From Nostoc sp. CENA543 (GTDB lineage Bacteria > Cyanobacteriota > Cyanobacteriia > Cyanobacteriales > Nostocaceae), in assembly GCF_002896875.1 (NCBI RefSeq), contig NZ_CP023278.1, positions 248,001 to 312,000 on the forward strand: a stretch of DNA of 64,000 bases, given 5' to 3'. Made by a program: the position numbers and the translations under genes. The notes under the pieces were generated by a model. It saw only the letters and a program-made list of their open reading frames with translations, did no database searches and was not told the DNA's origin. Shown piece after piece: positions 1 to 64,000 of the stretch; position 1 is the stretch's first letter, and each line of letters opens with the position of its first letter.

Positions 1-1
1 T

Positions 2-94
2 TTAGAGGATTTGACACCAGAACAGATAATCCAAATCGAACATAGTTTGATGCTGTTAAAAAATGTTTTTGAAAAAACGGAACTTTCGCCTTAA
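2..94 (+). CDS. C-terminal tail of an unidentified protein (partial)
   Basis: Thirty codons run open from the left edge to a TAA stop. The peptide is helical and charged and contains LTPEQIIQIEHSL, which resembles the last dimerisation helix of MarR-like regulators. That comparison rests on a short fragment only. The start and main domain lie outside the window, so no function is assigned. Confidence 0.45.
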   Translation, partial: LEDLTPEQIIQIEHSLMLLKNVFEKTELSP

Positions 95-273
95 AGCTCA
101 TCAATGTTGCTCATGAAGCGAATATATGATTTTTGTTGACTGCTGACTGTGATTCACAATCTGCTTTTACAACATATACATAAAAGCCATTTGATAAGCA
201 TCAACATTAATATCTATTTTCCTCAACCTAAGTTAAAATTTTTATTTCTAAAAGATAAATACCAGTTACTCTA

Positions 274-1209
274 ATGAAACAGTTAACAGCTAAAAAGCGC
301 ATATTAATTCAGCAACAATTAACTCCTTATTTATTCTTACTACCAGCTTTACTTCTCCTGAGTTTAACTGTGTTTTGGCCTGCACTGCAAGCATTTTACC
401 TGAGTTTCACTAGCTATGAAGATATTAGTCAACCAGCACAATGGATAGGAATGAAGAATTTCCTGCGTTTGTGGGAGGATAAAATTTTTTGGAAAACGTT
501 AGAAAATACTTTACTCTATCTTGTGGGTGTAGTTCCTGTTTTAGTTATTTTACCTCTAGGATTAGCAATTTTAGTGAACCAAAAACTGCGCGGCATTAAT
601 TGGTTTCGCGCCGCATATTACACACCAGTAGTAATTTCTATGGTAGTTGCGGGGATAGCTTGGAAGTGGCTATACGCTGAGAAGGGATTGCTAAATGAAT
701 TGCTAAAAATATTCGGTATTTTTCCTGAAGGTATTCCTTGGTTAACTGATAGCGTTCCTCCAATAAAGTTATTTGGTATTGTACCTATTCCCTTAGCTAG
801 CGTCATGCTAGTTACTATCTGGAAAGGATTGGGTTATTACATGGTAATTTACTTAGCAGGACTACAATCTATTCCGGCTGATGTGTATGAAGCCGCAGCA
901 ATTGACGGTTCAGACGGTATTCGTAAACATTGGGATATTACTGTGCCTTTAATGCAACCTTATATTGCTTTAGTAGCGGTAATTTCTGCGATTTCTGCAA
1001 CTAAAGTATTTGAAGAAGTTTATATTATGACTCAAGGTGGGCCTTTAAATAGATCCAAGACAATTGTTTACTATTTATATGAGCAAGCGTTTAGTAATCT
1101 GGAAATTAGTTATGCTTGCACCATTGGTTTAGTGTTATTTCTCATCATTCTAGGTTTATCAGTTTTGCGATTAATCATTAGTCAACCTGGAGGAGACAGT
1201 CTGGTTTGA
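274..1209 (+). CDS. Carbohydrate-type ABC transporter permease (MalF/UgpA family)
   Basis: A 311-residue inner-membrane permease of the binding-protein-dependent sugar-import class. Hydrophobic segments lie near residues 18-40, 78-100, 110-130, 170-190 and 275-300. The cytoplasmic EAA loop, which docks on the ATPase, reads EAAAIDG near residue 208. Length and motif fit a complete MalF-type subunit, which normally pairs with a second MalG-type permease, an ATPase and a binding protein. None of these partners is next to it, so it is an orphan subunit here and its substrate cannot be read from context. The ATG follows an AT-rich leader without a strong ribosome-binding site. Confidence 0.9.
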   Translation: MKQLTAKKRILIQQQLTPYLFLLPALLLLSLTVFWPALQAFYLSFTSYEDISQPAQWIGMKNFLRLWEDKIFWKTLENTLLYLVGVVPVLVILPLGLAILVNQKLRGINWFRAAYYTPVVISMVVAGIAWKWLYAEKGLLNELLKIFGIFPEGIPWLTDSVPPIKLFGIVPIPLASVMLVTIWKGLGYYMVIYLAGLQSIPADVYEAAAIDGSDGIRKHWDITVPLMQPYIALVAVISAISATKVFEEVYIMTQGGPLNRSKTIVYYLYEQAFSNLEISYACTIGLVLFLIILGLSVLRLIISQPGGDSLV

Positions 1210-1455
1210 CCCTCCGAATTTTAGATTTTGGATTTTAGATTTTGGATTGAGTTTTTCGGTTCACGCCCCTACACAGTTGATTACTCGTGTGTTACATTAA
1301 GTAGTGGAATAGTAATACATCAGCCAAGCTATAGTGTGGGTTCTGAATACCCGACTGGTGCGCCAACCTCTGGATTGAGCGTATACCGCAAAGCAGATGC
1401 GTCACTACTCCCGCCCCGTTTGATAGGAGTGGGTTTTTGCCTACATCAAACGCCC
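1210..1455. other. Intergenic stretch without a convincing gene
   Basis: This stretch begins with a short tandem run built on GATTTTAGATTTTGG. It then has compact GC-richer sequence with small palindromes, for example GGGT-TCTGAAT-ACCC near 1339. It ends in a G/T-rich run (GGAGTGGGTTTTT, 1426-1438) that could be a weak terminator ahead of the tRNA. A 76-codon open frame crosses it but has no protein-like features. Confidence 0.4.
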
Positions 1456-1528
1456 TGAAAGTAAGCTCGTTGGATAGAGCGATCGACTCTTAATCGATAG
1501 GTTGTAGGTTCGAGTCCTGCACTTTCTC
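1456..1528 (+). tRNA. tRNA-Lys (anticodon CTT), slightly degenerate
   Basis: A full cloverleaf can be drawn. The acceptor is TGAAAGT with ACTTTCT (six of seven pairs; position 1:72 is T-T). The D stem is GCTC/GAGC around a GG-containing loop. The anticodon stem is ATCGA/TCGAT with loop CTCTTAA (anticodon CTT at 1489-1491), and the T arm is GTAGG-TTCGAGT-CCTGC. CCA is not encoded and the discriminator is C. The mismatched first acceptor pair and odd discriminator leave open that it is weakly functional, an array-derived copy, or a pseudo-tRNA. Confidence 0.7.
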
Positions 1529-1531
1529 CCC

Positions 1532-1578
1532 GTCCGAAAGGACACTACTCTGTAAAAGTAGCAAATTCAGCGAATTTG
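1532..1578 (+). other. tRNA-Tyr-like remnant (anticodon GTA)
   Basis: Four bases after the tRNA-Lys lies a run with tRNA geometry. There is a D-like stem GTCC/GGAC, one spacer base, then an anticodon-type stem CTACT/AGTAG closing the 7-base loop CTGTAAA (anticodon GTA, Tyr). A hairpin CAAATTC-AGC-GAATTTG follows where a class II variable arm would be. No acceptor stem or T arm with TTCRA is recognisable and the D loop is only four bases. The best reading is a decayed tRNA-Tyr, but chance hairpins are possible. Confidence 0.3.
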
Positions 1579-1916
1579 ATTTGATGACAAACTCTGCAAT
1601 GTAGGCTTACTGCTGAATTATCAGTGGTAGCAGTGAAGAAGCTAGAGTGATTGTTTCTCTCCCTAACTTGAGTATGTCCCTTCAGTTCCGGTCTAAAACC
1701 GATAAACTAAACGGTATATTTGATGACTGTTATCAATAGTAAAATTACCTTTGGGTAGTTTTGGCGATCGCAGTTATCTTAATCCAGTTTTGGAGACACA
1801 CTTCACCCGCAACTAAACTGTAAACACCTACATTTGCAGAGTTTAAAAATATAATGTAGTATATGTATTATATTTTGTTTATGGTTTACTGATTTCCCAA
1901 TGAATAAGTTTTAATC
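1579..1916. other. Intergenic region, nothing recognised
   Basis: About 340 bases of AT-rich sequence between the tRNA remnant and the YdeI-family gene. No open frame, strong hairpin or repeat family is evident. Confidence 0.5.
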
Positions 1917-2507
1917 ATGTCAAAATTCGAGAACCAACTAGAAACATTTCATGCTGCAAATCGCCAAGCATGGCGCAAATGGTTAGAGGATAACCATCTA
2001 AGTTCTGTTGGTGTATGGTTAATTTACTACAAAGTCAAAAGTAAAAAACCCAGCATTAGATATAGTGAAGCAGTTCAAGAAGCTTTATGTTTTGGTTGGA
2101 TTGATAGTAAAGTTAAATCTCTAGATGCAGAGCGTTATATGCAAATATTTACGCCGCGTAAAACCAAAAGTGTGTGGTCAAAATTAAATAAGCAATATAT
2201 AACGGAATTAATTGACCAAGGTTTAATGACGGAGGCTGGTTTAGCAAAAATTACAGCCGCACAACAAGACGGTTCATGGACTATCTTAGACGCGATTGAG
2301 GAATTAATTATCCCAGAAGATTTACAACAAGCATTAGCAGTGAATGAAGTTGCAAATAATTACTTTGTAGGCTTTAATAACTCAACCAAAAAGAATATTC
2401 TCTTTTGGATTGCTAGCGCGAAACGTCCAGAAACTAGAAAGAAGCGAATTGAGCAAACTGTAAATTCAGCAGCACAAAATAAAAGTCCCTTATCAGTAAT
2501 CTTTTAA
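1917..2507 (+). CDS. YdeI/OmpD-associated family protein
   Basis: A soluble protein of 196 residues. It has the family hallmark around residues 50-66, an EALCFGWIDSKVKSLD segment preceded by a tryptophan-rich helix (WRKWLEDNH, GVWLIYYK). The C-terminal third is a basic helical segment containing KRPETRKKRIEQ, also typical of the family. Members are widespread in bacteria, are often described as bacteriocin-protection-like, and have no settled biochemical role. The length is normal and the ATG is the only plausible start. The next gene follows after 31 bases on the same strand, so the two may be co-transcribed. Confidence 0.85.
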   Translation: MSKFENQLETFHAANRQAWRKWLEDNHLSSVGVWLIYYKVKSKKPSIRYSEAVQEALCFGWIDSKVKSLDAERYMQIFTPRKTKSVWSKLNKQYITELIDQGLMTEAGLAKITAAQQDGSWTILDAIEELIIPEDLQQALAVNEVANNYFVGFNNSTKKNILFWIASAKRPETRKKRIEQTVNSAAQNKSPLSVIF

Positions 2508-2538
2508 GTTTTAAGTTTAATTAGTAGGTAAAAATTAT

Positions 2539-4065
2539 ATGTGGAAAACATTTTACATCAAGCCTCATGAAATTGGGGTTCTGTATCATCGCAGTGATTT
2601 TAAGAAAATCTTGACTCCTGGAACTTATTTTTATTTAGGTTTGCATTGGCAGGTAAAAACCTATGACCTCAATTATCCAGAGGCAAATATAGAAAATTTA
2701 GAACTTTTATGGCGGAATCACAGTGAGGAATTACAGCGATATTTATTAGTAGTACGTACAGCATTTAATCAAGCGGCTTTAGTGCGGTGTGGTCAAACTT
2801 GGGTGAGTGTTGCCCCCAATCAACTAGTAGCTTTTTGGCGTGGTTTTATTGAGGTCGAATCTCATGTTTTCAACTTAAATGAAAGCTTAGAATTACCTGC
2901 TGATTTTGTGCAGCAATTACGGGGAATTTATTTAAGCGGAATTCAAACTTTTCAAGTTTCTGAACATGAGATTGGATTGCTGTATGTGCAGAATAACTTT
3001 GTTCGTCCACTAGAACCAGGAGAATATGCTTTTTGGGATGTCAATATAAGTGTGGCGGTGAAAACTCTCAGCCGGATTTTACCGAATCCAGAATTTCCCC
3101 TAGAGGATGTGCTAATTCAACGACATCCTGAATTTGTGGCGGCTTATTGTGAAATAGTGCAATTACAAAATCACCAAGTTGCGATCGCCCGTTATCAAGG
3201 CAAAGTCATCTCTATTCTACCGCCATGCAGCCGCAAACTATTCTGGCGGGGTGTGGAAGTGGAAGTAATTGACATCAGCACTGAAACTAAGTTGTCTTCT
3301 CGCTTAGTGACAGAGTTAGTTTCTGGCTTACCAGAGACTTTAGTTTTGAGTCGCAATTTTTTGCATATCTGCGAAGTTCGCCCGCAAAACATCGGGTTAC
3401 TATATATTAATCAAGAGTTTCAAACACAACTACAACCAGGAAAACACGCTTGGTGGCTATTTGGACGTTCCTTACAAACGGAAGTCTTTGACTTGCGTCA
3501 GCAAACTCTGGAAGTCTCTGGACAAGACATCCTCTCCAAAGATAAAGTCCCCTTACGTTTAAACTTAACAGCAGGCTATCGGATTGTAGACCCCCTCACC
3601 GCGAGGAATGGACTACTAGATATTACTGGATATTTGTACAAAGAATTACAGTTTGCTCTACGTGCTGCTGTCGGGGAAAAAGCTTTAGATGCTTTATTGG
3701 AAGATAAAGGTGTAATTGACCAGAGTATTTTTGAATACATCAGTCAAAAAACTTCCGCCTACGGAATTGCAGTAGATTCTGTGGGGATTAAAGACATCAT
3801 TCTCCCTGGTGAGATTAGAACAATTTTGAGCAAAGTAGTAGAAGCGGAAAAAGCCGCCCAAGCCAACGTAGTTCGTCGTCGTGAAGAGACAGCCGCTACT
3901 CGCAGTATGTTAAATACAGCCAAGGTGATGGAAGATAACCCCATCGCGTTACGCTTGAAGGAATTAGAAGTGTTAGAAAGAATTGCTGAAAAAATTGAGA
4001 AAATTCAAGTTAATGGGAGTTTGGATAGTATTTTGACTGAATTAATTCAGATTAATCGCAATTAA
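2539..4065 (+). CDS. SPFH/band-7 (slipin-type) protein with three N-terminal repeat modules
   Basis: The protein has 508 residues. A beta-rich motif occurs three times, beginning near residues 12, 145 and 283 (IGVLYHRSDFKKILTPG, IGLLYVQNNFVRPLEPG, IGLLYINQEFQTQLQPG). The last copy leads into a band-7/SPFH domain: about 330-460, with an alanine/glutamate-rich helix EAEKAAQANVVRRREET and a C-terminal coiled coil ending SILTELIQINRN. SPFH proteins scaffold membrane microdomains as oligomers. No hydrophobic N-terminal anchor is visible, unlike classical stomatins, so membrane association would have to be peripheral. It may share a transcript with the YdeI-family gene upstream. Its specific role is unknown. 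Confidence 0.85.
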   Translation: MWKTFYIKPHEIGVLYHRSDFKKILTPGTYFYLGLHWQVKTYDLNYPEANIENLELLWRNHSEELQRYLLVVRTAFNQAALVRCGQTWVSVAPNQLVAFWRGFIEVESHVFNLNESLELPADFVQQLRGIYLSGIQTFQVSEHEIGLLYVQNNFVRPLEPGEYAFWDVNISVAVKTLSRILPNPEFPLEDVLIQRHPEFVAAYCEIVQLQNHQVAIARYQGKVISILPPCSRKLFWRGVEVEVIDISTETKLSSRLVTELVSGLPETLVLSRNFLHICEVRPQNIGLLYINQEFQTQLQPGKHAWWLFGRSLQTEVFDLRQQTLEVSGQDILSKDKVPLRLNLTAGYRIVDPLTARNGLLDITGYLYKELQFALRAAVGEKALDALLEDKGVIDQSIFEYISQKTSAYGIAVDSVGIKDIILPGEIRTILSKVVEAEKAAQANVVRRREETAATRSMLNTAKVMEDNPIALRLKELEVLERIAEKIEKIQVNGSLDSILTELIQINRN

Positions 4066-4066
4066 T

Positions 4067-4100
4067 CATTGGTCATTGGTCATTAGTCATTAGTCAGTTG
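4067..4100. repeat. Short tandem heptamer repeat (TCATTGG/TCATTAG)
   Basis: Five 7-base units of TCATTGG or TCATTAG start just after the SPFH stop codon. This is the heptameric repeat class typical of heterocystous cyanobacterial genomes. It lies next to a palindromic element. Confidence 0.85.
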
Positions 4101-4160
4101 AGGCGGGTTCTGTGAGATATTCACCCTAGAAAAAATGTTTTGGTCAAACCCGCCCCTACA
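4100..4160. repeat. Palindromic interspersed element, GGCGGGTT...AACCCGCC type (copy 1)
   Basis: About 61 bases with complementary ends (GGCGGGTT and AACCCGCCCCTACA). The body CTGTGAGA...TTTTGGTCAA closely matches the copy at 6025-6090. A third, more divergent copy is at 59798-59860. It carries no coding capacity. Confidence 0.75.
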
Positions 4161-4201
4161 TTTAGTTATTAGTCAGTTCCTTTTATCTTTATATATAAAT
4201 T

Positions 4202-4230
4202 AAACCTTGGATTCATAAAACCCAAGGTTT
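4202..4230 (+). terminator. Hairpin AAACCTTGG/CCAAGGTTT
   Basis: A nine-base perfect stem with an 11-base loop lies about 140 bases after the SPFH gene. The T-run after it is weak (TAATTGTTT). It could end the upstream transcript or be part of another interspersed repeat. Confidence 0.45.
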
Positions 4231-4293
4231 AATTGTTTGCCCTCTCACTTACTAAAAGTAAGTGTAGGTCTTTTACCCCGGATATTTGGTATA

Positions 4294-4350
4294 ACGTACT
4301 AATTGCTGTCAATGTACGTAAATTAATAACTCCTCACACACCTCACACGC
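4294..4350 (+). ncRNA. Candidate Yfr1-like small RNA
   Basis: The 11-mer ACTCCTCACAC at 4329-4339 is identical to the conserved unpaired core of the cyanobacterial regulatory RNA Yfr1. Immediately 5' of it is a stem-loop (ACGTAC...GTACGT with inner ATTG/CAAT, 4294-4319), as in the known architecture of a 5' hairpin followed by a single-stranded core. The expected 3' hairpin-terminator is not obvious downstream, which is the main argument against. It lies in the gap before the O-methyltransferase gene. Confidence 0.35.
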
Positions 4351-4555
4351 TATTGATCTGACCACGAAAACAAGTACACAACTCTCTTCCTGATGATGAT
4401 GGATTTAAACCATTCATCTGCTTTAAAGTTAGCTGTTTACTGTTTAGTATTTATCGTCCTGGAGATTGAAAGATACATCAGCAATGACTAATCTTTAGAT
4501 AGAGACTCAATTTATTTTTATAATTAAAACTCATAGAAATTCCCATAAGCAACCA

Positions 4556-5224
4556 ATGACAATTAAAACCCTGGGATTAGCATCAAATCTATATGATTAC
4601 CTCCTATCTGTTTCCTTACGGGAAGCCGAAATACTAACCAAATTACGCCAAGAAACAGCCCAACATCCAATGGGGAGAATGCAAATTGCACCAGAACAAG
4701 GACAATTTATCGCTTTATTAGTGCAATTATTAGGAGCAAAGAAAACCTTAGAAATAGGAGTATTTACAGGTTATAGTTCCCTAGTAGTGGCGTTAGCGTT
4801 ACCACCTGAAGGGCAGATAGTAGCTTGTGATACTAGTGAAGAGTTTACAGCGATCGCCCGACGTTATTGGCAACAAGCAGGAGTAGACCATAAAATTAAC
4901 CTGCACATCGCCCCAGCCCTAGAAACTTTAGATAATTTACTAGCAGCAGGTCAAGCAGAGACATTTGACTTTGCCTTTATAGATGCAGACAAAAGCAACT
5001 ATGAAAACTATTATGAGCGATCGCTGCAACTAGTCCGCCCTGGGGGACTAATAGCCATTGATAATGTTCTGTGGTCAGGAAGAGTTGCAGACCCCCAAAT
5101 CCAAGACAACCGCACCAAAAAAATCCGCGCCTTCAATGAAAAACTACTACAAGACCAGCGAGTTAATATCTGTCTTATCCCCATAGGCGACGGCTTGACT
5201 CTAGCCTTAAAGCAGGGGAAGTAG
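4556..5224 (+). CDS. Class I SAM-dependent O-methyltransferase (caffeoyl-CoA OMT-like)
   Basis: A 222-residue enzyme of the cation-dependent O-methyltransferase family. Seen: the SAM-binding glycine motif LEIGVFTGYSSLVVALALP near residue 61, the metal-binding aspartate motif AFIDADKSNYENYYE near 142, and the second metal/substrate site DNVLWSGRV near 170. The full-length fold is present. These proteins methylate hydroxyls on catechol-like or secondary-metabolite substrates in the cytoplasm. Relatives in cyanobacteria include the one in mycosporine-like amino acid clusters, but no such cluster genes are here, so the substrate is unknown. It is followed by a tandem-repeat block and a convergent gene. 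Confidence 0.9.
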   Translation: MTIKTLGLASNLYDYLLSVSLREAEILTKLRQETAQHPMGRMQIAPEQGQFIALLVQLLGAKKTLEIGVFTGYSSLVVALALPPEGQIVACDTSEEFTAIARRYWQQAGVDHKINLHIAPALETLDNLLAAGQAETFDFAFIDADKSNYENYYERSLQLVRPGGLIAIDNVLWSGRVADPQIQDNRTKKIRAFNEKLLQDQRVNICLIPIGDGLTLALKQGK

Positions 5225-5261
5225 CCGAAGCATGGGAAGCAGAGAAAGCAGAGGAAGAAAA

Positions 5262-5332
5262 ACTAATGACTAATGACTAATGACTATTGACTATTGACTA
5301 TTGACTATTGACTATTGACTAATGACTATTGA
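5262..5332. repeat. Short tandem heptamer repeat (TGACTAA/TGACTAT)
   Basis: About ten consecutive 7-base units of TGACTAA, TGACTAT or TTGACTA fill the space between two convergent genes. This is the same heptameric family seen elsewhere in the window. Confidence 0.9.
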
Positions 5333-5339
5333 CCATCCT

Positions 5340-5951
5340 TCACTTTTTCGGCCAACGCCAGTTGTAGCGATTCCACTCATACATTCCTTGAATTTCGTAT
5401 TCAGTACCGTTGTAGAAACGCACAACGCAACTAGTGGAAGTATCTTCCTCCTGATGAATTTCATTAATCTGAATCACAATTGAAAGAAACCATTCGCGTT
5501 TGCAGGGGCCATTATCTTGCACCCATTCCCATAGGGCATTGGAAACTTCAATGCGATCGCCTATTCTGAGTTTTAAAGCATCCTCAAAATAGGCATACTT
5601 ATCGAAGTGATACGACTCGACGCGATTTAACCATTGCAAACCGTAGCGTTCTCGGATAAACTGCACCTTGCCTGAGTCGTTGTTATTTAACCAATCGTTG
5701 AGTAACTGCACCTTCCAAGTCCGGTTTTGCTGTTCCTCCGTCTTGACAAACGCCAAGAATATTTCCAACTCCTGTGGAGTCAGTTCGTCTAGAGGGTTAG
5801 GCGCGTCTGATTTGCCGTACTTAGACTGCTTGTAAATTTCCTCGACTAATTGTAGTAAAATTTCCTTCTGCCTATCAGTGAGAGGACAGCTGGCTGCATC
5901 ACAACGATTAAAAGCTGCTAGCAAAGCTGTTGTTATCTCATCTGGTGTCAT
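5340..5951 (-). CDS. Conserved cyanobacterial hypothetical protein
   Basis: I do not recognise a named family. The product is 203 residues and acidic in its N-terminal half (helical, with CDAASCPLTDRQKEILLQLVE). The C-terminal half is aromatic-rich and probably beta-structured, ending YEWNRYNWRWPKK. No signal peptide or membrane segment is seen. Composition and codon use look like a real protein. The stop codon abuts the tandem repeat block, and the gene is convergent with the O-methyltransferase. The ATG at 5951 is the first in frame. Confidence 0.75.
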   Translation of the reverse strand: MTPDEITTALLAAFNRCDAASCPLTDRQKEILLQLVEEIYKQSKYGKSDAPNPLDELTPQELEIFLAFVKTEEQQNRTWKVQLLNDWLNNNDSGKVQFIRERYGLQWLNRVESYHFDKYAYFEDALKLRIGDRIEVSNALWEWVQDNGPCKREWFLSIVIQINEIHQEEDTSTSCVVRFYNGTEYEIQGMYEWNRYNWRWPKK

Positions 5952-6024
5952 AAGTTAATACTAATCGAGAAGCTGATTTAATAATTATTACAAAAGTTAA
6001 ATGAAAGTTTCTAGTCAATAGTCA

Positions 6025-6090
6025 GTAGGGGCGGGTTCTGTGAGAAACTCACATTGTCAAACAGATATTTTGGTTAAACCCGCCCCTACA
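6025..6090. repeat. Palindromic interspersed element, GGGGCGGGTT...AACCCGCCCC type (copy 2)
   Basis: GTAGGGGCGGGTT at the left end pairs with AACCCGCCCCTACA at the right. The interior is similar to the copy at 4100-4160. It is flanked by AGTCAATAGTCA-type tandem repeat units on both sides, suggesting insertion into, or growth of, heptamer repeats at the same spot. Confidence 0.8.
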
Positions 6091-6193
6091 TTAGTCAATA
6101 GTCAACAACCAAGACTTTTTCCCTCGCCTCTCTCCATTCCCCATTGCCAACGTTATAAAGTTTAGGTATGTTTCCTTGCTACCTTATACAGTT

Positions 6194-6658
6194 ATGGAAA
6201 AGAAAATCCGCCTAGCACTTAATTTCAAATACTCAAGACTGATTACAGCTATCTTGATATCCTGTCTCATCGCATTGATTTCATGGGTATGGACTCCTGT
6301 TGCTGTAGCATTAACACAGATTAAACTCTCTAATTTATCTTATAAGGAGTGTCCAGCAGAATTGGCTCAAGGGGCTGTAACTAGTAGTGGTAGCGGGGCT
6401 GCTAATTGCTTTATTGTTACTGGTCAAGCCGAAAATAGCACCCGTAAAACTGTCTATGATGCAGATATTTATGGGCGCATATATGATGCAAACAATGATG
6501 CCATATTACAAAATCGCTCCCGCCTTGGTTCTATTCCAGAAGTTCCCCCAGGAATCAGTGATTTTGAATTGAGAATTTCTGTGCCTGCAATTCAACCTTT
6601 ACCTTTAAAACTCAAGCAATTCAAAGCTTCTGGGTTTAGCGCGCAGATTCGCAAATAA
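6194..6658 (+). CDS. Exported hypothetical protein with an FxLYD-like domain
   Basis: The product is 154 residues from the ATG at 6194. An in-frame TTG at 6176 would add six residues, but ATG followed by a basic KKIRLALNFK stretch gives a proper signal. A hydrophobic segment at about 14-36 ends near PVAVA, consistent with a signal peptide or N-terminal anchor. The mature part is beta-rich, with two cysteines (KECPAE, AANCFIV) and a pattern V-T-G-Q-A-E-N..V-Y-D-A..I-Y-G-R-I-Y-D-A resembling FxLYD/immunoglobulin-like extracytoplasmic domains. Its role is unknown. A strong hairpin terminator follows the stop. Confidence 0.7.
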   Translation: MEKKIRLALNFKYSRLITAILISCLIALISWVWTPVAVALTQIKLSNLSYKECPAELAQGAVTSSGSGAANCFIVTGQAENSTRKTVYDADIYGRIYDANNDAILQNRSRLGSIPEVPPGISDFELRISVPAIQPLPLKLKQFKASGFSAQIRK

Positions 6659-6677
6659 TCTCAAATCCCAAAATTGA

Positions 6678-6711
6678 GAGACGTAGCACCGCTAAGTTTT
6701 TGCTACGTCTC
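6678..6711 (+). terminator. Rho-independent-type hairpin GAGACGTAGCA/TGCTACGTCTC
   Basis: A perfect 11-base stem with a 12-base loop lies 20 bases after the exported protein gene and before the convergent yggT-type gene. The T-tract is short, so it may act in both directions or be an interspersed palindrome used as a terminator. Confidence 0.65.
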
Positions 6712-6735
6712 TAATACATCTATTTGGGCTACGGA

Positions 6736-7011
6736 TTAAAATCCCACTGCTGGCAATCTGCCGAGTGTTTCCAATGCACCAGTAAGTAAATTTAGCACCA
6801 CAAAAGCAAGGATGGGGGAAAAGTCCATACCACCCAAGGGAGGAATAATAGAACGAAATAGGTTGAGGTAGGGGTCTGTGACTTGGCTTAAAGCAGTAAA
6901 TGGTTGATTATACCAATTGATGCTGGGAAACCAAGTCAATAAAACCCGAATAATCAACAGGTAGCTGTAAACAGTGATGAAAGTAACTAATGTATTAATC
7001 AGTAAAGACAT
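6736..7011 (-). CDS. YggT family (Ycf19-like) membrane protein
   Basis: A 91-residue integral membrane protein with two hydrophobic segments (about 5-27 and 65-85). They flank the family signature, an RVLLTWFPSI run followed by a DPYLNLFRSIIPPLGGMDFSP-like loop. YggT/Ycf19 proteins are found in cyanobacteria and plastids. Related plastid proteins affect thylakoid nucleoid or cytochrome b6f assembly, but the exact role of this paralog is not known. It is complete at the usual length and sits alone between two repeat regions. Confidence 0.9.
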   Translation of the reverse strand: MSLLINTLVTFITVYSYLLIIRVLLTWFPSINWYNQPFTALSQVTDPYLNLFRSIIPPLGGMDFSPILAFVVLNLLTGALETLGRLPAVGF

Positions 7012-7100
7012 GGATGGGTTAGTTTCCTATTGAGTGTCAAAAGCGGTCTTATTATAGATTTTAATTTAGTCTAGGTCATAGCGTATGGAGATTATAACCT

Positions 7101-7152
7101 TGGGGGTTGGGGACTGGGGACTGGGGACTGGGGATTGGGGACTGGGGACTAA
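7101..7152. repeat. Short tandem heptamer repeat (GGGGACT/GGGGATT)
   Basis: Seven or more tandem units of GGGGACT with one GGGGATT variant, upstream of the YggT gene. This is the C/G-rich version of the heptamer repeats. Confidence 0.9.
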
Positions 7153-7226
7153 TGAATTCAAAATTCACGCATACTTTACAGGATTTTGTTACAAAATTCA
7201 GAATAAAATATTCTGTTCCCTGCTCC

Positions 7227-7271
7227 CTAATGACTAATGACTAATGACTAATGACTAATGACTAATGACTA
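7227..7271. repeat. Short tandem heptamer repeat (TAATGAC)
   Basis: Six to seven identical units of TAATGAC run to within two bases of the stop codon of the YtxH-like gene. Confidence 0.9.
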
Positions 7272-7272
7272 A

Positions 7273-7623
7273 TTAAGAATCTTGCTTGACGGAACGATCA
7301 TTCACTGGTTGAGTAGAACCGCCGTTAACGTTACCTAAATGCTTCCTGACTTCATCAATTGTGGCATTTAGCTGGGCAATTTTATCTTCTAGCGATCGCC
7401 TTGCGGTTTCCATCTCTATGCCTTCACCCTCAGAAGATAGCATCTGACGGCGTTTGGCAGGCACTTTTTGATTTTCCTTGGAATTATTGATCATTTCTGT
7501 GCCTTCTTCCACTATTTCCTCGTTCTGGCGGGAAGCAATGACAGTACCTAAAATTCCGCCCACCACGCCGCCAAATATCGCCCCTACCAAAAAACCACTA
7601 CCAAAACCATCACGCTGACTCAT
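7273..7623 (-). CDS. YtxH-like small membrane/gas-vesicle-type protein
   Basis: The product is 116 residues from the ATG at 7623. A longer frame to 7692 exists, but the family-like start MSQRDGFGSGFLVGAIFGG follows directly from this ATG. It has one glycine-rich transmembrane segment (about 8-30, FLVGAIFGGVVGGILGTVIA). A charged region then leads to a predicted coiled coil (about 65-100, RRSLEDKIAQLNATIDEVRKHL). This layout is that of YtxH-domain proteins, whose function is unclear. The gene lies directly downstream of upp on the same strand and may share its transcript. Confidence 0.75.
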   Translation of the reverse strand: MSQRDGFGSGFLVGAIFGGVVGGILGTVIASRQNEEIVEEGTEMINNSKENQKVPAKRRQMLSSEGEGIEMETARRSLEDKIAQLNATIDEVRKHLGNVNGGSTQPVNDRSVKQDS

Positions 7624-7698
7624 AACTTTATTCCCTTGAAGAAACACGGCTACTTTTAGATCATTGGAGTTCTTTTCCTTCCCTAGCTGCATACTAGC

Positions 7699-8349
7699 CT
7701 ATGTGCCGAAGATGCGATCGCCTGCATCTCCTAATCCCGGTACAATAAACCCTTGATTATTGACCGTTTCATCAATTGTGGCAGTGTAAATTATTAGGTC
7801 AGGATAAACCTCACTCAATTTTTTTAATGCTGGTGGTGCAGCTACCACACAAACAATCCGAATTAAAGCCGGATCAACACCCCGTCTCGTTAACTCAGAC
7901 ATCGCCGTCATCATTGAACCACCCGTGGCTAACATCGGATCGGTAATCAACACCCTAGTTTGAGGGTGAAATTTTTCTGGCAGTTTGTTGAGGTAACAGG
8001 AAGCTTCTAAAGTTTCCTCATTTCGCACCAAGCCCAAGTGATAAATCGAAGCTAAAGGTAGTATAGTTTGCGCCCCTTCTAATAAGCCCAAACCAGCCCG
8101 TAAAATCGGCACAACTGCCACGGGTATTTCTGGACTAACCACCGTCCCAGGGCAATTATCCAAGGGAGTTTGTACCAAAATATCTTGTGTTGGCAACCAT
8201 TCCCGCGCTGCTTCATAGGTTAGCCAACGCCCCAACTCAGTCATCGCACTCCGAAACAAAACCGAAGGCGTAGCAGCATCACGGGCAACTGTCAGCCAGT
8301 GCTTGATTAAAGGATGGGGAGGAACATAAACACGCAGTTGTGCCGCCAT
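7699..8349 (-). CDS. upp: Uracil phosphoribosyltransferase
   Basis: The 216-residue enzyme salvages uracil by joining it to PRPP to form UMP in the cytoplasm. Seen: the PRPP-binding motif VLITDPMLATGGSM near residue 130, the RAGLGLLEGA segment near 85, and the C-terminal uracil-binding region FIVPGLGDAGDRIFGT. These are the diagnostic motifs of UPRTases, and the length is standard. The ATG at 8349 follows an AT-rich leader. The downstream YtxH-like gene starts 75 bases after the stop. Confidence 0.96.
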   Translation of the reverse strand: MAAQLRVYVPPHPLIKHWLTVARDAATPSVLFRSAMTELGRWLTYEAAREWLPTQDILVQTPLDNCPGTVVSPEIPVAVVPILRAGLGLLEGAQTILPLASIYHLGLVRNEETLEASCYLNKLPEKFHPQTRVLITDPMLATGGSMMTAMSELTRRGVDPALIRIVCVVAAPPALKKLSEVYPDLIIYTATIDETVNNQGFIVPGLGDAGDRIFGT

Positions 8350-8908
8350 ACCTAAAAATAGCCTTTTTTATTCTATGAGAACTGAAACATCATCATACTC
8401 TTTCCTGGGCATTAGTCATTAGGGAATAGGGCATAGAAGAGGAATTGGTGCAGGGAGCAGGGAAGGGGTAAATGTCCCCCTGCTCCCTGCCCCCTGCCTC
8501 TTGTCTCCCATTCCCCAATCCCCAACTATTGCAATAAATTTGCATTAATAGTTGACAGCCATTCTCAACCAAGGTTATATTATCTATCAGTGTTCTCCTC
8601 TCTTTAAGGATCGGCAGACGGGATTAGCCGGCGGTAGCAGGCTCGTCCCTCTTTTTTGTTTGTTAAGCCAATTAAACAAAATTCGTCACGCAAGTTTTTA
8701 TTTATTATCCAGTAAGCTTCACCAAATTCCATTTATGGCTGTGATTAACTCTTGAGTAGTTATCTAGGTTGAAAAGCTAAACCACATATTTGGGATCATC
8801 CCTCTTGGCTTTCAATAACAATGATTTATAGAATTAATCATGATTTCTACTGACAAAAGTAATATAAAATACGATTTTCCCCGTTAATTTTATTTACTTG
8901 CTGTTCCT
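8350..8908. other. Intergenic region between divergent upp and crtH
   Basis: This holds the two outward promoters plus a perfect 13-base hairpin (GCAGGGAGCAGGG/CCCTGCTCCCTGC, 8450-8490), an interspersed GC-rich palindrome. CCCCAATCCCCAA-type repeat units lie near 8510-8525. A 67-codon open frame at 8552-8755 has no protein-like character. Confidence 0.5.
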
Positions 8909-10435
8909 ATGCCCTCAACTTTTAGGACTACCTCATCCCTTGATCATTCATTTGATGTCATCGTGATTGGATCTGGTATTGGTGGTTTAGTCACAGCCAC
9001 CCAGCTAGCAACAAAAGGTGCAAAAGTTCTGGTACTGGAAAGTTATGTCATTCCAGGTGGGAGTGCTGGCTACTTTGAACACGAAGGTTATCGCTTTGAT
9101 GTGGGGGCTTCGATGATCTTTGGTTTAGGAAACAAAGGTACTACGAATCTACTGACTCGCGCCCTCCAAGCCGTAAATATTAGTCTGGAAAGTATTCCTG
9201 ATCCCGTACAGATTCATTACCACCTACCACAAGGTTTAGACTTAAAAGTTGATAGGGATTATGACAAATTTTTGCAAAATCTTATTGCTTACTTTCCTCA
9301 TGAAGCTAGAGGAATTCGTCGTTTTTATGACGAGTGTTGGCGAGTATTTAACTGTCTTAACAAAATAGATTTACTGTCTCTAGAAGAACCTGGGTATCTT
9401 TTGCGGGTATTTTTGCAACATCCTCTAGCTTGTCTTGGTTTAGCTAAGTATCTCCCTCAAAATGCTGGAGATGTCGCCCGACGTTATATTAAAGACCCCC
9501 AATTATTAAAATTTATCGATATGGAATGTTATTGCTGGTCTGTAGTCCCAGCCAGTATGACACCAATGATTAACGCTGGGATGGTTTTTTCTGACCGACA
9601 TTATGGCGGTGTGAACTATCCTCAAGGCGGTGTAGGACAAATTGCCCAGGCTTTAGCACAGGGTTTAGAAAAAGCAGGCGGTAAAATTGAATACCAAGCT
9701 AAGGTTACAAAAATTCTTACTCAAAAAGGTCGCGCAGTCGGTGTGCAACTAGCCAATGGCGAAACTTATGGGGGCAAACGCATAGTTTCTAATGCTACAC
9801 GATGGGATACATTTGAAAAATTGTTACCAGTGGAGAAAATGCCACATAATGAGAAAAAGTGGCAACAAAGATATCAAAAATCGCCAAGTTTTCTGAGTCT
9901 ACATATGGGTGTCAAAGCTGCGGTTTTACCTGCGGAGACGGAGTGCCATCATATTATTTTGGAAGATTGGCAAGAGATGATGACACCGGACGGTACTTTA
10001 TTTGTGTCGATTCCCACCTTGCTTGACCCAGATTTAGCTCCCAGAGGGTATCATATCATTCATGCGTTCACACCCCATTGGATTGATTATTGGCAGGGAA
10101 TGTCTGCAAAAGAGTACGAAGCGAAGAAAGAAGCGGCGGCTTGGCGAGTTATTGACAGACTAGAAAAGATTTTCCCTGGTTTAGATGCAGGATTAGATTA
10201 TTTAGAAGTGGGTACACCCCGCACTCATCGGCGTTTTTTGGGGCGAGTAGATGGGACTTATGGGCCGATACCCCGGCGTAAATTATGGGGATTAATAGGA
10301 ATGCCCCTAAATCGTACATCTATTCCAGGGCTTTATTGTGTAGGAGATAGTACATTTCCAGGTCAGGGGTTGAATGCGGTAGCGTTTTCTGGCTTTGCTT
10401 GCGCCCATCGCATCGCAGTAGATTTGGGACTGTGA
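8909..10435 (+). CDS. crtH: Prolycopene (carotene) isomerase CrtH/CRTISO
   Basis: A 508-residue FAD-dependent isomerase. It converts poly-cis-lycopene, made by the plant-type desaturases, to all-trans-lycopene at the membrane. Seen: the dinucleotide-binding motif [21 protein letters not shown] at the N-terminus (about 16-37), the [20 protein letters not shown] segment near 48, and the C-terminal FAD-contact run [20 protein letters not shown] near 475. The motifs distinguish it from the related CrtI-type desaturases only by overall resemblance, but length and cyanobacterial context favour CrtH. It ends before two strong hairpins and a convergent peptide-gene array. Confidence 0.92.
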
Positions 10436-10595
10436 AATCAATTCAAAATTGACGCATACTGGAATGACATGACTAAAATGGTGCAATAAAAAATCTGTTT
10501 CATCGCCGTTTATCTGCGTCCATCTGCGTTTTTGTCAAAATCTAATGCACTATTTTATAGCAGTCCTATCTGATTTGTGAGAACTCGCGCTGTCC

Positions 10596-10628
10596 AGATC
10601 CCCGACTTCTTTGAGAAGTCGGGGATCT
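10596..10628. repeat. 15-bp stem palindrome AGATCCCCGACTTCT/AGAAGTCGGGGATCT
   Basis: A perfect 15-base inverted repeat with a 3-base loop lies 160 bases after crtH. It looks like an interspersed palindrome and could also stop crtH transcription, though the T-tract is minimal (TTGTGTC). Confidence 0.7.
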
Positions 10629-10715
10629 TGTGTCTCATGAATGATTTAGGATTGCTAGGAACATCTGTGTATATAACGACGGAGTTTTAGATCCAATTTT
10701 TTATAAAGAATAAAA

Positions 10716-10755
10716 AACTAAACCCTAAGCTGATTATTGCGCTTAGGGTTTAGTT
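10716..10755. terminator. Bidirectional hairpin between crtH and the peptide array
   Basis: AACTAAACCCTAAGC pairs with GCTTAGGGTTTAGTT, a 15-base perfect stem with a 10-base loop. On the minus strand the stem is followed by TTTTTTATTC. It lies 65 bases after the last peptide gene, so it is well placed to end the array transcript and possibly crtH as well. Confidence 0.75.
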
Positions 10756-10819
10756 CAACTTCTAAATCTAATTTAGTTGACTCTATTCATCTTTACTTTC
10801 ATATAGATGAAGATAATTA

Positions 10820-10978
10820 TTAACCATCAACACATATTAAAGTCCAACAAATAGTAACTCTCAAACCACCCAAAACATCGCTGATTTCTTGTTCGTTGAG
10901 TTCGTGAATAAAGCTATCTTCACCTTGGAAAAGTTCACTACCAGCAGGGATTAAGTTAGAAATTGTTACGTTAGCCAT
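10820..10978 (-). CDS. Double-glycine leader peptide, array copy 1 (core LRVTICWTLICVDG)
   Basis: A 52-codon gene, last of six in transcription order. The leader (residues 1-38) contains the segments IPAGSELFQGEDSF and LNEQEISDVLGG, a double-glycine cleavage signal of the type cut by C39-peptidase ABC exporters. The predicted 14-residue core is the most divergent of the set: it has a second cysteine (residue 44) and ends DG instead of ES. The start is set by AGGAG 11 bases before ATG. An in-frame TTG upstream would give 81 codons but has no such site. The function could be a bacteriocin or a signalling peptide; no modifying enzyme or exporter is adjacent. Confidence 0.85.
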   Translation of the reverse strand: MANVTISNLIPAGSELFQGEDSFIHELNEQEISDVLGGLRVTICWTLICVDG

Positions 10979-11113
10979 GATTGATTGTTCTCCTGAGTAA
11001 ATTAGTGCTAATGTGGATTTAGATTCTGAGCTATCTGGTGTTCTAGACAGATAGAAAAAATGCAATTTGTTTCGCGATGCTCATCCCTATGACAGTAGAG
11101 ATGGGCATTGTCA

Positions 11114-11272
11114 TTAGGACTCAACGCAAATCAAAGTCCAACCGATAGTAACTCTCAAACCACCCAAAACATCGCTGATTTCTTGTTCGTTGAGTTCGTG
11201 AATGAAGCTATCTTCACCTTGGAAAAGTTCGCTACCAGCAGGGATTAAGTTAGAAATTGTTACGTTAGCCAT
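11114..11272 (-). CDS. Double-glycine leader peptide, array copy 2 (core LRVTIGWTLICVES)
   Basis: A 52-codon gene with the same leader as copy 1 and a core of intermediate type: LRVTI as in copy 1 but with glycine at position 44 and the VES ending of copies 3-6. It is therefore a bridge between the two core types. Its ATG is exactly 294 bases from that of copy 1. It has the same AGGAGAACAATCAATC leader before the ATG. Confidence 0.85.
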   Translation of the reverse strand: MANVTISNLIPAGSELFQGEDSFIHELNEQEISDVLGGLRVTIGWTLICVES

Positions 11273-11407
11273 GATTGATTGTTCTCCTGAGTAAATTAGT
11301 GCTAATGTGGATTTAGATTCTGAGCTATCTGGTGTTCTAGACAGATAGAAAAAATTTAATTTAGTTCGAGATGCTCATCTCTATGACAGTAGAGATGGGC
11401 ATTGTCA

Positions 11408-11566
11408 TTAGGACTCAACGCAAATCAAAGTCCAAGCTACTGTGATTCTCAAACCACCCAAAACATCGCTGATTTCTTGTTCGTTGAGTTCGTGAATAAA
11501 GCTATCTTCACCTTGGAAAAGTTCGCTACCAGCAGGGATTAAGTTAGAAATTGCTACGTTAGCCAT
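11408..11566 (-). CDS. Double-glycine leader peptide, array copy 3 (core LRITVAWTLICVES)
   Basis: A 52-codon gene carrying the majority core. The leader has alanine instead of threonine at residue 5 (MANVAISN), a change shared with copy 4. The single cysteine is at residue 49. The ribosome-binding site reads AGGAGAATAATCAATC, one base different from its neighbours. Confidence 0.85.
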   Translation of the reverse strand: MANVAISNLIPAGSELFQGEDSFIHELNEQEISDVLGGLRITVAWTLICVES

Positions 11567-11701
11567 GATTGATTATTCTCCTGAGTAAATTAGTGCTAAT
11601 GTGGATTTAGATTCTGAGCTATCTGGTGTTCTAGACAGATAGAAAAAATTTAATTTAGTTCGAGATGCTCATCTCTATGACAGTAGAGATGGGCATTGTC
11701 A

Positions 11702-11860
11702 TTAGGACTCAACGCAAATCAAAGTCCAAGCTACTGTGATTCTTAAACCACCCAAAACATCGCTGATTTCTTGTTCGCTGAGTTCGTGAATAAAGCTATC
11801 TTCACCTTGAAAAAGTTCGCTACCAGCAGGGATTAAGTTAGAAATTGCTACGTTAGCCAT
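11702..11860 (-). CDS. Double-glycine leader peptide, array copy 4 (core LRITVAWTLICVES)
   Basis: A 52-codon gene with a core identical to copies 3, 5 and 6. The leader differs by Ala5 and by serine at residue 28 (ELSEQEISDVLGG). ELSEQE is closer to the classical double-glycine consensus than ELNEQE in the other copies. Confidence 0.85.
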   Translation of the reverse strand: MANVAISNLIPAGSELFQGEDSFIHELSEQEISDVLGGLRITVAWTLICVES

Positions 11861-11995
11861 GATTGATTGTTCTCCTGAGTAAATTAGTGCTAATGTGGAT
11901 TTAGATTCTGAGCTATCTGGTGTTCTAGACAGATAGAAAAAATGCAATTTGTTTCGCGATGCTCATCCCTATGACAGTAGAGATGGGCATTGTCA

Positions 11996-12154
11996 TTAGG
12001 ACTCAACGCAAATTAAAGTCCAAGCTACCGTGATTCTTAAACCACCCAAAACATCATTGATTTCTTGTTCGTTGAGTTCGTGAATGAAGCTATCTTCACC
12101 TTGGAAAAGTTCGCTACCAGCAGGGATTAAGTTAGAAATTGTTACGTTAGCCAT
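11996..12154 (-). CDS. Double-glycine leader peptide, array copy 5 (core LRITVAWTLICVES)
   Basis: A 52-codon gene with the majority core. The leader is changed at residue 33 (EINDVLGG instead of EISDVLGG), close to the cleavage site. Synonymous differences from copies 3 and 4 (for example ACG for Thr42) show that the identical core is kept while silent sites drift. Confidence 0.85.
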   Translation of the reverse strand: MANVTISNLIPAGSELFQGEDSFIHELNEQEINDVLGGLRITVAWTLICVES

Positions 12155-12289
12155 GATTGATTGTTCTCCTGAGTAAATTAGTGCTAATGTGGATTTAGAT
12201 TCTGAGCTATCTGGTGTTCTAGACAGATAGAAAAAATTTAATTTAGTTCGAGATGCTCATCTCTATGACAGTAGAGATGGGCATTGTCA

Positions 12290-12448
12290 TTAGGACTCAA
12301 CGCAAATTAAAGTCCAAGCTACTGTGATTCTTAAACCACCCAAAACATCGCTGATTTCTTGTTCGTTGAGTTCGTGAATAAAGCTATCTTCACCTTGGAA
12401 AAGTTCACTACCAGCAGGGATTAAGTTAGAAATTGTTACGTTAGCCAT
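12290..12448 (-). CDS. Double-glycine leader peptide, array copy 6, promoter-proximal (core LRITVAWTLICVES)
   Basis: The first 52-codon gene of the array in transcription order. Leader and core match the majority type. Upstream homology to the other units stops about 28 bases before the ATG (near 12476), so this copy has its own promoter region instead of the inter-unit spacer. A plausible promoter lies at 12517-12544. Confidence 0.85.
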   Translation of the reverse strand: MANVTISNLIPAGSELFQGEDSFIHELNEQEISDVLGGLRITVAWTLICVES

Positions 12449-12785
12449 GATTGATTGTTCTCCTGAGTAAATTAGTGGGAAATTTTATTTTGGCGTTTGG
12501 TTTTGTTTGTCCCACATTTATATAATCTGTGTGGCAACTAGCAATTATGTATTTTGCTTCCAAGGAAACTGGACAAAAGAAATACACTTTACAATATTTT
12601 TTGATGACTCTTTGTAGTAAATAGAGTCTGAGAAATGCTGGAATAACAACGGTTTTGACAGAATACAGAAATTTAAGTTATTTACCGAATCAGGTATATG
12701 GAGAAGATATCGCCTGATTTTCTTCCCTAAAATAAAATCTTTTTGTCTCTTTCTATTAACTGTAGTTACCGCTTGGCAAAAAAAT
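12449..12785. other. Intergenic region between psbT and the peptide array
   Basis: It contains the array promoter candidate and one further weak hairpin (AATCAGG...CCTGATT, 12688-12719). No open frame is convincing. Confidence 0.5.
12517..12544 (-). promoter_or_regulatory. Putative sigma-70-type promoter of the peptide array
   Basis: On the minus strand, TTGCTA (12544-12539) and TATAAA (12522-12517) are 16 bases apart. This would place a start about 60 bases before the first ATG of the array. It is the best match in the region; nothing else supports it. Confidence 0.4.
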
Positions 12786-12817
12786 ATCCGTTGTTTCTAC
12801 GATGAGTAACAACGGAT
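12778..12817 (-). terminator. Terminator of the psbB-psbT transcript
   Basis: On the minus strand ATCCGTTGTT pairs with AACAACGGAT (12-base loop), followed by ATTTTTTTGCC. This is a textbook Rho-independent terminator about 50 bases after psbT. It separates photosystem II transcription from the peptide array further down the same strand. Confidence 0.8.
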
Positions 12818-12866
12818 CAGACTTTTATTTGATTTTGGAAGTTTGGTATAGGATACCTTGTGACTT

Positions 12867-12965
12867 CTATTTCTTCTCGATGCGGGGGGGTTCGCGGAAT
12901 GCGATCGCAAAGAATAAAACCCCAATCGCCAGGGTCAAAATTAAAATGTATGCAACGCTTTCCAT
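12867..12965 (-). CDS. psbT: Photosystem II reaction centre protein T
   Basis: A 32-residue single-span thylakoid protein. It begins [15 protein letters not shown], has one transmembrane helix (about 3-23) and a short basic cytoplasmic tail REPPRIEKK. This matches cyanobacterial PsbT, which sits at the photosystem II dimer interface near CP47 and D1 and helps repair of the acceptor side. It follows psbB by 123 bases on the same strand, the standard cyanobacterial arrangement. An AAGGAGC ribosome-binding site lies just before the ATG. Confidence 0.93.
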
Positions 12966-12987
12966 GTCAAAAGCTCCTTAAAGTTAT

Positions 12988-13028
12988 GAGTGCTGTTAGC
13001 GGAAGCGCGGCGTTTAGCCGGTGCTGAG
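12988..13028. repeat. 41-bp interspersed repeat (copy A)
   Basis: GAGTGCTGTTAGCGG(A)AGCGCGG and the following GCGTTTAGCCGGTGCTGAG recur in inverted orientation at 21303-21343 with one base difference. It lies in the psbB-psbT gap and is followed by GTGCTGA tandem units. Confidence 0.8.
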
Positions 13029-13088
13029 TGCTGAGTGCTGAGTTACAGAATTCACTCGGAACTCATTACTCATTACTCAGCACTAAAA

Positions 13089-14618
13089 TTAGAGGGCTTC
13101 CTTCCGGCGGGTTGTCTTGTCACCCACTTTCTGGAATAGACCCCATTCGACTTGCTCTTCTAGATCCGCTTCTACACCTGCAAATACGTCACGGTAGATT
13201 GTCCGTGCGCCGTGCCAGATGTGACCGAAGAAGAACAACAGGGCGAATACAGCGTGTCCAAAGGTAAACCAACCTCTGGGAGATGTACGGAATACACCGT
13301 CAGAGTTCAAAGTTTCGCGGTCAAATTCAAAGATTTCGCCGCCTTGAGCTTTACGGGCATACTTCTTCACATCGACGGGATCTGTAAAGGTTTTACCATT
13401 CAAATCGCCACCGTAGAAGCTAACAGTTACACCAGTTTGCTCGAAGCTGTACTTGGATTCTGCCCGACGGAAGGGGATGTCAGCGCGGACAACACCATCA
13501 GCATCGGTAAGAATTACGGGGAAGGTTTCAAAGAAGTTGGGTAGACGACGTACAGTCAGTTCTCTACCTTCAGAGTCTTTGAATACAGCGTGACCTTGCC
13601 AAGATTGGGCAATACCATCACCTTTCACCATTGGCCCGGTACGGAATAAACCACCTTTAGCGGGGCTATTGCCGACGTAATCGTAGAAAGCCAATTTTTC
13701 AGGAATCTGTGACCAAGCTTCAGAAAGGCTTGCACCATCAGCCAAGCTAGTTTGTACGCGACGCTCAATTTCTTGGCGGAAGTAGCCTTGATCCCATTGA
13801 TAACGGGTGGGGCCAAACAATTCAATTGGGGTGGTAGCGTTACCGTACCACATTGTGCCTGCAACAACGAAGGCAGCAAAGAATACAGCCGCAATACTGC
13901 TGGAAAGAACTGTTTCAATGTTACCCATCCGCAGAGCTTTGTAGAGTCTTTCGGGGGGTCTAACAGTGAGGTGGAATAAACCAGCAATAATACCAACTAC
14001 ACCGGCGGCGATGTGGTGAGCCACTACACCACCAGGGTTAAAGGGGTTAAACCCGGCTGGCCCCCATTCTGGTGCTACTGGTTGCACGCTACCAGTAACC
14101 CCAAAGGGATCAGAAATCCACATTCCAGGGCCAAATAGACCTGTTAGGTGGAAAGCACCAAAACCGAAACAGAGTAAACCAGATAAGAACAAGTGAATGC
14201 CAAACATTTTTGGCAAGTCAAGGGCAGGTTCACCGGTGCGGGGATCTCTAAAGAGTTCCAAATCCCAGTAAACCCAGTGCCAAACGGCAGCTAGGAACAA
14301 TAGACCGGAAAGGACTATGTGAGCCGCAGCCACGCCTTCAAATGACCAGAAACCAGGGTCAACTGCTGAAGCACCAGTAACACTCCAACCGCCCCAAGAT
14401 TCGGTTACACCTAACCGTGCCATGAAGGGTAGCACGAACATCCCTTGCCGCCACATGGGGTTGAGAACAGGATCACTGGGGTCATAAATAGCTAGTTCGT
14501 ATAGTGCCATCGAACCAGCCCAGCCTGCCACCAGGGCTGTGTGCATCAAGTGTACAGAAATCAGTCGCCCTGGATCATTCAGAACGACTGTGTGTACTCG
14601 GTACCAGGGTAGTCCCAT
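13089..14618 (-). CDS. psbB: Photosystem II CP47 chlorophyll apoprotein
   Basis: This 509-residue core antenna protein binds chlorophyll a and carotene in six transmembrane helices and passes energy to D1/D2. The N-terminus [17 protein letters not shown] is the CP47 signature. Histidines recur in the helices (for example [27 protein letters not shown]). A large lumenal loop occupies about residues 255-450, and a conserved C-terminal span ([20 protein letters not shown]) precedes a charged tail. The length is exactly that of the family. psbT follows in the same operon. Upstream is a 480-base region without another gene, which should contain the promoter. Confidence 0.99.
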
Positions 14619-15102
14619 CGACTACGCTCCTCCTCGATGAGTTATGTTTACAAAACAATTTTCTTACTTAAGGTTCCAAGGTTGGAAGCCTAACCTCGGA
14701 CTTCTCTGAGTTTTTTTATTGCCAGAGCCTGGGCTTTGCCACAGCGAAGCTTTTCAGCCAGATGTGACTCCTTTAGCAATGCTGACACACTTCGGAGAAT
14801 TTATCCCAGAGGGTAGCGATCGCTAAGTAAAAATGAGAATGTTTTAAAAAGTGTAACTATTGATGGAACTGTTTGCAAGCCTGTCAATAGATGCGATCGT
14901 ATACTCTGCAAGATTTATCTTGCCACGAATCGCCCTCAAAATATATTTGGATTATGTTTAGAAAAATTTACATAAATTATTGATTGGGTATGGGGAATAG
15001 GGCATTGGGCATCGGGAATGGGGCATGGAATAATAATTACCTTGCTTACTTCTTACCCTTAAACCCCTACACCCTTATACCCTTACACCCTTATACCCCT
15101 AC
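14619..15102. other. psbB upstream region
   Basis: It contains GCGATCGC sites and no open frame. It ends in a dense run of repeats: GGGGAATAGGGCATTGGGCATCGGG near 14992-15028 (TGGGCAT type) and ACCCTTATACCCTTACACCC near 15056-15102 (CCTTATA/CCTTACA heptamers) reaching the stop codon of the next gene. The psbB promoter must lie here, but no clear -35/-10 pair stands out. Confidence 0.5.
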
Positions 15103-15426
15103 CTAAACCACTGGCTGAATGTTTTGCAATTGACACTTAGCCTCAGCCGTTCCTAGTCGCTCAATTACTTGTTCCGCCGTCATTAGTCGTTTGAGTACGA
15201 CTTGACCAATGGTCTGACTGACCAGTCCTGGTGCTGTGGGTTTAACTTCTACAGTCAAGACTGCTTCTTCAATGCGATACAGCCACATCAATTCATCACT
15301 CTCCACTAAACAGATATTCAGACGTTGAATATCTGGTGTCCGTCGCCATGCAGTAATTTGCCAGAGTCCATCAGAAGCCCAAACTCTGCCAACAGTCCAT
15401 CCTTCAGCAAGAAAAAAATACTTCAC
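15103..15426 (-). CDS. Conserved hypothetical protein (107 aa)
   Basis: A small soluble protein with an aromatic N-terminal half (AEGWTVGRVWASDGLWQITAW) and a C-terminal helical half containing KRLMTAEQVIERLG. It has no membrane segment or metal-binding motif. I recognise no named family, though the sequence looks like a conserved cyanobacterial protein and not a random frame. It is encoded on the psbB strand but separated from psbB by 480 bases. Its stop codon touches a tandem repeat block. Confidence 0.65.
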   Translation of the reverse strand: MKYFFLAEGWTVGRVWASDGLWQITAWRRTPDIQRLNICLVESDELMWLYRIEEAVLTVEVKPTAPGLVSQTIGQVVLKRLMTAEQVIERLGTAEAKCQLQNIQPVV

Positions 15427-15936
15427 AGTGTTACTCTCACTTTTTCAACTTGATAATTTTGTTGTCTACAATCGGGACATCATCTTAGTTGATGATGTAT
15501 AAAGACGACATTTACTTATCAAGCCATCATCGGAATTTTACGAGAAGTTTAATTGAGGATTAATCCCTGAAGAGAACTGATTACACAAGAAAAACTTGAT
15601 TCATTGTACAAATTTATTCTTCGGGTAGATTTGGTTAACAAGATGCAATGATGGCTGGATAAATGTAACAACAAGTTAACACCAAATATTAACTATTACT
15701 GTTACTACAACAGCCTAATAAAGATATTCATTGTAATCAATATGAATTACTTTATCTTGATGAAATATTTAATACAAAATGGCGAATAGGGGATGGGGAA
15801 TAGAAAACAAAAAATATTCTTAGCCCAATGCCCGATGCCCCATTCCCGATGTCCAATGCCCCATACCCAATTCCCAATCCCCAACACTGCCACACATATA
15901 GTATGATTACTGGCTAATTTTACAAATCTAAGTGCC
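15427..15936. other. Intergenic region with tandem repeats
   Basis: AT-rich sequence between divergent genes. From about 15783 to 15886 it is filled by TGGGGAATAG- and CCCAATGCCC/CCCGATGCCC-type heptamer units that form an imperfect large inverted repeat around 15805-15830. No gene is seen. Confidence 0.6.
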
Positions 15937-17589
15937 ATGACAGGGTTTACCATATTAGGGCGACGATGGGGTCGAGTGACAAGGTTTCTATCGTTGTTTT
16001 GTTTATGCTTATTGTTTGCGATCGCTTGTACACCAAGAGAACAGACAAATACTACACCTAGTAGTCCAGGAACTACAACGGCTGGGGATGGTCGGATCAC
16101 TGTGGGAACGACGGCCAAGCCCAGAACTTTAGATCCGGCGGATGCCTATGAGTTGGCATCCTTGGGTTTAGTATTTAATATGAGCGATCGCCTCTACACT
16201 TACGAACTAGGAAGCACGGAAATTAAGCCACAATTAGCGACAGCTTTACCTAAAGTGAGTGCAGATGGTCTCACCTACACTATCCCTATCCGTCAAGGAG
16301 TCGTTTTTCACGACGGTACGCCCTTTAATGCTAAGGCGATGGAGTTTAGTATCAAGCGGTTTATTGAAAATAAGGGTAAACCATCCTTCTTGTTAGCAGA
16401 TACAGTCAGTTCTGTAGCCGCTACAGGAGATTATGAGTTAACCATCAAACTCAAAAAACCTTTTGCCGCTTTTCCTGCTTTGTTAGCCTTCTCTGGGGTG
16501 TGTGCTGTTTCACCTGGTGCTTATGAAATTGGTGCGGGTAAATTTAAACCAGACACTTTTGTGGGAACTGGCCCTTATAAATTGGCACAGTATGGTACAG
16601 ATTCACTCCGTTTAGATATTTTTGATAAATATTGGGGAGAAAAACCCGCTAACAAAGGCGTTAACGTACAGATTCAGACCAGTCCTGTGAATTTGTTTAA
16701 TGCTTTCCGTACAGGCGCAGTTGATGTAGCTTACTTATCATTACAGCCAGATCAAATTCGTAGCTTAGAAGAAGGCGGTAAAAAAGGAGATTGGCAAGCA
16801 ATTACATCTCAGGGTAGTGTAGTTAGTTATTTAGTCTTAAATCGCAATCAAAAACCCTTAGATAAACCAGAAGTCAGACAGGCGATCGCTGCTATAATTG
16901 ACCGTCCACTCTTAATGGAACGAGTTTTATATGGTCAAGCTGATCCCCTTTACAGCATGATTCCCACCACATTCAATGTTTCTCAACCATTATTTAAAGA
17001 TAAATACAGTGATGGTAATTTTGAGAAAGCCAGACAATTATTAACAGCTGCTGGTTATTCCAAAGATAATCCGGTCAAAATTCCAGTTTGGTATCCTTCG
17101 AGTTCACCTACTCGCTCTTTAGCTGCACAAACACTAAAATCTTTAGTCGATACCAAAATGGATAATATAGTGCAGTTGGAAGTCAACACCGTAGAAGGTG
17201 CTACTTTCTTTAAAGACATTTCCAAAGGTTTATATCCTGCTGCTTTACTAGATTGGTATCCAGATTTCTTAGATCCCGATAACTACGTACAACCATTTTT
17301 AGCCTGTCAAAAGGGTTCAGATGCTAAAGGCTGTGAAGATGGCGGTAGCCAAACTCAGGGTTCGTTTTACTATAGCGAAACTATGAATAAATTAATTGAC
17401 CAACAACGTAAAGAACAAAACCCTGAAGCACGGCAGAAGATTTTTGAACAAATCCAAACCCAAGTGGTGAATGATGTACCTTACGTTCCCTTATGGCAAA
17501 GTAAAGACTATGTATTTGCCCAAAAAGGTGTAAGCAACGTACAACTTGACCCCACCCAGAACTTGATTTACAAAACTATCAAGAAATAG
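15937..17589 (+). CDS. Peptide/nickel-type ABC transporter substrate-binding lipoprotein
   Basis: A 550-residue family 5 solute-binding protein (DppA/OppA/NikA fold). An N-terminal signal ends in the lipobox LLFAIAC (cysteine near residue 31), so the mature protein should be lipid-anchored in the periplasm. Family markers follow: the strand RTLDPADAYE, a YTIPIRQGVVFHDGTPFNAK block near 112, GTGPYKL near 210, and the C-terminal VNDVPYVPLWQSKDY. It would deliver oligopeptides or similar ligands to the permease encoded about 210 bases downstream. The second permease and the ATPases of a complete importer are missing from this locus and may be encoded elsewhere. Confidence 0.93.
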   Translation: MTGFTILGRRWGRVTRFLSLFCLCLLFAIACTPREQTNTTPSSPGTTTAGDGRITVGTTAKPRTLDPADAYELASLGLVFNMSDRLYTYELGSTEIKPQLATALPKVSADGLTYTIPIRQGVVFHDGTPFNAKAMEFSIKRFIENKGKPSFLLADTVSSVAATGDYELTIKLKKPFAAFPALLAFSGVCAVSPGAYEIGAGKFKPDTFVGTGPYKLAQYGTDSLRLDIFDKYWGEKPANKGVNVQIQTSPVNLFNAFRTGAVDVAYLSLQPDQIRSLEEGGKKGDWQAITSQGSVVSYLVLNRNQKPLDKPEVRQAIAAIIDRPLLMERVLYGQADPLYSMIPTTFNVSQPLFKDKYSDGNFEKARQLLTAAGYSKDNPVKIPVWYPSSSPTRSLAAQTLKSLVDTKMDNIVQLEVNTVEGATFFKDISKGLYPAALLDWYPDFLDPDNYVQPFLACQKGSDAKGCEDGGSQTQGSFYYSETMNKLIDQQRKEQNPEARQKIFEQIQTQVVNDVPYVPLWQSKDYVFAQKGVSNVQLDPTQNLIYKTIKK

Positions 17590-17801
17590 TCATTAGTCAT
17601 TAGTCCTTGGTCATTAGTCATTAGTATTAGTATGAATTCTTTTGCAAAGACTGACTAACACTACAGAAGAATCATAAGGTAGTATGCGAGAAGCCAAGAG
17701 GCTATGGAGATGCAAAACTTGAATATTGACCTGATTGAGATGATTAACTAATGGCCATTGACTAATGACTAATGACTAATGACTAATAACTAATAATTAA
17801 A
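17590..17801. repeat. Heptamer repeat blocks between the ABC genes
   Basis: Two blocks of TCATTAG/TTAGTCA units (about 17588-17626) and GACTAAT units (about 17757-17790) flank 130 bases of unique sequence. They separate the binding protein from its likely permease without an obvious terminator. Confidence 0.8.
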
Positions 17802-18827
17802 ATGTCTAGATCAAAAGCCTTACAATACTACATTGTCTCTCGGTTGCTCCTAGCACCACTCCAGTTATTAACTATCATTACCATCGTATTTTTACTACTT
17901 CGCGCTACCCCAGGAGATCCCGCCGATGCGATTTTGGGGGGACGCGCACCGGAAGCTGCTAAAGAAGAATTAAGAAGACAATTAGGTTTGGATTTACCTT
18001 TATGGCTACAGTACCTCAATTATTTAGGTAGTTTGCTGCGATTCGATTTAGGTACATCCTTAACCAGCCGAGGACAGCAAGTTTGGAATATTATCGGACA
18101 ACATTTTCCCGCCACAGTAGAGTTAGCTGTCTGTAGTATGGCGGTGGCTTTGGTGGTTGGTATTGTGGTAGGAACACTTTCCGCTTCTCGTCCTGGAACG
18201 TCCTTTGATGTGGGTGGACGATTATTTGGTATTGTTACTTACGCACTGCCCATGTTTTGGGCGGGAATGTTGTTACAGTTGATTTTTTCTGTACAACTAG
18301 GTTGGTTTCCCAACTCTAACCGCTTCCCACCCAATCTTGACCCCCCCTCATTAATTACGGGTTTGTATACTGTAGATAGCTTACTCAAAGGCAACTTTAC
18401 TCAGTTTTTCGCATCTTTACATCATTTAGCCCTTCCCAGTATCACTTTAGGAATCTTATTGAGTGGGATTTTTGAGCGAATTGTCCGCGTGAATTTAAAA
18501 CAAACTCTCCGCGCTGACTATGTAGAAGCAGCTAGAGCCAGGGGAGTTGCGGAAAATAAAATTTTAGTCTCCCATGCGTTGAAAAATGCCTTAATTCCCG
18601 TGATTACAGTCCTGGGTTTAACCTTTGCTTCCTTGTTAGGGGGAGCCATTTTAACTGAAGTGACATTTTCTTGGCCGGGGTTGGCGAATAGACTATATCA
18701 AGCAATATCCGATCGCGATTATCCTACAGTACAGGGGGTACTAGTATTTTTTGGGGCGATCGTTGTTGGCGCGAGTATTTTGATTGATATTCTCAATGCT
18801 TACGTTGACCCCAGAATCCGTTATTAA
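17802..18827 (+). CDS. Peptide-type ABC transporter permease (DppB family)
   Basis: A 341-residue inner-membrane subunit with about six hydrophobic spans. It carries the DppB/OppB N-terminal signature (LRATPGDPADAILGG near residue 35, with LGLDLPLWLQYLNYL after it) and the ATPase-docking EAA motif (YVEAARARGVAENKILVSHA near 243). The C-terminal FSWPGLANRLYQAISDRDYP and DPRIRY ending are also typical. It forms the first of two permease subunits in such importers; no DppC partner follows here. With the upstream binding protein it probably imports peptides or a related solute. Confidence 0.94.
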   Translation: MSRSKALQYYIVSRLLLAPLQLLTIITIVFLLLRATPGDPADAILGGRAPEAAKEELRRQLGLDLPLWLQYLNYLGSLLRFDLGTSLTSRGQQVWNIIGQHFPATVELAVCSMAVALVVGIVVGTLSASRPGTSFDVGGRLFGIVTYALPMFWAGMLLQLIFSVQLGWFPNSNRFPPNLDPPSLITGLYTVDSLLKGNFTQFFASLHHLALPSITLGILLSGIFERIVRVNLKQTLRADYVEAARARGVAENKILVSHALKNALIPVITVLGLTFASLLGGAILTEVTFSWPGLANRLYQAISDRDYPTVQGVLVFFGAIVVGASILIDILNAYVDPRIRY

Positions 18828-18963
18828 GCATAGCCAAAAAGTTTGTAGTCAGGACTTTAGTCCTTATTTTTTAGGCTTAATTCCTGACTCAAAAATTGCT
18901 GATTTCACACTCTAGATACTGCTTTCATCCACAAATATTGCTACACATAAGTAGAGGTTAAAA

Positions 18964-19578
18964 ATGCCATACAGTGCCTTTACTTTCAACAAAGTGAAAA
19001 AAGATTTCAACCTCACAGTCATTGAAAATCAAGATTTATTCTTGAATACCCCAACTGTTGCACCTACCGATTACCTCAACATTATTCTGGCAGAACATTT
19101 GCCTTTAGTAACAGCAATCAATACGGAAAAAGCTCGTTCAGAATTGGTTATTATGCCGATTCTCATAGAAGTTAGGCGTTATTTAAAATACCAAGTTAGT
19201 ATTTTTTCTGGGTCAGAATTTAATGTTGATGCTGATAAAGGACTAGAAGGACATTGTGATTTTATCTTGTGTAAATCGCAGGAACAATATGATATTACTG
19301 CTCCTGTAGTGACGATTGTGGAAGCTAAAAATGAAAGTATTAAATCTGGTTTAGGTCAGTGTATTGCTACAATGATTGCTTCTAAGTTGTTCAACAAACA
19401 ACAGGAAAACCCCATTAATGAAATTTATGGTGTAGTAACTACAGGAACTGATTGGAAATTCTTAAAACTTTGTAATCATACTGTTTTTATTGATAAGCAG
19501 GATTACTTTATTAGGGAAGTAGATAAAATTCTTGGTATTGTTGCTCATACTCTCATATCTGCCTCAGTCAGCAATTAA
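18964..19578 (+). CDS. Putative PD-(D/E)XK-fold protein of unknown function
   Basis: The 204-residue product has a likely nuclease core. An acidic residue sits in GHCDFILC (about 97-104), and after a short strand-turn comes VVTIVEAKNE (about 115-124). This spacing of D...ExK is that of PD-(D/E)XK restriction-endonuclease-like folds. A helix-rich region follows (GLGQCIATMIASKLF), then a strand pair (IYGVVTTGTDWKFLKL). These resemble type I restriction HsdR-like or DUF-type accessory nuclease domains. No methylase or other restriction gene is adjacent, so a host-defence role is only a possibility. A MITE sits 24 bases behind its stop codon. Confidence 0.65.
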   Translation: MPYSAFTFNKVKKDFNLTVIENQDLFLNTPTVAPTDYLNIILAEHLPLVTAINTEKARSELVIMPILIEVRRYLKYQVSIFSGSEFNVDADKGLEGHCDFILCKSQEQYDITAPVVTIVEAKNESIKSGLGQCIATMIASKLFNKQQENPINEIYGVVTTGTDWKFLKLCNHTVFIDKQDYFIREVDKILGIVAHTLISASVSN

Positions 19579-19602
19579 TTGCCAGCGCGAGAGCATTTTT
19601 TA

Positions 19603-19745
19603 GGCGTTGCTGAATCAGAATCTGAAATGCCAGAAATACCTTTCTTTTCCTTTATTACTTCGCGCCTTTGCACCTAACGCAAGCGGTTCCACATTCGCGG
19701 TATACGTGTACACGATATCAATTCATATCTCAATTCAGTAACGCC
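19603..19745. mobile_element. 143-bp MITE (copy 1) with 8-bp target duplication
   Basis: The ends are related inverted repeats (GGCGTTGCTGAATCAGAATCTG on the left; the right end reads GGCGTTACTGAATTGAGATATG on the other strand). They are flanked by the perfect direct repeat ATTTTTTA at 19595-19602 and 19746-19753. It has no coding capacity. It shares its terminal repeats with the element at 37963-38115. Such an element would need a transposase supplied from elsewhere. Confidence 0.85.
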
Positions 19746-19753
19746 ATTTTTTA

Positions 19754-20059
19754 TCTAGGAATGTAGACAATGCGAAAACCAACATTACTACTACCATAAA
19801 AAATACATTTGTTCAACTGTGATGAATGTTAGGTAATCAAAGTCTACGCAATATCTTGGTAATCGTAAGTTTACTTGATGAATTTATGTTTTAGCTTTAG
19901 CGTTTAGGAACTCAATGACTAAAGTCACGACTACAAACTAATTAAGTATATTTTCTAAAGCTAAGTGGAAGATTGATTTTTACTAGGTTAACGTATATAT
20001 TGCTTCCCATCTTTTGCCGCTAAAGTCATTGCTTAACAATGCGGTTTGATATTTTTACT
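19754..20059. other. rnhA upstream region
   Basis: AT-rich, with no open frame or clear hairpin. It should contain the RNase HI promoter. Confidence 0.5.
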
Positions 20060-20968
20060 ATGTCTACCCAACCGATAATCGAAAGTATATACACCGATGG
20101 TGCTTGCACTGGTAATCCTGGCCCTGGTGGCTGGGGTGTTGTTGTCTATTTCAATGATGGCTCAGTTCATGAAATGGGTGATGCCGCCAGCCACACCACA
20201 AATAATAAAATGGAGATGCAAGCCGCGATCGCTGCTTTACAATTTCTCCGTGCTTCTGGACAATCTCAACCCATCACTCTCTATACAGATAGCGAATACC
20301 TGATTAACTGTGTTACTAAATGGGTGAAAGGTTGGAAGCGTAAAGGCTGGAAAAAAGCCGATGGTAATCCAGTCCAAAATCAAGACTTGTTAGAAACTCT
20401 TGATGACCTCAATACTAAACAAGTCAATTGGCATCATGTCCGAGGACATTCTGGTAACGTCGGTAACGAACGCTGTGATGTGATTGCTCGCAGTTTTGCC
20501 AGTGGTAAAATGCCTTCATTGAAGCGATTACTCACTGATTACACTCATAAATCTTTACCTGACAATAACGGAAATATTGTATCAAAAGTACATAATCATG
20601 TTACAACCTCTACAATAGTTCACAAAACTATACAAGAAATCGAACCTTCCGCAACACAAACAACCACTATGGAACCATCTACCGCACAAGCTGCGGCTAC
20701 AGTCGAAGAACAGCTGCCTGAACAAAGGGTTGAACAACTCCGTAACTTAGTTGAAACTCTACGTATCGCTGACGAAATTGCTGCTAAAGGCTACCTGATT
20801 ACAAGTTCGGAATTGGCATACCTGATGGATGTCCACGCTAGTGCTGTCACCAGCAGAGGAGACCAATGGCGATGGCGAAATTGGATAGTTTCACGGGTAA
20901 GGCGTGAAGGAAATCAAATACTTTGGGAACTAGAACGAGGCGATCGCCTGGGAGGTGAAGAAGAGTAA
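20060..20968 (+). CDS. rnhA: Ribonuclease HI with a long C-terminal extension
   Basis: The N-terminal 150 residues are a complete RNase HI, which cuts the RNA strand of RNA-DNA hybrids. The four catalytic acids are in IYTDGACTGNPGPGG, KMEMQAAI, LYTDSEYLI and NERCDVIA, and a basic handle-like segment KGWKRKGWKKADG is present. The remaining half is extra: a low-complexity linker rich in T, Q and E, then a helical domain (about 225-300) with ITSSELAYLMDVHASAVTSR and WRWRNWIVSRVRREG that looks like a helix-turn-helix or winged-helix module. ATG at 20060 (MSTQP) is preferred to the upstream ATG at 20039, which adds seven non-conserved residues. Confidence 0.93.
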   Translation: MSTQPIIESIYTDGACTGNPGPGGWGVVVYFNDGSVHEMGDAASHTTNNKMEMQAAIAALQFLRASGQSQPITLYTDSEYLINCVTKWVKGWKRKGWKKADGNPVQNQDLLETLDDLNTKQVNWHHVRGHSGNVGNERCDVIARSFASGKMPSLKRLLTDYTHKSLPDNNGNIVSKVHNHVTTSTIVHKTIQEIEPSATQTTTMEPSTAQAAATVEEQLPEQRVEQLRNLVETLRIADEIAAKGYLITSSELAYLMDVHASAVTSRGDQWRWRNWIVSRVRREGNQILWELERGDRLGGEEE

Positions 20969-21071
20969 GTGGTGAGTGCTGAGTTATGAGTGCGGAGGAG
21001 TCAATTTTCTAGTGTAAAGATAGTGGGTGTCAGGTTGTTTGACTTTTCACTCTATGTAGAAAAGTTAACGT

Positions 21072-21168
21072 GAAACCTAACCCCCTAACCCCCTTCCCTA
21101 GTAGGGAAGGGGGAAAATTGAAAGTCTCTCTCCTTTTAGGGGAGAGGTTTGGAGAGGGGTTTTCCAGA
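21072..21168. repeat. Interspersed double-hairpin repeat
   Basis: About 97 bases. CCTAACCCCCTAA leads into a perfect 11-base stem CCCCCTTCCCT/AGGGAAGGGGG (21090-21114), then a second stem CTCTCC...GGAGAG, ending GAGAGGGGTTTTCC. It is non-coding and lies between rnhA and the convergent cruG. Confidence 0.75.
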
Positions 21169-21302
21169 TACCGTGAACAGTCAGGTCAGATTGTAAGTGT
21201 TAATTCTTGAGTTTTTCTACGAAAACCATTCATACAGAACACTTAATCAAGAAAAAATTCCTGTCATTCTTATTGACTCTACTCACCACTTCTCACTCCC
21301 CA

Positions 21303-21343
21303 CTCAGCACCGGCTAAACGCCGCGCTACCGCTAACAGCACTC
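21303..21343. repeat. 41-bp interspersed repeat (copy B, inverted)
   Basis: This is the reverse complement of 12988-13028 with one mismatch. It sits just downstream of cruG, again surrounded by CTCACTCCCC-type short repeats. Confidence 0.8.
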
Positions 21344-21354
21344 CCCACTCCCCA

Positions 21355-22551
21355 CTAATTCCCGTACTTTCTCCCCCGCCATTCTTTGGGTTTACGTAAT
21401 GCAGATAAGAAAATTCTCAACACCGCTAAAGGATCAGCAAAGGGAGAAAGCCAAAATAGCCAGCCAGCAGTAGCCGTTTTTCGATCATAGGAAGGTGCGA
21501 TCGCTAGTAACATGGCAAAGCGAATGAATAATAAAAATAAATTCAATCCCAATAAGCACTTTAAAGACCATGTCCCAGGTAAAGGTGACAGTAGGCTGAC
21601 CAAAAAGTAACTCAACACAATTATTAGAGGTAAACCTTGAACTGCCGAAAGTAACCATAAGTCTCCCCAAATTTGTGCTTGAGGTGAAGCATCTTTGAGG
21701 TCAAGACTACGCCCCCATTCTTTCCAAGTTTCTAAAGCTCCCTCATACATCCTGACTTTTAGCACCTTTGCGCCATCTAAAAAACCCACTTTAAAGCCTT
21801 GGGCGGCAATGTAACGAGCTAAGGTGACATCATCACAAAAGGAACTACTAGCACTGCTATAACCACCCACAGCAGCCAATACAGACCGACGGCATAAAAA
21901 ACACTGTCCATTGGCCATGACTCTTTCTGGCTGATCTGTAGTAATTCCAGCCGGGTCGAAGCGATAAAGTAGAGTCATTAATAATGCTGGTTGTAGCCAA
22001 CATTCTCCAGGATACTTGAGGATAAACTGCGGCGAGAGAGAAACCAAATCATAACCTTGATCTGTTGCTGTTTTCACTAAGCCAGCTACTAAACCAGGAT
22101 GGGGTTGTGTGTCTGCATCCATCCCTAAGAACCATTCACTATTTTCTGAACTAGATAAAAAGCCGTTATGCAACGCCCACGGACGACCTACCCAATTTGT
22201 AGGTAAGGGGTCATCATTCATGAGGCGAAAGCGGGGGTCTTGTTGCTGTGCCGCTTTTACTAGTTCGGGAGTCCCATCTTGGGATTTACTATCGACAACA
22301 ATAATTTCTCGGACTTCGTAACTCTGACGACTCAAACCTGCCAATAAAGGGCTAATTCGCAGGGCTTCATTCAGGGTGGGAATAACAACGCTGACACTGC
22401 CTAAAATTTCTGAAGTAGGCTGTTGGGGTTGAATGGGGGGATTGCGTCTTGGCCCCTTGAGTAGACGCGAAAGCAGTATCGCTGTCGCAGGTAATTGGAT
22501 GAGTAGGAAAAATAGCGATATCGCGCTTTCTACTATTAAAGCGTTGTCCAC
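21355..22551 (-). CDS. cruG: Family 2 glycosyltransferase, probable carotenoid 2'-O-glycosyltransferase CruG
   Basis: A membrane-bound GT2 enzyme of 398 residues. It has an N-terminal hydrophobic segment, the nucleotide-sugar motif VVIPTLNEALRI near residue 55, the metal-binding DAD in WFLGMDADTQPHPG near 140, a CDDVTLARYIAAQG motif near 235, and three to four C-terminal spans. The next gene upstream is cruF. In cyanobacteria the cruF-cruG pair makes myxol glycosides from gamma-carotene derivatives, which is the basis for the assignment. An upstream ATG (22656) would add 35 residues encoded by a heptamer repeat block; the GTG at 22551 (VDNALIV) is the likelier start. Confidence 0.8.
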   Translation of the reverse strand: MDNALIVESAISLFFLLIQLPATAILLSRLLKGPRRNPPIQPQQPTSEILGSVSVVIPTLNEALRISPLLAGLSRQSYEVREIIVVDSKSQDGTPELVKAAQQQDPRFRLMNDDPLPTNWVGRPWALHNGFLSSSENSEWFLGMDADTQPHPGLVAGLVKTATDQGYDLVSLSPQFILKYPGECWLQPALLMTLLYRFDPAGITTDQPERVMANGQCFLCRRSVLAAVGGYSSASSSFCDDVTLARYIAAQGFKVGFLDGAKVLKVRMYEGALETWKEWGRSLDLKDASPQAQIWGDLWLLSAVQGLPLIIVLSYFLVSLLSPLPGTWSLKCLLGLNLFLLFIRFAMLLAIAPSYDRKTATAGWLFWLSPFADPLAVLRIFLSALRKPKEWRGRKYGN

Positions 22552-22743
22552 GGTAAAAATATTGTGCAGTTGAAATCTTGAATATAGTTTTGCTTGGGGA
22601 ATTGGGCATGGGGAATCGGGCATTGGGAATAGAATGTTTTCTTTCACTTCCCTCATCCCTCATTCGGGGTTTGTCAGTTGCTATGAGGGAACCCCCTATT
22701 TTGCCAACTGACTCACCAGTTCCCAGTCCCTCATCTCATTTTT

Positions 22744-23652
22744 TTACTTCAGGGCAACTTTGACACTAGCCACAGAAACCTCAGTAGCTGCTGGTTCAAC
22801 AGCAATTGCAGATGGGGCAACTGTAGCTTTCCACCATAGCAGTATTGCTGGGGCTACGCCTGATACTAAACCTAGTAAGACAGGTACAGAAAATCCAGCC
22901 GCCAAACTCATGACAGTTGCAAAACCAAAGTTACCTAAATAGATCGCTAGGGGTAAATTTAGCTGCGATCGCTCAAATTTAATAGGCTGATTTCTCCACA
23001 ACAATGCAGCCACAGTCATAAACACTGAACCTGTACCCATCCAACCTGCAAAGTTTTGATAAGGCATCCCAAAAAATGCACCTGGTTGCTGCCAATACCA
23101 AAAAGGCAGAGATGTTTGGCTCATTGCTGGATCAAGGACAAAATCCCAGGATGTAAGTAACAACGCACCTAAAACAACTGCACCGATATGGCGTAACAAA
23201 CTCGGCTTTTTATCAACTGCTAAACCAGCGCGTCCTAACAGATAGGCAGAACAACCCACATAAAACCATGACAAGGGAATAGTAAATGGAACTAAACCAG
23301 CAATTTTATAACCCAAGCCACTTAAGTAACTGTAGTGACCAAAAGGAAACCCTGTGCTTGTTCCTAAAAGTTCACTGGTTAAGGAAATTAACACCGCAGG
23401 CAGCATAAATCCCAAGGCACGGCCTAAACCTAATGTGCGTAAGGCATATAAAAATACCGCAGCCGCCCCTAAAATCATGTAGACTACTCCACCTCCAGCC
23501 ATACTCCATTGCATGGCTGTTTGTCCTATCTCAGATAGATGAAGAATGACTTCGGCATTCGGTATAACCAATAGTATTCCTACCAATCCAAACACCATTG
23601 ACACAATATGACCAATAAGGCATACGCGCTCAAAGACAACAAGCTGTTTCAT
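22744..23652 (-). CDS. cruF: Carotenoid 1'-hydratase (gamma-carotene 1'-hydroxylase) CruF
   Basis: The product is 302 residues with about eight hydrophobic spans. The family-typical segment STGFPFGHYSYLSGLGYKIA is near residue 100, and the WDFVLDPAMS motif is near 165. CruF adds water across the end double bond of acyclic carotenoid ends, the step before glycosylation by CruG in myxoxanthophyll synthesis. It is immediately upstream of cruG on the same strand, separated by about 190 bases of heptamer repeats. Two ATGs are possible; the second (23652) has AAGGA six bases before it, whereas the first abuts that site. Confidence 0.85.
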   Translation of the reverse strand: MKQLVVFERVCLIGHIVSMVFGLVGILLVIPNAEVILHLSEIGQTAMQWSMAGGGVVYMILGAAAVFLYALRTLGLGRALGFMLPAVLISLTSELLGTSTGFPFGHYSYLSGLGYKIAGLVPFTIPLSWFYVGCSAYLLGRAGLAVDKKPSLLRHIGAVVLGALLLTSWDFVLDPAMSQTSLPFWYWQQPGAFFGMPYQNFAGWMGTGSVFMTVAALLWRNQPIKFERSQLNLPLAIYLGNFGFATVMSLAAGFSVPVLLGLVSGVAPAILLWWKATVAPSAIAVEPAATEVSVASVKVALK

Positions 23653-23658
23653 GATCAT

Positions 23659-24052
23659 TCCTTAAACAAGATGTGATATTCGGCTACTCTGCTGCTATCA
23701 GTTTACAAATGTTTACGAAAATATTTAACTAGTTTTGCCCGTAATTCTCTGCAAAAGTTTGTTGAACTTTTTTGTCAGAGAATGAAAATCTCTTGGTTGC
23801 ATCTAGAATAAATGGGATGATAAGGTTATAGTCTAAGCTATTAACGCCACAAAGTGTCTAGATAATCTAGCTTTTGTCTAGTAAAATCTACTTAACAATA
23901 ATTTCCCACCTGGGGGTTGCAAACATATATCAGGTTCAAAGCTGCTCATCACAAACAACGCTTTGAATGTGAGTGATTTATGACGTAGATCACAATTATT
24001 TCAGTAAGGCAAGGCTAAATTTGTAACAAGTAAATTAGATATTCACCAACCC
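23659..24052. other. Divergent promoter region cruF / 147-aa membrane protein
   Basis: An AT-rich spacer of about 390 bases. A small palindromic run around TCTAGATAATCTAGC (near 23857) and a GTGATTTATGACGTAGATCAC dyad (near 23970-23991) are the only structured parts. The latter could be a regulator-binding site, but no regulator can be named. Confidence 0.4.
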
Positions 24053-24496
24053 ATGCTGATTGTAAAGAGAATTCCTTGGATAACTTTGGGTCTACTAATA
24101 CTTACCTATGGTACGTTGGGTTGGTCTTTATCTGAAGCACAATCCCCCTGGTTCGTCTGGTTGGTGCTGGTGATGAGTTTGTTACTTTTAGTGGGAACTT
24201 TAACAGCCCCCTATTCAACTTTAGCTAAATACTCGGTTGTGCTACTCGGTTCCAACACTAAGACTTTTGTGGCTGCTGTGTTGGGAGCATTTTTGTTTTT
24301 TATGATGCTGGCTTGGTTTCGGATCTTTCTTGATACCTTATTGATTGTTGCGTCGGCAATATTAGCCAGAATCGATTTTCAATCAGCAGGATTTAGAGAA
24401 GGGCAAGCTTTTGTCGTTACCTGTGTTTTTTCAGTTGCAGGCGTAGGTTTGGGTGCCTTTGCTTATACAGCTATTACACAGAAGGTTTGGTTTTAG
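24053..24496 (+). CDS. Conserved cyanobacterial membrane protein
   Basis: The product is 147 residues with four hydrophobic segments at about 8-28, 33-52, 70-100 and 115-140. It contains charged or polar loops such as GTLTAPYSTLAKYS and ARIDFQSAGFREGQ. No enzyme motif is visible and I recognise no characterised family. The topology is four-span with both ends probably cytoplasmic. A bidirectional terminator separates it from the convergent rpmA. Confidence 0.7.
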   Translation: MLIVKRIPWITLGLLILTYGTLGWSLSEAQSPWFVWLVLVMSLLLLVGTLTAPYSTLAKYSVVLLGSNTKTFVAAVLGAFLFFMMLAWFRIFLDTLLIVASAILARIDFQSAGFREGQAFVVTCVFSVAGVGLGAFAYTAITQKVWF

Positions 24497-24520
24497 AAAC
24501 ATTTCTCAAAAACTTTTAGT

Positions 24521-24542
24521 AGTTGGGCAGAAATGCCCAACT
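24521..24542. terminator. Hairpin AGTTGGGCA-GAAA-TGCCCAACT
   Basis: A nine-base stem capped by a GAAA tetraloop lies between convergent genes (24053-24496 and rpmA). It is flanked by A/T-rich tracts on both sides and is well placed to terminate both transcripts. Confidence 0.75.
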
Positions 24543-24548
24543 AGAAAT

Positions 24549-24827
24549 TTAGCTAGCGACTGCTTCAGTAGCAACTGGTGGATAAACGCTGACTTTTTTA
24601 CTGGATTTACCCTTTCTTTCAAAGGTAACTACGCCGTCAACTAAGGCAAATAAAGTATCATCTTTGCCAATTCCAACGTTGTTACCAGGATGGAACTTAG
24701 TACCACGTTGACGCACAAGAATGTTGCCTGCACGTACAACTTGACCACCAAAACGCTTTACGCCTAACCGTTGAGCATTAGAATCACGACCGTTGCGTGT
24801 ACTACCTGTTCCCTTCTTATGAGCCAT
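24549..24827 (-). CDS. rpmA: 50S ribosomal protein L27
   Basis: A 92-residue ribosomal protein. The N-terminus [20 protein letters not shown] and the following LGVKRFGGQ are the L27 signature; this tail reaches the peptidyl-transferase centre. [20 protein letters not shown] completes the family pattern, and the C-terminus has a short non-conserved extension. It follows rplU by 33 bases in the usual rplU-rpmA operon. Confidence 0.98.
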
Positions 24828-24860
24828 AATTTCCTTTTTTTATTACTTCTTCTTTGACTA

Positions 24861-25229
24861 TTATTCAGCAGCAGGTTCAGCTGTTGCTGTAGCTGGAGCA
24901 GTTAAGACTGTACCGTCAATGGTAATGGAATCAATCATTAGTCTCGTAATTTCCTGGCGATGCCCCCGTTTTTTGCGGGTTTTCTTTTTCGGCTTCATTT
25001 TGTAAACCAGAACTTTGCGACCTCTCAAGTGGCGCATGACTGTACCTTGTACAGTTGCACCTGAGACTAAGGGTTGTCCGATGTTGATGCCGCCGTCATG
25101 CTGTACTAGCAAAACTGCATCTATTGTAACTTTTTCATTTGGCTCGACAGCGAGCAGTTCAATATCGTAAAAACGGCCTGGCTCAACTCTGAGTTGTTTA
25201 CCGCCAGTTTCAATAATTGCGTAGGTCAT
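24861..25229 (-). CDS. rplU: 50S ribosomal protein L21
   Basis: The 122-residue L21 protein binds 23S rRNA. Seen: the [18 protein letters not shown] start and the C-terminal rRNA-binding patch [16 protein letters not shown], after which a short alanine/threonine/glutamate tail extends the protein. It is the first gene of rplU-rpmA. The start is preceded by AAGGACAATTTC and, 25 bases upstream, by a structured leader (25254-25305). Confidence 0.98.
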
Positions 25230-25253
25230 GAAATTGTCCTTGAGGTTGCCGTA

Positions 25254-25305
25254 CAGGTAGCTGACGGTAAAATTTTTTTGTCAGCTTTTGCATGGTGTCT
25301 ACCTG
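25254..25305 (-). promoter_or_regulatory. Structured 5' leader of rplU-rpmA (candidate autoregulatory element)
   Basis: On the minus strand, GCTGAC (25285-25280) pairs with GTCAGC (25265-25260), and flanking CAGGTA (25305-25300) pairs with TACCTG (25259-25254). The two helices stack on the 3' side with a 14-base bulge on the 5' side. The element ends just before the ribosome-binding region. Ribosomal-protein leaders of this kind often bind the encoded protein; that role here is an inference. Confidence 0.45.
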
Positions 25306-25786
25306 ATCCGAGCAGGAATAAGACAGACAATCTAAAATCATATGCGATTTAGCAATATTTGGTCAACTATTCCCTGGTAGATATTGTCTTTGGTGTCTGG
25401 GAAAATTCCAATACAGAGAATTTACAGAGAATTTATGGAAGAAATTCCCCAAAATTTACGAAATCCTCAAAAAGCTAGATGTAGTTATTACTGACACAGA
25501 ACAGCACCAACAAATCTGAGCCAAGGATTACCCTGACTCAGATTTTCTCTTTATGGGGGAGTGCTAGTGATGGAGTGCGATCGCCTGACATCACAAGAGG
25601 AATGGGGGCAGGGAGCAGGGAGCAAGGGTGAAGACTCAGAGGTAGCTTGTCTTTGCCCCATATCAAGCCGAGCTTCCTAGAAAGACGGGACTTCGCTCCG
25701 CGCTCCAGGATAAAGGCTTGCTCCCCCTGCACCCTGCACCCTTCCCCTCTGCCTCTTCGGTCACACAAACCGAACTTCATACGCAA
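25306..25786. other. Intergenic region upstream of rplU
   Basis: The first 200 bases should include the rplU promoter. From about 25600 the sequence is a mosaic of interspersed repeats (GGGCAGGGAGCAGGGAGCA, then ACGGGACTTCGCTCCGCGCTCC, then CCCTGCACCCTGCACCC). Open frames here, such as 25538-25786 on the minus strand, are repeat-derived. Confidence 0.55.
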
Positions 25787-26092
25787 TTATTCGATTTTGT
25801 CTATTACTAATAAAACTGCTCTTCCTTTGACTCTGGCACGATGTTTAGTTTGGGCAGGTACTATGAACAACTCATGAGCATTCAGCGTTTTTGTTTCGTG
25901 TTCAGTATCAAGATGAACAGTACCAGAAATTACATAGAAACACTCATCACTAATATCATGTGAATGCCAGTTGGCTGTAACATCTTCCATGACCCTCAAG
26001 CGGACATTGTTACCATTAACTTGGGAGATATCAATACTTTTCCAGCTTTCAGTAATGTTATTAGCCCAGTTTAACAAATTATGTGTTTCCAT
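25787..26092 (-). CDS. Small cupin-domain protein
   Basis: A 101-residue single-domain cupin. Motif 1 is NWHSHDISDECFYVISGTVHL (two histidines and a glutamate positioned for metal binding) and motif 2 is LFIVPAQTKHRARV (the last metal histidine). An N-terminal helix (ETHNLLNWANNITESW) precedes the barrel. Such proteins can be dioxygenases, isomerases or sugar-binding proteins; the sequence does not tell which. It is divergent from the nucleotidyltransferase gene, sharing a 58-base intergenic promoter region. Confidence 0.88.
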   Translation of the reverse strand: METHNLLNWANNITESWKSIDISQVNGNNVRLRVMEDVTANWHSHDISDECFYVISGTVHLDTEHETKTLNAHELFIVPAQTKHRARVKGRAVLLVIDKIE

Positions 26093-26150
26093 ACATTAAC
26101 TCTACTGATGAATTTATAAGTTAGGATATCTGTTATTTTAAAACTAGCCT

Positions 26151-27239
26151 ATGAAAAGAATTGACGTTGAAAACAGAACTATTTTAATCGGTTTAGCTGG
26201 TAGCCACGGCTATGGCTTAAACCGTCCTGAATCTGATTTTGATTTTCGAGGTGTGTTTATTGCACCTAAAAAATACTATTTGGGATTTGACAAGGTTGAA
26301 CAAAAAGATGACGGTTGGGATGAACCTGGGATTTTCCCTTTTATCGATGGCAATAAAGATACGGTAATTTATGAATTGAGAAAGGTTTTGCAATTATTAG
26401 CCGGGGCAAATCCCAATGTTTTAGAATTACTGTGGTTGCCTAATTATCCTGTTTTAACTGATGTCGGTCAGCATTTAATTAAGCATAGAAAAATATTTTT
26501 AAGTAAGAAAGTCAAGCATACTTATTCTGGTTATGCTTTTGCTCAAATCAAAAAGATGGAAACCCATCGTAAGTGGTTATTACATCCGCCACAAAAAAAG
26601 CCCCTACCATCTGATTTTGGTATCGAAAATGAAGAACCTTTAATTAAAGATGAATTAAACGCTTTTCTGGAGTATCTTTATATTTTAATTAGAGGCAGAA
26701 TTGAGTTTTTAGAAGAGGCTGAACAATTATATAAGTTGCTGACGGCTGATATTGATTTTAAAGGTGTTTTGAAACAGTACACTTTACCTGACGAAGTTTT
26801 GGAGTATACGCAAAAATTAACTAATAGTCGGGGTGATTTTATTCGCTTGCTACAAAAGAGTCAAAGTTATCAGGTAGCTTTGAGGGAATGGAAAGCTTAT
26901 ATATCATGGCAAGAAAATCGCAATCCTGCTAGGGCAGAAATGGAAAGAAAGTCAGGTTTTGACTTAAAACATGGAATGCACTGCATTAGACTGCTACGCA
27001 GTGGTTTAGAAATATTGCAGACAGGTAGAGTAATTGTTGATAGGAGAGTAGCAGGTGATGTTGATGATTTAAAAGCTATTCTCAAGGGTGCATATTCTTA
27101 TGAACAAGTGATGCAAATGGCAAATGATTTAGTGGCTCAAATGGATGCTGTTTATGACCAATCGACTTTACCGCATCACCCAAATTTAGAAAAGATTAAT
27201 GATTTGTGTATGGAATTAGTAGAAATGCAAGGGTGGTAA
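26151..27239 (+). CDS. Polymerase beta-type nucleotidyltransferase (YcgL/RlaP family)
   Basis: The product is 362 residues. The nucleotidyltransferase signature is near the N-terminus: GLAGSHGYGLNRPESDFDFRG gives the G-S helix and the two metal-binding aspartates of DFDF. The rest is helical, with a basic KKMETHRKWLLHPP segment (about 135-150) and a second half rich in aromatic helices. This matches the predicted nucleotidyltransferase family that includes RlaP, associated with RNA repair loci in some bacteria. No ligase or other RNA-repair gene is adjacent here, so the substrate is unknown. Confidence 0.85.
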   Translation: MKRIDVENRTILIGLAGSHGYGLNRPESDFDFRGVFIAPKKYYLGFDKVEQKDDGWDEPGIFPFIDGNKDTVIYELRKVLQLLAGANPNVLELLWLPNYPVLTDVGQHLIKHRKIFLSKKVKHTYSGYAFAQIKKMETHRKWLLHPPQKKPLPSDFGIENEEPLIKDELNAFLEYLYILIRGRIEFLEEAEQLYKLLTADIDFKGVLKQYTLPDEVLEYTQKLTNSRGDFIRLLQKSQSYQVALREWKAYISWQENRNPARAEMERKSGFDLKHGMHCIRLLRSGLEILQTGRVIVDRRVAGDVDDLKAILKGAYSYEQVMQMANDLVAQMDAVYDQSTLPHHPNLEKINDLCMELVEMQGW

Positions 27240-27276
27240 TTGGGCATTGGGCATTGGGGATGGGGAAAAGAAATGC

Positions 27277-27597
27277 TCAATCATTTTTGCTTTTAATAAA
27301 CTCAAGGGTGTTGAGTGTGTCAGCAAGCCCATAAAAGCTAATGAGGAGTAATATGATTGCTGCTATTTGGGTGACTCTGGTTTGGGGCGAGGGTGCGATC
27401 GCTTCTCGGACTAAAATAGACATAGCAGCCCCTACTGACAAACTTAAACACAAGATAAAATAGGGTTTGTCTGGTGTAATCATTGCAACTGTCAACATAG
27501 CGATCGCTAGCGTCAGCATGATTAACTCTACTAAACTAGGGGGATTGTATTGACTAGCTACAATGAAACTGTTCAACCAAAATCGCCAAATTCTCAT
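27277..27597 (-). CDS. Small membrane protein of unknown function
   Basis: The product is 106 residues with three hydrophobic segments (about 22-42, 46-62 and 76-95) and a short basic N-terminus MRIWRFWLNSF. No recognisable domain. The frame is intact and cyanobacterial in composition. It is convergent with the nucleotidyltransferase gene. Upstream lies a TGAGTGATGAG tandem repeat block (about 27599-27650) in which its promoter would have to lie. Confidence 0.6.
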   Translation of the reverse strand: MRIWRFWLNSFIVASQYNPPSLVELIMLTLAIAMLTVAMITPDKPYFILCLSLSVGAAMSILVREAIAPSPQTRVTQIAAIILLLISFYGLADTLNTLEFIKSKND

Positions 27598-27711
27598 AGT
27601 GAGTGATGAGTGCTGAGTGATGAGTGATGAGTAATGAGTAATAAGTAAACAGTAATTTCTACAGCTATTTTTTGCTATTTCAGTAATATTGTGCCTGATA
27701 ACTCATAAATG

Positions 27712-27734
27712 AGGGTTGAACAATGTTCAACCCT
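27712..27734. terminator. Hairpin AGGGTTGAAC-AAT-GTTCAACCCT downstream of chlI
   Basis: A ten-base perfect stem with a 3-base loop lies about 45 bases after chlI. On the minus strand a T-run precedes the stem instead of following it, so it may work as an RNA-stabilising 3' hairpin and not as a classical terminator. Confidence 0.5.
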
Positions 27735-27780
27735 GAAAAAACATTTGTATGTTGGTATTGGTATTTTCGACGGCAAATGA

Positions 27781-28905
27781 CTATCTAACACCTGTCTTCA
27801 TTTGACCTGTACCATTCCTTTGGTTAGTGTCATCTTCGGCAATTTCTACACCAAAAACGCGACCAAAAGTTTTTTCTACTTTATAGCCAGAATCAATTGA
27901 TTCTAAGGGGTCTTTCCGTAGGCGGTGACGCAGACATAAAGTAATGACGCGACGGATATCATCAACTGTAACTTCGGTGCGACCTTCAAAAGCGGTTAAT
28001 GCTTTAGCGGCGCGGTTGGTGACAATATCACCACGTAAGCCGTCAACATCTAATTCTGAACAGACCTCTGAGATTTTCACCCGTAGGTCATAGTCTAGTT
28101 TGACTTCTGGTAGTAGCTTTTGTGCGTTAACAATTTTCTCTTGCAGAGATTCTTGCTCTGTTTTGTATTTTTCGAGGAATCCTGGCGGATTTTGGTCAAA
28201 CTCTGACCTTTGCTCGACGATTTGCACCCTTAAGGCTGGTTCTTTAACGGTGTGAATTTCCGCGTGCATACCAAATCGGTCAAGCAATTGGGGACGCAGT
28301 TCACCTTCTTCTGGGTTTCCTGAGCCTACTAGTACAAATCTAGCTGGGTGACGGATGGAAATACCTTCCCGTTCTACGGTGTTCCAACCGCTAGCGGCAG
28401 AATCGAGAAGTACGTCTACAAGGTGGTCATCTAGCAAGTTGACTTCATCGACGTAAAGTATACCCCGATTGGCTTTAGCTAGCAGTCCAGGTTCAAAAGC
28501 TTTTACACCTTCCGATAAAGCTTTTTCGATGTCGATAGTACCACAAACGCGGTCTTCTGTAGCTCCCAGGGGGAGGTCTACCATTTGGACTTTCTTCAGT
28601 TCAACGGGAATTTCAGACCCTTGGTCAACCTTCTGGCGGACTTCATCGCTCATCAGGTCAGGGTCGCGGGGGTCGCTGTTGAAGGGGTCATTGGCGACTA
28701 CGGAGATTTCTGGCAAGAGGTCAGCCAACGCCCGGATAGTTGTGGATTTACCTGTACCGCGATCGCCCATAATCATTACACCACCGATTTTGGGATCAAT
28801 CACGTTCAACAGTAGTGCCAGCTTCATTTCTTCCTGGCCTACAATTGCCGTAAATGGAAACACCACGCGACGCGCACTTGCCGTGGATTGAGCAGTTGGA
28901 GTCAC
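27781..28905 (-). CDS. chlI: Magnesium chelatase ATPase subunit I
   Basis: The 374-residue AAA+ subunit of the ChlI-ChlD-ChlH complex inserts Mg2+ into protoporphyrin IX, the first committed step of chlorophyll synthesis. Seen: Walker [20 protein letters not shown] near residue 47, the chelatase-type [16 protein letters not shown] insert near 115, Walker [18 protein letters not shown] near 148, and sensor/arginine-finger region [19 protein letters not shown] near 193. The length is normal, although the extreme C-terminus ([16 protein letters not shown]) is variable. It is monocistronic by spacing. Confidence 0.98.
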
Positions 28906-29039
28906 TAAATTACCTTAATAATATCTTTCTTATTACAGTTCTTTATTGTGCCACAATTGGGGGTTGGGAAATTATTAAAAAAAGGCGTGTAGGAGAGGTT
29001 TCATCCCAATGCCCAATCCCCCATGCCCCGTGCCTCATA

Positions 29040-30230
29040 TTAAAACATCCGTCGCCGTTGACGTTTCTTTTCTAGTTGAGGTCTATGTAGGGGTACAACT
29101 TCGGCTTCACTGCTTTCTCTAGCTACTCGAATGAGTATGGCTGCACCAATTAAGCTAGCAATCATCGAGTTACCACCATAGCTAAACATAGGCAAGGGTA
29201 AACCTGTTGTGGGTAATGCACCTGTAGCTACGGCAATATGTAGCAGTGATTGTCCTACCATAACGATGGTGATACCCATTGCTACTAAACGGTGAATGGG
29301 GTTTTTTGCTTTCAGTGCTACCATTAAGCCGAGTGTGGCGAATGCTGCTAACATCAGTAACAGTACAATACTGCCAACAAAGCCAAACTCCTCGGCGAAG
29401 ACCGCAAAAATAAAATCTGTATCTTGAATTGGCAGATAAAATAACTTCTGTTGGGACATTCCAAAGCCTGCGCCCCAGGTTTTACCAGATCCTACGGCTA
29501 AAAGACTCTGTACTAATTGATAGCCGTCTCCGGTAGCATCCGCCCAAGGATTGAGAAATGACATTACGCGCTTGCGTTGGTATTCTTTAATGCTGATACT
29601 GAGTATTCCTAATGCAAATCCCCCGATGGCTGTACTGGTTAAATACTTGTAAGGTACACCACCAGCTAGTGCTATCAGCCAGATGGTAATTCCACAAAGG
29701 GCGGCTGTACTTAAGTTGGGTTGGGCAAGAATTCCTAAAATTACTAAGCCAAAGATAGCTAGCCAAGTTAAACGAATGCGCCAGGCTAATTTTTCCCATT
29801 GTCCGAACAGCCGCGCACTTTGTAGCACTAAAAAGGGTTTAATTAATTCGGAAGGTTGAATGGGAATTGGCCCTAAAGCTATCCAACGGGCTGCGTCAAA
29901 GGCTTTTTTTCCCAAACCTGGAACTAAAGTCACAAAAATTAATAATAAAAATATACCTAAAAACCAATGGGACGCGCCTAAAATTTTCTGCAAAGGTCGA
30001 TTCACAATAAAGTTGAATCCAAACAGCGATGCAAGTACCCAAAGAATTTGTCGCTTAAAGTAATATAGTCCATCACCTTGACGAACATCAGCCACCACGT
30101 AGGATGCTGAAAAGAGGATAATCAAACCGACAAATAACCAAATAAATGTCAACCAACGCAACAACCGCGCCTCTAATGCCCAGTTGGAGACAGAATCATC
30201 AAAAATTGGAATCAGGTTGCGTAGATTCAC
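29040..30230 (-). CDS. ftsW: FtsW/RodA/SpoVE family peptidoglycan polymerase (FtsW type)
   Basis: A SEDS-family membrane protein of 396 residues that polymerises lipid II glycan strands during division. About ten hydrophobic spans are visible. Signature segments: RWIALGPIPIQPSELIKP (about 130-147), the RVMSFLNPWADATGDGYQ loop (about 230-247), and PTTGLPLPMFSYGGNSM (about 345-361). The division-type paralog is favoured over RodA by general resemblance only. The open frame continues to an ATG at 30320, but those 30 residues come from a CAATTCG repeat block; the GTG at 30230 is the likelier start. Confidence 0.88.
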   Translation of the reverse strand: MNLRNLIPIFDDSVSNWALEARLLRWLTFIWLFVGLIILFSASYVVADVRQGDGLYYFKRQILWVLASLFGFNFIVNRPLQKILGASHWFLGIFLLLIFVTLVPGLGKKAFDAARWIALGPIPIQPSELIKPFLVLQSARLFGQWEKLAWRIRLTWLAIFGLVILGILAQPNLSTAALCGITIWLIALAGGVPYKYLTSTAIGGFALGILSISIKEYQRKRVMSFLNPWADATGDGYQLVQSLLAVGSGKTWGAGFGMSQQKLFYLPIQDTDFIFAVFAEEFGFVGSIVLLLMLAAFATLGLMVALKAKNPIHRLVAMGITIVMVGQSLLHIAVATGALPTTGLPLPMFSYGGNSMIASLIGAAILIRVARESSEAEVVPLHRPQLEKKRQRRRMF

Positions 30231-30267
30231 GATGCCGTTATATGTAAAAGGTAAGGAGTTGTTAAAG

Positions 30268-30345
30268 CAATTCGCAATTCGCAATGGGCTAACGCCCCGC
30301 TTCGCTAACGCAATTCGCAATTCGCAATTTGGGGGTTTAAACCCC
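30268..30345. repeat. CAATTCG tandem repeats with a GC-rich insert
   Basis: Units of CAATTCG occur on both sides of GGGCTAACGCCCCGCTTCGCTAACG. The block makes the ftsW frame look longer than it is. Confidence 0.8.
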
Positions 30346-30381
30346 TCAATTTTGTTAAAAGTTAGGAATTACACTCATAAC

Positions 30382-31377
30382 TTATAACTCAAAATTAGTA
30401 ATGTGATGCACTGCGGCGATCGCGCCATTGATGTAATTTGGAATTAACTGACGGTCTTTGACTGTATCGAGAATTTGTTTGACTGTAAAGAGTGCATCGG
30501 GGATGTTACGCACCTGGTAAACTTTGTTGGCTCTTTGTTGCTGGCGATCGTACAGTCTTGGTAGTGGTAGTGCTACTAAAGGTACACCCACAGAAGTACA
30601 TTCGTAAACTGTGTTGTATCCAGCACTGCCAACAACTATATCAGCTGCGGCAAAACATTCGATGCCTGGATGGTGAAACAACCAGAAATTACGTAAATCT
30701 TCACTAGGACAGTGAGGGGATAAAATTCTCACAGCGCATTCGGGGAAGGCTGTGTGTAGTTGTAGGGTAAGTTGAGTAAATAAGGGTAACTCTGAGATTT
30801 GCCCAGCCGCACAAACTAGGATAATTTTACGGCTATCATCGACTTTGAGAATCTGCGATCGCACAATTTTTCGGTCTGGTAATTCCTCTGGGTGGCGAAT
30901 TAACCACGGTGCTGTGTGTATTACTCCTGGTAAATCTCCTAAAGGTAAATCTTTTCCTTCTCCTGGGATAATTACCGCCTGAAAATTTTCAGTGACAAAT
31001 GAGCGCAAATTTTTAACTTCTACATATCGGGGATTTATATCTCGGTGAATCAAGATTTTTGGTATGTTGTGTAGTTGCGGTAATATATCCGCTAATTCAC
31101 CGCCTAATCCTCTAGGAAAGGTATCAATAATTAAGCAATTATATCTAGTAGCATTAGTATTAAAAATTTCTCTTACTTTCCAACAGGTTGCAGCAAAGCT
31201 ATCACTATCAGCAATCTGATGTAATAAGCAATCTTGTTTACTGATGTACTGTGCATAGGGACTATTAGTAATGATTTCTATGCTTCTTTGGTTAAGGGCA
31301 ATTCTCCCCAAAGATAAAGCACGATTAATATGTCCCCAACCGCCACCAAGAGCGTAAATTAACCAAGTTTTAGTCAA
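30382..31377 (-). CDS. MurG-like glycosyltransferase (GT28 C-terminal fold)
   Basis: The product is 331 residues with an N-terminal glycine-rich acceptor/nucleotide site LIYALGGGWGHINRAL. Its C-terminal half is typical of GT-B enzymes of the MurG/GT28 type (VCAAGQISELPLF near 205, then GSAGYNTVYECTSVGVPLVALP near 275, the UDP-sugar-binding loop). It is not canonical MurG, which has a TGGHVFPALA-like N-terminus. Substrate unknown. It lies directly upstream of ftsW on the same strand, 150 bases apart. The only start in reach is TTG at 31377, which lies inside a TTGACTA repeat block. Confidence 0.78.
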   Translation of the reverse strand: MTKTWLIYALGGGWGHINRALSLGRIALNQRSIEIITNSPYAQYISKQDCLLHQIADSDSFAATCWKVREIFNTNATRYNCLIIDTFPRGLGGELADILPQLHNIPKILIHRDINPRYVEVKNLRSFVTENFQAVIIPGEGKDLPLGDLPGVIHTAPWLIRHPEELPDRKIVRSQILKVDDSRKIILVCAAGQISELPLFTQLTLQLHTAFPECAVRILSPHCPSEDLRNFWLFHHPGIECFAAADIVVGSAGYNTVYECTSVGVPLVALPLPRLYDRQQQRANKVYQVRNIPDALFTVKQILDTVKDRQLIPNYINGAIAAVHHITNFEL

Positions 31378-31437
31378 TAGTTATTAGTCAATAGTTATTA
31401 GTCAATAGTTATTAGTCAATAGTCATTAGTCATTAGG
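31371..31437. repeat. Heptamer repeat block (TTATTAGTCAATAG units)
   Basis: Four copies of a 14-base double unit ending in TCATTAG repeats. Its first unit contains the TTG start codon of the minus-strand glycosyltransferase. Confidence 0.88.
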
Positions 31438-31555
31438 CATAGGGCATTGAGAATTTAGATATATAAATAATATCCCTTGTCCCCAGTCCCCAATCCCTCG
31501 GCTGGCAAATTAAACTATTCTTCCTTTTGCCTTTTGCCTTTTTACTTTTGCCTTT

Positions 31556-32170
31556 TCAACTCGCTCCCATATTGGTTTCAAAGTCGCTATCTCTTTCTGT
31601 TTCAAAACTTATTCCGTCGGATTCTGTAAAGTCTACATTACCTGTTTCTGGGTCATAATCATAGCGATCGCGGTTATAGTAATAATCTCTACTCCACGAA
31701 CTAGACCGATAATCACCATAGTCAGGGTAGTAAGCGTAGTCTTCTTCATAGAACTGGTGACAGTGGGGACAATTGGTGGTGTCTGTTCGTCCACAGCGAC
31801 GTTTGAACAAAAAACCCACCATGCGATCGCACTCCCAACCATCTTTTGTGGTAAGGTTAATGACGATTTCGCAATTACCAATTTGAATGCGATCGCTATC
31901 ATTAATACTACCAGTTGTTATCTGTACACTATTAATTTTAATACCGCTATTAGTATTCTGATCTATAATAACTAATTCTTGATTTTGCCAAATAATTAAA
32001 GCATGATAATCAGCGATTAAATCGTCTTTAATGACAATTCGAGAAACTCTTTGATCATCAATTTGTTGTGGCATGGCTGTAAATTCTTTGCCTATTGCCA
32101 CTGGTATTTGTAATAATGGTTCACGGCGATCGCCTGTATTGGGATCTAACCAAGATAATTTTATTTGCAA
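31556..32170 (-). CDS. FHA-like domain protein with a zinc-ribbon remnant and a tyrosine-rich tail
   Basis: A 204-residue protein. Residues about 20-105 look like a forkhead-associated domain (VAIGKEF, then VSRIVIKDDLIADYHALI in the position of the usual R...S..H, and DQNTNSGIKIN for the N-S-G loop). The phosphothreonine-binding residues are only partly kept. CGRTDTTNCPHCHQF (about 125-139) resembles half of a zinc ribbon. The tail is dominated by Y, D and R (DYAYYPDYGDYRSSSWSRD). It is the last gene of a tight three-gene operon. A signalling or scaffold role is likely but not demonstrated. Confidence 0.7.
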   Translation of the reverse strand: MQIKLSWLDPNTGDRREPLLQIPVAIGKEFTAMPQQIDDQRVSRIVIKDDLIADYHALIIWQNQELVIIDQNTNSGIKINSVQITTGSINDSDRIQIGNCEIVINLTTKDGWECDRMVGFLFKRRCGRTDTTNCPHCHQFYEEDYAYYPDYGDYRSSSWSRDYYYNRDRYDYDPETGNVDFTESDGISFETERDSDFETNMGAS

Positions 32171-32176
32171 GGTTGC

Positions 32177-32866
32177 TCAACCTCCTGTTAAATTCACAGC
32201 GTAAGCTAAAGCTGCTTGTTGTTCGCGGGTGAGGGAATCTAATCCAAAGCACGCGAATGCAATAGGAGACATATTTGATTTTGTAGAAAATACAGTACCA
32301 CCAGAGGCATTTTTTAAGGAAATTTTACCTTCTTTTATTCTCACTTGATAAACTAATTTCTTATCCGGTGTGGTAATTTCTAAGCCAGCTTTATTAGTGG
32401 TAATTTGATACAATTGTTTTTTAGTATTATCTTCTAGCTGATAGGTATTATCACTGTTACGTTTGAGAAAATATATATCTTTTTTCTCAGCATCTTGGAT
32501 TGTCCAAGAACCATCAGCATTGATGATATATCCTAAAACTTTATCTTGGGCATTTTTGATTTTGATTTTACCAGAATCATCAGTTTTAATTCTAGCTAAT
32601 TCCTCGTCTTTACCATCAACTAACTTAGCTCCATCTGTCCGTTGCTTAATAGCAAATAAATCAGCACCACCTTCTGTTTTAAACTTAATTTTCTCTGTTT
32701 TATCTATAACATTATTGACAGGCGTAGCTGCTACCGTTTCATTAATATTAGGTGGTAAAGTATTAACTTGATTAGGTGGAAGATTATTCGCTTGATTATT
32801 ACTGCAACTTACAGAAGATAAAATCAAAATACTGAAGATTAAACCCTGAATAATTATTTTTTTCAT
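32177..32866 (-). CDS. Lipoprotein of unknown function
   Basis: The product is 229 residues. The N-terminal signal (KKIIIQGLIFSILILSS) ends in the lipobox VSC at residue 21. After an N/P-rich linker the body is a run of beta-hairpin-like repeats (KIKFKTEGGADLF, ELARIKTDDSGKI, YFLKRNSDNTYQLED, LYQITTNKAGLEIT). It closes with a hydrophobic helix near FACFGLDSLTREQQAALAYA. It is the middle gene of the operon, six bases before the FHA gene and four bases after the upstream gene. It is probably anchored on the periplasmic side of a membrane. Confidence 0.75.
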   Translation of the reverse strand: MKKIIIQGLIFSILILSSVSCSNNQANNLPPNQVNTLPPNINETVAATPVNNVIDKTEKIKFKTEGGADLFAIKQRTDGAKLVDGKDEELARIKTDDSGKIKIKNAQDKVLGYIINADGSWTIQDAEKKDIYFLKRNSDNTYQLEDNTKKQLYQITTNKAGLEITTPDKKLVYQVRIKEGKISLKNASGGTVFSTKSNMSPIAFACFGLDSLTREQQAALAYAVNLTGG

Positions 32867-32870
32867 ATGT

Positions 32871-33773
32871 TTATTTTGTGAGCATTTTTGCTAAATTGAG
32901 GACTTGATAACTACTCAAAAACATAGCAGTAATCGTTTGATATACTTTATCTTGAGCATTTACAAATTGGGGTGCAACTCTCGCAGTGATATAAATCGCT
33001 TCATCTGTAATTCTCAATCTTCTGAGACTTGATGATATCGGTAGCTTAATGGCATGATTAACTTCTTGTTGTAAAAGCTTGATTGCTCCATATCGTTTTT
33101 TTGGATAAGTTAAGCTGATGCTAATATCTAACCCTCCCGATTTACTTTTTGATTTATATTTACTCTTGCCGCTACTACCACGTTTCCAGCCATACTGCTT
33201 TTTTAAAATTTCAGTTAAACTTAATTCAAAATATGTTTTATCTATAAATTGTCCTTTAATTGTCAACCATGATTGAGTATAACTATCAATTTTCCACCCA
33301 GCTTTATAAGGATGATCAATTGTTCCTGTTTTGTTCTCTACTTTATCCAGAGATTTAAAAGATAGACCTAAATCTATGAGCGCATCTTCCTTGATATCAC
33401 GATAGAGCATTTGTATGACTTTTTTGGTTAAGTCATATCGATAGTTTTGCAAGTTTAATCGCTGGAATTTAAAATACATAAATAATGTATAAATCCCATA
33501 AATTATTAAGAAAAATGCTATCAATATTGAAAGTAGTAGAATTACTCCTAATAATTCAGTATTAGTTAATAATAAGGAAATGACAAATAAGATAACAAAT
33601 AGAGCGACGATTCCCAAAAAGCAAAAAAGTGCAATTTTACCATATCGTTTTTGCTGAATTTCGGCGAAACTATCAAGTTCTGCTATCTTTTGTAAATCAT
33701 CTAAAACATTTTTGATGGAAGACTTGACGGTATAGATCCGAGATTTACGAATTTCTTCTAGTTCGACAGTCAT
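32871..33773 (-). CDS. Two-span membrane protein of unknown function
   Basis: A 300-residue protein. The N-terminal helix (residues 1-45) contains KNVLDDLQKIAELDSFAEIQ and precedes two adjacent hydrophobic segments at about 48-70 and 74-98. The remaining 200 residues are soluble, with a basic low-complexity loop GSSGKSKYKSKSKSGG near 205. No known domain is recognised. It is the first gene of the operon with the lipoprotein and FHA genes, which suggests a joint envelope-associated complex. Divergent from the GT4 gene at 33936. Confidence 0.72.
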   Translation of the reverse strand: MTVELEEIRKSRIYTVKSSIKNVLDDLQKIAELDSFAEIQQKRYGKIALFCFLGIVALFVILFVISLLLTNTELLGVILLLSILIAFFLIIYGIYTLFMYFKFQRLNLQNYRYDLTKKVIQMLYRDIKEDALIDLGLSFKSLDKVENKTGTIDHPYKAGWKIDSYTQSWLTIKGQFIDKTYFELSLTEILKKQYGWKRGSSGKSKYKSKSKSGGLDISISLTYPKKRYGAIKLLQQEVNHAIKLPISSSLRRLRITDEAIYITARVAPQFVNAQDKVYQTITAMFLSSYQVLNLAKMLTK

Positions 33774-33935
33774 TTTATTGAGATTCCACCATTAAGAGTT
33801 TTTCTGAGTTTTTTAAACTTAGGTTAATTTAAATGTCGATTCTCTTATTCAAAGATGTTTTAACTAAAATAGAAAAGTTTTGCTGCAAGTATACCAAAAT
33901 AAAAAAATATGTGTCAACGAAATGTATAAATATCT

Positions 33936-35132
33936 ATGGGATTATCTAAAATAGCTTATATTTCTTTTGATACTGTTCCAGCACCAAAAGGAGCAGCAAT
34001 TCATATTCAAGCTTTTGTTTCTGCTTTAGGTGTAAATTTTGGTGATGTACAGTTAGTGACAGTTTCACCGACAACAGAATTGCAGGAATTTACATCAATT
34101 CATCCACAGATAAAGCAAACAACACTCCCAGCTTTAGGAGACAACTTAATTCAGCGAGTGATTTATTTTCGGCGTTTATTGCGATTATGGCTAGAAGGAA
34201 AGCGATTTGATGTTATTCATATTCGCTCAATTTATGAGGGATTTGTCATTGCTGTTAATAAAAATCAATATTGTGATCAGTTAATCTTTGAAGTTAATGG
34301 CTTGCCTTCCATAGAATTGAAATATCGCTATCCTCGTGTGAGTGAGGATCGAGAACTTTTACATAAATTATCTTCCCAAGAGCAAATTTGTTTGTCTGCT
34401 GCCGATTTAATTATTACGCCTAGTAAAATTACAGCAACATATTTACAGCAGCAAAAAAACATTCCCGCCGCAAAAATTAAAGTCATTCCCAATGGTGTAG
34501 ATTTGCATATCTTTACCTATCGTCATCCTGAAAATAAACTTGAGATTCCCTGGGAAATGCTATATTTCGGCACTCTGTCTGCTTGGCAGGGAGTAAATTT
34601 AGCTGTGGAAGCTTTGGGATTAATTAATCGAGATATAACGGCAAATTTAACTATTATCGGACAAGCCAGGGAATTACAAATCCAAGCAATCAAACAACTG
34701 GCATTAAAATTTGGCGTAGCAGAGAGGTTAACTATTTTAGAACCAATGTCACAATCAGATTTAGTGACGAAGATTCATGCAGCCAATGTGATTTTATCGC
34801 CACTGACACCGAGCGATCGCAATTTAGTTCAAGGTTGCTGTCCTCTGAAAATTTTAGAAGGGATGGCGACGGGAGTACCTGTAATTGCTAGTGATTTACC
34901 AGTAGTGCGAGAACTAGGAGAAGATGGGGTTGATTTTTTATTAGTCAAACCAAATTCAGCTAAAGCCATTAAAGATGCGGTTTTCAGACTATATCATGAG
35001 CCGGAATTAGCCATAAAACTAGCCAGTCATGCCCGCCAGCGTATCATCACCAACTATACTTGGCAACAAGCCGGAGAGGCTTTGGTTAATGCCTATCAAG
35101 AATTGGGAATCAAGCGGTCAATTACCGTTTGA
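33936..35132 (+). CDS. Family 4 glycosyltransferase
   Basis: A 398-residue GT-B enzyme. The N-terminal motif DTVPAPKGAAIHIQAF is near residue 9. The C-terminal half has the Rossmann start VIPNGVDLHIFTY near 185 and the nucleotide-sugar-binding block GCCPLKILEGMATGVPVIASDLPVVRE near 300, which contains the E-x7-E motif. Such enzymes add sugars to envelope or exopolysaccharide acceptors; the acceptor cannot be deduced. Its last 37 bases overlap the end of the convergent GT4 gene. Confidence 0.9.
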   Translation: MGLSKIAYISFDTVPAPKGAAIHIQAFVSALGVNFGDVQLVTVSPTTELQEFTSIHPQIKQTTLPALGDNLIQRVIYFRRLLRLWLEGKRFDVIHIRSIYEGFVIAVNKNQYCDQLIFEVNGLPSIELKYRYPRVSEDRELLHKLSSQEQICLSAADLIITPSKITATYLQQQKNIPAAKIKVIPNGVDLHIFTYRHPENKLEIPWEMLYFGTLSAWQGVNLAVEALGLINRDITANLTIIGQARELQIQAIKQLALKFGVAERLTILEPMSQSDLVTKIHAANVILSPLTPSDRNLVQGCCPLKILEGMATGVPVIASDLPVVRELGEDGVDFLLVKPNSAKAIKDAVFRLYHEPELAIKLASHARQRIITNYTWQQAGEALVNAYQELGIKRSITV

Positions 35133-36283
35133 AGTTGTTGTTTTTCTTGGATGATAGAATGGCTATTTAAAATGCGATCGCGTGCTGCTTGCTGAATTCG
35201 CTGTTTCTCTGCTAATGGCATTGCTAAATATTCCAACACCGCATCACCCAACCGATGTAACTGCGAACGAGGTAATAAAAACCCGTTTTCACCATGCGAA
35301 ATCATCTCTGGTATCCCACCCGCATCACTGGCAATACAGCAACAACCACAAGCCATCGCCTCTAACAGTGCATTAGGCATTCCTTCCCATAGTGAAGGCT
35401 GGAGATAAACATCACACAAGCGTAAATAGCTAGCTACTTTTTCCGGGTTGGGTAAATGTCCAGTCACAATAACACGTTGAGCATTTTCCGGCTGATGATG
35501 TGCATACATTTGCAGTACAGATTCTTGAGTTGCCCTCACTTCCCCGATAATTAATAAACAAGCCGGACGTTCTCTTCGGACTGTGGTTAAAGCATCTAAT
35601 AAAAACTGTTGTCCTTTTTTCTCCCGCAATTCTCCGCAAAACCCCAGCACTACTTCCTCCGCCGCAATTCCTAAAGTCTGGCGCAGTTGCTGATTTATTC
35701 CTTCTAACTCTGCTAGCGCAGTTTCTTTCCCCGTGCAGAATATTTCGGTATTGACTGTGTTTTTCAAGACTAAAACATCATTACGCCCACATAGTAGCTG
35801 AATCTTCCGTGCCATATCCGCACTCACAGCAGTCATCACATCAGCATTTTGTAACGTCCACTGCAACCGTGCAAAATCTCCTGGTGGAAACATTTCCCTA
35901 TCAACATCGTTACCACGCACACTGACGGTGCTAACTATTCCCTGGAGTTTGGCAAACCATGTAGCAAGAAACCCGCTAGGAAAAAGATAATGACCCCAAA
36001 CAGCATCATAATCACGAGTTTGATGCAGCCATTCCAAGAAATTTAAAGTATGAGGCATAGTCATATCCCAATGACGATATAAGCCTATGCGATAGACACG
36101 GGGTTGAATTTCTAAAGATTCTGGAGGTAACACTACACCTGCTTGTAAGTAGCGACTCCAAGCCACCACATCAACTTCTATCCCCAATTGAGATAATGTT
36201 GTCACCAAACGCGTCGCACTACTAGCTAAACCACCCAAATCAGGTGCAAATCTTTCAGTAATTACTAAAAGTTTATTGATCAT
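35096..36283 (-). CDS. Family 4 glycosyltransferase
   Basis: The product is 395 residues from the ATG at 36283 (MINKLLVITERFAPDLGG); the frame runs to 36355 but that extension is not conserved-looking. GT4 markers: APDLGGLASSATRLVTTL at the N-terminus, VLGFCGELREKKGQQFLLDA near 205, and LWEGMPNALLEAMACGCCCI near 305 followed by SDAGGIPEMI. It probably uses a nucleotide sugar to build a surface glycan. It is convergent with, and overlaps, the neighbouring GT4 gene, but their sequences are not close enough to suggest recent duplication. Confidence 0.9.
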   Translation of the reverse strand: MINKLLVITERFAPDLGGLASSATRLVTTLSQLGIEVDVVAWSRYLQAGVVLPPESLEIQPRVYRIGLYRHWDMTMPHTLNFLEWLHQTRDYDAVWGHYLFPSGFLATWFAKLQGIVSTVSVRGNDVDREMFPPGDFARLQWTLQNADVMTAVSADMARKIQLLCGRNDVLVLKNTVNTEIFCTGKETALAELEGINQQLRQTLGIAAEEVVLGFCGELREKKGQQFLLDALTTVRRERPACLLIIGEVRATQESVLQMYAHHQPENAQRVIVTGHLPNPEKVASYLRLCDVYLQPSLWEGMPNALLEAMACGCCCIASDAGGIPEMISHGENGFLLPRSQLHRLGDAVLEYLAMPLAEKQRIQQAARDRILNSHSIIQEKQQLQTVIDRLIPNS

Positions 36284-36400
36284 CGCGGACAAATAATTTT
36301 CCCAAAAAGTCTCAATATGAGTGTAGGATATTCTTTTTTCCACACTCTTGAGCAACTGCGTTTTAAAACGTCCCTCGTAAAAATCTAGAATTGAGAATAA

Positions 36401-36889
36401 CTACAATACACAACTCAGTGATTTATCTGGGTCTGCTGCTGTTAACTTTTGTGCATCAACTAATGCTGTATCCTTAGCTTGTAATAAAAACAGAAAATCT
36501 GCAATCGGATCATGAATAGCAAAATCTTTGAGTTTAATGCCGAAATTAGCAAGACTAGCTGTGTCAGTAATCCAAGGAGACCCCAGAAAAAATATGATTT
36601 CTTGGTCTTTTTGGTAAATTATTTGTCCCTTCATCAGCATTCCATTATCAATGAATTCCAAAATGAAAAGAGAGCGTGATTTTTTGTGAATATTTTCAAA
36701 ATCAAATGCAATATTGGGACGATTAATCCGAAAATTTTCTTCAATTTTACTACCAACTAGTGGTTTACGGCTGATGCGTTCTAGAACATCACCAGCCTGT
36801 AAAATTTCTCTTTTTTGATTAAAAACAAAATGGAAAGGAAAGGCTTGATTAAACAGTTCTGGTGTGAGGCTGAATTGAGGAGTGAGCAT
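36401..36889 (-). CDS. Stand-alone, shortened HNOBA domain protein
   Basis: The product has 162 residues. The whole length matches the heme-NO-binding-associated (HNOBA) PAS-like domain: PFHFVFNQKREILQAGDVL at the start, an FRINRP motif near 53, and MKGQIIYQKDQEIIFFLGSPWI near 90. It ends shortly after the conserved LLQAKDTALVDAQKLT, where related proteins continue through a signalling helix into a kinase or cyclase. Here the frame ends with ADPDKSLSCVL and a stop, and no kinase sequence follows. It starts 11 bases after the H-NOX gene, so the two are co-transcribed. It could be a truncation or a real adaptor. Confidence 0.85.
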   Translation of the reverse strand: MLTPQFSLTPELFNQAFPFHFVFNQKREILQAGDVLERISRKPLVGSKIEENFRINRPNIAFDFENIHKKSRSLFILEFIDNGMLMKGQIIYQKDQEIIFFLGSPWITDTASLANFGIKLKDFAIHDPIADFLFLLQAKDTALVDAQKLTAADPDKSLSCVL

Positions 36890-36900
36890 TCATCTAGCCT

Positions 36901-37452
36901 TCATTGTTGTCTATATTTCACTAAAAATTCATCATGTTCAGCACCATTGTCCCGGCTTTGGGTTTGGGTAATCTCGACTTCTGTATCAAACCTTGTTCCT
37001 AATCCCTTGACTAGACCCAAAACCATTGGAGCTAGTCCTTCTCTGTCAGAACGATAGTGTAGCTTGAGTGCATCTTCGTCCACATCACTACATTCAAATG
37101 ATGGCGGTTGTAGTTTGGGAAAGCTAACTCCTACGCGAGCATGAAGATTATCCAGGTTTTCTAAGAATTCTGGGAGTGTATCTCCACTCATGTCCATCAT
37201 CTCGCCGTAGCCTTCTTGGGATGTATATTGCACCCAAAATTCCCCGAAAGCTTGCATAATCTCTGAAGGTGGCAGATTGAGAACAACACTAGCAGCTCTC
37301 ACTAATCTGTGGGTGATATCATCTGGGTAGCCTTCCATACTGATGAAAACTTCTACATCTACCTCAGCTTTTTGTTTAATTGTTCTCCACATATCTTCAC
37401 CAAAGCGACTACACACCATATCTTGAATCGCTTTGTTCACTAATCCATACAT
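36901..37452 (-). CDS. H-NOX heme-based gas sensor (NO/O2/CO-binding)
   Basis: The 183-residue heme-NO/oxygen-binding domain. Seen: the [13 protein letters not shown] start, the proximal heme ligand histidine in LDNLHARVG near residue 104, and the porphyrin-propionate YxSxR motif [10 protein letters not shown] near 134-138. These are the diagnostic residues of the family; a Nostoc H-NOX of this type has been structurally characterised. It senses NO and passes the signal to a partner, here most likely the HNOBA protein encoded 11 bases downstream. No histidine kinase or cyclase is present nearby. Confidence 0.95.
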
Positions 37453-37962
37453 AGTATACCCCTTGCAAATATACGGTTAATTGAGGCTGCGGGTTATGAC
37501 TCATCAAAAAGTTTTGCGATCGCCTATTTTTTCTCCATTTAGTCTAAAGTTAACCTCAGCAACATCTGTTCATTGTGGATGAGATATATAATTTCTCACA
37601 AATAACTAATTTTATTGTTACAATTCAAGTTCTTCACATCCGTATTTCTACGATTTGTTTTCACCACTGACTATGGATTCAGCCACAGTAAGGAATCAGG
37701 AAAGAAACTATATTGAGAGTGTTTCAAGAATTGACGCTGAACCCGTTAAAAGACTGCACACACGCATCCATTGTCTCTACAATAGCCAGCTTAATTTTGA
37801 TATCTTCATCATAGTGAGGAAGATAAGGTTCTCTCATTGTTTTTGATAAAAGTGTCGAAGAGGCTAAACAAAAGCGTAATGTTAGTTCTCCAGTTCCCCT
37901 TTATACTAGAGGATACCGCTTGATAAAAATATTTAATACCTAAAATTTTTCTATAAAAAATA
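37453..37962. other. Intergenic region upstream of the H-NOX gene
   Basis: AT-rich. A 63-codon frame (37655-37846) shows no protein-like pattern. The H-NOX promoter should lie in the first 200 bases. Confidence 0.5.
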
Positions 37963-38115
37963 GGCGTTGCTGATTGAGAATATGAATTGTCTCACACATT
38001 CGCCGAAGACGTTCCCGTTCGCGTAGCGTCCCGCAGGGAAGGAGAAGGGTAGATGCGAAGATGCAAACAAAAACAAGGTTAATTTTTGCATTTCATACTC
38101 TGATTCAGCAAAGCC
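37963..38115. mobile_element. 153-bp MITE (copy 2) with 8-bp target duplication
   Basis: The left end GGCGTTGCTGATTGAGAATATGAA and the right end (read on the other strand, GGCTTTGCTGAATCAGAGTATG) are imperfect inverted repeats of the same family as 19603-19745. The perfect direct repeat AAAAAATA flanks it at 37955-37962 and 38116-38123. The interior carries a second common repeat, GTTCCCGTTCGCGTAGCGTC. The right target repeat forms the T-run of the apc terminator. Confidence 0.85.
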
Positions 38116-38145
38116 AAAAAATAAGAGGTCATTATCTGACCTCTT
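38116..38145 (-). terminator. Terminator of the apc operon
   Basis: On the minus strand AAGAGGTCA pairs with TGACCTCTT (5-base loop) and is followed by ATTTTTT. It lies 40 bases after apcC. The T-run coincides with the MITE target duplication. Confidence 0.8.
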
Positions 38146-38184
38146 TAACTACTTCTTTGTATAAGAATTTTCCCACTATAGAAA

Positions 38185-38391
38185 TTAGAGTAAACCGGTA
38201 TTAGTGCCTTGCTTACCAGTGGCGAGTTCCACTTTAACGATTTTGCCACCCATTTTTTGAATTCTTTGCTGTTCACGGAACCAGTTGTCGTAGGGAACAA
38301 GTTTAGTAAAGTAGGTATTTTGCAGTTCACGCTGGGTGCGAATTCTGGTTTGGCTAGGAACACAAGCTGTGATTTTAAATAACCGCGCCAT
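38185..38391 (-). CDS. apcC: Allophycocyanin-associated core linker, Lc 7.8
   Basis: A 68-residue basic linker. It begins MARLFKITACVPSQTRIRTQ and contains the CpcD-like fold segment LVPYDNWFREQQRIQKMGG. ApcC caps allophycocyanin trimers in the phycobilisome core and tunes their absorption. It is the last gene of the apcA-apcB-apcC unit, 230 bases after apcB with a long hairpin in the gap. Confidence 0.97.
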   Translation of the reverse strand: MARLFKITACVPSQTRIRTQRELQNTYFTKLVPYDNWFREQQRIQKMGGKIVKVELATGKQGTNTGLL

Positions 38392-38483
38392 TTGTTGAAT
38401 CTCCTATGGTCAATGTGAAAACTTTTTTATTTCAAAAAACGGGGATGTATTTTACCCAAAATATTTAATTAATCTTGCGAAGG

Positions 38484-38581
38484 CTGGAAATCAAACGTCA
38501 ATACTAGACAGCTAACACTCATAACTAAATTTTTAGTAGGATAAGCGACTAAACTTTCTAGCACTCACAGTTGATTTCCAG
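38484..38581 (-). promoter_or_regulatory. Intercistronic inverted repeat between apcB and apcC
   Basis: CTGGAAATCAAAC (38484-38496) pairs with GTTGATTTCCAG (38570-38581), about 12 bases, enclosing a 73-base loop with further weak pairing. It probably partly stops transcription or stabilises the apcAB transcript so that less apcC is made; this is an inference from position. Confidence 0.5.
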
Positions 38582-38625
38582 ACCTAAATCAACTTACACT
38601 CAATTACTCAAGTGTCATGTAGCTC

Positions 38626-39114
38626 TTAGCTCAAGCCAGAGGAGATGTAGTCTAAGTAAACACCGAGTTCTTTACCAGCATCGGGGCCTACTAAGCTAGC
38701 AGCAACTTCTTTGATAGCTTGGATAGCTTGAACGGTAGAACCGATGGGTACACCCAAGGAGTTGTAGGTTTCTTTCAAACCGTTGAGTACGCGCTCGTCG
38801 AGGATGGAAGGATCGCCAGCTAGCATAGCGTAGGTAGCGTAGCGGAGGTAGTAATCCAAGTCACGGATACAAGCAGCGTAGCGACGGGTGGTGTACATAT
38901 TACCACCGGGACGGGTGATATCAGAGTACAACAAGGATTTAGCTACAGCTTCTTTAACGATGGTAGCTGCATTAGCACTGATGGTGGTAGCAGCACGAAC
39001 GCGCAGTTCACCAGTGGAGAAATAAGCTTTGAGTTTGTCTAAAGCAGAGCTATCTAGGTACTTACCTTGAACGTCCGCAGAGTTAATGATAGCGGTAATT
39101 GCGTCTTGAGCCAT
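38626..39114 (-). CDS. apcB: Allophycocyanin beta subunit
   Basis: A 162-residue phycobiliprotein of the phycobilisome core. It has the globin-like fold pattern with the bilin-attachment cysteine in [19 protein letters not shown] near residue 81 and asparagine 71-region residues in [10 protein letters not shown]. The C-terminus ends [12 protein letters not shown], as in the family. It pairs with ApcA to make the (alpha-beta)3 trimer that funnels energy to photosystem II. It follows apcA by 65 bases. Confidence 0.98.
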
Positions 39115-39179
39115 TTTGTTAATTCCTTATTTTCAACCTAATTGCAATAGTTCCATTGTGGTCAGGAAATAGCTTGACC

Positions 39180-39665
39180 CTACGACAATGCACCTACTAC
39201 GTAGTCAAAGTAAGATCCAGCTTCAGCAGCATCTTCAGCAGACAACAGACTAGCAGCAGCACCTTTGAGAGCAGCAACACCACCAGCAACTGCATCGATA
39301 GGAGTTCCGAGGGACTTGTACATCTCGCGAACACCGATGATACCGATTTCTTCGATGGGGGTAACGTCACCAGCTACGATTCCGTAGGTAACGAGGCGGA
39401 GGTAGTAGTCTAGGTCGCGCAGACAGGTAGCTGTCATTTCTTGACCGTAAGCGTTTCCACCAGGAGAAACAACATCAGGACGCTTTTGGAAAAGTTGATC
39501 GCCAGCTTGTTTAACTAAACGCTCGCGGTTGTCGGTCAATACTTGAGCGATGCGGAGACGTTGTGTACCACTAGCGGTGAAAGCTTTGATCCGATCTAGT
39601 TCGCCAGGGCTGAGGTAGCGAGCTTCTGCATCAGCATTCACGATGGACTTCGTGACGATACTCAT
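39180..39665 (-). CDS. apcA: Allophycocyanin alpha subunit
   Basis: A 161-residue phycobiliprotein. The N-terminus is [20 protein letters not shown]. The bilin cysteine sits in [19 protein letters not shown] near residue 81, and the C-terminus is [13 protein letters not shown]. It is the first gene of the apcABC unit. The 420-base upstream region after apcE and its own leader suggest a separate strong promoter, as known for apcA in relatives. Confidence 0.98.
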
Positions 39666-40084
39666 TAATGGATTCCTCCAATACGAAATGAAACCAGAGT
39701 TTTGGTTAAACTGGTGGGATTTTAAAACTAGCTGGGTCGAGATTTAAGTCTCTTCCTCCAGACGAAAGCAGTTAAATGAGTCACTGCTTCTATCATTTAG
39801 ATTACGTGGTTAGCGGAGTTAACACAACTACACAAGCTGTTAAACTCAGCTACCTTACGCAAAATATTCTCCGGCATTCTGTTGAGCATTTATTGCTACT
39901 CTTAACAGTTTTTAACATTCATTTTCAGATTTGCTATGCAGGAGAAAGTTAGGGATTGGTTACTGGGAAGTTTTCCCAGTCCCCAGTCCCTTAGAAATTA
40001 GCACTGGACTTAGTGGAGAGTCCTGAGTCAATGAGAAATCATCTTTTAACTCAGCACCCAGCACTTTTAACTCAGCACTCTTGT
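39666..40084. other. apcE-apcA spacer and apcA leader
   Basis: About 420 bases, AT-rich near apcA. CCCAGTC heptamers lie near 39980, and ACTCAGCAC repeats near 40048-40080 touch the apcE stop codon. An independent apcA promoter is expected here, but no unambiguous -35/-10 can be read. Confidence 0.5.
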
Positions 40085-44273
<4,189 letters not shown>

Positions 44274-44717
44274 GTGAGCTTGTCAGAAGAATCAATTGCA
44301 CCGAATCCGACAACACCACAAGATGCTGAATCTGGTTTTGAGGACACAGAACCAGTCAACACTTCTATGAGCGAGTTCTATCAACTCTACCAGAAGTTGT
44401 TGGTAATCACACTTGTCCTGACTGGGATAATATTCATCTCGGTGTGGATTTTTTATTCCCTCAACATTGCCCTCAATTATTTATTAGGGGCGTGTACAGG
44501 TGTGTTTTACTTAAAGATGCTAGCTAAAGACGTTGAGTCGCTGGGTGGAGAGAAAAAGCGTCTGAGCAAAAATCGTTTTGCTCTATTTATTGGGTTGATT
44601 ATACTAGCAACTCAATGGCGCGATCTACAAGTTATGCCCATTTTTTTGGGATTTCTCACCTACAAAGGCACACTCCTCGTCTACATGGTGCAAACTGCGT
44701 TCAATCCTGATTCTTAA
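44274..44717 (+). CDS. atp1: ATP synthase protein I (Atp1)
   Basis: The product is 147 residues, starting at GTG (MSLSEES). A hydrophilic acidic N-terminus precedes four short hydrophobic spans at about 42-62, 65-82, 100-118 and 122-140. This is the non-stoichiometric first gene of cyanobacterial atp operons, thought to help assemble the c-ring. It lies 63 bases before the subunit a gene. Confidence 0.88.
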
Positions 44718-44780
44718 AACAAATCAGGCTCACTAAAGACAATACACCCATCCTCGCTCCTTGGGGAAAATGCTTGAAGA

Positions 44781-45539
44781 ATGCAAATGCTTAGTGTCTT
44801 AAACGCCTTTAATTCTTTTCCCCTAGCCGAATTAGAAGTGGGTCATCATTTCTACTGGCAATTGGGCAACCTCAAAATTCACGGGCAAGTGTTCCTCACC
44901 TCGTGGTTTGTGATTAGTTTGCTAGTAATAGCTTCACTAGCCGCCAGTCGCAACCCCCAAAGAATTCCCAGTGGCATCCAAAATTTGATGGAATATGCCC
45001 TAGAATTTATTCGGGACTTGGCTAAAAACCAACTGGGTGAGAAAGAATACCGCCCTTGGGTACCATTTATTGGTACATTATTCTTGTTTATCTTCGTATC
45101 GAACTGGTCAGGTGCGCTGATTCCTTGGAAGCTGATTAAGCTGCCATCTGGTGAATTAGCAGCCCCCACCAACGACATCAATACGACAGTCGCATTGGCA
45201 TTGCTGACCTCTTTAGCATACTTTTATGCCGGATTCAGCAAGCGGGGTTTAGGTTACTTCAAGAAGTACATAGAGCCAACACCCGTATTATTGCCAATTG
45301 CTATTCTGGAAGATTTTACTAAGCCCCTCTCCCTAAGCTTCCGTCTTTTCGGAAACATTTTGGCGGATGAATTGGTTGTGGCGGTATTAGTGCTGTTAGT
45401 TCCTTTGTTCATTCCTCTCCCTGTAATGGCCTTGGGTTTATTCACCAGTGCTATCCAGGCGTTAGTGTTTGCTACCCTAGCCGGAGCATACATTCATGAG
45501 GCGATGGAAGGACACGGCGACGAGCATGAGGAGCATTAA
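44781..45539 (+). CDS. atpB: ATP synthase F0 subunit a
   Basis: The 252-residue membrane subunit forms the proton half-channels against the c-ring. Seen: the conserved [14 protein letters not shown] segment (about 112-125), the essential arginine in [16 protein letters not shown] (about 183-198), and a C-terminal helix pair with [16 protein letters not shown]. The ATG at 44781 gives MQMLSVL; M3 is an alternative. In cyanobacterial nomenclature it is also called atpI. Confidence 0.98.
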
Positions 45540-45645
45540 CGCCCTCAGTTGTTAGCACAGTTCAAAAAGAGCATTAACGCTCAAAATGTCGCCTGGCGCG
45601 ATTTGTAAGAACTCGGTGCAGCGTGAAAAAACACGTCTTAACTAG

Positions 45646-45933
<288 letters not shown>

Positions 45934-45952
45934 TCCCTAAAAGTTTGATCAA

Positions 45953-45982
45953 TGTAGAGACGTGAAATTTCACGCCTCTACA
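45953..45982 (+). terminator. Hairpin after atpE, possible partial terminator
   Basis: TGTAGAG-A-CGTGAAATTTCACG-C-CTCTACA is a nearly continuous 14-base stem. It lies inside the operon, directly after the gene for the most abundant subunit. A stretch of GATTTTGGATTTTG repeats follows. It may protect or attenuate transcripts. Confidence 0.55.
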
Positions 45983-46246
45983 AGAGATTTTAGATTTTGG
46001 ATTTTGGATTTTGGATTATCAAAAGTTTTTGGTCAATGTTTTTAAGCTGGTGGGTAGAGTCAATCTCAAAATCAGCAATCTAAAAATGCTCAGAACAAGT
46101 TAACCCTTGGGTTAGTATGAATCCAAAATCGCAAATCTAAAATCCAAAATCCCTTGACCCTTGTTGGCTATGGGTCTCTAAAATATCAAAGGTTGGATGT
46201 AATTGTTAGCCATGAAAACTGCTACTCCAACCTCACGAGGAGAGAA

Positions 46247-46672
46247 ATGTTTGATTTCGATGCTACCTTGCCATTAATGGCATTGCAGTTCTTGGTGTTG
46301 GCAGCATTGTTGAATGCTATATTCTATAAGCCAATTACCAAGGTACTGGACGATCGCGATAACTACATCCGCACCAATACCCTGGATGCAAAAGAACGCT
46401 TGGCGAAAGCTGAACGTTTAGCTCAAGAATACGAGCAAAAATTAGCAGATGCACGCAAGCAAGCACTAGCAGTTGCAGAAGCAGCCCAAACTGACGCTAA
46501 AACCATTACTGCCCAAAAGATTGCCGAAGCACAACAGGAAGCTCAAGCTCAAAGAGAAAAAGCTGCCATTGAAATCGAGCAACAAAAGCAAGAAGCTATG
46601 CGCTCCTTAGAGCAGCAAGTGGATAGCCTCAGCCAGCAAATTCTCGGAAAATTATTAGGGACAGCAGCTTAA
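46247..46672 (+). CDS. atpG: ATP synthase F0 subunit b'
   Basis: The product is 141 residues from the ATG at 46247, which has AGGAGAGAA before it; the frame runs back to 46154 without such a site. One N-terminal membrane helix ([19 protein letters not shown]) leads into a long charged coiled coil rich in A, E, Q and K. Photosynthetic organisms use a b-b' heterodimer as the stator stalk instead of two b subunits. It follows atpE after about 310 bases of repeats and is followed by atpF. Confidence 0.95.
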
Positions 46673-46705
46673 TGAGCTTCATATGCTCCTGCTCTGTCAA
46701 AAAAT

Positions 46706-46737
46706 AAGCGCACCTGGGCAATATTCCCAGCGCGCTT
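46706..46737 (+). promoter_or_regulatory. Hairpin between b' and b genes
   Basis: AAGCGC-AC-CTGGG-CAATATT-CCCAG-C-GCGCTT forms an 11-pair interrupted stem 33 bases after the b' stop. There is no T-tract, so RNA processing or stability is likelier than termination. Confidence 0.5.
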
Positions 46738-46867
46738 AATTAAGTGTCAAGAAAGACATCTTTCTCATCGGGAAATGAAGACGCTTGATTTCTGATTAGG
46801 AAGTGAAGAGGTTAAAGTTTCCTGGGAGAAAATACAATGTACTAGCAAGCGAGCAGCGCACTTGTAA

Positions 46868-47437
46868 ATGGGTATCATGGGCAATTTCTTATTACTTGCC
46901 GCAGAAGCGCACGCTGTTCACTCTGAGTTGGCAGAAGGCGCAGCAGAAGGTGGTTTCGGTCTAAACCTAGACATCCTGGAAACCAATGTCATTAACCTGG
47001 CGATTCTGATAGGCATACTATTCTACTTTGGACGTAAAGTTTTAAGCAATATCCTGACTGAGCGCAAGTCCAACATTGCTACAGCAATTCAGGATGCCGA
47101 AAAACGCTTAAAAGACGCACAAGCTGCTCTTTCCCAAGCGCAAGAACAGTTGACCCAGGCTCAGGCTGAAGCAGAGCGCATCCGCAAAGCAGCCGAAGAA
47201 AATGCCCAGGCAACTAAAGAAGCCCTATTGGCCAAGGCAGCGCAAGACGTAGAACGCTTGAAACAAACAGCAGCAGCTGATTTAAACACCGAAAGAGAGC
47301 GGGCGTTGACCGAACTGCGGCAGCGAGTAGCCGCCCTGGCATTACAAAAAGTCGAGTCACAACTGCGGTCGGGAATTGCTGACGATGTACAGCAAGCCAT
47401 CATTGACCGTAGCATCGCTCAGGTGGGAGGACGGTAA
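46868..47437 (+). CDS. atpF: ATP synthase F0 subunit b
   Basis: The product is 189 residues. An alanine- and glutamate-rich N-terminus precedes the membrane helix [20 protein letters not shown] (about 42-61). A long coiled coil follows ([20 protein letters not shown] and similar), closing with VGGR. It partners b' in the peripheral stalk. A second in-frame ATG three codons in is an alternative start. The stop codon overlaps the next start (TAATG). Confidence 0.96.
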
Positions 47438-47991
47438 TGAAAAGTACTGTAGAAACAGCTGAAATAGCCCAGCCTTATGCACAGGCTTTAATGTCACTAG
47501 CAAAATCCAAAAATCTCACCGAAGAGTTTGGTAACGATGCTCGTACCTTAATTGACCTGGTGCAGAATTCTCAACAGCTAAAAAATTTCATAGATAACCC
47601 CTTTATTAAACCAGATACAAAAAAAGGGGTTATCTCGCAAATTTTGGGCGAGCAAGCTAACCCTTACTTACGCAACTTTTTGTTACTGTTAGTAGACAAA
47701 CGACGCATTTTCTTCTTGGAAGAAATTCTACAGCAGTATTTAGCACTGTTGCGGCAGTTGAATCAAACCGTGTTAGCGGAAGTCACCTCTGCTGTTCCCC
47801 TATCACCAGAACAGCAACAGGCAATTGAGCAGAAAATTATCGCACTTACTAAAGCTCGTCAAGTAGAACTGGTAACTAAAGTTGACAGCGATTTAATTGG
47901 TGGTGTGATCATCAAAGTCGGCTCACAAGTAATTGATTCCAGCTTACGGGGTCAACTCCGTCGCCTGTCTTTACGCTTAACGAATGGCTAG
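47437..47991 (+). CDS. atpH: ATP synthase F1 subunit delta
   Basis: The product is 184 residues. The N-terminal helical domain starts AQPYAQALMSLAKSKNLTEE. The C-terminal DSDLIGGVIIKVGSQVIDSSLRGQL pattern is the OSCP/delta signature. The subunit clamps the top of F1 to the b-b' stalk. Translation is coupled to atpF through a one-base overlap. It is also called atpD in cyanobacteria. Confidence 0.97.
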   Translation: MKSTVETAEIAQPYAQALMSLAKSKNLTEEFGNDARTLIDLVQNSQQLKNFIDNPFIKPDTKKGVISQILGEQANPYLRNFLLLLVDKRRIFFLEEILQQYLALLRQLNQTVLAEVTSAVPLSPEQQQAIEQKIIALTKARQVELVTKVDSDLIGGVIIKVGSQVIDSSLRGQLRRLSLRLTNG

Positions 47992-48120
47992 AAGAAGCAG
48001 GGGAGCTTCAGGAGCAGGGAGCAGGGGAGAGTTGAAAACCATGCCCCATGCCCAATTCCCAATGCCCACTCTACTGATTACTATCAAATTCTTCCGTCTT
48101 GCAAGAAAAAAAGATACACC

Positions 48121-49641
48121 ATGAGCATATCAATTAGACCCGACGAAATTAGTAGCATTATTCAACAGCAAATTGAGCAATACGACCAAGAAGTCAAAGT
48201 TGCTAACGTAGGTACTGTTCTGCAAGTTGGAGACGGTATTGCCCGGATTTATGGTCTAGAAAAGGCTATGGCGGGTGAATTGTTGGAATTTGAAGACGGT
48301 ACTGTTGGTATCGCCCAAAACTTGGAAGAAGATAACGTGGGCGCGGTATTGATGGGTGAAGGCCGGGAAATCCAAGAAGGTAGTTCTGTCACCGCTACTG
48401 GTAGAATCGCTCAAATCGGTGTAGGCGAATCCTTGATTGGTCGCGTTGTTGACGCTTTGGGTCGTCCTATCGATGGTAAAGGTGATATCAAATCCAGTGA
48501 AAGCCGTTTGATTGAATCTCCTGCACCTGGTATTATTGCGCGTCGTTCCGTACACGAACCGATGCAAACCGGTATTACCGCTATTGACTCCATGATTCCC
48601 ATCGGTCGTGGACAACGGGAATTGATCATTGGCGACCGTCAAACAGGTAAAACTGCGATCGCCATTGACACTATCATTAACCAAAAAGGCGAAGATGTAG
48701 TTTGTGTTTACGTCGCCGTTGGTCAAAAAGCTTCCACCGTTGCGAACGTAGTCCAAACCCTGCAAGAAAAAGGCGCGATGGACTACACCGTAGTAGTTGC
48801 TGCTAACGCCAGTGACCCTGCTACCCTGCAATTCCTCGCACCCTACACCGGCGCGACCATTGCTGAATACTTCATGTACAAAGGCAAAGCTACCCTGGTA
48901 GTTTACGACGACTTGTCCAAGCAAGCACAAGCTTATCGCCAAATGTCCTTGCTGCTGCGTCGTCCACCCGGACGGGAAGCTTACCCCGGAGACGTATTCT
49001 ACATTCACTCCCGCTTGTTGGAACGCGCTGCTAAACTCAGCGACGAATTGGGTAAAGGTAGCATGACCGCACTACCCATCATCGAAACCCAAGCTGGTGA
49101 CGTTTCTGCTTACATTCCTACCAACGTAATTTCGATTACCGACGGTCAGATTTTCTTATCTTCTGACTTGTTCAACGCTGGTGTTCGTCCGGCTGTAAAC
49201 CCTGGTATCTCCGTATCCCGTGTAGGTTCTGCGGCGCAAACCAAAGCGATGAAGAAAGTTGCTGGTAAGATTAAGCTCGAACTAGCACAGTTCGACGACC
49301 TGCAAGCTTTCGCACAATTCGCTTCCGACTTAGATAAAGCTACCCAAGACCAATTAGCTAGAGGTCAACGCTTACGGGAACTGCTCAAACAGCCCCAAAA
49401 CGAGCCTTTGTCCGTAGCTGAACAAGTGGCTATTCTCTACGCTGGTATCAACGGTTACTTGGATGATATCGCCGTTGACAAAGTTACCACCTTCACCAAG
49501 GGCTTCAGAGATTACTTGAAATCTGGTGCTAACCCTTACTACGCCGCAGTACAAGGCAGCAAAGTGCTAGGTGATGACGAAGAAAAATCCTTGAAAGCTG
49601 CTTTAGACGATTACAAAAAGACCTTCAAAGCAGCAGCGTAG
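48121..49641 (+). CDS. atpA: ATP synthase F1 subunit alpha
   Basis: The product is 506 residues. Walker A is [18 protein letters not shown] near residue 170. The arginine-finger region and signature [20 protein letters not shown] lie near 330, and [17 protein letters not shown] near 360. It forms the non-catalytic nucleotide sites in the alpha3-beta3 hexamer. The beta and epsilon genes are not in this operon, which is usual in cyanobacteria. The 130-base gap from atpH contains CCCAATGCCC-type repeats. Confidence 0.99.
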
Positions 49642-49741
49642 TTGGTCATTAGTCATTGGTCATTAGTCATTAGTTCATAAATTAATGGCTATTGACTATG
49701 AATTTTCGACTAGAGACTATTGACTGGGAACTTAAGAGAAT

Positions 49742-50689
49742 ATGCCTAACCTAAAATCAATACGCGATCGCATTCAGTCGGTCAAGAACACCAAAAAAAT
49801 TACAGAAGCGATGCGCCTAGTAGCGGCGGCGCGGGTGCGGAGAGCGCAAGAACAAGTGCTAGCAACTCGCCCCTTCGCTGACAGATTAGCGCAGGTGCTC
49901 TACGGTCTGCAAACACGTTTGCGCTTTGAAGAAGCCAACCTCCCACTCCTGAGAAAACGGGAAGTGAAATCAGTAGGGTTGTTGGTAATTTCAGGCGATC
50001 GCGGTTTGTGTGGCGGTTACAATAGTAACGTCATCCGTCGTGCTGAAAACCGTACAAAGGAACTGAAAGCAGAAGGTATTGACTACACCTTCGTCATCGT
50101 GGGACGGAAAGCTGCTCAATACTTCCAACGCCGCGACCAACCAATTGACGCTACTTACAGTGGTTTAGAACAAATCCCCACTGCTGAGGAAGCCACTAAG
50201 ATTGCTGACGAGTTGCTGTCTTTGTTCCTTTCTGAGAAAGTAGACCGCATCGAGTTAATTTATACTCGCTTCGTCTCCTTAGTAAGTTCTCGTCCCGTAG
50301 TGCAAACTTTGCTACCTCTTGACCCCCAAGGTTTAGAAGCAGCCGACGACGAAATCTTCCGCTTAACAACTCGTGGTGGTCAGTTTGAAGTGGAACGGCA
50401 AAAAGTGACTAGCGAAGCACGTCCTTTACCCCGCGACATGATTTTCGAGCAAGACCCAGTACAAATTCTGGATTCCTTGCTACCTCTATATTTGGGCAAC
50501 CAACTATTACGCGCATTGCAAGAATCTGCCGCTAGTGAACTAGCCGCGCGGATGACAGCGATGAGCAACGCCAGTGATAACGCTGGTGAATTGATTAAAA
50601 GCCTTTCCTTGTCTTACAACAAAGCCCGCCAAGCTGCAATTACTCAAGAGCTGCTTGAGGTTGTTGGTGGTGCAGAAGCACTCGGTTAG
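49742..50689 (+). CDS. atpC: ATP synthase F1 subunit gamma
   Basis: The product is 315 residues, longer than in non-photosynthetic bacteria because of the extra insertion near 195-235 ([22 protein letters not shown]) typical of cyanobacteria. The redox cysteine pair of chloroplast gamma is absent. N-terminal [20 protein letters not shown] and the C-terminal coiled coil ending [10 protein letters not shown] are the family hallmarks. It is the last gene of the operon (also named atpG). Its final 28 codons and terminator are duplicated twice downstream (51383 and 54921). Confidence 0.98.
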
Positions 50690-50767
50690 GAATAAATCAA
50701 TTGCTAACTATAATTAATAGCTAATTGCTGGTGAGTTTAAAACTAGCGATTAGCTATTTTTAGTTTT
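50603..50767 (+). repeat. atpC-tail repeat R1 (the functional atpC 3' end plus terminator)
   Basis: The segment includes the last 28 codons of atpC, the stop codon and a terminator: AATAGCTAAT pairs with ATTAGCTATT, with inner GCTGGT/ACTAGC, followed by TTTTAG (50716-50762). Near-identical copies occur at 51383-51547 (offset exactly 780 bases) and 54921-55061. Confidence 0.95.
50716..50762 (+). terminator. Terminator of the atp operon
   Basis: A long stem (10 outer pairs plus 6 inner pairs) followed by TTTTTAG lies 27 bases after the atpC stop. The same hairpin is repeated in R2 (51496-51542) and R3 (55009-55055). Confidence 0.85.
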
Positions 50768-50820
50768 GGGCATATGCGACAAACAAATGTGATACGAATC
50801 TTTGTAGTGCTAGTATTTCC

Positions 50821-51123
50821 ATGAAGTTTGAAATTTCTACGCCCCTTGGCTTTACAGTGAGAACATCTGAAGAGTATTGGCAACGATTGATTATCAAGCA
50901 TCCTGATATAGAGGAATTAGAGGAGCTAATTCAATCAGCTCTTGCTGCACCGGATGAAGTTCGACGCAGTAGCCGAGATGCAGAAGTATTATTATTTTAT
51001 CGGGAACGGAAAGAAAAACGTTGGGTAGTTGCGGTGGCGCGACGCTTAAATGGAGATGGATTCCTGATTACAGCCTACCAAACAGATGCGATTAAGGAGG
51101 GCGAAACAGTGTGGCTCAAATAA
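50821..51123 (+). CDS. DUF4258-like protein, probable toxin-like half of a pair
   Basis: A 100-residue protein with a helical start (EEYWQRLIIKHPDIEELEELIQ) and a beta-rich second half (AEVLLFYRERKEKRWVVAVARRL, FLITAYQTD). This layout is that of DUF4258-type proteins, which resemble RelE/BrnT-fold RNases. It overlaps the start of a DUF2283 gene, a recurring partnership that behaves like a toxin-antitoxin operon; toxicity has not been shown for this protein. It sits between atpC-tail repeats R1 and R2. Confidence 0.75.
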   Translation: MKFEISTPLGFTVRTSEEYWQRLIIKHPDIEELEELIQSALAAPDEVRRSSRDAEVLLFYRERKEKRWVVAVARRLNGDGFLITAYQTDAIKEGETVWLK

Positions 51124-51347
51124 AGGTGTTTTACGAACCAGAAATGGAGCTATTAAGTGTCTTTTGGCAAGTACCGAGAAAAAACCAAATTGCCACTGAG
51201 CTTGGAGACGGGGTGATTTTGATTAAAGATGGGGTGAGTGGCGAGCCAATTGGTATAGAAGTTTTGTCATATCATCCAGGAGACGATCGCTTTGATGCTG
51301 TGAGTGTTGAGCTAGGGCAAATAAGTTCAATGCAACCAGTTGCCTAA
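51111..51347 (+). CDS. DUF2283 family protein, probable partner/antitoxin
   Basis: The product is 78 residues, starting at a GTG that overlaps the upstream gene by 13 bases, with AAGGAGG six to ten bases before it. The small beta-sandwich-like DUF2283 pattern is visible: [36 protein letters not shown]. The coupled translation supports a stoichiometric complex with the DUF4258-like protein. Confidence 0.8.
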
Positions 51348-51382
51348 CAATTCTAATGTATCAGACGGACAGGTGTGTAAAT

Positions 51383-51547
51383 CTTTCCTTGTTTTACAAC
51401 AAAGCTCGTCAAGCTGCAATTACTCAAGAGCTGCTTGAGGTTGTTGGTGGTGCAGAAGCACTCGGTTAGGAATAAGTCAATTGCTAACTATAATTAATAG
51501 CTAATTGCTGGTGAGTTTAAAACTAGCAGTTAGCTATTTTTAGTTTT
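51383..51547 (+). pseudogene. atpC-tail repeat R2 (28-codon atpC fragment plus terminator)
   Basis: This is a copy of 50603-50767 with about 95% identity. It encodes [20 protein letters not shown] and the rest of the gamma C-terminus in frame up to the stop, but no start codon precedes it. The terminator hairpin is intact with compensating variation (GCGATTAGC becomes GCAGTTAGC). It ends exactly where the minus-strand orphan gene begins. Confidence 0.93.
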
Positions 51548-52154
51548 TGAGATTCAGAAGTTGTAGCAAATTTTGAAGTTTGAAATTATTCCAATTTAAA
51601 GTTACAGAAGTGCCAATAGTTAACTCTCCCTCTTTTACTTTAGTTGTCAAAGAAGAGCCATCTTCAAGATTATGAAAAAGGGAATCTAAAAGCTGCAACT
51701 GATTTCTAGGGAGAGTTTAGTATATTTTATCATCTTCAATTCTAACTTCCTTTGGTAAAGCTCCATTAGGAACTTTACCTCCCAAGAAAATTTTCCAGCC
51801 AGCAATGAGATAACGGTAAACTATCGACTCAGTATCAAACTGAGGAGGCTTTAATAAGCGAATTTCTCCTTCAATGTCGTCTTTGTTAAGAGTTATTTTC
51901 TCAGGAGTAAAATGTAATTTTACTTGAATCTGATTGTACTCTATTGTTGCAATAAGCCCTTCCTCTAAGTCTGGTTCTAAGCTTTTTAATTGCTCAACTC
52001 TAGATTGTGCTTTTTTGCAGAGAAGTAAAACAACTTTTTTTCTTAAAGTCAACTGTTTCGCTTCTAGGCTAAACACAATATATTCTTCTAGACTTTTTTG
52101 TATAAGTTGTCTAGGTTCCTGAAATGTTGTTGTAATTTTGTTAAATACGCCCAT
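51543..52154 (-). pseudogene. Orphan gene interrupted by an in-frame stop
   Basis: From the ATG at 52154 an open frame of 145 codons (ending EDDKIY) reaches a TAA at 51717-51719. The same frame then stays open for 58 more codons with good protein character (for example SSLTTKVKEGELTIG and LNWNNFKLQNLLQLL) until a TAA at 51540-51542 inside repeat R2. The natural product may have been about 204 residues or longer, with a premature stop and an end cut by the repeat junction. No family is recognised: a helical N-terminal half, then beta-like KLHFTPEKITLNKDD. The 145-residue form could still be made. Confidence 0.55.
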
Positions 52155-52453
52155 ATTTAGTCATTTAGGTAAGTTTATTAATAACTAGCAGTTAAAATCT
52201 CAAAATTGATAGAATCGATATAACTTAGATTGGTATTATTTCCATTTCAACAAAAAACTGGGATACCTTACACTACATAAAGAATATAAAAGTAATACCA
52301 CCTCTATTTTTATGTGGATTAGTCACTAGTAATGTTAAAGAATTAACTACTAACATCGACATAATCTTTATCTCTATAGAGTAAGCATTATGAGCTTATC
52401 CCAGTTTTTTTGTGATTTACTACAATCTTGTCTTGTAACTTAATTAGAGAGAA
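52155..52453. other. AT-rich intergenic region
   Basis: About 300 bases with no open frame, strong hairpin or repeat. It separates two minus-strand orphan genes. Confidence 0.5.
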
Positions 52454-52657
52454 CTAGCTATCACTTTTGTCTTTGTCATTACTATTTATTTCATCTCCTA
52501 GACTATCAGCTACCCAACTCGCACCAGCCCCAGCAGCCGTAAGTCCAATAACAGCAACTACCCCTATGGGTGCAAGCATAGCCGCAGCACCAACACCAGC
52601 AGCGACTGTTGCAGCTTTAACCACTTTTCCTGGTGTAATCTTGTCAATTCCAAACAT
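52454..52657 (-). CDS. Small Ala/Gly-rich hydrophobic protein
   Basis: The product is 67 residues. A short amphipathic start (MFGIDKITPGKVVKA) is followed by a 40-residue stretch made mostly of A, G, V and I (for example AAGVGAAAMLAPIGVVAVIG), able to form one or two membrane helices with small-residue packing. A charged tail DEINSNDKDKSDS follows. GAGG lies seven bases before the ATG. The composition recalls holin- or bacteriocin-like peptides and gas-vesicle-like fragments, but no family is recognised. An antisense frame of similar length exists but lacks such features. Confidence 0.6.
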   Translation of the reverse strand: MFGIDKITPGKVVKAATVAAGVGAAAMLAPIGVVAVIGLTAAGAGASWVADSLGDEINSNDKDKSDS

Positions 52658-52910
52658 AATGAGCCTCTAAAAACATTTAAGTTCCTATTTTTAAGTATTC
52701 CCGTAAAATTTGGTGGAATTATCATCCTGATAAAACTATTATCTAAAGTTGGTATTGAAGTGAGATTAAAAATACTGTTGCTAGATAGTAGTGCATACTT
52801 ATGATTTTGAGTAGCAACATTTAGATTACAAAACAATAAAAATAACAAACTTGGACATTTTCTGTTATTACCGATAGGATGATTGGTATCAGCCTATCAA
52901 GAGGTAGCAG

Positions 52911-53156
52911 ATGAACGTTTCTTTAACCCCCGAATTGGAAAAGTGGGTGCAATCGAAAGTTGAAAGCGGGATGTATACTTCTGCAAGTGAAGTTATCCGT
53001 GAAGGTTTACGACTCCTCAAAGAACAAGATGCTTTAAAAGAAATACGTTTAGCAGAATTGCGCCGTGAGATTCAGCAGGGAATTAATAGTGGCGAATCTA
53101 CACCCCTCAACATGGATGATGTTATAGGCAGAGCTAACACGTTTAAGCAACCATAG
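52911..53156 (+). CDS. ParD/CopG-type ribbon-helix-helix antitoxin
   Basis: An 81-residue protein. The ribbon strand MNVSLTPELEKWVQSKVES leads to the helix-turn-helix TSASEVIREGLRLLKEQD, the ParD family signature. The C-terminal half (LNMDDVIGRANTFKQP) would wrap the toxin. AGAGGTAG lies eight bases upstream of the ATG. A ParE-type toxin normally follows, but none does here; instead a second ParD-like frame begins in the same phase directly after the stop. Confidence 0.88.
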   Translation: MNVSLTPELEKWVQSKVESGMYTSASEVIREGLRLLKEQDALKEIRLAELRREIQQGINSGESTPLNMDDVIGRANTFKQP

Positions 53157-53432
53157 GTAAAAACTGTAAACATCCAACTAAAAGCGGAATATGAACAATT
53201 TATACAAACCAGGATTGCTACAGGTAGATATGAAAATGCTGAAGATGTGATTACCAAAGCATTGAAATTGCTGGAGGAATGGGAGAAAGGTTATCAAGAA
53301 TGGGAAAAAGAAACTGAGAAAAAACTAGCTGCTGGGCTTGCTGCTATCGAACGTGGAGAAATTGAGGATGCTGGAGTAGTGATGGCGCGACTAGAAGATA
53401 AATTACGCCAAGCCCGTGAAACTCAAAGATAA
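53157..53432 (+). pseudogene. Second ParD-like antitoxin without a proper start codon
   Basis: The frame VKTVNIQLKAEYEQFIQTRI continues with TGRYENAEDVITKALKLLEEW, a clear ribbon-helix-helix antitoxin. Its first codon (GTA) follows the TAG of the upstream gene directly, and no ATG, GTG or TTG precedes the ribbon strand. The first usable start is a GTG at 53247, which would remove the DNA-binding strand. It is either an N-terminally damaged copy or a C-terminal antitoxin fragment of 61 residues made from 53247. No toxin gene follows. Confidence 0.6.
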
Positions 53433-53638
53433 TGCAATACTTTTTATACTACTCATTCCTAATGTAGCTCTAGCCTTCCCCACAAGCGAATCAGTGATTG
53501 AAAACGCTGAGGCTAGCAAGACTAAACTAAAAGCGATCGCCTGCAAAACCAATTTTCCTATAACTGTGTTTGTCTAGGTAGGGAATCGGTAAAGCAAATA
53601 AAATAGAGAGGAAAACTCGAATACCCAGAGTTAATAGC

Positions 53639-53854
53639 ATGGTTTCCTCAGAACTAATCTCGACATTACGGGGTCTGAGTCGTGCAGACAAATTCCATGT
53701 CATGCAAATTTTAATCTCAGAACTAGCAAAACAAGAAACGGATCTAATTCAACCAAACCAGTCTTATCCAGTGTGGTCGCCCTATGATGCAGTAGAAGCA
53801 GCAGACACTATGCTACGAGTGCTACAAGACACTCAAAATCAAGACCATGCGTAA
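53639..53854 (+). CDS. Small helical protein preceding an aspartyl-protease gene
   Basis: The product is 71 residues. The helical segment SELISTLRGLSRADKFHVMQILISEL leads to a proline/tyrosine turn (QSYPVWSPYDAVEAADTMLRVLQ). Such small proteins are common in cyanobacteria in front of retropepsin-like genes; the role is unknown, with antitoxin-like or adaptor functions possible. It overlaps the next gene by eight bases, which indicates translational coupling. ATG at 53639 follows a weak AGAG site. Confidence 0.7.
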   Translation: MVSSELISTLRGLSRADKFHVMQILISELAKQETDLIQPNQSYPVWSPYDAVEAADTMLRVLQDTQNQDHA

Positions 53855-54272
53855 TGCTGAACGATATCCATTTGTTTCTAGTGATGCTACATCAGGGGAA
53901 GCCAGCTTTCGTCCACATTTGCCTCTGAGCCTGATTTATCAACAAAAAACCGTAGAAACATTAGGTTTATTGGACACTGGTGCAAGTGTCAATGTACTTC
54001 CTTATCCAGTGGGAATTGAGCTTGGTTATGAATGGGAACGCCAGACAACAGCACTGAGTTTGACAGGAAATCTTGCTCAGTATGAAGCGCGAGTTGTGCT
54101 TGTGCAAGCTATTGTTGGACGGTTTGAGGCTGTAAAATTAGTATTTGCATGGACGCAAGCTACAAATTTGCCGCTCATTTTGGGTCAAGTCAACTTCTTT
54201 ATGGAATTTGATGTGTGTTTCTACCGTTCTCAGTTACAGTTTGATATCAAACCAAAGTCCTATCAGTCTTAA
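53847..54272 (+). CDS. Retropepsin-like aspartyl protease domain protein
   Basis: A 141-residue single-domain protein. The catalytic motif is LGLLDTGASVNVLPYPVG near residue 41. A second hallmark is NLPLILGQVNFFMEFDV near 110, matching the hydrophobic-hydrophobic-G of retroviral-type pepsins that act as dimers. One catalytic aspartate per chain is present. Bacterial members are poorly understood and may process partner proteins. The gene overlaps the 71-residue protein gene, and the pair lies inside the atpC-tail island. Confidence 0.78.
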   Translation: MRNAERYPFVSSDATSGEASFRPHLPLSLIYQQKTVETLGLLDTGASVNVLPYPVGIELGYEWERQTTALSLTGNLAQYEARVVLVQAIVGRFEAVKLVFAWTQATNLPLILGQVNFFMEFDVCFYRSQLQFDIKPKSYQS

Positions 54273-54396
54273 ATTGGGATCAGAGTATTTTGCGATCGCT
54301 CTACTCGAAAACAGTTTTAATCCTTATTCCTTTTGTCAGGACAATGTGTGGATGCTAACTTAGGTGTTGAGAGTAAAATCTATATACACTGAAGTT

Positions 54397-54671
54397 ATGA
54401 GTCACTCACCGGAGTCTAGAACCGAACGGATAGACATTCGTAAAAGTTCTACTGTCAAAAAACTATCGCAGCAAGCTGCGGCTGCAAGTCATAAAAATGT
54501 GAGTTCTTGTTAGAACACGGTTTAATTGCGGCTCAAAATGCTTTAACAAATCGTAAAGTCTTTGCCCTAGATGATGAACAATGGCAAGCTTTTCAAAATG
54601 CCCTTGACGCTCCCACAGCAGAAAAACCCCGCTTGCGTCGTCTATTAAATGAGCCTAGCGTATTTGAGTAA
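54397..54671 (+). pseudogene. Frameshifted DUF1778 (TacA-type) antitoxin
   Basis: The start MSHSPESRTERIDIRKSSTV is the DUF1778 ribbon-helix-helix N-terminus. After KNVS (near 54504) the frame ends at TAG. A shift of one base restores FLLEHGLIAAQNALTNRKVF and then LDDEQWQAFQNALDAP up to a stop at 54669. The gene is thus disrupted by a single-base deletion (or two-base insertion) in an otherwise intact antitoxin. It is the natural partner of the GNAT fragment seven bases downstream. Confidence 0.8.
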
Positions 54672-54677
54672 TTTCCC

Positions 54678-54887
54678 TTGAATAATCTGTATATTGAGAA
54701 ATTATTAAAAGAATGTATCAAACGTGTCAACGCAGCCGCAGACATTTTAGGGATTCGTACTTTGCTAGTTCATGCTAAAGACGAGCAAGCACGAGCATGG
54801 TATGAAAATTTTGATTTTGAACCTAGTCCGACTGATCCTTTACATCTATTTTTAATGTTGAAGGATATTCGGAAAATGTTAGAGTAA
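54678..54887 (+). pseudogene. C-terminal fragment of a GNAT (TacT-type) toxin
   Basis: The 69 codons after a TTG encode only the last third of a GNAT acetyltransferase: INAAADILGIRTLLVHAKD-like core (here NAAADILGIRTLLVHAKDE), then ARAWYENFDFEPSPTDPLH and a helical end. The acetyl-CoA-binding half is missing. TacT toxins acetylate aminoacyl-tRNA and are neutralised by DUF1778 antitoxins. Loss of both antitoxin frame and toxin front means the pair is dead. Confidence 0.75.
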
Positions 54888-54920
54888 TCTTCCTGATGTC
54901 AGTTTGGATTGATGGCGATC

Positions 54921-55061
54921 GCCAAGCTGCAATTACTCAAGAGCTACTTGAGGTTGTTGGTAGTGCAGAAGCACTCGGTAAGGAATAAGTCAATTGCTAA
55001 CTATAATTAATAGCTAATTGCTAGTGAGTTTAAAACTAGCAGTTAGCTATTTTTGCTTTTG
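54921..55061 (+). pseudogene. atpC-tail repeat R3
   Basis: This is a third copy of the atpC 3' end. [20 protein letters not shown] is in frame and runs two codons longer (KE) because TTAG became TAAG. The terminator hairpin is conserved (55009-55055). It is shorter at the left than R2 and more diverged from R1, so it is likely the oldest copy. It marks the right edge of the island before the permease gene. Confidence 0.9.
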
Positions 55062-55149
55062 GCGATTGGATTTTAGTTTTGGGTTGCTCAACGGTCGCAA
55101 AAATGATTGATGGCGACTACCATAAGCTATAGAGCAGGAGTAGTGTTTG

Positions 55150-57096
55150 ATGGTTAAACCAACTGTTCCAACACCAACAATCAGCAGAAAGTTTATGCGC
55201 TGGTTGCTGGAAGAAGACCGACAAGAAAAAGAAAGATCACACCATCACGAAGAAATACATCGCCAACATCCCTGGTGGCAAGTGATGTGCCTAACTGGTG
55301 TCGATTATTTTTCCACCCTTGGCTATCAACCTGGGATTGCAGCATTAGCAGCAGGTGTTCTTTCTCCCATTGCCACCTTGATTTTAGTCTTGTTGACACT
55401 GTTTGGCGCATTACCGATTTATCGCCATGTTGCTGCTAAAAGCCCCCACGGCGAAGGTTCAATTGCCATGCTTGAGCATTTGCTTTCATGGTGGCAAGGT
55501 AAATTATTTGTGTTGTGCTTACTGGGGTTTGTCGCCACCGATTTCATCATCACTATTACCCTGTCGGCTGCCGATGCTACGGCTCATATTGTCGAAAATC
55601 CTTTCGCCCCAACGTGGCTACACGGTCAGCAAATAGGCATAACCCTGATCTTGGTGTCACTATTAGCCATAGTCTTCCTCAGAGGCTTCCGAGAAGCAGT
55701 TGGAATAGCAGTATTTTTAGTGGGAGTTTATCTGCTCTTCAACTTGATTGTAATTTGTGTTGGGCTGTATCAGATTGTCATTGATCCATCTGTGATTACT
55801 AATTGGCAAACAGCACTTTTTGCACGCCATCCCAATTTTGTAGTCATGTTTGGCGTAGCTGTTCTACTCTTTCCGAAGCTAGCACTAGGATTATCAGGCT
55901 TTGAAACTGGTGTTGCCGTTATGCCGCTTGTTAAAGGCCAAAGCAGCGACGATCCCTACTTTCCCAGGGGGCGTGTTCGTAATACACGCAAACTGCTAAC
56001 TACTGCGGCTTTAATTATGAGCTTTTTTTTAATTACCAGCAGTTTTATTACGACTGTTTTAATTCCGTCCGCAGAATTTCAAACAGGAGGTAAGGCGAAT
56101 GGACGTGCTTTGGCATATCTGGCACATCAATATCTAGGAAACTGTTTCGGTACACTTTATGATCTAAGCACTATTTCTATATTGTGGTTTGCCGGCGCAT
56201 CGGCAATGGCAGGACTGCTGAATATTGTGCCTCGCTATTTACCGCGTTATGGGATGGCACCAAATTGGGTATTAGTAACGCGTCCGTTAGTGTTAGTCTA
56301 TACGATTATTGCGTTCGGGGTGACAATTATCTTTCGGGCAAATGTGGAAGCCCAGGGTGGAGCATATGCGACAGGTGTATTGGTGTTGATGAGTTCAGCT
56401 GCGATCGCTGTTACCCTATCAATTCATTATCAAAGAGGGAAGCGGCGAACAATACTTTTTGGGCTGATCACACTGTTGTTTATATACACCACGATTGTCA
56501 ATATTATGGAAAGACCAGAAGGACTCAGAATCGCGACATTTTTCATAGTTAGTATTATTTTCACCTCCCTGATTTCACGGGTTTGGCGTTCGACGGAACT
56601 ACGAGTAGAACGGGTTGAAATTGACGAAATAGCCCAAAGCTTCATTGCCGAAGAAAGTCAAGGTGCAATCCGCATTATTGCCAATCGACTGAATACAGGT
56701 GATGAGCAAGAGTATTTTCTCAAAGAGAAAGAAGTACGCGAGGATAACCATATTCCGCCTACCGACCCTATCCTCTTCTTAGAAATTTTAGTATCCGACC
56801 CTTCAGAATTTACGAATGTGATCAGAGTCCAAGGGTTACAAGTGGGTAAGTATCGGATTTTACGGGCGCAAGCTACAGCAGTCCCCAATGCGATCGCCGC
56901 CTTACTTCTTTATATTCGCGATCAAATCCATAAAACTCCTCACGCTTACTTCGGTTGGCCAGAAGGAAATCCCATCCAATACTTACTGCGTTTTATCTTA
57001 TTTGGTGAGGGTGATATTGCTATTGTGACGCGTGAAGTATTGCGTCGAACTGAGAAAGACCCTGAACGCCGCCCTGCTATTCATGTTGGAGGTTAA
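55150..57096 (+). CDS. APC-superfamily amino-acid/cation permease with a C-terminal cytoplasmic domain
   Basis: The product is 648 residues. An acidic and histidine-rich N-terminus ([20 protein letters not shown]) precedes about twelve hydrophobic spans between 50 and 480. The APC-type first helix motif is [20 protein letters not shown], with [17 protein letters not shown] near 255. Residues about 490-648 form a soluble domain containing HVGG at the end and an [17 protein letters not shown] linker. Substrate unknown; relatives are annotated as amino-acid or potassium-type permeases. ATG at 55150 is preferred to the adjacent TTG. Confidence 0.88.
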
Positions 57097-57193
57097 GTAG
57101 ATTGTCAAGGAACATTTCGGAAATGGCGATCGCTTTTCCTCAACTACTCGCCAAAATCCCACCGTGTTTACCCACAACTGTAAAATCGCGTAT

Positions 57194-57199
57194 TATAAT
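57194..57199 (+). promoter_or_regulatory. -10 box of ssrA
   Basis: A perfect TATAAT lies 17 bases before the mature tmRNA 5' end, consistent with a short 5' trailer removed by RNase P. No matching -35 is clear. Confidence 0.6.
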
Positions 57200-57215
57200 G
57201 AGAGTATAGAGACAT

Positions 57216-57604
57216 GGGTCCGTAACGGTTTCGACAGGTTGGCGAACGCTGCTCTATGATTCAGGTCGAGAGTGAGTCACCTCTCGCAAATCAAGGCTCA
57301 AAACAAAAGTAAATGCGAATAACATCGTAAAATTTGCTCGTAAGCCTGCTACTGTTGCAGTTGCCTAATAATCTCTTATAGATTCGAGCGTCTTTAGTTT
57401 GACTCCGTTAAGGACTAAAGACCAACCCCCAACGGACGCTCTAGCAAGTGTTCTCTGGTTGGCTTGCTAGCTAAGACTTAATCAGAGCATCCTACGTTCG
57501 GGATAATGAACGATTCCCGCCTTGAGGGTCAGAAAGGCTAAACCTGTGAACGAGTGGGGGGTCAATACCCAATTTGGACAGCAGTTCGACTCTGCTCGGA
57601 TCCA
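57216..57604 (+). ncRNA. ssrA: Transfer-messenger RNA (tmRNA)
   Basis: The RNA rescues stalled ribosomes and tags the nascent protein for proteolysis. Seen: the 5' end GGGTCCGTAACGGTTTCGAC, pairing as an acceptor with CGGATCC at the 3' end, and a T arm ACAGCAGTTCGACTCTGCT. The resume frame GCG at 57315 encodes the tag ANNIVKFARKPATVAVA (17 residues) and ends in TAA at 57366. The order tRNA-like half, tag, pseudoknots, tRNA-like half is the one-piece form. CCA is not encoded. The tag keeps the cyanobacterial ANNIVKFAR start. Confidence 0.97.
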
Positions 57605-57616
57605 CTGAAATAACTA

Positions 57617-57644
57617 AAAATCCACCTAAAACTAGGTGGATTTT
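57617..57644. terminator. Bidirectional terminator between ssrA and asnB
   Basis: AAAATCCACCT pairs with AGGTGGATTTT around a 6-base loop. T-tracts lie on both sides, between the tmRNA and the convergent asnB gene. Confidence 0.85.
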
Positions 57645-57682
57645 CATTTTAATGGGCTAAGTGTAAATCAAACGCGCATTTT

Positions 57683-59614
57683 TTATGTCAATCCAAATTT
57701 ATCTTGCAAAACGTAAGCACTTAGCACTCTTAATAGAAAAACATCCGTGATTGCACGTTTATTTTCTGGTGTTGTGGGTAATTCATCTAATAGTTCAATA
57801 ATTGCAGATTGGTTATAAAAAGGTAGACTAGACATTGCCGAACTTCGCAGCGAATCTTGTATTAGTTGCTGTAATGCAGTGTTGGGATTGAAAGTTGAGG
57901 GTGGCGCGATAAATGGATGCTTTTGGCGTTCGTACACTGTATCTGTGATGAATGGCTTTGCAGCTTCTCGCAACACATATTTCTCAGTCAAACCATTGAT
58001 TTTCATCGATACTGGCATATTACGAACTAATTCCACAACTTTGTGATCTAAAAATGGTAGTCTTCCTTCAATTGAATGTGCCATTTCCACACCATCACCT
58101 AACATTCGCAACAGATAATTGGCTAAATTCGTTTTTGACCACAAATAGAGAGATTGATGTACAGCTTCTCTACCTTTAAGTTGTCCTTGTACATCTATGT
58201 GATTGAAAAATCTTCGATATACATCCTGTGATTGAAATTTGCTAGTGATTCCGGGTGAGTATAAAGGCAGATAATCACAATGTCTTTGCGCCGCAGCTTG
58301 CATCCAAGCTGGAATAAAACCTAACAATTGCTCCACAGTATTTAAAGCGGGAATCGGTTGATCTTCAGCGAATAAAAATCCTATCGAAACTTGATTTTTT
58401 TGCTTTAATTCCTCCAACAAAAGTTTGACAGTTGCTTCTTCTTCTGGTTCTTGGTTATAGAGGAGTTTATCTTGACGAAAGTGAACATATCCGCCAAAAA
58501 TTTCGTCTGAACCTTCCCCAGTGAGAACAACTTTATAACCTGCATCTCTAGCAGCACGACTTAAAAGATATTTTGCCGTCGTATTAGCATTCAAACTTAA
58601 CATCTCACAATGCCAAATTGCCTCAGCAAAATGATCAGCTATGTCTTTTTGGTTAATAGGAATAACCTGGATCTTACTTTGACAATATACTGCGGTTTCA
58701 CGAGCGATCGCAGCTTCATCATAAGCTTCATGTTCAAAAGCAATTGTAAAAGCTTGAATAGGCTCAGAACTATGAGATGCTGCCATTCCTAAAACTGTAG
58801 ACGAATCTAGACCACCACTTAAATAGCAGCCAACCGGCACATCAGCCCTAAGACGTAATTGTATCGCTTCATCTAAGGCGTGGCGCAGTTGTTGAATGTA
58901 GTCTTCTGGGGTCTGTTGTTGAGCTAAACAATGGTCAATTTCGGGATAATCAAAGTCCCAATAACGATGTAGACGAATTCCCGCGTGAGATGCTAGAAGA
59001 TAATATCCTGGTGGGACTTGATGCACATTGGCGTATAATGTACGACCTGAAGGTAAAACACCCCATGTATCTTGCCAGAATGCGTCTCTATCCCACCTAG
59101 CTGGGACACCAGCAGCAAACAAAGCCTTGACCTCAGAGGCTACATAGAGAGTATTGTTGTAAGTAGCATAATACAAAGGCTTAATGCCAAAGCGATCGCG
59201 GGCTGCAAATAGCAATTCATTACGTTGATCCCAAATTATAAACGCAAATTCCCCACGTAAATGATGCAGGCATTGTGTACCAAACTCATCATATAAATGA
59301 AGCGCAATTTCACTGTCGCATTGAGTTTTTAACTGATAGCCACGGTGTTGTAAATCATGCTGTATCCGTTCAAAGTCATAAAACTCATTGTTAGCAATTA
59401 GATGTAAACTGCCATCTTGATTACTCATTGGTTGTTCACCGCCGATGAGGTCAATAATGCTGAGTCTTCTATGTCCTAAAGCCACTCTTCGGTCGGGAGA
59501 AATCCAAAATTTTTGTCCATCTGGGCCTCGATGTTTTAAGCAATCCATGCCTAATTTCAAGGATGATTCAGAAATTGGCGTTTCTGCTGAAAACAATGCG
59601 ATAATGCCACACAT
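57683..59614 (-). CDS. asnB: Asparagine synthase (glutamine-hydrolysing)
   Basis: The product is 643 residues. The N-terminal class II glutaminase domain has the catalytic Cys2 (MCGIIALFS) and RHRGPDG. The C-terminal synthetase domain has the PP-loop GCYLSGGLDSSTVLGMA near residue 262. It amidates aspartate to asparagine using ATP and glutamine in the cytoplasm. Related enzymes in cyanobacteria also modify secondary metabolites, but no such cluster is adjacent. The length fits the family. Confidence 0.95.
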   Translation of the reverse strand: MCGIIALFSAETPISESSLKLGMDCLKHRGPDGQKFWISPDRRVALGHRRLSIIDLIGGEQPMSNQDGSLHLIANNEFYDFERIQHDLQHRGYQLKTQCDSEIALHLYDEFGTQCLHHLRGEFAFIIWDQRNELLFAARDRFGIKPLYYATYNNTLYVASEVKALFAAGVPARWDRDAFWQDTWGVLPSGRTLYANVHQVPPGYYLLASHAGIRLHRYWDFDYPEIDHCLAQQQTPEDYIQQLRHALDEAIQLRLRADVPVGCYLSGGLDSSTVLGMAASHSSEPIQAFTIAFEHEAYDEAAIARETAVYCQSKIQVIPINQKDIADHFAEAIWHCEMLSLNANTTAKYLLSRAARDAGYKVVLTGEGSDEIFGGYVHFRQDKLLYNQEPEEEATVKLLLEELKQKNQVSIGFLFAEDQPIPALNTVEQLLGFIPAWMQAAAQRHCDYLPLYSPGITSKFQSQDVYRRFFNHIDVQGQLKGREAVHQSLYLWSKTNLANYLLRMLGDGVEMAHSIEGRLPFLDHKVVELVRNMPVSMKINGLTEKYVLREAAKPFITDTVYERQKHPFIAPPSTFNPNTALQQLIQDSLRSSAMSSLPFYNQSAIIELLDELPTTPENKRAITDVFLLRVLSAYVLQDKFGLT

Positions 59615-60090
59615 AAATTTATATTTTCCTGTTAATAGTATCTACCACAATAGCTATCAACCCAGGAAATATAGCATCCCTCATTAGACTGGAGGAAGAT
59701 TTTTTTAAACATTTCAAAAGATAGTTGTAATTTTAAATATAACTTTTTATAATTTACGTCTAATGTGAATTAAAATCGGGTAATTCCGTAAACATTTGTA
59801 GGGGCGGGTTCACCAAAGTCATCGTTAATTGTTCATGATATTTGATTAACCCGCCCCTACCGAGTCTCATTAGCTCCCAGCATCGGCTATTTTTTGGATA
59901 TCTAAGGTTTTTCTAATTCACATCAGGCGTAATTTATGTTTAAAATTAAATAACAATACTAATTTAAATAATAATAATGTGACATATAGATAGGTTAGGT
60001 TAGAATATATTTCGCTACTACAGATTATTTATATATTGCTAAGATTCTTTTAACTTGCTAGCAAGTTTCTGGCTGATGGATAAATAAAAA
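59615..60090. other. Intergenic region asnB-lysS
   Basis: About 480 bases. It contains the asnB promoter region, the GGGGCGGGTT palindrome at 59798-59860 and AT-rich sequence with TAGGTTAGGTTAGAATATATT near 59988. No gene is seen. Confidence 0.55.
59798..59860. repeat. Palindromic interspersed element, GGGGCGGGTT...AACCCGCCCC type (copy 3)
   Basis: The ends GTAGGGGCGGGTT and AACCCGCCCCTAC match the copies at 4100 and 6025, but the interior (CACCAAAGTCATCG...) differs. Only the terminal 13 bases are constant across all three. Confidence 0.75.
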
Positions 60091-60125
60091 ACCTGTAGAG
60101 AAAGACATTTATTGTCTCTACAGGT
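60091..60125 (-). terminator. Terminator of lysS
   Basis: ACCTGTAGAGA pairs with TCTCTACAGGT (13-base loop). On the minus strand it is followed by TTTTTTATTTATCC. It lies 29 bases after the lysS stop. Confidence 0.85.
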
Positions 60126-60153
60126 GCTGAAAAATTAAATTTTCACTTATCCA

Positions 60154-61680
60154 TTAAGTCGTTGATTCTGGTGATGCTTCTGATTTGTCGGGCTTGAGTA
60201 AGGGGAAGGCGATAACATCCCGAATACTGGCAGCATCTGTTAATAACATCACTAATCGGTCAATGCCAATTCCTAAACCGCCTGTGGGTGGCATTCCATA
60301 TTCCAAAGCGGTGAGGAAGTCTTCGTCTACGCCTTGGGCTTCTAAGTCGCCGGCGGCTTTTTTGGCAGCTTGGGCTTCTAGGCGTTCTCTTTGGTCGATG
60401 GGATCTGTTAACTCGGAGAAACTGTTAGCAGTCTCCCGCCCAACTATGAATAATTCAAACCTTTCTACTAGCCCTGCTTGAGAACGGTGGGGTTTAGCTA
60501 GGGGGGAAATTTCTACGGGATAATCAATGACAAAGGTAGGCTGAATTAAGGTGGTTTCTACCTTTTCTTCAAAGGCTAAATTCAGCAGTTTACCTATGGA
60601 TGGGGCTTCATCTACGCCAGGAATACCAGCATTTTTACTTGCTGTTTTGGCTTCTTCCAATGTTTGGAAGGAATTGAAATCTAAGCCTGTATATTCTTTG
60701 ACTAAATCGTGCATTGTTACCCGTCGCCAAGGTGGTGTTAAATCTACACTTTCGCCTTGGTAGGTAAGTTGTAATGTGCCGAGAACTTCTTGGGCGACGG
60801 TGGTAATAATACCTTCCGTTAACGCCATCATATCGTTGTAGTCGGCGTAGGCTTGGTAAATTTCAATGGAGGTAAATTCGGGGTTATGACGTGTCGAAAT
60901 ACCCTCATTGCGGAAAATCCGCCCTAATTCAAAGACTTTTTCAAAACCACCCACAATTAACCGCTTGAGATGGAGTTCTGTTGCTATTCGCAAATACAAT
61001 TCCATTTCTAGGGTGTTGTGATAGGTGATGAAGGGGCGCGCATCTGCACCGCCGGCTTCACCTTGTAAGACTGGGGTTTCAATCTCTAGGAAATCACGCT
61101 CTTCTAGGTAGCGGCGAATACCTGCGGTAATTTGGGCGCGACGGCGGAAGGTTTGCCGCACTTCGGGGTTAACAATCAAGTCAACGTAGCGTTGACGGTA
61201 GCGTTTGGCAACATCCGTCAACCCGTGCCACTTGTCGGGTAGGGGCAGGAGGGATTTAGTGAGGATGCTGTATTGTTTAACGTAGACCGATAATTCGCCC
61301 TTTTCTGTCCGTTTAATTGTACCTTTAACTCCCAGGATGTCACCTGCATCTGTGAGTTGTTTGAGGTGATTAAAAGCATCGGCATCAATTTCTGCCATGC
61401 TTTCTTGAATACGACTTTTCTCTAGATAAATTTGAATTGTGCCGGTTTCATCTTGCAAGGTAAAGAAAGCCAACTTACCGAAAACACGACGCGCCATAAT
61501 GCGTCCAGCAACGGCGACTTCTACATCAACTTCTTCACCACTGGGTAAATCAGCAAATTTTTCTTGTAACTGTGCGGCGTGGTGTGTAGACTCCCAACGG
61601 TAAGCGTAGGGGTTACTTCCTAGCTGCTTGAGTTGTTCTACTTTTTCCAGCCTGGCGGCACGGATATCTTCTTCCGACAT
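60154..61680 (-). CDS. lysS: Lysyl-tRNA synthetase (class II)
   Basis: The product is 508 residues. The N-terminal OB fold binds anticodons (about 55-150, with [21 protein letters not shown]). Class II motif 2 is [20 protein letters not shown] near 250. Motif 3 is [24 protein letters not shown] near 470. It charges tRNA-Lys; a tRNA-Lys gene with anticodon CTT lies elsewhere in this window. The ATG at 61680 gives [17 protein letters not shown]. The C-terminal SEASPESTT tail is variable. Confidence 0.98.
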
Positions 61681-61832
61681 GGTAACGAACTTTCAGAGGG
61701 CAAGATTAATTATAAATAGGGATTGGGGATTGGGGAGTAGGGATTGGGAATTAGGGAAAAATTTTTATGATTTGTTGAGGTGGGGATTTGGAATTGATGC
61801 GATCGCTACAATTAAACTAAAATCAAGCCACT

Positions 61833-62390
61833 ATGACACAAACTAAAGTCCGCTTGTGGAACGTAGAAGAATATCACCGGATGTTGGAGACAGGTATTAT
61901 TACCGCCAATGAACGGGTAGAACTAATTGCTGGGCAAGTAATTCCGATGAGTGCGAAAAATCCTCCCCATGCAGCCACAACTTTATGTGCTTCTGATTAT
62001 CTCAAACGGCTGTTGGCGGAAGTTGCCTTAGTTCGTGTACAAGATCCCGTGCAGTTAAGCCAATACTCTGAACCTGAACCAGATATTGCGATTGTTCGCA
62101 TAGAGCCGCGTAAATACATTGATCACCATCCTACACCCAATGAAGTATTTTTATTAATTGAGGTGGCAGATACAACCCTAGAAACAGATCGTAGACAAAA
62201 AGCACCTCTTTATGCACAGGCGGGAATTAGTGAATACTGGATTTTAGATGTCAATAAATTTCAGGTTTATGTTTTCCGCGAACCCAATGGGGAAGGTTAC
62301 AAGCAAGAATTTATTTTAGGGGAGAATGCAACGTTATCTTTGGTTGCTTTTCCAGAGACAGAAGTTGAGATTAGCCAGCTATTTCCCTAA
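61833..62390 (+). CDS. Uma2 family (DUF820) putative endonuclease
   Basis: The product is 185 residues. The family pattern of a restriction-like fold is visible: VELIAGQVIPMSAKNPPHA near residue 30, the active-site aspartate in EPEPDIAIVR near 87, and LLIEVADTTLETDRRQKAPLY near 110 (E-x-K-like position taken by EV...K). WILDVNKFQVYVFREP follows. Uma2 proteins are strikingly multiplied in filamentous cyanobacteria and have no established role, possibly as domesticated nucleases of mobile elements. Monocistronic. Confidence 0.92.
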   Translation: MTQTKVRLWNVEEYHRMLETGIITANERVELIAGQVIPMSAKNPPHAATTLCASDYLKRLLAEVALVRVQDPVQLSQYSEPEPDIAIVRIEPRKYIDHHPTPNEVFLLIEVADTTLETDRRQKAPLYAQAGISEYWILDVNKFQVYVFREPNGEGYKQEFILGENATLSLVAFPETEVEISQLFP

Positions 62391-62465
62391 TTTCATAAAG
62401 TGAAGCGATCGCTCCCATTTTATCCCTGCAAGCGATCGCTATATTTGTCTAATTAATCTAGTGCT

Positions 62466-62888
62466 TCAATGAATTAAGGCATATCGCGCTAAAGCTGCCT
62501 TGATTTTCAAACTGGTAAGTTGTTCTATCGCTTGAATTAAGTTTTCCTGTTCTGGTTGTAAATTCAATGCTTGTAAGGCTTGATGGAAATTATGACCAGA
62601 ATGCAGTTGATGTTGGAGTTCTTGACGTTGGGAAAGATTTAAAATCGCCGCAACGTCTTGATTGCGGCGTTGCATCATCCCTTGGAGTTGTTGACGTTCC
62701 ATCGGTGTCAAATCCAGTCCAGACCAGTCGGGATAATCGGTAATCACATTACTAACAGAGTTAGCAATTTGAACGGCAGGATAAAGTTTCAAGGGTGCAG
62801 CCAAGGCAATACTCGGCATCGAGAGGAAAAAGGCCAAAAAAGTAGCTAATAAGGGTATTGATAGCCACTTACGAGAGTTAATTGCCAT
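62466..62888 (-). CDS. Exported helical protein, Spy/CpxP-like (LTxxQ pattern)
   Basis: The product is 140 residues from the ATG at 62888; an ATG three codons upstream is possible. The signal peptide (about 1-30) ends in PSIALA with predicted cleavage before APLKLYP. The mature part is helical, with LDLTPMERQQLQGMMQRR and ILNLSQRQELQHQLHSG, which resemble the paired LTxxQ motifs of periplasmic Spy/CpxP stress chaperones. The assignment rests on this pattern only. Confidence 0.65.
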   Translation of the reverse strand: MAINSRKWLSIPLLATFLAFFLSMPSIALAAPLKLYPAVQIANSVSNVITDYPDWSGLDLTPMERQQLQGMMQRRNQDVAAILNLSQRQELQHQLHSGHNFHQALQALNLQPEQENLIQAIEQLTSLKIKAALARYALIH

Positions 62889-63025
62889 GATTAGCATTTC
62901 CTAGACGGAATTGGATGTTAGTAATCTGCAATTTTGCAGTTAGGAGTCACATTTGAGATTTTCCCACTCTTGCAGCAATCAGGACTTATGCAACGAAATT
63001 TTTTGTAGTAGGAGGGGTGTGGTAC

Positions 63026-63064
63026 CAATTCAAAATTCAAAATTCAAAATTCAAAATTCAAAAT
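63026..63064. repeat. ATTCAAA tandem heptamer repeat
   Basis: Five perfect AATTCAA/ATTCAAA units sit in the promoter region of the small frame at 63089. Confidence 0.9.
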
Positions 63065-63088
63065 TAAGAAATCCTTATTTAATAAGGG

Positions 63089-63316
63089 TTGCTTAATTTG
63101 TCTCTTTTTGCTGAATTTTGGGGAGTAGTCAAAACTTTGATTTTTCGTTTACATAAGTCTGAAAAGCATCCCTCTAATGCTGAGGCTACACCTGATACGA
63201 GAAAAACGGAGTCTCTTAAACAACCATTTTGGGGTAATTGGGGATTAAGGAATGTTGGAATATTTATTTCAATTGCGATCGCTGTGATTGGGTGGCGAAA
63301 GATTAAGGATCTCTGA
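63089..63316 (+). CDS. Small membrane-anchored hypothetical protein
   Basis: The product is 75 residues from a TTG (a second TTG is four codons later). It has a hydrophobic start (SLFAEFWGVVKTLIFRL), a polar middle (KHPSNAEATPDTRKTESL) and a C-terminal membrane segment GIFISIAIAVIGW followed by RKIKDL. The positive-inside ending looks like a genuine tail anchor. Against it are the non-ATG start and a 48-base overlap with the convergent gene. Confidence 0.4.
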   Translation: MLNLSLFAEFWGVVKTLIFRLHKSEKHPSNAEATPDTRKTESLKQPFWGNWGLRNVGIFISIAIAVIGWRKIKDL

Positions 63317-63679
63317 AAAACGGGAATATTTTACCAAATCGCTGGGCGGATAATCTGCTGACACGGCAATCAACCCAACTTTGAGATCCTCAAAATAAAT
63401 CATCCCGCCTATTCGTCCTGCTACCTGGAAAGGCCCATGAAATAATTGATACTGGGGAATGTGTATCAGGAAAAACCCGTTAATTTTAATGGACTGGCCA
63501 AACATTTGCTGACAAGTTTTTTGGACAACAGCATTGAGGTAATCATTAGCAGCTGGCTCACCCAGGTCAGTGAATTCTGGATAATCGGCAAAATTATCCA
63601 TATAAAATGACCAAATATCAGCAAGTTCCGCCTCATGGGTCAATTTTTGCTTGAGTTCCTGCAATCGTGCGATTTCCAT
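63269..63679 (-). CDS. Conserved hypothetical protein (136 aa)
   Basis: ATG at 63679 (MEIARLQELKQKL) is preferred to 63718, whose extra residues (LCTCPFSPRC) look non-coding. The protein is acidic and helical at first (IWSFYMDNFADYPEFTDLGE). A beta region follows (FFLIHIPQYQLFHGPFQVAGRIGGMIYFEDLKVG). No family is recognised. It lies just downstream of the M48 peptidase gene on the same strand, 87 bases away, and may be co-expressed with it. Confidence 0.68.
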   Translation of the reverse strand: MEIARLQELKQKLTHEAELADIWSFYMDNFADYPEFTDLGEPAANDYLNAVVQKTCQQMFGQSIKINGFFLIHIPQYQLFHGPFQVAGRIGGMIYFEDLKVGLIAVSADYPPSDLVKYSRFSEILNLSPPNHSDRN

Positions 63680-63766
63680 AGTTTTGCATCTTGGTGAGAA
63701 GGGGCAAGTACACAGCACTCTTAAAATGTACTACAGCCAGTGCAACACGATTTTGTCAGGGGGAAA

Positions 63767-64000
63767 TTACTGTGAGTTTCTTTTGCGTTCAATTTCCCGT
63801 TGTAATTCTTCAATTTGGCGACGCAACTCTTGTGCTTCTGGGTTTGAGGGTTGGGTGTTGACATTAACTGCACCAGAGGCAGGCGATCGCTGATAATTAC
63901 CCCGACGAATTTCTTGATATTCTGAAGATACTGACCATTGACGTAAATATTGCACTCTCTCCACTGCAAAAGGATGAGTTAGCATCATTCCTTGTCCACC
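63767..64000 (-). CDS. M48-type metallopeptidase, C-terminal part (partial)
   Basis: The last 78 codons run off the right edge. The segment MMLTHPFAVERVQYLRQWS is the conserved C-terminal THP-x-x-x-R stretch of M48/HtpX-type zinc peptidases. A linker rich in N, P and S follows, then a terminal coiled coil QELRRQIEELQREIERK. The catalytic HEXXH would lie outside the window. Confidence 0.75.
   Translation of the reverse strand, partial: GGQGMMLTHPFAVERVQYLRQWSVSSEYQEIRRGNYQRSPASGAVNVNTQPSNPEAQELRRQIEELQREIERKRNSQ

What the first reader, a model, noticed from the sequence alone, without database searches (positions are those of the whole stretch)
10820..12476. Six-copy tandem array of double-glycine leader peptides with a 14-residue core
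Seen: six 52-codon genes with an exact 294-bp period, leaders ending in E(L/I)SDVLGG-type double-glycine sites, and cores LRITVAWTLICVES (four times), LRVTIGWTLICVES and LRVTICWTLICVDG. Known: GG leaders are usually removed by C39-peptidase ABC exporters during secretion of bacteriocins, RiPPs or signalling peptides. Inferred: dosage amplification of one short hydrophobic peptide carrying one conserved cysteine, plus one diverging variant with two cysteines. The array lies between housekeeping genes (crtH, psbT) with no exporter or modifying enzyme, so maturation must occur in trans, for example by a HetC-like or other peptidase-containing transporter.
Basis: partly seen in the sequence, partly recalled or inferred. 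Interest (0 to 1): 0.87.

Follow-up and report, generated by a model that had tools for sequence, protein, structure and literature searches.

The report
Scattered lanthipeptide-like peptide precursor array
Six near-identical genes for a tiny, probably secreted peptide in a cyanobacterium appear to be one piece of a lanthipeptide-like gene cluster that was broken up, leaving its modifying enzymes and its exporter elsewhere on the chromosome.

Summary
In detail: six 52-codon minus-strand genes, exact 294-bp period, GG leaders, 14-residue cores. They look like precursors of a dispersed, class V-like lanthipeptide cluster. In other Nostocaceae related 52-aa precursors follow an LxmK-like kinase and a HopA1-type lyase and face a SurA-HlyD-C39 exporter; G185 even has a four-copy tandem array there. 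In the window's genus the cluster is split: the psbT-rpsA spacer of array-free relatives is found in two halves, the psbT half before the array, the rpsA half behind an orphan kinase-lyase pair at C1 5.71 Mb. In sister genomes G010 and G012 SurA still faces the array; here crtH does, and the exporter lies at C1 6.45 Mb. Cores vary but keep aromatic-[Thr/Ser]-x-x-Cys, so I infer dehydration, one (methyl)lanthionine ring, GG cleavage and export, all in trans. The partner lyase keeps the LanY catalytic residues; another orphan HopA1, present in 13 of 13 genus genomes, has lost the catalytic lysine. Ring, leader recognition, expression and bioactivity are unproven. New variant of a known kind.

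The parts
12290..12448 (-). precursor gene copy 1, core LRITVAWTLICVES
11996..12154 (-). precursor gene copy 2 (leader EINDVLGG), core LRITVAWTLICVES
11702..11860 (-). precursor gene copy 3, core LRITVAWTLICVES
   Evidence: one search lists it with an upstream TTG start as 81 aa
11408..11566 (-). precursor gene copy 4, core LRITVAWTLICVES
11114..11272 (-). precursor gene copy 5, core LRVTIGWTLICVES
10820..10978 (-). precursor gene copy 6, core LRVTICWTLICVDG (two Cys, changed C-terminus)
   Evidence: one search lists it with an upstream TTG start as 81 aa
12253..12284 (-). intercistronic stem-loop ATGCCCATCTCTACTGTCATAGAGATGAGCAT after copy 1; the same element stands in the window's five spacers
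   Evidence: spacer alignment; folded for 4 of 12 spacers aligned (own 1 and 2, G012 2, G010 A)
10716..10755 (-). strong hairpin followed by a T-rich stretch behind copy 6, probable terminator
   Evidence: fold; the terminator scan did not call it (its loop limit is 8)
12753..12780 (.). junction 1: psbT-side DNA meets array-side DNA
   Evidence: 12781-12858 matches the psbT-rpsA spacer of G009/G007; 12467-12598 and 12709-12752 match DNA upstream of the G007 precursor
10436..10708 (.). junction 2 lies in here: crtH side meets array side
   Evidence: 10709-10819 matches the SurA-array spacer of G010 and G012
12867..12965 (-). psbT, upstream flank; followed by rpsA in array-free relatives
8909..10435 (+). 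crtH, now convergent with the array

Best explanation
The array is the precursor part of a class V-like lanthipeptide cluster with the order kinase (LanK-like) -> HopA1 lyase (LanY-like) -> precursor(s) -> <- SurA <- HlyD <- long C39 exporter <- HTH. SHOWN: that order exists in other Nostocaceae; in the window's genus array and kinase-lyase pair lie on the two sides of one broken psbT-rpsA spacer; the pair (G000:C1 about 5.713 Mb, locus L113) and the exporter (about 6.445 Mb, L116) are intact. INFERRED: the leader is recognised by the kinase; the conserved Thr (core position 8) is phosphorylated and eliminated to dehydrobutyrine; Cys11 adds to it, by itself or helped by the kinase-lyase complex, to give one (i,i+3) methyllanthionine ring (Thr3 is not conserved); the C39 domain cuts after GG and the ABC/HlyD machine exports the 14-mer. 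Six copies raise dosage and let cores diversify. Most likely role, by analogy only: a secreted bacteriocin-like peptide.
For: Intact order with a single precursor in G034 and with four copies in G185. Of the 9 genomes of 217 with this precursor family, the kinase-HopA1 pair lies directly upstream in 4 (G034, G185, G171, G178), the contig starts inside the array in 2 (G180, G184), and in 3 (G000, G010, G012) the pair lies before rpsA. rpsA-side spacer behind the pair matches the psbT-rpsA spacer at 88% over 163 bp (E 9e-56), psbT-side spacer before the array at 76% over 78 bp (E 3e-12). psbT-rpsA are neighbours in 9 of 9 array-free genus genomes examined. L113-type HopA1 is a 100/100 clade found only in the three array genomes among 33 genus HopA1 proteins. 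LanY catalytic R/K/R/Y kept; kinase HxDxxxxN kept. Lyase and kinase match chains B (1.7e-8) and A (0.0087) of one solved complex, 9dk1. Core keeps aromatic-[T/S]-x-x-C in all ten distinct cores of the 9 genomes while other positions change. Of 28 leader-family loci in genome contigs, 22 hold both kinase and HopA1.
Against: No product, ring or transcript was seen. No cyclase (LanC, LanX) in the clusters seen; LxmK score only 85 bits against a cut-off of 315; choline kinases match the kinase better than 9dk1_A. G034's pair is closer to another pair of the window's genome (L012: 60/53%) than to L113 (53/48%). The three split genomes are one clade, so co-occurrence is one event. G171 and G180 have another gene where the exporter would be; the G178 HopA1 lacks its catalytic half. 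G007 has precursors and exporter but no pair at the AI2E locus, and its AI2E-side spacer does not match. In G012 only the last 38 codons of SurA are on the array contig. The promoter scan was not above chance.
Confidence: 0.6

Rival explanations
1. The peptides are exported by a C39 transporter without modification and act as biofilm or filament signals, as EbfG proteins do in Synechococcus elongatus; the kinase-lyase linkage is incidental.
For: GG-motif small proteins act in biofilm development in S. elongatus (PMC4997328, listing and start of abstract). G007 has leader-family precursors beside an exporter with no kinase-HopA1 there.
Against: Kinase-HopA1 directly upstream in 4 of the 4 genomes of this precursor family in which the upstream side is on the contig and not rearranged; conserved Thr/Ser-x-x-Cys.
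Confidence: 0.15
2. The peptides are modified in trans by other enzymes: the genome's single LanM (C1 about 0.84 Mb) or the other catalytically complete kinase-HopA1 pairs (L012, L014).
For: One LANC-domain protein, a LanM-size ORF, in the genome. In G044 a WTPVC precursor shares its locus with a LanM 45% identical to it (a HopA1 lies at that locus's edge). L012 and L014 lyases keep the catalytic residues.
Against: Junction evidence links the array to the L113 pair, and L113-type distribution follows the array.
Confidence: 0.13
3. Remnant: after loss of linkage the array is only homogenised by recombination and is no longer used.
For: Separated from enzymes and exporter; no above-chance promoter; copy 6 has a changed C-terminus next to the second junction.
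Against: 15 of 15 full-length copies seen in three genomes are open and pN/pS is below 1; the L113-type pair is intact in all three and the exporter in G000 and G010.
Confidence: 0.08

Closest known systems
Class V lanthipeptides (cacaoidin CaoK/CaoY, lexapeptide, pristinin, rosins; papers PMC9486802, PMC7794033, PMC12291118, passages)
   Same: Stand-alone APH-type kinase (PF01636) plus HopA1-type lyase (PF17914); LanY catalytic residues; Thr/Ser and Cys at i,i+3
   Different: No LanD/LanX (Va) or LanC (Vb) gene seen in the clusters; GG leader and C39-SurA-HlyD export; very short core with one candidate ring; precursor array unlinked from its enzymes
Cyanobacterial 'type-B' potential class V LanA set (PMC9486802 section 7)
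   Same: Cyanobacterial precursors near LanK and LanY
   Different: Sequences are in a supplement I could not read, so identity is untested
Cyanobacterial bacteriocin gene clusters, groups I/II (PMC3140520, parts 1-3 of 5 read)
   Same: Long C39 transporter with an N-terminal nucleotide-binding domain, HlyD, SurA; small GG precursors, often several
   Different: In the parts read, the kinase-HopA1 pair is not named, and precursors were sought within 20 kb of the cluster, so a displaced array would be missed
Prochlorosins (ProcM; PMC10783134, start of abstract)
   Same: Cyanobacterial precursors modified by a promiscuous enzyme, in trans (recalled)
   Different: Class II LanM and Nif11-type leaders
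EbfG proteins of Synechococcus elongatus (PMC4997328, start of abstract)
   Same: Small GG-motif secreted proteins
   Different: Not known to be modified (recalled); no sequence comparison made

Membership tests
Class V lanthipeptides | LanK (PF01636) and LanY (PF17914) pair acting on the precursor | tested here: met
   By homology and past linkage, not by activity: L113 PF01636 1.1e-9 and PF17914 4.9e-57; pair adjacent to the precursor in G034, G185, G171, G178
Class V lanthipeptides | LanY catalytic Arg, Lys, Arg, Tyr (CaoY 187, 219, 229, 236) | tested here: met
   L113 R210, K241, R251, Y258 with matching spacing; 52 of 65 HopA1 proteins, 6 of 1300 shuffles
Class V lanthipeptides | core with Cys and Ser/Thr at ring spacing | tested here: met
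   [W/F][T/S]xxC in all precursors of the 9 genomes
Class V lanthipeptides | thioether (Me)Lan in the product | not testable with these tools
   needs mass spectrometry
Class V lanthipeptides | LxmK equivalog score | tested here: not met
   85.0 bits, cut-off 315
Class Vb | stand-alone LanC cyclase | tested here: not met
   only one LANC_like match in the genome, inside a 1106-aa open frame
Class Va | LanD and LanX | tested here: inconclusive
   none among the ORFs listed in the G034 and G185 clusters; not searched genome-wide
GG/C39-exported peptides (bacteriocin groups I/II) | double-glycine leader with long C39 exporter, HlyD and SurA | tested here: met
   leader ends LGG; exporter adjacent in G010, orphan orthologue in the window's genome: cNMP-binding, C39 and ABC domains
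Named precursor families (NHLP, N11P and others in NCBIfam/Pfam) | curated profile over cut-off | tested here: not met
   NCBIfam only 11.6-14.1 bits, below cut-offs (6 proteins); Pfam none (3 of the 6 given)
Cyanobacterial type-B LanA | membership in the published alignment | not testable with these tools

The most novel reading that the evidence does not exclude
A minimal class V-type lanthipeptide pathway: a 14-residue peptide with a single (i,i+3) ring, made by a kinase-lyase pair without a dedicated cyclase from a tandem precursor array, whose precursors, enzymes and exporter sit at three chromosomal sites in this genome and still work together in trans.
Probability: 0.33. Interest if true: 0.68.

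Novelty: new variant of a known kind. Interest (0 to 1): 0.55.

Why it matters
In the passages read, PMC9486802 lists cyanobacterial LanK/LanY precursors only as potential ones, and my searches listed no characterised cyanobacterial class V product (open-licence PMC only). This family offers a very small core, one candidate ring and an intact reference cluster (G185), so it is a clean test of whether kinase plus lyase suffice. It is also a case in which neighbourhood-based genome mining would see three unrelated orphans, with junctions that tie them together.

Tried and rejected
Considered and rejected: the orphan kinase-HopA1 pair present in 13 of 13 genus genomes (L112) as partner, because its lyase has Gln for the catalytic Lys in 13 of 13 and its distribution does not follow the array. 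Led nowhere: Pfam and NCBIfam on the precursors; Rfam on 10300-12900, one sub-threshold hit, NrrF, 21.1 of 60 bits; promoter scan, 5 found with 7.2 expected, and terminator scan, 0 found with 1.1 expected; plasmids, one record with a partial match, Nostoc sp. HK-01. The AI2E-side spacers of G007 and G000 do not match, so the source locus of the split is not settled. Structure prediction was not run: its stated rule admits only the window's proteins and proteins from certain search loci, and the partner proteins come from others. Two of my notes need correction: note 2 says psbT-rpsA in 10 genomes, the examined number is 9 (G005 was not fetched); note 5 writes dN/dS, the values are uncorrected pN/pS.

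Rows dropped: of 68 distinct HopA1 ORFs, 3 of 300 aa or shorter were left out, 65 used; two of the 65 (L207, L215) are near-duplicates of other rows.

Paper searches behind 'no description of this array found'. Seen of each paper: PMC3140520 parts 1-3 of 5; PMC9486802 passages and section 7; PMC7794033 and PMC12291118 passages; PMC4997328 and PMC10783134 listing and start of abstract; the rest listing only.

Full report
OBSERVATION. The array is real. Six ORFs of 52 codons lie on the minus strand between crtH and psbT, starts exactly 294 bp apart; repeat score 2993. AGGAG stands before each of the six start codons. The five spacers carry a stem-loop; similar ones, with one exchanged pair seen by eye, stand in the G010 spacers and in G012 spacers 1-4, G012 spacer 5 is diverged, and G185/G171 spacers do not share it. 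A strong hairpin follows copy 6 at 10716-10755. No C39 or HopA1 match lies in the window.

WHO ELSE HAS IT. The leader family is broad: 42 of 99 genomes, the window's own included, match at E <= 0.001. Close orthologues of the array occur in G010 and G012 only, among the 12 other genus members searched. The matching named records are Trichormus sp. M33_DOE_039 and Nostoc sp. CMAA1605. With the G034 precursor at E <= 1e-7, 9 of 217 family genomes match: G000, G010, G012, G034 and five of another genus (G171, G178, G180, G184, G185). Their cores are LR[IV]T[VI][AGC]WTLICV[ED][SG], VRVIICWTLICVES, GRVQILWTAVCVEW, GKVTILWTALCVEW, ARVIILFTALCFEW and GKIAVEILWSGICGEISW. Among the 201 distinct leader-family ORFs held, 13 carry W[TS]xxC: 12 from G000, G010, G012 and G034, and one from G044 (WTPVC). 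The window core's first Thr is not conserved; the aromatic residue, the Thr/Ser and the Cys are.

THE INTACT CLUSTER. G034: kinase -> HopA1 -> precursor -> <- SurA <- HlyD <- C39 <- HTH. G185, on an 8.9-Mb contig: the same with four precursor copies differing by at most one base from the first. G171: kinase -> HopA1 -> three copies, then another gene instead of the exporter. G180 and G184 start inside the array; G184 shows the exporter next, G180 does not. G178: kinase -> HopA1 (catalytic half missing) -> precursor -> <- SurA. The kinases and lyases of G034 and G185 match PF01636 and PF17914. Of 28 loci found by leader similarity in genome contigs, 22 hold both kinase and HopA1 and 24 an exporter part; the array contigs of G010 and G012 (L071-L073) are 3 of the 6 without the pair, the other 3 being loci that end close to the precursor.

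HOW IT WAS SPLIT. In 9 of 9 array-free genus genomes examined psbT is followed by rpsA (G005 not examined). In G000, G010 and G012 rpsA instead follows an orphan kinase -> HopA1 pair whose other neighbour is an AI2E-type transporter (the transporter's name is recalled, not from a call). The spacer behind HopA1 carries the rpsA-side part of the psbT-rpsA spacer (88% over 163 bp to G009, E 9e-56; 87% to G007). The spacer before the array carries the psbT-side part (76% over 78 bp, E 3e-12; partly a hairpin), and its array side matches DNA upstream of the G007 precursor (74% over 133 bp, E 4e-18). So array and pair lie on the two sides of one broken spacer. An exchange with the AI2E locus, or an insertion followed by rearrangement, would both fit; the AI2E-side spacers of G007 and G000 do not match, so I leave that open. 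AI2E is followed by the kinase in the 3 array genomes, by precursors in G007, and by neither within 1.5 kb in the other 9. SurA faces the array on one contig in G010 (with HlyD and C39) and in G012 (last 38 codons of SurA, at the contig's start). In the window crtH is there instead, and the exporter orthologue (C39 91%, HlyD 89%, SurA 93% to G010) lies at C1 6.44-6.45 Mb. By the leader pattern no precursor lies beside the L113 pair or the L116 exporter.

ARE THE PARTS FUNCTIONAL. The 15 full-length array copies seen in the three genomes are open. Uncorrected pN/pS among the three genomes is 0.16-0.19 for the leader and 0.13-0.53 for the core; against G034 0.48 and 0.44 (copies are homogenised, so pairs are not independent). 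L113-type HopA1 is a 100/100 clade confined to the three array genomes among 33 HopA1 proteins of 13 genus genomes; the three are one clade, so this is one event. L113 keeps R210, K241, R251 and Y258 at the spacing of CaoY residues 187, 219, 229 and 236 named in PMC9486802. The pattern occurs in 52 of 65 HopA1 proteins and 6 of 1300 shuffles. The 13 without it are one clade, the L112 type present once in each of 13 genus genomes, with Gln for the Lys in 13 of 13. The kinase has HNDLKLNN and DWE. Lyase and kinase match chains B and A of one solved complex, 9dk1, whose record says only 'Lyase' and 'Kinase'. Against a tight pairing, G034's enzymes resemble the window genome's L012 pair more than its L113 pair.

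MECHANISM. By class V biochemistry (PMC9486802, PMC12291118, passages) LanK phosphorylates and LanY eliminates; cross-links in class Va cores are spaced i,i+3 or i,i+4, and one Lan ring was shown to close without an enzyme, faster with the kinase-lyase complex. That case depended on a (Dha/Dhb)2-x-x-Cys sequence; the window's W-T-L-I-C has the spacing but only one dehydratable residue there. I infer one methyllanthionine ring, GG cleavage and C39/HlyD export. Ring, leader recognition, expression and bioactivity are not shown; a bacteriocin-like role is the default, signalling the alternative.

CLASSIFICATION. It works like a class V lanthipeptide system. I do not file it in Va (LanD/LanX not seen in the clusters, not searched genome-wide) or in Vb (no stand-alone LanC in the genome), and the kinase is far below the LxmK cut-off. 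Whether it belongs to the 'type-B' set of PMC9486802 could not be tested. Seven paper searches gave no description of this array.

Noticed in passing
L078, L082, L086 (Nostoc sp. ATCC 43529, N. paludosum FACHB-159, N. linckia z4): Leader-family precursors with cores alternating Thr/Ser with hydrophobic residues, e.g. LRIASVTVTVTVSWTWTWTW and LLGITLTITVTITITITL, beside kinase and, in L082 and L086, HopA1, an aldo/keto reductase and a C39 exporter. If Ser/Thr were dehydrated and reduced to D-residues the chain would alternate L and D, as in gramicidin A or polytheonamide (recalled); a ribosomal channel-former is a bold, untested reading.
   Followed up: partly
L112 (G000:C1 about 4.92 Mb) and orthologues in the 12 other genus genomes: An orphan kinase-HopA1 pair, present in 13 of 13 genus genomes, whose HopA1 has Gln in place of the catalytic Lys in 13 of 13, while the window genome's kinase keeps its active-site motif: perhaps a kinase with a lyase-dead partner and another function.
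   Followed up: partly
kinase/HopA1 loci: Loci with an aldo/keto reductase have Cys in 6 of 89 cores (distinct within each locus), loci without it in 12 of 33; suggests a reduction branch and a thioether branch. Contig ends may hide some reductases, and 6 of the 12 come from one locus, L059, where only part of HopA1 is seen and a LanM is present.
   Followed up: partly
L059 (G044:C211:37000-55000): Six distinct Cys-containing leader-family precursors, one with WTPVC, share a locus with a LanM-like protein (45% to the window genome's), a long C39 exporter, HlyD and SurA, and a HopA1 gene at the edge.
   Followed up: partly
window 5262-5333, 7108-7150, 7227-7273, 31370-31440, 63027-63065 and others: Many short arrays of 7-bp units and their multiples across the window, as known for heterocystous cyanobacteria (recalled).
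   Followed up: no
L063 7015-9024 (G007:C63): Several small GG-type ORFs with differing cores between SurA and AI2E, one with the array's upstream region: perhaps a relic or a relative of the same cluster without kinase and HopA1.
   Followed up: partly
L176 2030-3237; L171 10118-10850 (G012): Phosphoglycerate kinase and a HAD phosphatase appear split into two ORFs or frames in G012; draft-assembly errors are likely.
   Followed up: no
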